A DNA stretch of 11,689 nucleotides from Hydrogenophaga sp. (GTDB lineage: Bacteria; Pseudomonadota; Gammaproteobacteria; Burkholderiales; Burkholderiaceae_C): positions 1 to 11,689 of the forward strand of contig JAUXXN010000142.1 in NCBI GenBank assembly GCA_030684755.1, read 5' to 3'. Shown piece after piece: positions 1 to 11,689 of the stretch (within the stretch, counting starts at the first letter, position 1; every line of letters starts with the position of its first letter). The position numbers and the translations under genes are program-made. The notes under the pieces are model-generated. The model saw only the letters and a list, made by a program, of their open reading frames with translations. It was not told where the DNA came from and did no database searches.

Positions 1-235
1 GGGCCGCCACCAGTTCCTCAATCAGCTGGCCCCCGTGGCCGTCGGGCAGCCCCCAGTCCACCAGCGCCAAACCATAGGCGTGAGCCGCCATGCATTGCCG
101 GGCACTCGCCACCGAATCCGCGCAGTCCACGGTGCGCACACTGGACAAGGCGCGTGGCAGCAACTCGGCCAGCCATTGCCGAGGCTCATCAAGGTCTTCA
201 ACGATCAAAGCACGCTCAAACAGGGTGTTCCTCAT
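1..235 (-). CDS. Response regulator, receiver domain (3' part beyond window)
   Basis: The minus-strand frame opens at the ATG complementary to 233-235 and runs off the left edge after 78 codons. The protein begins MRNTLFERALIVEDLDEPRQ, a receiver-domain first strand with its acidic pair (E13, D14). It continues to ALVDWGLPDGHGG, in which D60 is the expected phosphoacceptor aspartate. Receiver domains are phosphorylated by a sensor kinase and control an attached output domain. The output domain lies outside the window; a LuxR/NarL-type DNA-binding domain would be common for this kind of receiver but cannot be seen. There is no clear Shine-Dalgarno sequence. TACACT stands exactly six bases before the ATG, so the transcript may be leaderless. 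The gene is divergent from the lipoprotein gene, and the shared upstream region holds repeated G6 boxes that it might bind. Confidence 0.85.
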   Translation of the reverse strand, partial: MRNTLFERALIVEDLDEPRQWLAELLPRALSSVRTVDCADSVASARQCMAAHAYGLALVDWGLPDGHGGQLIEELVAA

Positions 236-284
236 AGGCGCAGTGTAGGCCAGCGGTCTGCGCTCCAACGCACGCAGCACGCCA

Positions 285-323
285 CCCCCCTTGAACTGGG
301 GGGTACCCCTGGTTTGGGGGGTA
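285..323. promoter_or_regulatory. Repeated G6/C6 boxes between divergent genes (possible operator)
   Basis: The nonamer TGGGGGGTA occurs twice in direct orientation (297-305 and 315-323), with starts 18 bp apart. A run of six C at 285-290 faces the first copy as an inverted repeat, and TACCCC (304-309) can pair with GGGGTA (318-323). The second nonamer overlaps where a -35 element would sit for the TACAAT hexamer at 345-350. Repeats placed over a missing -35 are typical of activator sites. The adjacent divergent response regulator is the obvious candidate binder, but that is inference. Confidence 0.45.
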
Positions 324-344
324 GTCGGTCGCAGTGCCTGTTTC

Positions 345-350
345 TACAAT
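345..350 (+). promoter_or_regulatory. Putative -10 element of the lipoprotein gene
   Basis: TACAAT lies 46 bases before the lipoprotein ATG at 396. The region 17 bp upstream (TAGTCG) does not resemble a -35 element. This fits an activator-dependent promoter using the G6 boxes just upstream. A GGAG ribosome-binding site follows at 384-387. Confidence 0.45.
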
Positions 351-395
351 CGCGCTAGGCCACCATGGCCTTGTCTATTTTCTGGAGCAAATACC

Positions 396-1382
396 ATGAA
401 CACACCTGTTTTTCGTACACCTTCTCGTTGGACATGGGGCACCCTGACCCTGGCCGCCGCCCTGGTCGGCTGTGGTGGTGGCGATGATCCAAGCCCTGCG
501 GCATCACTTTCCGGCGTGGCCGCTGTGGGTGCACCCATCGCCAATGGGGCCATTACCGTCCAATGTGCTGGCGGCTCTGCACTGAACACCACCACCAGCA
601 CCACCGGTGCCTGGCAAGTGTCTTTTGCCGGGCAAACGTTGCCCTGCGCTGTCCAGGTGCGCGGCGGCACCATCAGCGGCAGCGCCAATGCCGTGCCCTA
701 CCATTCCATTGCCGTGTCGTTGGGTACCGTCAACGTCACGCCACTGACCGACCTGATCGTCGCCCAACTGGCAGGCGCCAACCCGCAAACCTGGTTTGGC
801 TCGCCCGTGTTCACCAACGTCAATGCCGGCGCTGTTCAAACCGCCTTGGGTAACGTGGCCTCTGGGCTGGGCATCGCCAGTACGCTGGGAACTGTGAACC
901 CCATCACCGCTAGGTTCAAAGCAGAGCCCGACGACTCCATGGACAAGCTGCTTGAAGCTCTAAGCAAAGCGCAGGTCAACACCTCAACAACTTATGCCAT
1001 GCTGCTGAATGCTGCGCTGAAAGGGGCTTTCACTGAATTCCCCGGCTTTGGGGCGGCCTTCACTGCTGCGCACCACGCGCTTAACGCTACACCCAGCCCA
1101 AGCCCAAGCCCAAGCCCAAGCCCAACTGGATCGCTCACCATCGAAGTAACGGCCAGCGGAATAGCCGCACCTGCGGTGAGCCTAACTGGAATTCCACGCC
1201 CGGCCAACCAGAGCGAGTTCTGTAGCGACCTCTCCAACGACCGGACTTTCACAGACTTGGGTGCCGCCGGCACATTGACCATCAACAGCTGCTCTTTTGC
1301 CAACAATGTCGGACAGGTTTCAGCCACACTGAGCACATCGGGGTTTTCGATTCCATACTCGGTTCGGTACACCTACAACTGA
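396..1382 (+). CDS. Secreted lipoprotein with serine-proline linker, function unknown
   Basis: A 328-residue protein. The start at 396 is chosen because GGAG lies about 9 bases upstream and because the N-terminus then forms a lipoprotein signal: basic residues R7 and R11, a hydrophobic stretch, then the lipobox LVGC with the acylated cysteine at C26, followed by GGGDD. Residues about 35-130 (GVAAVGAPIANGAITVQC...) look like the Ig-like or carboxypeptidase-regulatory-like beta domain common in Burkholderiales cell-envelope proteins, and the NVTPLTDLIVAQ segment follows. Residues 234-243 are five Ser-Pro pairs encoded by a perfect hexamer repeat. They link the main body to an ~80-residue C-terminal domain with two cysteines (EFCSD and NSCSF). 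The protein is probably anchored to the outer membrane. I do not recognise a specific function. The gene is monocistronic and closed by a strong terminator 41 bases downstream. Confidence 0.85.
   Translation: MNTPVFRTPSRWTWGTLTLAAALVGCGGGDDPSPAASLSGVAAVGAPIANGAITVQCAGGSALNTTTSTTGAWQVSFAGQTLPCAVQVRGGTISGSANAVPYHSIAVSLGTVNVTPLTDLIVAQLAGANPQTWFGSPVFTNVNAGAVQTALGNVASGLGIASTLGTVNPITARFKAEPDDSMDKLLEALSKAQVNTSTTYAMLLNAALKGAFTEFPGFGAAFTAAHHALNATPSPSPSPSPSPTGSLTIEVTASGIAAPAVSLTGIPRPANQSEFCSDLSNDRTFTDLGAAGTLTINSCSFANNVGQVSATLSTSGFSIPYSVRYTYN
1095..1124 (+). repeat. Five tandem AGCCCA hexamers in the lipoprotein gene
   Basis: Five perfect in-frame copies of AGCCCA encode Ser-Pro five times in the interdomain linker. 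Slippage here would change linker length by two residues per copy without breaking the frame. Confidence 0.9.
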
Positions 1383-1422
1383 ACAGGAGGCCGTATTTGG
1401 CCGCAACAACCAGAAAATTTTT

Positions 1423-1445
1423 GGCCTCCCTCGGGAGGCCTTTTT
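1423..1445 (+). terminator. Rho-independent terminator of the lipoprotein gene; target of the adjacent intron
   Basis: GGCCTCCC (1423-1430) and GGGAGGCC (1433-1440) form a perfect inverted repeat, followed by TTTTT (1441-1445). This is a classic intrinsic terminator 41 bases after the lipoprotein stop codon. The group II intron begins three bases after the T run, the kind of site that group IIC introns select. Confidence 0.92.
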
Positions 1446-1859
1446 CATGTGCGCCCAGCATGGGCACACTCCTGCGGGTTGCCAAGTCCCGCAGCAAGTT
1501 GACCAAGACGAGCGAAGCGAAGCGCAACTGCACGAGGGCGACCGGGTGTGGGGGAAGCGTGGAGCGTAAATCATGAGCCGATGGACAAGAACCACATAGA
1601 AGGCGTTGCCGATCAGGGCGAGCGGGCCATAAACCGCAAAGCTCTTTTGGTCAAAGATCAGGCGGCGTAAATGAGGCGGCAAGTGTGATGAAGGAGTGCG
1701 TTCTTACCTGGGGAGATCTTGCCTTGCGCCTGAAAACGAAGTTTCTGCGAAGCAAAAGGGCGACGGTTTTGCCGGAGCGAGAAGTCAGCAAAGACCGTAG
1801 TAGCAGGAGCCGGGGCCGATGAGGCCACAAGGCAAGAGTGAAGGGCTGAACGAGAGTGA

Positions 1860-2120
1860 GTGAACGAGGACAAGGGGAGGCACAAGGCCATGCGTCAGAT
1901 GCCGGATTCATCCGGGCGGGTGAGCGTAGCGCACGGTGAAGCTGTGCGTGATCTCACCAGCGACGAAGCCTGCGGCCCGCTCCTTGAGCACCCGGGCACA
2001 GGGTCGGCAAAGCAGATGGCGGGCACCGGTGGCCTGCTGGAGGCGGCGCTGACGAGACAGATGGTCCTGACCTCAAACTCTCGAACCGCCCGGTGCGGAC
2101 CCGCATGCCGGGTGGTGTGA
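1860..2120 (+). pseudogene. ltrA: Truncated group II intron reverse transcriptase/maturase (N-terminal remnant)
   Basis: A frame starting at GTG 1860 encodes 86 residues. Roughly the first 68 (RQMPDSSGRVSVAHGEA... to GGLLEAALTRQM) resemble the N-terminal segment that leads into the RT-0 region of intron-encoded reverse transcriptases. At about 2060-2070 the reading frame jumps into sequence normally found between the end of the protein gene and domain V (TCCTGACCTCAAACT), and it ends by reading through domain V to TGA at 2118-2120. The catalytic fingers/palm (including the YxDD box), the maturase domain X and any DNA-binding part are missing. The lost segment should be around 1.1-1.3 kb if the parent had a typical size; that is an estimate. 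A single internal deletion explains this better than gradual decay, because both flanks look intact. Confidence 0.7.
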
Positions 2121-2158
2121 CAGGGGTGCAGCCGATAATGGCTGCCCCCTATGCCGAT
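2085..2158 (+). ncRNA. Group II intron domains V and VI (catalytic core and branch-point helix)
   Basis: Domain V is 2085-2116 (32 nt). It folds into a 9-bp lower helix (ACCGCCCGG with CCGGGTGGT), a 2-nt bulge (T2106, G2107), a 4-bp upper helix and a 4-nt loop. The catalytic triad is CGC (2087-2089), with its G in a G-U wobble. Domain VI follows: GGGG (2123-2126) pairs with CCCC (2146-2149), and GCAGCC (2128-2133) with GGCTGC (2140-2145), closed by a 6-nt loop. A2151 lies 7 nt before the 3' end, the usual branch-point distance. All hallmark features are intact, so the ribozyme core shows no decay. Confidence 0.88.
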
Positions 2159-2380
2159 TTCAGCGTGTCTACCGACAGGCGTTGCAGGTTACCAAGCCGC
2201 CCGTTTGATAGGCGCAGTGCTGGACTCCTGGGCCGCGCATTCAGAGTGCAGAGAGTTTTTGGGCTGTGTCCGAGCGAAGACTCAAAACGTGCCCGTGCAA
2301 GATGTTCAGTACAGCTATGGCTGTATGCAACGCCGACCGGGTGCGTTTTGGGGTGGTGAGCGGGCATGAACGGAAGTCGT
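2159..2380. other. Intergenic stretch between intron and parB; no gene seen
   Basis: These 222 bases follow the intron's 3' boundary and separate it from the convergent end of parB. No convincing coding frame was found. Two short hairpins are present: TACAGC/GCTGTA (2310-2315 with 2320-2325), and TGAACG/CGTTCA (2367-2372 with 2378-2383), the latter overlapping the parB stop codon. Neither is followed by a T run on the minus strand, so neither is called a terminator for the parB transcript. Confidence 0.5.
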
Positions 2381-3304
2381 TCAGCCGCGCAACTTGTCGA
2401 TCAAGCCGTTGAGCTCTTCCAGCGAGCCAAACTGGATGGCGATTTCGCCCATGTCTTCCAGTCGGCCATGGCGTTTGACGCGTTTTTTCACACGAACCTC
2501 CACGTCCGCCGTGAGCAGGTCGGCCAGCTCTTCTTCCACCCGTTTGACATCGCGCGACTTCTCTTTTCTTGGTTTTTGGGGTGCCAGCGAAAATTCGGCG
2601 CCGAGTTTCTTCACCAGGCTCTCGGCCTCGCGCACCGACATTTTTTTGGCAGCAATCTGGTTGCCCGCCGTGATCTGGGTGGCTTTGTCCAGTGCCAGCA
2701 AGGCGCGCGCGTGGCCCATGTCCAGATCGCCCGCCATCAGCATGGTTTGCACCGGGTCGGCCAGTTGCAGCAGGCGCAGCAGGTTGCTGGCGGCGCTGCG
2801 TGAGCGGCCCACGGCCTGCGCGGCCTGTTCGTGGGTGTGTCCAAATTCTTTCACCAAGCGCTGCAAGCCCTGGGCTTCTTCCAGCGGGTTCAGGTCTACG
2901 CGCTGGATGTTCTCGATCCGCGCCATGACGGCGGCGGACTCGTCGGGCACGTCGCGCACCAACACCGGCACGCTGTCCAGCCCGGCCAGCCTCGACGCCC
3001 TGAAACGGCGCTCGCCCGCGATGATCTCGTACTTGCCAGCATTGGGGCCGTCGGCCAGCTTGCGCACCAGAATGGGCTGCATGATGCCCTGCGACTGGAT
3101 ACTCTCGGCCAGTTCGTACAACGCGCCCTCGTCCATGCGGGTGCGCGGCTGGTAGACGCCGGGCACCAGCTCGGTCAGCGCCAGCGTGGTGGGGGTTTGG
3201 TTGCGCTCGGTTTCCTGCGCCTCGGGCGAAGCGGCTTCGGCCACTTTGGGCCCCAGCAGGGCTTCGAGTCCACGGCCAAGGCCTTTGGGTTTTTTGGTGA
3301 CCAT
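2381..3304 (-). CDS. parB: Chromosome partitioning protein ParB (CTP-dependent DNA clamp)
   Basis: A 307-residue ParB/Spo0J protein. It loads at parS palindromes and, using CTP, closes into a clamp that slides along flanking DNA; ParA then moves the complex. The N-terminus KKPKGLGRGLEALLG is the family's ParA-interacting segment. Residues about 41-135 form the ParB/Srx-like domain with the CTP-binding motif GERRFRA (98-104) and ENIQR (131-135). A helix-turn-helix that reads parS follows at about 155-180 (THEQAAQAVGRSRSAASNLLRLL). A charged linker precedes the C-terminal dimerisation domain (about 255-307). Length is normal for a chromosomal ParB. The gene lies 10 bases after the hydrolase gene with only a weak AAGAAAG upstream, so it is probably cotranscribed with hydrolase and parA. 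Five parS-like sites lie upstream within 5 kb. Confidence 0.97.
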   Translation of the reverse strand: MVTKKPKGLGRGLEALLGPKVAEAASPEAQETERNQTPTTLALTELVPGVYQPRTRMDEGALYELAESIQSQGIMQPILVRKLADGPNAGKYEIIAGERRFRASRLAGLDSVPVLVRDVPDESAAVMARIENIQRVDLNPLEEAQGLQRLVKEFGHTHEQAAQAVGRSRSAASNLLRLLQLADPVQTMLMAGDLDMGHARALLALDKATQITAGNQIAAKKMSVREAESLVKKLGAEFSLAPQKPRKEKSRDVKRVEEELADLLTADVEVRVKKRVKRHGRLEDMGEIAIQFGSLEELNGLIDKLRG

Positions 3305-3314
3305 GGTGTCTTTC

Positions 3315-3854
3315 TTATAGGTTGATCAGTTCAAGCAGCCAGGCGTGTCCCTCAGGCCAGTCACCCAGACCCGACTCGGCATTGATGTGGCCGCACTCGC
3401 CCAGGTCGATAAAGCGCGAACCCCAGTCGCTGGCCAAGCCTTGTGCGCGCTCAAAGCTGCAATAGGGGTCGTTTCGGCTGCCCACCAGCACGCTGGGAAA
3501 CGGCAGGCGCTGTCGCACGATGGGCGACCAACTGGGCAGCACCGGGCGCAGGGCTTCACGCTCGGCGTCTCCCGGCGCCACCAGCAGCGCGCCCTGCACA
3601 CGTGCCGTGCTGCGCGACACCTGCGCCCACGCGGCGGTGAGAATGCAGCCCAGGCTGTGCGCCACCAGCACCACCGGCCCTTCGGTGCCCAGAATCACGT
3701 CTTCCAAATGCGCAATCCAGTCGCCTCGGCGCGGCTGCATCCAGTCGTGCTGGTCCACGCGGCGGTAACCGTGCAGGGCCTCCCAGCGGCTTTGCCAGTG
3801 GTCTGGCCCGCTGTTTTGCCAGCCGGGCAAGATGAGCGTGTTGTCAGGCTTCAT
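3315..3854 (-). CDS. RBBP9/YdeN-type alpha/beta serine hydrolase
   Basis: A 179-residue protein of the small alpha/beta-hydrolase family that includes human RBBP9 and Bacillus YdeN (Pfam Ser_hydrolase). It begins with the family signature ILPGWQNSGPDHWQSRWE (residues 8-25). The catalytic triad is visible: nucleophile S67 in VAHSLG, D129 in SRNDPY and H156 in GHIN. The natural substrate is unknown for most members. It is cytoplasmic, with no signal peptide. It sits between parA and parB, an intrusion into a normally adjacent pair; the 10-base gap to parB suggests one transcript. A perfect parS site lies five bases before its ATG, where a ribosome-binding site would be expected, and no good Shine-Dalgarno is seen. 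A role in chromosome segregation is possible but unsupported by sequence. Confidence 0.92.
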   Translation of the reverse strand: MKPDNTLILPGWQNSGPDHWQSRWEALHGYRRVDQHDWMQPRRGDWIAHLEDVILGTEGPVVLVAHSLGCILTAAWAQVSRSTARVQGALLVAPGDAEREALRPVLPSWSPIVRQRLPFPSVLVGSRNDPYCSFERAQGLASDWGSRFIDLGECGHINAESGLGDWPEGHAWLLELINL

Positions 3855-3859
3855 GCGTG

Positions 3860-3875
3860 TGTTTCACGTGAAACA
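3860..3875. promoter_or_regulatory. parS site 1 (perfect)
   Basis: TGTTTCACGTGAAACA, an exact match to the 16-bp chromosomal parS consensus, lies in the 26-base gap between the parA stop and the hydrolase ATG. It is the expected loading site for ParB. Confidence 0.95.
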
Positions 3876-3880
3876 AGGGT

Positions 3881-4651
3881 TCAGGCGTTGCCGCTGCGGT
3901 TAACGATTTCTTGGGCAAAGGCCACAAAAGCCTGGCTGCCTTTGGCCGACGGATCGAACACCACACCGGGCAGGCCGTAGCTGGGTGCTTCGGCCAAGCG
4001 CACGTTGCGCGGAATCACGCTGTCGAACACCTTGTCGCCAAAATGGGCTTTGAGCTGGTCGCTCACCTGCGACTGCAAGGTAATGCGCGGATCGAACATG
4101 ACGCGCAGCAGACCAATGATTTGCAGGTCTTTGTTGAGGTTGGCGTGCACCTGCTTGATGGTGTTGACCAGATCGGTCAAACCTTCCAAAGCGAAATACT
4201 CGCACTGCATGGGCACGATGACGCCATTCGCGGAACACAGGCCGTTGAGCGTGAGCATGCTCAAGGACGGTGGGCAATCGATGAGCACGAAGTCGTAGCT
4301 GGTCGCCACCGCAGCCAGCGCAGTCTTGAGCCGCTGGTCGCGCCGCTCCAAGCCCACCAGCTCCACCTCGGCCCCTGCCAGTTCGCGGTTAGAGCCCAGC
4401 ACGTCGTAACCGCATTTTTCGGCGCGGATGGCGGCCTGTGCCACCGACGCCGATTCAAGCAACACGTCGTACACCGACAAGGCCAAGCTGCGCTTGTCCA
4501 CGCCCGAGCCCATGGTGGCGTTGCCCTGCGGGTCCAGGTCTACCATCAGCACACGTTGCCCCAGCTGGGCCAAACCCGCCGCCAGGTTGACGGTGGTGGT
4601 GGTTTTGCCGACGCCACCCTTTTGGTTGGCAACGCAGAAAATTTTGGCCAT
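3881..4651 (-). CDS. parA: Chromosome partitioning ATPase ParA (Soj)
   Basis: A 256-residue Walker-type ATPase. ATP-bound ParA dimers coat the nucleoid, and ParB-parS complexes trigger hydrolysis, pulling sister origins apart. The deviant Walker A motif KGGVGKTTTT is at residues 11-20, with signature lysine K11 and P-loop lysine K16. The A' motif DLDPQGN (38-44) and the Walker B strand FVLIDCPPS are also clear. Length is typical of chromosomal Soj-type ParA, which lacks the N-terminal DNA-binding extension of plasmid P1-type ParA. The gene begins 21 bases after the LysE-family gene and lies upstream of the hydrolase and parB. The region before the ATG has no strong Shine-Dalgarno. Confidence 0.98.
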   Translation of the reverse strand: MAKIFCVANQKGGVGKTTTTVNLAAGLAQLGQRVLMVDLDPQGNATMGSGVDKRSLALSVYDVLLESASVAQAAIRAEKCGYDVLGSNRELAGAEVELVGLERRDQRLKTALAAVATSYDFVLIDCPPSLSMLTLNGLCSANGVIVPMQCEYFALEGLTDLVNTIKQVHANLNKDLQIIGLLRVMFDPRITLQSQVSDQLKAHFGDKVFDSVIPRNVRLAEAPSYGLPGVVFDPSAKGSQAFVAFAQEIVNRSGNA

Positions 4652-4672
4652 GGAAGATACCGGAGAATGAAA

Positions 4673-5287
4673 TTACTTGGAGATGGCCAGCTTGATGCCG
4701 AAGCCAATCAGAAACACGCCCGCGAGCTTTTCGAGCGCGCGCGCAATGACAGGGTTGGCACGCATGCGCTCGGCCAGAAAGTGGGTCAGCAGCACAGCCG
4801 CCAGACCGTAGAAAAAGGTCAGCACAGCCACCGTGGCGGCCATGGCACCGAAGGTGAGCAGGCCTTGGTGTTTGGCAGGGTCCACGAACAGCGGGAAGAA
4901 AGCCATGTAAAACACGATGGCCTTGGGGTTTAGCAGGGTGATGGTGCACGCTTGCTGAAAATACTGGCGCGGTCGGATGTTCAGCACCGGCTTGTCGCCG
5001 GGCTTGGCGCTCAGCATTTTCCAGCCCAGCCAGGCCAAGTAAGCGGCGCCCAGCCACTGCACCGCGCTGAATGCGGCCGGATACGCCACCAACAAAGCCG
5101 CCACGCCGGCCACCGCCATCCACATCAGCACCTGGTCGCCCGCTATCACACCAAACGTAGCCGCCAGCCCGCCACGGATACCGCCCTTGCTGGTGGAGGT
5201 GATCAACGCCAGATTGCCCGGGCCGGGAATGGCGAGAAACAGGATGATGGCAGCGACGAATGCGCCGTAATCAGCAATGCCAAACAT
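4673..5287 (-). CDS. LysE/RhtB-family amino-acid exporter
   Basis: A 204-residue inner-membrane protein. LysE/RhtB exporters expel amino acids such as lysine, homoserine or threonine. The family signature PGPGNLALITSTSKGG is at residues 21-36, the conserved LLNPKAIVFYMAFFP at 118-132, and five to six hydrophobic helices can be traced. The substrate cannot be told from sequence. It lies between rsmG and parA, an insertion into the classic mnmG-rsmG-parAB order. The start at 5287 is the first residue of the membrane domain and fits family length. Its probable Shine-Dalgarno AGGGG is buried in a hairpin (5293-5310), so translation may be damped or conditional. Confidence 0.93.
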   Translation of the reverse strand: MFGIADYGAFVAAIILFLAIPGPGNLALITSTSKGGIRGGLAATFGVIAGDQVLMWMAVAGVAALLVAYPAAFSAVQWLGAAYLAWLGWKMLSAKPGDKPVLNIRPRQYFQQACTITLLNPKAIVFYMAFFPLFVDPAKHQGLLTFGAMAATVAVLTFFYGLAAVLLTHFLAERMRANPVIARALEKLAGVFLIGFGIKLAISK

Positions 5288-5292
5288 GGAAA

Positions 5293-5310
5293 ACCCCTAA
5301 ATAGAGGGGT
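5293..5310 (-). promoter_or_regulatory. Hairpin covering the LysE-gene ribosome-binding site
   Basis: On the minus strand ACCCCT pairs with AGGGGT across a 6-nt loop, and TTTTCC then leads to the ATG. The 3' arm contains the only plausible Shine-Dalgarno. The hairpin plus a short T run could act as a weak terminator or attenuator between rsmG and the exporter gene, or it could hide the ribosome site. The short stem makes either role tentative. Confidence 0.4.
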
Positions 5311-5364
5311 GAGTTTACGTGAGGCCGGTTGCGTTGTTGCACGGCACGCCGAAGTGCCAACGGT

Positions 5365-6024
5365 TCAAGTTGCGTGTTCGCGCAACCAAACAATGCAGCG
5401 CTCCGCCTCAAGCCCCGGTACCTGCAAAGGTTCCACGTGAAACACATCAGCCCAGGGGGCGGCATTTTGCAAGGCCAACAGCTCTTCGGTGGGGTGCTTG
5501 CCCTTCATGGCCATCCACACCGCGCCAGGTTTTAGGGCGGGGCGTGACCAGCTCACAAAGTCCAACAACGAGGCAAAGGCGCGGGAGCAGATCACATCAG
5601 AACCACCGCCCTCTTCCGCCTTCAGGCTTTCTACACGCGCATGCACGCCACGCAGGTTGGGCAGCTTCAAGGTGGCCGCAGCCTGCTGAATGAAGGCGGC
5701 TTTTTTGCCCACCGTGTCCACGCAACTCACCTGGATCTGCGGGCAGGTGATGGCAATGACCACACCGGGCAGGCCGCCGCCCGAGCCCACGTCCAGCAGC
5801 CGAATGGGCTGCCCGCCCGTCTGACGCAGCAGCGGCGGTATGGCCGACAGGCTGTCCAGCAGGTGGTGCGTCATCATCTCGGCGGGGTCGCGCACAGCGG
5901 TGAGGTTGTAGACCTTGTTCCACTTTTGCAGAAGTGCCAAGTAGTCCAGCAGCAGCGCCACCTGCGCTTCACTGAGCGACAAGCCCAGTGCCTGCAAACC
6001 AGAGAGCAACACCGTGCGGCTCAT
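5365..6024 (-). CDS. rsmG: 16S rRNA (guanine527-N7)-methyltransferase RsmG
   Basis: A 219-residue SAM-dependent methyltransferase (formerly GidB) that makes m7G at position 527 of 16S rRNA; loss of it in other bacteria gives low-level streptomycin resistance. The hallmark [14 protein letters not shown]...[10 protein letters not shown] lies at residues 31-59. The SAM-binding glycine loop [12 protein letters not shown] is at 76-87, and [11 protein letters not shown], a conserved late motif, is also present. Its ATG overlaps the mnmG stop codon in ATGA (6021-6024), so the two genes are translationally coupled. A near-perfect parS site (5429-5444) is embedded near the 3' end, where it encodes VFHVEP. 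Confidence 0.98.
5429..5444. promoter_or_regulatory. parS-like site 2 (near-perfect, inside rsmG)
   Basis: GGTTCCACGTGAAACA differs from TGTTTCACGTGAAACA at the first base and at the variable fifth base. The central CACGTG and the full right arm are kept. It encodes FHVE in rsmG. Confidence 0.75.
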
Positions 6025-7994
6025 ACCGTCACCCTGTCGTCTGCGGACAAGGTGGCAAATCCCCGAAAGCCGCCTTTTTTCAGGTGGATCAGCAACAGCG
6101 AAATGCTGGCGGGCGTGATGCCCGAAATGCGCGCAGCTTGCCCCAGTGTTTCTGGCCGGTGCTTGGTCAGCTTTTGCCGTGCTTCAAACGACAAAGCCGC
6201 CACCTGCATGTAGTCCAAATCGGCGGGGAGCTTCAGGTCTTCAAAGTGCAAGGCGCGCTCTACTTCGGTTTTTTGCCGGTCGATGTAGCCCGAATACTTG
6301 GCCGCAATTTCCACCTGTTCCACCACCGGCTCCAGCAGTTCGTCCAGTGTTTCACGTGAAACATCGGGTCCGGCGTACTTGCCGCCGTCCATGCCAGCCA
6401 GGTCGGCATAGCCCACGCCAGGGCGGCGCAACAAGTCAAACAGGTTGTGTTCGTGCTCAATGGCTTTGCCCAACACCCGCACGCTTTCTTCAGCGGGCAG
6501 GCTGCGCGGGTTCACCCAAGTGGATTTCAGGCGCTCGGTTTCACGTGAAACAGCGTCGCGCTTGCGACAAAACGCATCCCAGCGCGCATCGCCCACCAGA
6601 CCCATGCGGCGCCCGGCTTCGGTCAGGCGCATGTCGGCATTGTCTTCGCGCAGTTGCAAACGGAACTCGGCCCGGCTGGTGAACATGCGGTAGGGCTCAG
6701 TCACACCTTGCGTCACCAAGTCGTCCACCAGCACACCCAGGTAAGCTTCGTCGCGCCGAGGCAGCCAAGGCGTTTCGCCTCGGCACTGCAAGGCGGCATT
6801 CATCCCGGCAAACAAGCCTTGTGCGGCGGCTTCTTCATAGCCGGTGGTGCCGTTGATCTGGCCCGCGAAAAACAGGCCCTGAATCTGCTTGGTCTCGAAA
6901 CTGTTTTTGAGCGAACGCGGGTCGAAGTAGTCGTACTCAATGGCGTAGCCGGGCCGCAAAATGTGCGCATTTTCCAGACCAGGCATGCTGCGCACCAACG
7001 CGTACTGGATGTCAAACGGCAAGCTGGTGCTGATGCCGTTGGGGTAGACCTCGTGTGTGGTCAGACCTTCGGGTTCCAAAAAAATCTGGTGGCTGTCTTT
7101 GTCGGCAAAGCGGTTGATCTTGTCTTCCACGCTCGGGCAGTAGCGCGGGCCCACGCCTTCGATCTTGCCGGTGAACATGGGGCTGCGGTCAAAGCCACTG
7201 CGAATGATGTCGTGCGTGCGCGTGTTGGTGTGCGTGATCCAGCACGGCACCTGTTGCGGATGCGCCACCGCACCGCCCATGAAACTGAACACCGGCACCG
7301 GCTTGTCGGCATTCATGCCACCGGCCACACCGTCGCCGGGCTGTTCGGTGCACTTGCTGTAGTCGATGCTGCGGCCATCCAGGCGCGGAGGTGTGCCGGT
7401 TTTCAGCCGCCCCTGGGGCAGTTTCAGCTCTTTCAAGCGAGCCGACAAACTGACGGCTGGCGGATCACCCGCACGACCGGCAGCGTAGTTGTTCAGGCCC
7501 ACATGGATTTTTCCATCCAGAAAAGTGCCCGCTGTGAGCACCACCGTGCGGCTGCGAAACTTGATGCCCACCTGCGTCACGGCACCTACCACGCGGTCAC
7601 CCTCCACCATCAAATCGTCTACCGCCTGCTGAAACAGCCACAGGTTGGGCTGGTTTTCCAGCATGCGGCGAATGGCGGCCTTGTACAAAATACGGTCGGC
7701 TTGGGCTCGGGTTGCGCGCACCGCCGGGCCCTTGCTGCTGTTCAAAATACGGAACTGAATGCCGCCTTCGTCGGTAGCCAAGGCCATGGCACCGCCCAAT
7801 GCGTCCACCTCTTTCACCAAATGACCCTTGCCAATGCCGCCGATACTGGGGTTGCAGCTCATCTGCCCCAGCGTTTCGATGTTGTGGGTCAGCAGCAGCG
7901 TGCGGCAGCCCATGCGCGCGGCGGCCAAAGCGGCCTCGGTACCGGCGTGGCCACCGCCGACGACGATGACATCAAATTCTTGGGGGTACAACAT
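6021..7994 (-). CDS. mnmG: tRNA uridine-34 5-carboxymethylaminomethyl modification enzyme MnmG
   Basis: A 657-residue FAD enzyme (GidA). With MnmE it installs the cmnm5 group on U34 of several tRNAs, supporting accurate decoding. The dinucleotide-binding motif [19 protein letters not shown] is at residues 11-29, and [14 protein letters not shown] follows with C47. A second family cysteine is visible in [10 protein letters not shown]. The C-terminal MnmE-interacting region ends with [18 protein letters not shown]. The open frame extends far upstream (to 8945), but the start at 7994 matches the family N-terminus ([14 protein letters not shown]) and has GGAG about seven bases upstream. Two parS palindromes lie inside the gene, each read as V-S-R-E-T (residues 482-486 and 545-549), in a variable part of the protein. 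It is the first gene of the minus-strand block. Confidence 0.98.
6348..6363. promoter_or_regulatory. parS site 3 (perfect, inside mnmG)
   Basis: TGTTTCACGTGAAACA, an exact match to the consensus. It encodes VSRET at MnmG residues 545-549. Confidence 0.95.
6537..6552. promoter_or_regulatory. parS site 4 (one mismatch, inside mnmG)
   Basis: GGTTTCACGTGAAACA, with only the first base off consensus and the inner 14-bp palindrome intact. It encodes VSRET at MnmG residues 482-486, in the same frame as site 3. Confidence 0.9.
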
Positions 7995-8048
7995 GTGAAG
8001 GCTCCGGGGCGCCGTACAAAGACAGCACCCAACAATACAAAAATGCGG

Positions 8049-8064
8049 TGTTTCACGTGAAACA
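8049..8064. promoter_or_regulatory. parS site 5 (perfect, upstream of mnmG)
   Basis: TGTTTCACGTGAAACA sits 54 bases upstream of the mnmG ATG, and the perfect palindrome extends to 20 bp (8047-8066). ParB bound here could also affect the mnmG promoter region; that is inference. Confidence 0.95.
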
Positions 8065-8082
8065 CCTGCTGCCCGTGCGGCA

Positions 8083-8214
8083 TTAAAGCGGTTGGCGCAC
8101 AACGGCAACCGGGTAGACAGCCACCAATTCTCCCATTTTTGCCCGAAGGACGCCCGCCAAAACCGTGCGGCACACCGGGCAAAACCATCGCTGGGGTGTA
8201 TCGACTTCGGCCAT
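8083..8214 (-). CDS. Possible small protein with one CPVC motif (doubtful)
   Basis: A 43-codon frame between mnmG and the FMN reductase, starting at ATG 8214. It reads [20 protein letters not shown] and ends VVRQPL. The CPVC pair and the regular ending give it a protein-like look, perhaps half of a zinc ribbon. There is no Shine-Dalgarno, third-position GC looks lower than in neighbouring genes, and the second cysteine pair needed for zinc binding is absent. It may be chance or a relic. Confidence 0.25.
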
Positions 8215-8267
8215 AACTGCAGCCCACGCACCCCAATTTGAACAACCGCATGCGCCACAATGGAGGC

Positions 8268-8858
8268 ATGAGCACACCCATCCCCCTCCTCGTTTTCGCG
8301 GGCAGCACGCGCGCCCAGTCTTACAACCGCCAGCTCGCCGCCGCCGCAGCCGACATGGCACAGGCCGAAGGCGCTGCCGTCACCCGACTGGACCTGGCCG
8401 ACTTTGATGTGCCGATGTACAACGCCGACTTGGAAGCCCGGGGCACACCGCGCGATGTGGTGCGCCTGAAGGAAATCTTCCACGCCCATCCGGCCTGGCT
8501 GGTGGCTGCGCCCGAATACAACGGCAGCATGACGGCGCTGCTGAAAAACACCATCGACTGGGTGTCCAGCCCCATCAAGGGCGACCCACAATGGGGCAAC
8601 GGCACCAAGGCATTTGCTGGCAAGGTGGTGGGTTTGCTCAGCGCATCTCCTGGCGCACTGGGCGGCCTGCGCGGCCTGGCCCACCTGACACCGGTGCTGA
8701 TGAACCTGCAATGCTGGGTAGCACCCAAGCAGTTCGCCCTGCCCAAGGCCTTCGAGGCGTTTGACCCCAGCGGTCAACTGTCTCTCGAATCGCAGCGCAC
8801 CGCCTTGCATGGCGTGGTGGACCAAGTGCTCTGGGCCGCCCGCAAGTTCCAGGGCTGA
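8268..8858 (+). CDS. NADPH-dependent FMN reductase family protein
   Basis: A 196-residue flavodoxin-like reductase (Pfam FMN_red, the family of ChrR/YieF-type quinone and metal reductases). It uses NAD(P)H to reduce flavin, quinones or similar acceptors in the cytoplasm. The phosphate-binding loop [10 protein letters not shown] is at residues 11-20, [19 protein letters not shown] at 82-100 is the family's best-known motif, and SPGALGG at 127-133 completes the flavin site. Upstream in-frame TTG (8238) and ATG (8250) exist, but the start at 8268 matches the family N-terminus. GGAGG is only one base from that ATG, too close for ideal spacing, while CACAAT lies exactly six bases before it, so a leaderless transcript is possible. 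It is divergent from mnmG and closely followed by the YkgJ-type gene. Confidence 0.93.
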
Positions 8859-8865
8859 GCGCATC

Positions 8866-9120
8866 TTGGACTGCCGCCCTGGTTGCGCGGCTTGCTGCAC
8901 CGCACCCTCCATCAGCAGCCCCATGCCGGGTTTGCCGAATGGCAAAGCGCCAGGCGTGCCCTGCCCTCATTTAGATAGCGAGCTGCGCTGCCAGTTGTTT
9001 GGTCAGCCCGAGCGGCCAGCCGTGTGCTCGTCGCTGCGTCCCAGCGCAGACATGTGCGGCAACGACCGGGAGCAAGCCATGCGGTTTTTGGACCGGCTGG
9101 AGCAGGCCACGCGCCCATGA
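8866..9120 (+). CDS. YkgJ-family cysteine-cluster protein
   Basis: An 84-residue protein with a TTG start. It begins [10 protein letters not shown], the family's N-terminal cluster, and has eight cysteines (3, 7, 10, 11, 33, 42, 54, 64), likely binding zinc or an Fe-S cluster. The middle [24 protein letters not shown] is characteristic. The biochemical role is unknown. TTG at 8866 is chosen because family members start right before this DCR-GCAACC segment; the nearest in-frame ATG is about 60 bases upstream, inside the FMN reductase gene. AGGG at 8851-8854 is a distant, weak ribosome site. The 7-base gap after the reductase stop suggests one transcript with translational coupling. Confidence 0.85.
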
Positions 9121-9148
9121 AAAAAGCCCGAAACTTCGGGCCTTTTTT
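9121..9148. terminator. Bidirectional Rho-independent terminator
   Basis: GCCCGAA (9126-9132) and TTCGGGC (9135-9141) form an inverted repeat flanked by AAAAA on the left and TTTTTT (9143-9148) on the right. It directly follows the YkgJ-type stop codon and also serves the convergent yceI gene, whose stop is at 9208. Confidence 0.92.
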
Positions 9149-9207
9149 CCACAAACGCTGCGCTGCTGCATGCCTGAACTCAGGCGCGCAACAGCGAGGG
9201 GGTGAGG

Positions 9208-9780
9208 TTACTGCTTGATCGCTTCGACCTGGATGGTCAACTTGGTGTCGTCGGCCACGCCCATGGTCAGGCCCCAGTTCACGCCCCACTGGCTGCGCTT
9301 GATGGTGGATTCGAAGTCGCCACCGCAGACTTCGCGCTTGAGCATCGGGTGGTCAAAACAATTGAAGCGAATCGCCTTGAGCGTCACCGGGTGGGTCTGA
9401 CCGCGCATCGTCAGCTTACCCTGCACTTCGCTGACCTTGTCGCCGTTGAAGACGAACCGGTCGCTCACGAACGTGGCGGTGGGGAATTTGTCAGCGGCAA
9501 AAAAGTCGTCGCCCTTAAGGTGGCTGTCGAACGGTGCCACGCCGGTGGTCACCGAAGTCATGTCCAGCGTCAATTCCACTTTGCCGGTCTTGGCAGCACG
9601 GTCAAACTGCACGGTACCGCTCTTCTTGGCCCAGCTGCCACGGTTGGTGGAGGTGCCAAAGTGCAGCTGTTCCCAGATCACGTTGGTGTGGGTCGGGTCG
9701 ATCTGGTAGGTCGCAGCTTGGGCGAGGCCGGCCGTGGACAATACAGCTGCAGCGGCCAGCAGGGAGAGGGACTTGCGCAT
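9208..9780 (-). CDS. Periplasmic YceI-family lipocalin-like protein (copy 1)
   Basis: A 190-residue secreted protein. YceI proteins form a beta-barrel that binds long isoprenoid chains such as polyprenyl or ubiquinone-like molecules in the periplasm. The signal peptide MRKSLSLLAAAAVLSTAGLAQA is cleaved after A22. The mature part starts YQIDPTHTNVIWEQLHFGTS, the family opening, and continues with DFFAADKFPTATFVSDRF and GKLTMRGQTHPVTLKAIRF. Two cysteines (FNCFDHP and REVCGGDF) could form a disulphide. The start at 9780 has AGGAG about eight bases upstream. The 161-base gap behind the second yceI gene leaves room for its own promoter. Confidence 0.95.
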   Translation of the reverse strand: MRKSLSLLAAAAVLSTAGLAQAATYQIDPTHTNVIWEQLHFGTSTNRGSWAKKSGTVQFDRAAKTGKVELTLDMTSVTTGVAPFDSHLKGDDFFAADKFPTATFVSDRFVFNGDKVSEVQGKLTMRGQTHPVTLKAIRFNCFDHPMLKREVCGGDFESTIKRSQWGVNWGLTMGVADDTKLTIQVEAIKQ

Positions 9781-9813
9781 GGTTGAACTCCTGGGTTCGG
9801 GTTGATGAAACGA

Positions 9814-9841
9814 AATAAAGGCGGGAAACAAAAAACGACAA
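9814..9841 (-). promoter_or_regulatory. Possible promoter of yceI copy 1
   Basis: On the minus strand TTGTCG (9836-9841) and TTTATT (9814-9819) are separated by 16 bases, in an A/T-rich patch unlike the surrounding DNA and about 35 bases before the ATG. The match to a sigma-70 promoter is moderate. Confidence 0.35.
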
Positions 9842-9941
9842 GGACTCCGACGAGCATGCTGCAAACCCCGGATGCCGTGGAACCTGGTTGGCCGGCACAG
9901 TGGGATCACCCCTTGAGAGTGACGCGCAGCGACGGGTGCAC

Positions 9942-10502
9942 TTAAAGTTTGGGCAAGCCAGTCAGGGCGATCTTGAATTTGACCTGCACCTCATCGGCCA
10001 CCATCGACGTGTCGGCCCACTCCTTTTCGCCAATGCGAAAGGTCAGGCGTTTGATCGGGAAGGTGCCGACGGCGGTGGTGATGGCACCGCTCTGGGTCAG
10101 TGTCACGGGCACCACCACATCGCTGCTCAGGCCTTTGATACTCAGTTTGCCGGTGACTTCAAACTTGCTGGCGTCCAGCCGCTTGATGCTGCTGGACTGA
10201 AACGTGGCCTTGGGGAACGCTGCCACGTTGAACCAGGTCGCCTTGGGCAATTCGGCATTGGCTTCGCGGCTGATGTCGGCGCTGCCTGTATCGACCGTGA
10301 AGGCGATCTGGCTGGTGGCCAGCTTGGCCGGGTCAAACGCCACCTGGGCGCTGAAGGTCTTGAACTTACCCTCCACGGGCACGCCCATCTGGCGGCTCAC
10401 AAAGGTCACTTCGCTTTGTGCGGGCACCAGAGTCTGCTGGGCCTGGGCAGACAGCGGCAAGAGCGATGCAGCAGCCAGGGCAAGGGAAAGGAAACGGGTC
10501 AT
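9942..10502 (-). CDS. Periplasmic YceI-family protein (copy 2)
   Basis: A 186-residue YceI-type protein, clearly divergent from its neighbour. The signal peptide MTRFLSLALAAASLLPLSAQA is cleaved after A21, giving mature QQTLVPAQSEVTFVSRQMGV. The motifs ATWFNVAAFPKATFQSSSI and GKLSIKGLSSDVVVPVTL match the family, as does the ending FKIALTGLPK. It lacks cysteines in the mature part. AGGAG lies about seven bases before the ATG. It starts 25 bases after the cytochrome b561 gene, so the two are very likely cotranscribed. This cytochrome b561-YceI pairing recurs in proteobacteria and suggests a shared role around membrane quinones. Confidence 0.94.
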   Translation of the reverse strand: MTRFLSLALAAASLLPLSAQAQQTLVPAQSEVTFVSRQMGVPVEGKFKTFSAQVAFDPAKLATSQIAFTVDTGSADISREANAELPKATWFNVAAFPKATFQSSSIKRLDASKFEVTGKLSIKGLSSDVVVPVTLTQSGAITTAVGTFPIKRLTFRIGEKEWADTSMVADEVQVKFKIALTGLPKL

Positions 10503-10527
10503 GTCAAAACTCCTGAAAACAAATGGG

Positions 10528-11085
10528 TCAGCTACGACCAAAGCCCATGCGTTGCAGCAGGCCGTCGCGGTCAATGAAGTGGTGCTTCAGCGCACCCGCC
10601 ACATGCAGCAGCACCAGCGCCGCCATGCCGTAAGCCGAAAACTTGTGCAACGGCTTGAGCACATCGGCCAGTCCTTCGCTCACGGGCACAAAGTCGGGCA
10701 ACTGCACCAGACCGAACCACACGACGGGAAAGCCCTCGGCCGAGCTGTAGGCCCAGCCCAACAGCGGCACAGCGAAAAACAACACATACAAACCAAAGTG
10801 GGTCGCATGGTGCGCCATGCGCTGCCAAGCAGGCATGGCCTGCTCAATGGCCAGCGGCAGGGCGGGCGGGCGGTGCGTCAGACGCCACATCAACCGCACG
10901 AACGACAGCGTCAGCAACGTCACACCCGCCCACTTGTGCCAGCTGTAATACTGCAGGCGCTGGGGCGAAAACGGCAGGTCGGCCATGTACAGACCGAGCG
11001 AAAAAGTGCCCACCAGCGCAAAGCCCAACAGCCAGTGCAAGGCCACGGCCACGGGGTGATAACGAGAAACATTCAAAGCAGTCAT
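10528..11085 (-). CDS. Cytochrome b561 family protein
   Basis: A 185-residue four-helix inner-membrane di-haem cytochrome (Pfam Ni_hydr_CYTB). Such proteins move electrons between the quinone pool and periplasmic partners; E. coli CybB oxidises superoxide to ubiquinone. Helices lie at about 12-32, 50-68, 95-113 and 148-166. Candidate haem ligands are H17 (ALHWLLG), H50 (SWHKWAG), H147 (LHKFSAYG) and H161 (LLHVAGALKHH). The ATG at 11085 fits the family start (RYHPVAVALHWLLG begins at residue 8). There is no Shine-Dalgarno, and TACACT stands exactly six bases before the ATG. It is the first gene of a b561-yceI(-yceI) transcript and is divergent from the Crp/Fnr gene. Confidence 0.94.
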   Translation of the reverse strand: MTALNVSRYHPVAVALHWLLGFALVGTFSLGLYMADLPFSPQRLQYYSWHKWAGVTLLTLSFVRLMWRLTHRPPALPLAIEQAMPAWQRMAHHATHFGLYVLFFAVPLLGWAYSSAEGFPVVWFGLVQLPDFVPVSEGLADVLKPLHKFSAYGMAALVLLHVAGALKHHFIDRDGLLQRMGFGRS

Positions 11086-11138
11086 CAGGGCAGTGTAGGG
11101 AAACCATGCACCAAGCAGTGTCAAAGCGCTTGAAGCTA

Positions 11139-11163
11139 AAGTTCGAAAAATTTGAACGAACTT
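11139..11163. promoter_or_regulatory. Nested inverted repeat between divergent genes (possible operator)
   Basis: GTTCGAA (11141-11147) faces TTTGAAC (11151-11157) with one mismatch and a 3-base spacer. An outer AAGTTC (11139-11144) faces GAACTT (11158-11163). The region is unusually A/T-rich for this DNA and lies between the cytochrome b561 and Crp/Fnr genes. It does not match the FNR box (TTGAT-N4-ATCAA) closely. A binding site for the adjacent regulator is a reasonable guess only. Confidence 0.4.
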
Positions 11164-11212
11164 AGCCAACTGATTCGAATCTCGGGCCACACAGCGCTCC
11201 TACAATGCCCGC

Positions 11213-11689
11213 ATGCCCGACACCGATGCCCAGAATGTGCTGACGCTCTACCCCGCTATGGGCTCGCTGCCGCAGCTACTCCCCCGGCTGCAAAGGGTGC
11301 AAGTGCCCACGGGCACTCCGCTGTTTCGCGAAAACGACACCTGTCCAGGTTTCCCGATGGTGCTGCGCGGCGAGGTGCGCGTGTCGCGCAGTGCCGCCAA
11401 CGGCCGCGAACTGGAACTCTATCGGGTTCAGCCTGGCGAGATGTGCCTGGTGTCTTCTGCCGGACTGTTCACCGGCCAACCTCTCACCGCCCATGGCGTG
11501 ACCACCACCGACACCACCCTGACCCTGTTGTCGGCACCCGACTTCCAGACCGCCATGGTCGACCCCACCTTTCGAAACTTCGTACTGGGCCTGTTCGCTT
11601 TGCGCATGGCCGATCTGACCAGCCTGATTGAGGCCGTGGCCTTCCAACGTCTCGACAGCCGCCTGGCAGCCACCCTGCTCGGCCACGGC
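11213..11689 (+). CDS. Crp/Fnr-family transcription regulator (C-terminus beyond window)
   Basis: The first 159 residues are present. Residues about 20-115 form a cNMP-binding-like beta-roll (VPTGTPLFRENDTCPGFPMV, LRGEVRVSRS, GRELELYRVQPGEMCLVSSA), followed by the long dimerisation helix (about 120-140). The helix-turn-helix is beyond the edge. There is no N-terminal FNR-type cysteine cluster, so direct Fe-S oxygen sensing of the FNR kind is unlikely. C44 and C78 are the only cysteines seen. TACAAT (11201-11206) is exactly six bases before the ATG and there is no Shine-Dalgarno, suggesting a leaderless message. An ATG at 11205 is out of frame and was not used. Confidence 0.9.
   Translation, partial: MPDTDAQNVLTLYPAMGSLPQLLPRLQRVQVPTGTPLFRENDTCPGFPMVLRGEVRVSRSAANGRELELYRVQPGEMCLVSSAGLFTGQPLTAHGVTTTDTTLTLLSAPDFQTAMVDPTFRNFVLGLFALRMADLTSLIEAVAFQRLDSRLAATLLGHG

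Follow-up and report, generated by a model that had tools for sequence, protein, structure and literature searches.

Is the intron that lies behind a terminator in a Hydrogenophaga sp. genome, and that lacks nearly all of its reverse transcriptase (RT), a ribozyme kept mobile by the protein of another intron, or the relic of an intron that once encoded its own? The stretch analysed, referred to here as the window, comprises 11,689 nt read on the forward strand (GCA_030684755.1, contig JAUXXN010000142.1), and a sequence-only reading of it had put the intron forward as a candidate non-autonomous mobile ribozyme. Bacterial class C introns sit behind intrinsic terminators, according to PMC4424553, which regards introns without an open reading frame (ORF-less introns) as a rarity among bacteria that has lost mobility, with only splicing left. 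In PMC2882425 the ORF-less introns of Thermosynechococcus elongatus are moved in trans by 'driver' RTs, and the action of an RT on a foreign ribozyme is proposed as a step on the way from group II to spliceosomal introns. A genome survey counts 888 of 13,041 bacterial introns as being without an RT (PMC8919778), and in a phage survey help in trans is raised as a speculation (PMC12350094). A literature search of open-licence papers found neither a report of trans movement of class C introns nor any account of an ORF-less class C lineage that spreads. To our knowledge, the T. elongatus introns are not of class C and terminators are not their target.

The element is assigned to class C (IIC) of the group II introns, with exact ends (Table 1). 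Its termini, GTGCGCCCAGC at the 5′ end and CCCCCTATGCCGAT at the 3′ end, are common to the full-length introns G029a-d, G047 and G032 of other genus genomes, which have differing flanks, and both the 5′ GUGCG end and the class C 3′ end are present as in these RT-bearing relatives. The Rfam covariance model for domain I scores 95.1 bits in the window against a gathering threshold of 32. The sole match for domains II-IV, to RF01998, lies below its threshold (23.6 bits against 35). The complete domain V that the sequence-only reading described, with its CGC triad and two-nucleotide bulge, is borne out by the consensus fold, which gives 13 pairs, a 4-nt loop and the bulge AT, and by its letters, which are identical to those of the RT-bearing G047 and G032. 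Also as described, domain VI has a bulged adenine, A2151, eight bases before the 3′ end of the intron, with one basal pair broken, and both domains align base by base with RT-bearing relatives. The covariance check suggested alongside that description succeeded for domain I and failed for domain V, as the Rfam domain V/VI model (RF00029) did not report the window intron; the alignment and the fold do show domain V, and this model is uninformative as a test for it here. The introns of the PMC8919778 survey resemble the window copy in having the RNA domains without an RT and the survey starts from the Rfam domain V/VI model with tuned parameters, whereas at the settings used here the model omits the window copy.

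Table 1. Features of the window intron and its insertion site (positions in the window), and members of the separate ORF-less IIC lineage.
Feature	Position	Strand	Length	Evidence or note
Intrinsic terminator with stem-loop 1423-1440 and T run 1441-1445, plus CAT ahead of the intron; target site of class C type	1423..1448	+		Terminator scan; same layout in relatives' flanks
ORF-deleted group IIC intron, whole element	1449..2158	+	710 nt	Rfam, genus search, alignment with relatives
Domain I core, Rfam group-II-D1D4-3 (RF02001)	1532..1703	+		95.1 bits, E 9.6e-19
Domains II/III to start of IV (RF01998, sub-threshold)	1752..1846	+		23.6 bits; aligned to RT-bearing relatives
RT gene remnant, 57 N-terminal codons, in 86-aa frame 1860-2120	1890..2060	+		Translation, alignment
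Junction of the deletion; RT shorter by 1,195 nt than in G029a and G047	2059..2068	+		Alignment
Domain V: CGC triad 2087-2089, 2-nt bulge 2105-2106	2085..2116	+		Alignment, consensus fold
Domain VI, candidate branch A2151; basal pair A2120-C2154 broken	2118..2156	+		Consensus fold
Cupriavidus campinensis plasmid			648 nt	ORF-less lineage
Rhizobium CIAT894 plasmid			629 nt	ORF-less lineage
Rhizobium C104 plasmid			623 nt	ORF-less lineage
G416 (window's family)			673 nt	ORF-less lineage
G039 (window's genus)			687 nt	ORF-less lineage
Zoogloea genome G827			653 nt	ORF-less lineage
G837			628 nt	ORF-less lineage
G325				ORF-less lineage; degraded

Matches to the window intron are present in 15 of the 67 genus genomes, its own genome counted. 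The search for full-length relatives with the same ends, which the sequence-only reading had called for, yielded four copies in G029 and one each in G047 and G032, of 1,879-1,896 nt, and the three that were translated (G029a, G047 and G032) have RT open frames of 461-472 aa. Positions 1-613 and 616-710 of the window intron match G029a and G047, and the segment absent between them is RT. The class C RT/maturase of domain IV is therefore absent apart from the 57 N-terminal codons (our own count) that remain within the 86-aa frame, and the claim that nearly all of the RT had been lost was correct. Three shared bases (AGA) are read from the alignment at the junction, which could have come from a deletion between short repeats.

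Loss of this kind is not confined to the window. Among the 15 two-ended copies chosen for extraction in the genus, further copies sitting at contig ends, six are full length and nine, including that of the window, are shortened to 135-816 nt; the flanks of the 15 look terminator-like by eye, and the shortened copies have differing deletions when placed on the full-length references. The 607-nt G029s is 99.4-99.8% identical, outside its deletion, to the full-length G029a of the same genome. In a GTDB scan for the 17-base 5′ end, 15 of at least 119 loci have a recognised 3′ end, eight of them full length and seven shortened; the 104 loci left out of this count, in which the 3′ end was unrecognised, often run off a contig or record or belong to a different class C type, and full-length copies are undercounted since L039, L041 and L133, with a nearly whole RT, are among them. 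For L067, L072 and L144 the profile matched only in part, and the lengths given stop where that match does. In these small samples 9 of 15 copies in the genus and 7 of 15 GTDB pattern loci are shortened, which suggests that such copies are common in class C. Internal deletions that leave both ends in place are thus frequent, and in this respect the window copy is nothing unusual. The nearest lookalike of the window intron among the matches listed is a 709-nt element in G089, from another genus, which matches positions 1-710 contiguously. Descent of the two from a shared ORF-less ancestor was considered and rejected because their junctions differ on both sides, though a two-step route could still connect them. 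A class C intron of Clostridium magnum (L072 from 5223), cut down to about 0.8 kb with some of its RT left and with a 3′ end that only partly matched the profile, suggests that internal deletion has also taken place in the Firmicutes. A Polaromonas JS666 plasmid (L175 757-4471) carries two full-length IIC introns head to tail with zero bases between them.

The catalytic RNA had been described as looking intact, and for the helices outside domain V this has to be corrected. A consensus structure drawn from 13 RT-bearing introns, with 106 pairs in domains I-III and 29 in domains V-VI, was applied to 21 introns. The window intron keeps 97 of the 106 pairs in domains I-III, the lowest count of the 21; the 13 RT-bearing introns keep 100-106 and the 7 other ORF-less introns 100-105, the Zoogloea ORF-less intron discussed below being at 105. 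Put differently, nine pairs are broken in the window intron and six in the next-worst ones, a modest gap. Drawing the structure from full-length introns is a bias in their favour, but the window intron is still the lowest when each full-length intron is left out of its own structure. In domains V-VI it retains 28 of the 29 pairs, with domain V itself intact, and as two RT-bearing introns kept fewer (24 in ZgF and 25 in L094) these domains give no mark of decay. Relative to G029a, the nearest full-length relative, 43 changes at paired sites have resulted in the nine broken pairs, whereas random placement of the same changes breaks a mean of 20.6, with none of 1,000 trials giving as few as nine. 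This pattern reads as past constraint followed by decay.

Just upstream, the stem and T run of the terminator are followed by CAT and then by the start of the intron, so that the insertion three bases past the T run is as had been claimed, and this arrangement is recurrent in relatives. The terminator scan finds one such site against 1.4 in shuffled sequence, and the call is therefore based on the exact position and on the recurrence in relatives' flanks as read by eye, not on the scan. The terminator belongs to a lipoprotein-like gene and the end of parB lies farther along. In the nearest relative, G061, the lipoprotein gene (58% identity over the last 93 residues) is followed by one further gene and then parB, with no intron; a base-exact empty site was not found, and G061 is without a matching terminator directly behind its lipoprotein gene. 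No promoter-like site is seen in the window between 1100 and 2500. Between the intron and the end of parB, at 2241-2386, is one copy of an imperfect palindrome, some 150-170 nt long, that is dispersed; other copies, with ends like TCAGAGGCTGAGAG...CTCTCAGCCTCTCAG, are found in the same genome and in many congeners. It is predicted to fold as one long hairpin and looks like a small non-autonomous repeat.

Within its own genome, a 689-contig assembly that is 82.6% complete, no second copy of the window intron was found. The search for further short copies that the sequence-only reading had proposed gave three other pieces there: C470 (L002), degraded, with 303 nt and a decayed 3′ end; C230 (L003), a 5′ fragment of 134 nt; and C485 (L004), 95 nt lying against the edge of a contig. 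Each lies behind its own terminator-like hairpin. The C485 piece is 97% identical to an RT-bearing intron, which hints at an unassembled RT-bearing helper in this genome; no match to RVT_1 was found in the 82.6% of it that is assembled. A match to RF00029 on C214 (L006 1501-1570), at 33.4 bits below the gathering threshold of 40, was read as sequence and may be what is left of the 3′ part of a further group II intron. In the window's family, an RT-bearing intron of G416 (C118) has domains V-VI that are 98% identical to those of the window intron. The junction of the window copy does not occur elsewhere among the matches listed from 67 and 399 genomes, the only other junction-spanning match being that of G089 with its different junction; as eight candidates per genome were scored in the 67-genome search and two in the 399-genome search, copy counts are lower bounds. 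The window copy thus stands at a single site, no sign was found of its having moved after RT loss, and the description of it as a candidate mobile ribozyme is not upheld. The idea behind that description is unsupported for this copy and gains support in principle from another lineage, which in a Zoogloea genome has eight copies at six loci.

The introns of that lineage, found on Rhizobium and Cupriavidus plasmids, in Comamonadaceae and in Zoogloea, are ORF-less, about 620-690 nt long, and align end to end through a domain IV that is free of RT. The window copy was considered as a member and excluded, having an RT N-terminal remnant and being without the lineage's domain IV. Of 72,556 plasmid records three match the domain IV segment, those of Cupriavidus campinensis, Rhizobium CIAT894 and Rhizobium C104. 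In 16 of the 399 family genomes a match reaches E <= 0.01: that of G416 covers the whole segment and those of G215, G401 and G325 part of it, and the remaining 12 are at chance level. The fetched stretches of G215 and G401 hold no RT. There were no matches in 369 class-level genomes, a sample without a known positive in which at most two candidates were scored per genome, and none in phage records at E 1e-5. The two Rhizobium copies agree at 552 of 620 aligned bases (89%), and their flanks have nothing in common across 1 kb on the upstream side and the available 136 bases on the downstream side. In G862, from the family of the Zoogloea genome, the first 78 bases of the lineage domain IV are found, 90% identical, directly before an RT. 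This arrangement argues against a domain IV entirely alien to RT-bearing introns, and the G862 intron may represent the RT-bearing parent type of the lineage. About 1.4 kb of other sequence interrupts the domain II/III region of the G862:C217 intron (L263 1-2829) at position 317 of the element.

The Zoogloea genome (MAG Aved_18-Q3-R54-62_BAT3C.309, loci L247-L252) holds its eight ORF-less copies, each of about 653 nt, at six loci. Four copies from three loci are identical and the other pairs differ at 7-51 alignment columns, the assigned ends of three copies being off by 1-2 bases. The 600-nt flanks of the six ORF-less and two full-length loci are unrelated, save that an ORF-less locus and a full-length one share a weak match of 41 bases, and a separate hairpin stands just upstream of each of the eight; in contrast to the single window copy, the ORF-less form thus recurs here at unrelated sites. 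Over the first 326-327 nt of the ORF-less form, four full-length copies of this genome match it at 90.9-96.6% identity, and over its last 89 nt at 90%; a fifth is more distant. An RT-length open frame is seen in three of the five (Zc3F, ZgF and ZiF); it is interrupted in Zf2F and ZhF, through either decay or sequencing error. At two loci ORF-less copies lie head to tail with a full-length one, and at one locus two ORF-less copies are in tandem. Evidently the ORF-less form has copied itself around this genome, and the simplest account is that protein from the full-length introns probably drove the copying.

For the window copy it seems quite probable that it is an immobile, decaying deletion derivative of an RT-bearing IIC intron; what kind of element it is can be read directly from its sequence, and its activity appears to have been lost. 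An RT-bearing class C intron of the type found in the genus would have inserted behind the terminator of the lipoprotein-like gene, presumably by reverse splicing as is expected of this intron family. An internal deletion, possibly between short repeats, would have taken out the 1,195 nt of RT while both intron ends were kept, and a deletion before, during or after insertion would be compatible with what is seen. Without its own RT/maturase, any splicing or movement of the copy would need the protein of another intron. Breaks have started to accumulate in its helices, which makes an immobile, decaying remnant the most likely reading, although, with domain V intact and the ends exact, residual activity is possible. 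Further points against this reading are the apparent movement of ORF-less IIC introns elsewhere, in Zoogloea, the small margin between nine broken pairs and six, domains V-VI without a mark of decay, the helper hinted at by C485 and the lack of a base-exact empty site. The apparent movement in Zoogloea would favour a live non-autonomous element, deleted first and then spliced or moved to this site in trans by the RT of another intron, and the exact ends, the intact domain V, the retention of most pairs, the related RT-bearing intron of G416 and the one that its own genome may have (C485) would all be in keeping with this. Such an element is nevertheless unlikely, as the intron has one copy, no same-junction match among those listed (with eight or two candidates scored per genome), the lowest domain I-III pair count of the 21 introns, and no RVT_1 match in an assembly that is 82.6% complete.

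It is very improbable that the intron is an artefact, in which a fragmented metagenome assembly merged the reads of several introns and lost the RT segment. Introns are repeats, the assembly has 689 contigs and is 82.6% complete, and other intron pieces do lie at contig ends; but identity to the best full match is 82.6% over the first 613 bases, and among the shorter pieces listed the closest ones attain 93%, from which the window intron is no plain chimera of the relatives compared, and the same kind of internal deletion is found on long contigs elsewhere, such as C1 of G029 at 4.4 Mb. Marginally less probable again is a domesticated RNA with a host function behind the terminator, for instance a stable non-coding RNA. 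The RT-bearing ancestor explains the constraint that might otherwise speak for such a function, namely that fewer pairs are broken than random change gives, and both the absence of an intron between the lipoprotein gene and parB in G061 and the absence of a promoter-like site in 1100-2500 argue against it.

Considered as a decaying derivative, the window copy is like the class C introns behind terminators, as these are described in PMC4424553, in its ends, domain I, domain V and terminator target, and unlike them in having no RT gene and partly decayed helices. It shares with the T. elongatus introns, as PMC2882425 describes them, a ribozyme without an ORF, but not a sign of spread; the Zoogloea lineage, like T. 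elongatus, has identical copies beside related full-length introns. Class C ends, terminators and the lack of an RT are common to the window copy and the ORF-less IIC lineage, whereas the lineage has its own domain IV in which the RT remnant of the window is missing, is multi-copy in Zoogloea and has a separate origin. It is probable that class C introns repeatedly yield ORF-less derivatives and that at least one of these has become a lasting non-autonomous retroelement lineage, standing to RT-bearing introns much as a SINE does to a LINE. Its members, about 620-690 nt in length, carry a domain IV of their own instead of the RT, occur in both Alpha- and Betaproteobacteria and would be multiplying, in part as tandem copies, behind terminators in Zoogloea; the window copy would be a separate, stalled start in the same direction. 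The window element belongs to an already known kind, and a relic is the most likely reading of it; the suggestion of a non-autonomous mobile ribozyme suits its cousins but is not supported for the copy itself. Movement of the ORF-less lineage would provide natural pairs of donor and helper with which to ask how the RT of a group II intron comes to recognise a ribozyme other than its own; the window copy itself is probably just a relic that led to these cousins. An additional ORF-less IIC intron, of 476-483 nt, lies on an Escherichia coli IncY plasmid with phage genes (L200 3001-3483) and is listed in 35 plasmid records, 34 from E. coli and one from Klebsiella; the one copy that was read has changes in the 5′ strand of its domain V.
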